8,246 nt of DNA, taken from positions 1 to 8,246 of the forward strand of contig JAJRZV010000053.1 of the NCBI GenBank assembly GCA_024275095.1, read 5' to 3'. Shown here one piece after another: positions 1 through 8,246 of the stretch (position 1 is its first letter; each line of letters opens with the position of its first letter). The notes under the pieces are model-generated. The model made no database searches and was not told the DNA's origin. It was given only the letters and a program-made list of their open reading frames with translations. The translations under genes were made by a program, and so were the position numbers. This stretch comes from a bacterium (GTDB lineage Bacteria; JAJRZV01).

Positions 1-1762
1 CAAACAAATACGCATGGGAAAGTGCTCTCACTGTGGCTGTCCGGGGGGTCGAAGTGAGAAAAGCCATCTCTCCAAATATTTCCCCTTCACCCAGCACAGA
101 CAATCGCGCCTCATTTTTCAAAACTTCAACCTCACCCTCCAAGATAACATACAGATCCTGGCTCTCTTCTCCTTCTTCAATAATCACTTCCCCAGGATTA
201 AGATTCTTGAGAGCACCGTGCTTCATAATTTCTCTTAGAAGCTCAGGTTCTGCATTCCGGAAAATAGGATTGCTGGAAAGCACCTGGGAAAGTCGTACAC
301 GCCATTTAAAGGTTTCAGCATCCATTACGGACGCACGAAGCATTTCCCAGAAATCCTCTTTGGCCACCCTCAGAACAATACTTTCATCAAGAGCTTTCAC
401 CGTCGCCGTGCGGGAACCCTTTTCTATAAGCGCAAGCTCTCCAATGCCTGCAACAGGCCGTATCTCTGTTATCAATGTCTCATCCCCAGAAGGATGTTCG
501 CGGTATATCCCAACCCTTCCCTTAACCAGCACGTCAAAGTACGTACCCCTTTCCCCTTCCCTCATAAGTATGGTACCTGGAGGAAATCTCAACCACTCTC
601 CTCCCTCGAGTTTGAAATTTTCAAACAGCGGATGAACTTTTACCCTGGAGGTCAACTCTCCAGATGGTTTTTCTATTCTTTTGCCTTTCTTACGGCCTGA
701 ATACCACCTGCGTACAAGCTTTATTACGCCCCCGGTAAGACCTAATAAATATCCTGCAAAACACAATAGATAAAGACCCCACCAGAGAATTACAGAGTGG
801 GGAGATGCAACTCCACTGGACACCGATTTCACCGTAACTTCATACAATTTTTGACCCCACTGGCCAAATATCCACACGGTCAGACCCAGTAACAGCAAAG
901 AAAACACGGCAAGAAATACGTAAGGCGCCTCTCCAGGATTGACACGAAACCACCGTGAATCCGAAGGCAGTATCTTGTAAATCAAACTGCTTTCTACCTT
1001 ACTGCCCATACCCTCTTCTTTGAGGAGTCCTTCCCAGAGCCACAGGCCTTCAGGGGTAAGAAAGGGAAATGCATCAACAAGTAAATTGAACAACACAGCC
1101 ACACTGATAGCAGCATAAATAACGGAACCGGATGATAAAAAAAGAATTATAACTGCAGGCAGAATGTCATACATGTAGCCGCAGAGAGCCATTTCAACTT
1201 TCTGCCGATGCGAAAGTACATCTCCGGGTTTGTGCTCGCGGACCACTCCCAAAAAACCCACCCCTTTCAGGGGTACACTGGAAGCAAGTAAATATTCCAG
1301 ATGCGAAGCCCATAAGAAATTTTTTAACGACCGCAATACCAGAAAACATGCAACAGCCATAATCAGACCTTTTGTACTGGAGAAAAGAATCTCAGGAACA
1401 AATCCTGAAGAGAAAATTTCCCAGCCGAAGGAAAGGATACCTGCCAGAAACACGGGTATTGATATGTACAGGTGTAAAGGATGAATCGGTGTCACAGGTA
1501 AAGGTACAGACAGTTTCATGAGAAGCGATGATTTAATCCCGCCTTCAGAGAGCTTGCGCTCACAGCTTTTCCAGACGGAGGATGGAAACATTCTCCATCG
1601 CTGAAAAAACGAAACGGAGTCAGGTTCACGACCTGAAGAAAGGATTTCCAGAAGTTCCAGCTCAGGAGGTGAAAGTATTATCCATTTACCATTCAAAAAC
1701 AGGGCACCGCCTCTTTGCCCTTTGAGCAATCTGGAGATACTGTTCCTCAGCGTATCTAACAT
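1..1762 (-). CDS. PqqD-like / inactive M50-like membrane protein with two cyclic-nucleotide-binding domains (C-terminus beyond window)
   Basis: 587 residues are visible and the frame is open to the left edge, so the C-terminus is missing. Residues about 18-85 resemble a PqqD-type winged domain. Residues about 95-345 hold several hydrophobic segments (near 95-117, 131-150, 195-232, 281-300 and 325-345) with the layout of M50-type membrane peptidases. Where HExxH is expected (after FL, residues 149-150) the sequence is WASHL, and the NPFxxxDGY-type motif appears as FPFLTPEGL (232-240). Both metal-binding motifs are therefore lost, and I infer that it is not a protease. Two cNMP-binding domains follow, about 376-483 and 495-587. 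Their phosphate-binding cassettes are intact: GELAL with R451-T-A, and GEMAF with R574-T-A. It probably senses a cyclic nucleotide on the cytoplasmic side of the inner membrane. The ATG at 1762 has AGG six bases upstream. It lies 69 bp after the lipoprotein gene with no terminator between them. The domain order is clear, but the role is unknown. Confidence 0.85.
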   Translation of the reverse strand, partial: MLDTLRNSISRLLKGQRGGALFLNGKWIILSPPELELLEILSSGREPDSVSFFQRWRMFPSSVWKSCERKLSEGGIKSSLLMKLSVPLPVTPIHPLHLYISIPVFLAGILSFGWEIFSSGFVPEILFSSTKGLIMAVACFLVLRSLKNFLWASHLEYLLASSVPLKGVGFLGVVREHKPGDVLSHRQKVEMALCGYMYDILPAVIILFLSSGSVIYAAISVAVLFNLLVDAFPFLTPEGLWLWEGLLKEEGMGSKVESSLIYKILPSDSRWFRVNPGEAPYVFLAVFSLLLLGLTVWIFGQWGQKLYEVTVKSVSSGVASPHSVILWWGLYLLCFAGYLLGLTGGVIKLVRRWYSGRKKGKRIEKPSGELTSRVKVHPLFENFKLEGGEWLRFPPGTILMREGERGTYFDVLVKGRVGIYREHPSGDETLITEIRPVAGIGELALIEKGSRTATVKALDESIVLRVAKEDFWEMLRASVMDAETFKWRVRLSQVLSSNPIFRNAEPELLREIMKHGALKNLNPGEVIIEEGEESQDLYVILEGEVEVLKNEARLSVLGEGEIFGEMAFLTSTPRTATVRALSHAYLF

Positions 1763-1831
1763 CTTTTACCTGGAAATGTTTTCCTCAAAAAGGAGAACAA
1801 GTTCAGTCCCCTTTAATACCGTGCCGACAGA

Positions 1832-4800
1832 TTACGGTCCCAGTTGAAGTATAAGCCCTGACAAGCTCTCAAGTATCATCAGGTTCTCTGGACCGGTAAA
1901 ATATATATCCGTGACTAAAGGAAAGGCCGCATTATAAGCCTTAACCCCGGTAAATCTTAAAGCGTTTTCTCCTGTGCCAGCCACCCTTTTCAACCGTCCC
2001 TGATTATCAATGAGCCAGATTGAAGAACCGCCTGTGAGGTAATAAGTCCCACAGGGAGAAAGGTGAAATTCCACGTTAACAAAATACAGCAATCCATCAG
2101 GACCGATCTCAATATCAGTAATCAGTCCCAGAGGAGACGCCAGCGCATCCTCGCCTTCGAGCGGAGTGTTCTTCACCAGTGGACTCTGCGCCATCTTAAT
2201 ACCAGCAGTAATTGTTGAATTTCCATTTCCCTGAGCTTTCACACTCATCACCCCGTTTCCAGCAATGGTAAACAACTCACCGGTGGAAAGGTCTATGGCT
2301 TTAATCGCCGTGTACGTAATTCCAAGGGGGCTGTAACTGATAAATTCACCAAAATACAATACATTGTATCGTTCATCGTATTTAAGGGCAGTAACAGGCA
2401 GGTAATCATACAAATCCAACACCAGGGAAGCACCTGTCGCTGGACCGCTGTACGTGACTGTATCGGGGAAAACAGGAGCCCCGATAGCTCCCCCTATGTG
2501 ATTAAGCGTTCCGGAAGAGTCTGTTTCAAATATTAAACCGGTAAGTGGATTTTCATAACTGGGTATCCCGGCCAGGAAAAAGATTCTTTTACCACCCGGG
2601 TCTATTTCTACAGGCCCTAAATTTGGAAAGTAAACGGTAGAGGCATCAACCCCGGGAGCTGGCGATGCTGCACCCGATACCGAACCAACCACGGAATAAA
2701 CTTTGCGGGACGAAAGGTCCACACCTCTTATAACACCATTGTCCGGGTCAGCAAACAAAATATCGGCGAAAATGCCACCCGTGATAACATCGTTGAACGG
2801 GTTGGAACCCACCGCACCAACACCTGTAATCTCATCAAAGTAATAAACATCTGTAACAGCTACCAGATAATACCTGGAATAATCGCCCATCAGGGAATTA
2901 ACCGTTCCTTCTTCAGGGTACACAACACGCATGGTGCCCCAGGACCGTCCCTCCAGTACGTAATAAACATCGTTCAACTCCAGGGCACTCGAAGGTGTAT
3001 CTATGTAAGCCTCAAGTGCACTGTAACCGTCTCCGCCAGAGCGTAAATCGGAAACAGCAGAACCGGCTACGATAAAGACAGTGGCTGAAGGCGGATAGGT
3101 GCTCAGGTCCACACCAAACAGCTTTCCGTTGGTATTATCTGCGACAAACAGGATCCGTGTGGTGGGATCAAAAGCTAATGCCTCAGGTGCCCAACTTATA
3201 TCGTGAACGTCAACACCTTCGGTACCTGCAAATATACTGCTGTTGCCCGTACCAAAAATATCCACAGCACACATTGTTGCTCCGTCCAGAACAACTATTT
3301 GATTGGCCCCCGAATCAGCCACGTAGAGCCGTACAAGTTTTCCTGCTGTATCATATTCTGCAACAAGCCCTTCAGGACTCATAAACGTCAGGTCTGTCCC
3401 ACAGGCACCGCTCGTTGGGGCACCATAAGCACCACTACCGGCAAGCGGCATGATTTGAGTGACGGGGTCTGCAAACTCTATCTTGCGAATGATGGAATTC
3501 CAGGTATCACTCACAATTATTCCCGTGAGAGAACCTGAAGCATCACGCAGTGGTATAATTTCTCCAAGCCATAATAACTGCACAGCGGTAGCTGGACCGG
3601 AATAGAGAGGATTGCTCGAGGTATCAGCCCCCCCAGCCACCACAGTTGAAGTGCTAGACGAAAAATCCGGAGAAAACTCTACGGCAACAATATCGTACAG
3701 CCCGAAGTCAGAAATAAACAGTGTCCTTGAAACTTCGTCGTAGTAGAGAACCATTGGCGCAGGTCCGGGAGCATAGGGACTCAACTCCTTTGGAAAGGCC
3801 CCGTAAACCTTTCCCCATTTGCCTACAACAGGATCGTACATCATCACAACACCGCTCACAGTTGAAACAAACACGCGCCCCCCGGAAAAGCGAATAACAT
3901 CATTTACCCCTGCAAGAGGAAAATTTAAGAAGCCGGGGCCGTCCCCGGGTACAAAGCTGTTGCCATCAAATACCGGGTTATATGATAGAGGAACATTAAC
4001 CACGTTCCACGCGGTACCTGCTTGAACATCTATACCCTTGACGTAACCCGTAGTTTCACCACCAGCGATATACACAAAACCCGTAGAAGGGTCAACGTAC
4101 AATCCCTTCATATTAGGAAGGGGCACCCTTCTTGCATGCTCTGGACCAGGTCCAAAAGCCCCGGCAATGCGCCGGGGAACAAAAGCGGCAATCGCCCAAC
4201 CAGCACCGGGTAAAGGAGCAACCACGTTTCCTCTCTGAAAATCACCGGAGTCAGGTATCCGGTCTTCAGCAATCTTATGACCCGAAAGCTCATAGGCAGC
4301 ACATGTACCTGCAAACCGAAAATTCCCTTCGTTGTAACCCAGGTCAGAGCGCCATACCCTGAATCTAATATCGTGCTCCAGGCTCTCAGGTATAAATTCT
4401 CCTATCTCTTTACCTCCAACCAGATCATAAACAACCCCGTACGAAGAAACACCGCTGACAAATACCCCAATGGCTACATCTGCACCGTCGAAATCACTGA
4501 TTTCAGTATCACTGAGAAATGTATTATTTATTTTCACCTCACCAGCAGTAACTCCGGTTGCGGGGTTGCTGTCCAGATCCAGAAGAATAATACAGACACC
4601 AATAACATCTTCACTCAACCATCGCACTCTATGCTCAAATACAAAACGGAAAGTTAATGCTTCAGGAGCATCGTAAATTTCCAGCCTTTCTATATCTGAT
4701 GATTCCGATACTTCACCGACGGTATCGAAAAACACACCTGAACCAGGCTCAAGCATGTCCAGTACAATTTCCCCATCTGGTGGAGGCACAGCAGAAAACG

Positions 4801-5122
4801 CCACACCTGAATAAACCCGGGTACCGGACGAGCTGTATGCATCAGCACGAAATCTGAAGCCATCACCCGAAGGAAGATACAAAGTAAATTCCTTAGAGAC
4901 AGGGCTGGAAAACGTGACGGTAGTGACATCAATACCTTCACGGTCTACATTTAACGTAAGGGAGGCAATATCGGTGATTTTTTGAGGCGCCTGGGTCATC
5001 CTGATGTTCCACTGAACTCTGTGCACATCACGATCCTTAATAAGCTCACATCCTGCAAGCACTCCGGCAAGCACAGCAATCCAGATTATTTCAATCCAGT
5101 GCCTTCTGTTCATGGGTATCAC
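1832..5122 (-). CDS. Large lipoprotein with beta-sandwich modules and NHL-like beta-propeller repeats
   Basis: 1096 residues. The N-terminus is a lipoprotein signal: two Arg (R6, R7), a hydrophobic stretch, then lipobox LAGC with the lipidated Cys at 25. Glu follows the Cys, so there is no Asp inner-membrane retention signal of the E. coli kind. Residues about 35-130 and 145-285 look like beta-sandwich modules; the second contains DLDSNPATG, which recalls calcium-loop or DOMON/CBM9-like domains. From about 338 to the end I count 11-12 propeller-type repeats. Examples are LYVADSGANQIVVLD (599-613), LFVADNTNGKLFGVDLS (658-674) and ILFADPDNGVIRGVDLS (788-804), with linkers ending in AGxG. SGPATxxxL recurs at 508 and 892, which is the GPATxAxL signature of NHL linkers. 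Twelve blades would fit two six-bladed propellers. The start is GTG, overlapping the upstream TGA (GTGA), with GAGG five bases before it; the ATG at 5113 is a poorer choice. The protein probably binds a ligand or protein partner on the outer membrane or cell surface. The ligand is unknown. Confidence 0.9.
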   Translation of the reverse strand: MIPMNRRHWIEIIWIAVLAGVLAGCELIKDRDVHRVQWNIRMTQAPQKITDIASLTLNVDREGIDVTTVTFSSPVSKEFTLYLPSGDGFRFRADAYSSSGTRVYSGVAFSAVPPPDGEIVLDMLEPGSGVFFDTVGEVSESSDIERLEIYDAPEALTFRFVFEHRVRWLSEDVIGVCIILLDLDSNPATGVTAGEVKINNTFLSDTEISDFDGADVAIGVFVSGVSSYGVVYDLVGGKEIGEFIPESLEHDIRFRVWRSDLGYNEGNFRFAGTCAAYELSGHKIAEDRIPDSGDFQRGNVVAPLPGAGWAIAAFVPRRIAGAFGPGPEHARRVPLPNMKGLYVDPSTGFVYIAGGETTGYVKGIDVQAGTAWNVVNVPLSYNPVFDGNSFVPGDGPGFLNFPLAGVNDVIRFSGGRVFVSTVSGVVMMYDPVVGKWGKVYGAFPKELSPYAPGPAPMVLYYDEVSRTLFISDFGLYDIVAVEFSPDFSSSTSTVVAGGADTSSNPLYSGPATAVQLLWLGEIIPLRDASGSLTGIIVSDTWNSIIRKIEFADPVTQIMPLAGSGAYGAPTSGACGTDLTFMSPEGLVAEYDTAGKLVRLYVADSGANQIVVLDGATMCAVDIFGTGNSSIFAGTEGVDVHDISWAPEALAFDPTTRILFVADNTNGKLFGVDLSTYPPSATVFIVAGSAVSDLRSGGDGYSALEAYIDTPSSALELNDVYYVLEGRSWGTMRVVYPEEGTVNSLMGDYSRYYLVAVTDVYYFDEITGVGAVGSNPFNDVITGGIFADILFADPDNGVIRGVDLSSRKVYSVVGSVSGAASPAPGVDASTVYFPNLGPVEIDPGGKRIFFLAGIPSYENPLTGLIFETDSSGTLNHIGGAIGAPVFPDTVTYSGPATGASLVLDLYDYLPVTALKYDERYNVLYFGEFISYSPLGITYTAIKAIDLSTGELFTIAGNGVMSVKAQGNGNSTITAGIKMAQSPLVKNTPLEGEDALASPLGLITDIEIGPDGLLYFVNVEFHLSPCGTYYLTGGSSIWLIDNQGRLKRVAGTGENALRFTGVKAYNAAFPLVTDIYFTGPENLMILESLSGLILQLGP

Positions 5123-5967
5123 CGGTACCTCATTTTAACCTTCACACCTTCAAGAGCTTTTTCTGAAGGTACAGGTTCCTGTTCCACAGGTGGAATGTCC
5201 TCTTCTGGAAGCATTCCCTCGGTTCGTGTGTTCGAAAGCGCTTTATCGCTTTCATCAAGCGCGTTTTCCACCTCACTTTCAATTCGAGCTTCACGAATAA
5301 CATTTTTCAGTATGACTTCTGGATCTACTTTCACAAACTGCTGTAAAAGCTGCCGCAATTCATCAGCTGGAATCTCCTCAGGAGGTGAGGGTGGCTGCCC
5401 CTGTTTTACATAAGTTTTCATGCCTGCCACTATTTTGAGCGCCTCTGACTCTGCTTCCCGGGCGAGAGACCTTACCTCCACTTCACCCTCGATCACCCAT
5501 ACCCCCGTATCTGTCTCTTGCGCCGAAACAATAAATCGTGTTCCTCTTACGCCCACCACAGCAGAAGGCGTGAAAATTTTAAGGGACTGCAGCGTCCTGG
5601 AAACCCGCGCAAAAAATGAAAAAACTTTACCTTTGATCAGTTTAAACACAGCTCTTTTTTCCGTATGGGTATCCAGTCTAAACCGTGCTCCTTCGCTCAA
5701 ACTGATCACAGCACCACCTTTAAGTGCGATACGCACCCGTCCCTTCTCGCATTTAATCTCATCACCTTCATAAAAGGGCGTTTGTGGCGTCACACGAAGC
5801 CACTTCTGAGTACCCGGGCGTTTCACGTACACATCACCCTCAAGCACAACCACCGCACCCACTTCACGAGGTGTACTTTTTTCCTCGGCTGCATACCCGA
5901 GAGGCAGAGCCGTCACCAGAACAGCCGTAAAAAAGGCTACAATGAACTTTACGTTAAAAATATGCAA
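5119..5967 (-). CDS. Secreted FecR-domain protein
   Basis: 282 residues from TTG 5967. A signal peptide (hydrophobic run of about 20 residues, likely cut near LGYA-A) is followed by a FecR domain. Its landmarks, in numbering from the TTG at 5973, are GDVYV (46-50), W58, EGDEIKC (69-75), ALKGGAVISLSEGARFRL (83-100), TPSAVVGVRGTRF (135-147) and VIEGEVEV (160-167). The C-terminal 95 residues are rich in Pro, Glu and Lys and probably flexible or helical. Classical FecR is an inner-membrane sigma regulator with a cytoplasmic N-terminal segment, next to FecI and a TonB receptor. None of that is present here, so this is more likely a periplasmic structural or binding protein. Two TTG codons are possible starts. 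The one at 5973 directly abuts the AGAGG, whereas the one at 5967 sits six bases after it, so I chose 5967. The gene overlaps the barrel gene by 14 bp and the lipoprotein gene by 4 bp, suggesting coupled translation and a shared function. Confidence 0.88.
   Translation of the reverse strand: MHIFNVKFIVAFFTAVLVTALPLGYAAEEKSTPREVGAVVVLEGDVYVKRPGTQKWLRVTPQTPFYEGDEIKCEKGRVRIALKGGAVISLSEGARFRLDTHTEKRAVFKLIKGKVFSFFARVSRTLQSLKIFTPSAVVGVRGTRFIVSAQETDTGVWVIEGEVEVRSLAREAESEALKIVAGMKTYVKQGQPPSPPEEIPADELRQLLQQFVKVDPEVILKNVIREARIESEVENALDESDKALSNTRTEGMLPEEDIPPVEQEPVPSEKALEGVKVKMRYR
5128..5131 (-). promoter_or_regulatory. Ribosome binding site that decides the lipoprotein start
   Basis: GAGG near the end of the FecR-protein gene is five bases from the GTG at 5122 but 14 bases from the ATG at 5113. 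This supports the GTG start overlapping the upstream TGA. Confidence 0.5.
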
Positions 5968-7378
5968 ATCCAACCTCTGCGCCCGCCAGATAGCGGATAT
6001 AATCGTAAAGACTTACGTTGGAATCGGAACGCCGAAGGGTAAAAGTACCTGCAACGTGTAGCCACGGTTTCAGATGGTATTTAACCTTGAAATCCATTCC
6101 GTACTCAAGGTCCAGGCGACTATCACCTACGCCCAGGAAAATGCTGTCTTTCAAGAAAAACCTGACCTCTCCCACCACTCCCGTAACCAGGTCAAGCCGC
6201 TTATTGAAAAAAGAACCAGAAAATTCCAGTGCAAGCCTGTCTGCGGTGTAACTCCATTGATCCTGCTCTGCCGCATTGGAAGTCAAACTATTCAAAACAC
6301 TCAACTTAACGAGTTCGTTCAGGAAGCGCAGTTCCCCACCAACCTCGAGAAAATATTGTGTCGCATCCCTGTCGAGACTCGGCAGGGGTACATCCTCATA
6401 AAATGCGGTGCGTTTCATCCCTGCGCCGAGAATATAACCCCAGTGTGGAAACAGTACCCGTACACGTCCCTGAATATAACCGCCTTCTGAATAATGGTTG
6501 AGAGACATCTCATAAAAAGAAGAAAAATAACCTCCCCACACATGCACGTGGGTATCTTTTATTACCGATTTTACATGCAGAGACACATCGTGTACCTGGA
6601 AGTTATATTTATCAGCTTTTGTGTGAACATTTTGATAAAGGCGATATGTAAAGGTGGGCATGAACACTCTCCATCTGTCCGAGTACACCCGCCCTGAAGC
6701 CGCGAGATAACCCATCGCGTCTTTTATTCGTTTTTCAGAGCCTGTGGAATCACCTGGAGAAAGCCCGGGATTAAAGTCAAACATCACTCCAGAACGTCCC
6801 GCAACCACCCAACCAAACCATTTTTGTTCTCTTTTTTTCACCATTTTCAAAATGCGGGAACCCGAAGACCGCAACTTTTTATTGGGCGCACGTGAGAGTT
6901 CGGCAGCAACCCTTCTCAACTCGTCCAGCATGTTCAAACGCTCATAAATTATTGAGGCAATAAGAAGAGCGCGGTGATAATTAGGCCCTTTTCTCTCCAG
7001 TGCATTCTCAATCCACGTGCGCGCTTCTGAATAATCACCTGCTTTAAAATACGCGAGGGCCATTAAACTCTGGGCGAGGTCTTTTGAATGGTCTGTATTG
7101 TAAGCGCTGATAAACGCTGAAACAGCCTTTGGATAATCTCCCTTCCGATTGAAACACATCCCCACCTTCACCAGTGCCGCGTACCGAGCTTCCGGCTCGG
7201 TAATACCTGAAGCATATTTCAAAGACTCATCGCAGTACCCCCTGTTAGCAGCAGCCGCGGCAAAATCCATTTCTCCCGTTGTCACAGCAGCTCCCGCAAT
7301 AACAGAGACACCGACGACCGCACTTATTACTACCAGGATAAAAAGCTCTTTCTTAGCATTCATCATTGGTGACACCAT
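5954..7378 (-). CDS. TPR plus outer-membrane beta-barrel protein, Slam-like architecture
   Basis: 474 residues. A Lys-containing start and hydrophobic run (about 11-31) form a signal peptide with possible cleavage near AGA-A. Residues about 63-165 hold three TPR-like helical hairpins, for example GDYPKAVSAF (80-89) and GDYSEARTWI (114-123). A basic linker (about 167-186) leads to residues 187-474, which alternate polar and aromatic/aliphatic residues in segments separated by turns. By eye I count 14 strands, from GWVVAGRSGVMFDF (189-202) to YLAGAEVGFAYF (463-474). The terminal Phe and its pattern match a Bam-recognised barrel signal. About 200 residues of TPR region followed by a 14-strand barrel is the layout of Slam surface-lipoprotein translocators (DUF560), and a lipoprotein is encoded two genes downstream. 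This is an architectural analogy, not proven homology; a porin-like or secretion barrel of another family is possible. The ATG at 7378 has AGAGGAAG upstream, with the AGGAAG part 10 bases before the start. ATGs at 7366 and 7363 are less well placed alternatives. Confidence 0.87.
   Translation of the reverse strand: MVSPMMNAKKELFILVVISAVVGVSVIAGAAVTTGEMDFAAAAANRGYCDESLKYASGITEPEARYAALVKVGMCFNRKGDYPKAVSAFISAYNTDHSKDLAQSLMALAYFKAGDYSEARTWIENALERKGPNYHRALLIASIIYERLNMLDELRRVAAELSRAPNKKLRSSGSRILKMVKKREQKWFGWVVAGRSGVMFDFNPGLSPGDSTGSEKRIKDAMGYLAASGRVYSDRWRVFMPTFTYRLYQNVHTKADKYNFQVHDVSLHVKSVIKDTHVHVWGGYFSSFYEMSLNHYSEGGYIQGRVRVLFPHWGYILGAGMKRTAFYEDVPLPSLDRDATQYFLEVGGELRFLNELVKLSVLNSLTSNAAEQDQWSYTADRLALEFSGSFFNKRLDLVTGVVGEVRFFLKDSIFLGVGDSRLDLEYGMDFKVKYHLKPWLHVAGTFTLRRSDSNVSLYDYIRYLAGAEVGFAYF
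5974..5978 (-). promoter_or_regulatory. Ribosome binding site that decides the FecR-protein start
   Basis: AGAGG on the minus strand lies inside the end of the barrel gene. It touches the TTG at 5973 directly but is six bases from the TTG at 5967, so it favours the second TTG. Confidence 0.5.
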
Positions 7379-7401
7379 ACCATTAAAACTTCCTCTTTAT
7401 C

Positions 7402-7417
7402 TGTGACAATCATCACG
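7402..7417. promoter_or_regulatory. CRP/FNR-family-like palindrome in the operon leader
   Basis: TGTGA-N6-TCACG matches the E. coli CRP consensus TGTGA-N6-TCACA at nine of ten defined bases. It is centred about 25 bases downstream of the predicted start site of the minus-strand operon. A bound regulator there would be expected to block transcription unless another promoter is used. It is about 118 bases upstream of the predicted start for the plus-strand gene, too far for usual class I or II activation. Whether this genome has a CRP-like protein is not known from the window. Confidence 0.4.
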
Positions 7418-7441
7418 TTTTTCTATAATTTTTACACCACT

Positions 7442-7469
7442 ATCTTACTATCAGAGCAAAAAGCGTCAA
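7442..7469 (-). promoter_or_regulatory. Sigma70-like promoter of the envelope operon
   Basis: On the minus strand, TTGACG (7469-7464) lies 16 bases before TAAGAT (7447-7442). The -35 matches the consensus at five of six positions and the -10 at four of six. Transcription would start near 7435, giving a leader of about 57 bases before the ATG at 7378. This is the best candidate in the intergenic region for driving all four minus-strand genes. Confidence 0.5.
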
Positions 7470-7512
7470 GGGAATTCGGAAGTGCTTATTAATTTAAGAA
7501 AAAACTCTACTG

Positions 7513-7521
7513 TGTTATGAT
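7513..7521 (+). promoter_or_regulatory. Extended -10 element of the enolase-superfamily gene
   Basis: TGTTATGAT reads as an extended -10: TG, one base, then TATGAT, five of six matches to TATAAT. The region 17 bases upstream (TTTAAG, 7493-7498) is a weak -35, as often seen with extended -10 promoters. Transcription would start near 7528, one or two bases from the ATG at 7530, in line with the lack of any ribosome binding site. Confidence 0.45.
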
Positions 7522-7529
7522 GTATTTTC

Positions 7530-7892
7530 ATGTCCCGAATTGAAAGAATTGAACTTTATCACGTATCCGTCCCTTTACCTGCACCGTTTTATCCATCCTG
7601 GATTCCGGGATATCCACAACGGGAAAATCGTTTAACCCTCATCAGGCTTTTGACCTCGGATGGGATCGAAGGAATAAGCGCGGGGCCGGCATTCAGCAGG
7701 GAACGAGAAGGTATAGGAAGCGTGTTGGGTCCCTACCTTCTCGGGATAAGAAGTAATGACTTAGAAACAGTGCGTCAGCGGCTGCGGGAATTATCGTATC
7801 TCGGACTGAGAAATCCATGGATAGAACCGGCTTTCTGGGACATCCTGGCAAAAGAAAAAGGACTGCCTCTTTACAGAGTGCTCAATCCTTAA
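7530..7892 (+). CDS. Mandelate racemase/muconate lactonizing enzyme family protein, N-terminal capping domain, ended by an in-frame TAA
   Basis: 120 residues forming the N-terminal capping domain of an enolase-superfamily enzyme. It begins with the typical first strand (MSRIERIELYHVSVPLP). A second strand (RLTLIRLLTSDGIEGI) follows, and a helix ends in PAFWDILAKEKGLPLYRVL, the usual lead-in to the barrel. TAA at 7890-7892 then stops the frame, although the same frame continues with barrel sequence. Known members use the capping domain to shape substrate specificity and need the barrel for metal binding and catalysis. This fragment alone should therefore be inactive. There is no Shine-Dalgarno sequence; a -10-like box ends eight bases before the ATG, so the mRNA may be leaderless. 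The gene is divergent from the envelope operon and nothing visible links the two functionally. The stop may be a true mutation, a sequencing error, or a read-through site. Confidence 0.7.
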   Translation: MSRIERIELYHVSVPLPAPFYPSWIPGYPQRENRLTLIRLLTSDGIEGISAGPAFSREREGIGSVLGPYLLGIRSNDLETVRQRLRELSYLGLRNPWIEPAFWDILAKEKGLPLYRVLNP

Positions 7893-8246
7893 TGTGGTGT
7901 AATAGAGAGTGCCCGCGTATATGCGTCAACCGGAGAGTTGCGAACAGCATCAGAACGAGATTCATATCTGCAGCAGGTTGCGGATATGGGTATTGATACG
8001 GTAAAACTCCGCGTCCATTTCCCCAGCCTTCGGGAAGATATTTCCATGGTAAACGAAATGGTTCAACGATACGGGAGTACTTTCCACTTCGGTGTCGACG
8101 CCAATCAGGGGTGGCCAGTCTCAATTATTAAAAAAAGTCCGACCTGGGACTTGAACCGTGCAGTGGAATTTGCAAAAGCATGTGGTGAGATGAATATCCA
8201 GTGGTTGGAAGAACCTTTGGATATGAACGATTACCAGGCTCTTTCA
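7893..8246 (+). pseudogene. Barrel domain of the same enolase-superfamily gene, continuing in frame after the TAA (right edge truncated)
   Basis: 118 codons are open in exactly the same frame as the preceding 120-residue part. They start CGVIESARVYASTGEL, the first strand of the modified TIM barrel. TVKLRVHF follows, with the K-x-R at the end of the second strand where general-acid/base lysines usually lie. Next comes VDANQGW, whose Asp is the first metal ligand. WLEEPLD supplies the second metal ligand (first Glu of EEP). Between the two lies a segment of about 11 extra residues compared with mandelate racemase, containing PTWDLNRA. These motifs are intact, so the only visible lesion is the single stop codon, which suggests a recent mutation or a sequence error rather than an old pseudogene. 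The third metal ligand would lie beyond the window. No convincing internal start lets this part be a separate gene. The substrate cannot be named. Confidence 0.65.

Follow-up and report, generated by a model that had tools for sequence, protein, structure and literature searches.

A recurrent TPR-barrel and FecR gene pair, possibly a distant relative of the Slam machinery, ahead of a propeller lipoprotein gene in the JAJRZV01 lineage

Do neighbouring genes for a TPR-barrel, a FecR-domain protein, a propeller lipoprotein and a cNMP-binding membrane protein form a single envelope system, and if so, what might such a system do? An earlier note on this DNA proposed a four-gene operon for the regulated display or export of the lipoprotein, with a nucleotide-sensing end in the cytoplasm. 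The window, i.e., the whole stretch of DNA analysed, is one entire contig (C15, 8246 bp) of a 2.45 Mb genome in 136 contigs, and all four genes lie on its minus strand. The ORFs of genes 1 and 2 share 20 nt. Between genes 2 and 3 there is a 4-nt overlap if gene 3 starts at the GTG at 5122, or a 5-nt gap if it starts at the ATG at 5113, which yields the more usual lipoprotein signal peptide. Gene 4 follows gene 3 after a further 69 nt. A search of Rfam returned no match. That genes 1-3 are a tightly coupled single unit is well supported, because genes 1 and 2 co-occur in other genomes far above chance.

Gene 1 (5954-7378, minus strand; 474 aa) was defined by its ORF, domain profiles and an AlphaFold2 model, and its product carries a signal peptide, approximately four TPRs, an outer-membrane beta-barrel and a C-terminal Phe. 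In the model, which was built from a 15-sequence alignment (mean pLDDT 83), helices at residues 36-185 form the TPR arm and are followed by exactly 14 strands at 188-473. The closest solved fold is CymA (Z 22.7, 3.3 Å over 278 residues) and OmpG is a further near match (Z 20.3), both being 14-stranded porins; the barrels of BcsC and PelB were also present in the Foldseek list, and no solved Slam structure was among the best fold matches. The barrels of this family can be aligned across ~285 residues and share invariant D, N, R, W and S positions. The SlipAM profile (PF04575) gave no match to the window barrel at E values up to 10 and none in the window's own genome, and it matched one of eight family barrels (E 0.0038). 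The profile of the BBP2_2 putative beta-barrel porins (PF10082), which spans the barrel only, scored the window barrel at 16.6 bits, under the curated cut-off of 23.7, and weakly matched 4 of the eight family members. When compared by HHalign, the family aligned to one bona fide SlipAM protein (L099) with a probability of 97.7% over 339 columns and to BBP2_2 proteins with 98.4%, values which place the gene 1 barrel in the same superfamily as Slam and no closer to Slam than to BBP2_2.

Gene 2 (5119-5973, minus strand; 284 aa) encodes a secreted protein consisting of a signal peptide and a FecR domain only (PF04773, 51.7 bits against a cut-off of 24, 1.2e-13). The marks of a FecR-type anti-sigma regulator were sought, and neither an anti-sigma part nor a membrane helix was found in gene 2, nor an ECF sigma gene in the window. 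Another FecR gene of this genome (L082, G000:C122, 6354-9447) lies directly ahead of a trehalose-6-phosphate synthase/phosphatase fusion.

Searches with the window FecR and TPR-barrel identified an adjacent barrel and FecR in another phylum (G041), and twenty FecR neighbourhoods held more such cases. Furthermore, the window's own genome contains a second set on contig C32 (L080), made up of a TPR-barrel, a FecR protein and a 578-aa protein that begins like a lipoprotein. Scanning the genomes of 84,980 species with a FecR alignment gave 79 named loci, 19 of which had a barrel beside FecR on a first count. Counted by ORF, a barrel adjoins FecR in 35 of 95 cases (in 26 it precedes FecR on the same strand, in 5 it lies downstream and in 4 it is divergent), which is not a population rate since the loci were picked by similarity to the window FecR. 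The association was also tested in reverse, using a barrel-only profile against 116 genomes: a FecR gene lay within 2 kb of 6 of the 15 matches, none of which had been used to build the profile, where 0.027 were expected by chance. Five of the seven new matches with the lowest E values (1.2e-10 or better) belong to the FecR-adjacent group, the other matches being mostly short C-terminal alignments to other barrels. The pair was found in Geotalea, Geobacter sp. OR-1, Nitrospira, Thermodesulfovibrio, Caldimicrobium, Nitrospinota, Binatia and relatives of Bdellovibrio; its distribution takes in Desulfobacterota, Nitrospirota, Nitrospinota, Binatia, Bdellovibrionota and unnamed phyla. Bdellovibrio-like genomes have the barrel divergent from FecR or the order reversed (L124, L166, L169, L174; L127, L128, L177).

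Gene 3 (1832-5122, minus strand; 1096 aa) was recognised as a lipoprotein gene from its ORF and a lipobox (LAGC, Cys25). The N-terminal part of the product is beta-rich and the C-terminal 760 residues bear NHL-type blades, with at least eight NHL-like blades at residues 350-802; the NHL propellers of SOQ1 and NHLRC2 in the PDB match it at 3e-5, and the Pfam NHL match by itself is under the cut-off. The order barrel, FecR, lipoprotein (or protein with a lipobox-like start) recurs at six further loci (L111, L151, L114, L109, L086 and L225), and third genes differ widely between barrel-FecR loci. A first search of genome contigs with the gene 3 lipoprotein found no relative. Residues 58-193 weakly resemble the lipoprotein at the same operon position in L111 (E 4e-4 to 6e-4, among 1,537 ORFs). 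A profile of six third-gene proteins recovers L225 at 1.7e-10, and the third genes of L111, L151 and L225 back one another in profile tests. An N-terminal cargo module common to all third genes was considered and set aside: leave-one-out profiles did not recover the proteins of the window, L080 and L086, and a common cargo domain is therefore a hint only. No Pfam domain for the eight-stranded, TbpBBD-type C-terminal cargo barrel was found when gene 3 and other third genes were scanned singly with sequence profiles.

At four loci (L118, L119, L133 and L141) the FecR domain is itself the N-terminus of a giant protein of 1377-1484 residues encoded directly behind the barrel, and Ig-like domains were found in FecR-linked giants. 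These fusions suggest that the products of genes 2 and 3 act together. In the Nitrospira genome at L133 (5505-16531), a single TPR-barrel is followed by a tandem of two FecR-giant genes (1377 and 2196 aa). At some barrel-FecR pairs the lipoprotein is replaced by a CHASE2-cyclase; such a cyclase is found no more than three genes from FecR at 8 of the 35 barrel loci, as against 10 of the 60 FecR loci that lack a barrel. As these cyclases are nearly as frequent where no barrel is present, the link belongs to FecR and not to the barrel; they were accordingly rejected as a part of the barrel machine, and cyclic-nucleotide signalling is regarded as a general feature of FecR loci. At L135 (761-5141), a FecR gene stands in a row with genes for a CHASE2-cyclase and for an MscS channel that carries a cNMP-binding domain.

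Gene 4 (2-1762, minus strand) encodes an N-terminal winged-helix-like part, approximately 5-6 transmembrane helices and two cNMP-binding domains (PF00027). Because the window is the entire contig, the gene lacks its 3' end and the second cNMP domain is incomplete (profile positions 2-72 of 89). Within the gap ahead of it, a stem of six pairs followed by CTTTTT (1811-1793, minus strand; -7.8 kcal/mol, z -1.8) was found by the terminator scan and folding energy. The hairpin is placed where a terminator would stand, and is suggestive only, since the window holds 14 terminator-like sites against 8.9 expected in shuffles. Nonetheless, with such a hairpin between genes 3 and 4, a four-gene operon is not secure. 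The 370-aa N-terminal and membrane part had no relatives in 241 genomes and no convincing Pfam match, and a cNMP-binding gene lay within three genes of 0 of the 95 FecR ORFs in other loci. For these reasons gene 4 was left out of the conserved set, and it is probably a neighbour and not a part of the machine. The opposing idea, that gene 4 is a cytoplasmic end of the machine under cyclic-nucleotide control, could draw on the 69-nt spacing on a shared strand, and on the 13 cNMP-binding domains and the CHASE2-cyclase of the window's genome; we consider it improbable given the hairpin, the lack of cNMP neighbours at the 95 other FecR ORFs and the membrane part with no homologue in 241 genomes. 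Thus the earlier note's operon holds in that all four genes exist and genes 1-3 are tightly coupled, whereas its fourth member stands behind a terminator-like hairpin and lacks an equivalent in related loci. The neighbourhood conservation that it had offered as a check is seen for genes 1 and 2, partly for gene 3 and not for gene 4, and these results do not support its regulated system with a nucleotide-sensing end.

Two other identities for gene 4 were set aside. A by-eye likeness to a pseudo-M50 (site-2 protease) found no profile support, no homologues and no PqqD match in the genome, and a single-sequence model was poor (pLDDT 53); a link to bacteriocin transport through TIGR03896 came from a match limited to the cNMP domains. 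Elsewhere in the window's genome (L228, G000:C60, 5190-8518), a gene for a CHASE2 class-III cyclase overlaps by 4 nt that of a protein with two cNMP domains, which is followed by an HD-domain protein.

What, then, could genes 1-3 do? Slam combines TPRs with a barrel predicted to have 14 strands (PMC7857515) and moves an unfolded lipoprotein with the aid of a periplasmic chaperone (PMC9090332). The window set resembles Slam and the wider T11SS (SlipAM, DUF560, PF04575) in its N-terminal periplasmic TPRs and a 14-stranded barrel of similar size, in a client gene that often adjoins and often encodes a lipoprotein, in a C-terminal pattern of R-x-D and then Y-D-Y/R-x-R ahead of the last strand, and in the distant homology detected by HHalign. 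However, it differs in that the barrel is not called by PF04575, there is no TbpBBD cargo barrel, FecR is a recurrent neighbour, and the pair occurs in Desulfobacterota, Nitrospirota, Nitrospinota, Binatia and others, whereas T11SS has been described from Proteobacteria. FecR was not mentioned in the T11SS and Slam papers searched for that word, nor was a description of the TPR-barrel/FecR pair found in the open-access literature. The pair looks like a so far undescribed distant relative of the Slam machinery.

We propose that the 14-stranded barrel would form a pore in the outer membrane with its TPR arm in the periplasm, on which the FecR-domain protein may dock as a recruiting or retention piece. 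The putative client would be the next protein, either a lipoprotein with a gene of its own (the propeller, in the window) or a giant fused to the C-terminus of FecR, and the barrel would carry it to the cell surface or anchor it there in the manner of Slam. That genes 1-3 are a unit of a widespread Slam-like display machine with FecR as the periplasmic partner is the reading we favour, tentatively and at slightly less than an even chance. It is consistent with the co-occurrence of barrel and FecR in both directions of search, the second set in the same genome and the six further loci of the same order, the FecR-giant fusions right behind barrels, and the predicted fold together with the SlipAM alignment. 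Against it, gene 3 and gene 1 lack the TbpBBD and SlipAM marks, the barrel is equally near BBP2_2 and, among solved folds, closest to diffusion porins, and the third genes are heterogeneous, with weak similarity between those of the window and L111 and with CHASE2-cyclases in their place at some pairs. A more specific version, in which display or translocation in non-proteobacterial phyla depends on FecR, which would stay on the TPR arm as the fused or partner protein passes through the barrel to the surface, is possible but doubtful. Display or export of the propeller lipoprotein, as the earlier note had it, still fits the 14-stranded barrel with TPRs, the recurrent FecR and the frequent next-gene lipoprotein or FecR-giant fusion; its regulation and nucleotide sensing are unsupported.

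FecR domains are periplasmic sensor partners in the Fec system, and the window set shares with FecA-FecR a periplasmic FecR domain beside an outer-membrane barrel. The barrel could thus sense a surface event and relay it through the TPR arm and FecR to inner-membrane partners such as CHASE2-cyclases, with the lipoprotein as surface receptor. A FecR gene beside a CHASE2 histidine kinase has been described (PMC5192318), cyclases lie near FecR at some barrel loci, and the window's genome has the CHASE2-cyclase followed by a two-cNMP-domain protein. Yet such cyclases occur almost as often at FecR loci where no barrel is present, the window holds no cyclase, sigma factor or kinase, and FecR-giant fusions suit display better; we consider a relay unlikely. 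The window also differs from FecA-FecR in having no TonB-dependent receptor and no anti-sigma domain.

We also consider it unlikely that the barrel is a specialised diffusion porin or receptor, importing a ligand caught by the propeller lipoprotein while FecR and the TPRs act as stabilisers tethering it to the wall. Propellers often bind ligands, and both the CymA and OmpG folds and the BBP2_2 relation, where homology is at least as strong as to Slam, would suit such a role, but CymA and OmpG are monomeric porins that have no TPR domain, FecR or lipoprotein partner, and the partners of barrel-FecR pairs vary widely across loci and include the FecR-giant fusions. A porin for exopolysaccharide export, like PgaA, BcsC and PelB, would have the same plan of TPRs and barrel, in keeping with BcsC and PelB in the Foldseek list. 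Since PgaA-type porins are distinguished from T11SS by their 16 strands (PMC8406197) and the window barrel is predicted to have 14, and since no polymer synthase was noticed adjoining the pair in the loci examined, this is disfavoured as very improbable.

A 2020 review noted that other phyla lack Slam homologues and took this to suggest undiscovered translocation systems (PMC7857515). The pair is a concrete candidate for the route by which lipoproteins and giant proteins are brought to the surface in bacteria other than Proteobacteria; its three-part anatomy is conserved and testable, and it is found in cultured Geotalea and Geobacter strains.

A six-codon ORF (MVWCHQ, 7383-7363, minus strand) overlaps the beginning of the TPR-barrel gene and may be due to chance; ahead of this ORF stands AGAGGAAG, which resembles a good ribosome-binding site. 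On the plus strand, a gene of the mandelate-racemase/enolase superfamily (7530-8246) runs on in contig C44 and has an in-frame TAA at 7890-7892, after which the same frame continues, as in a pseudogene or a sequence error.
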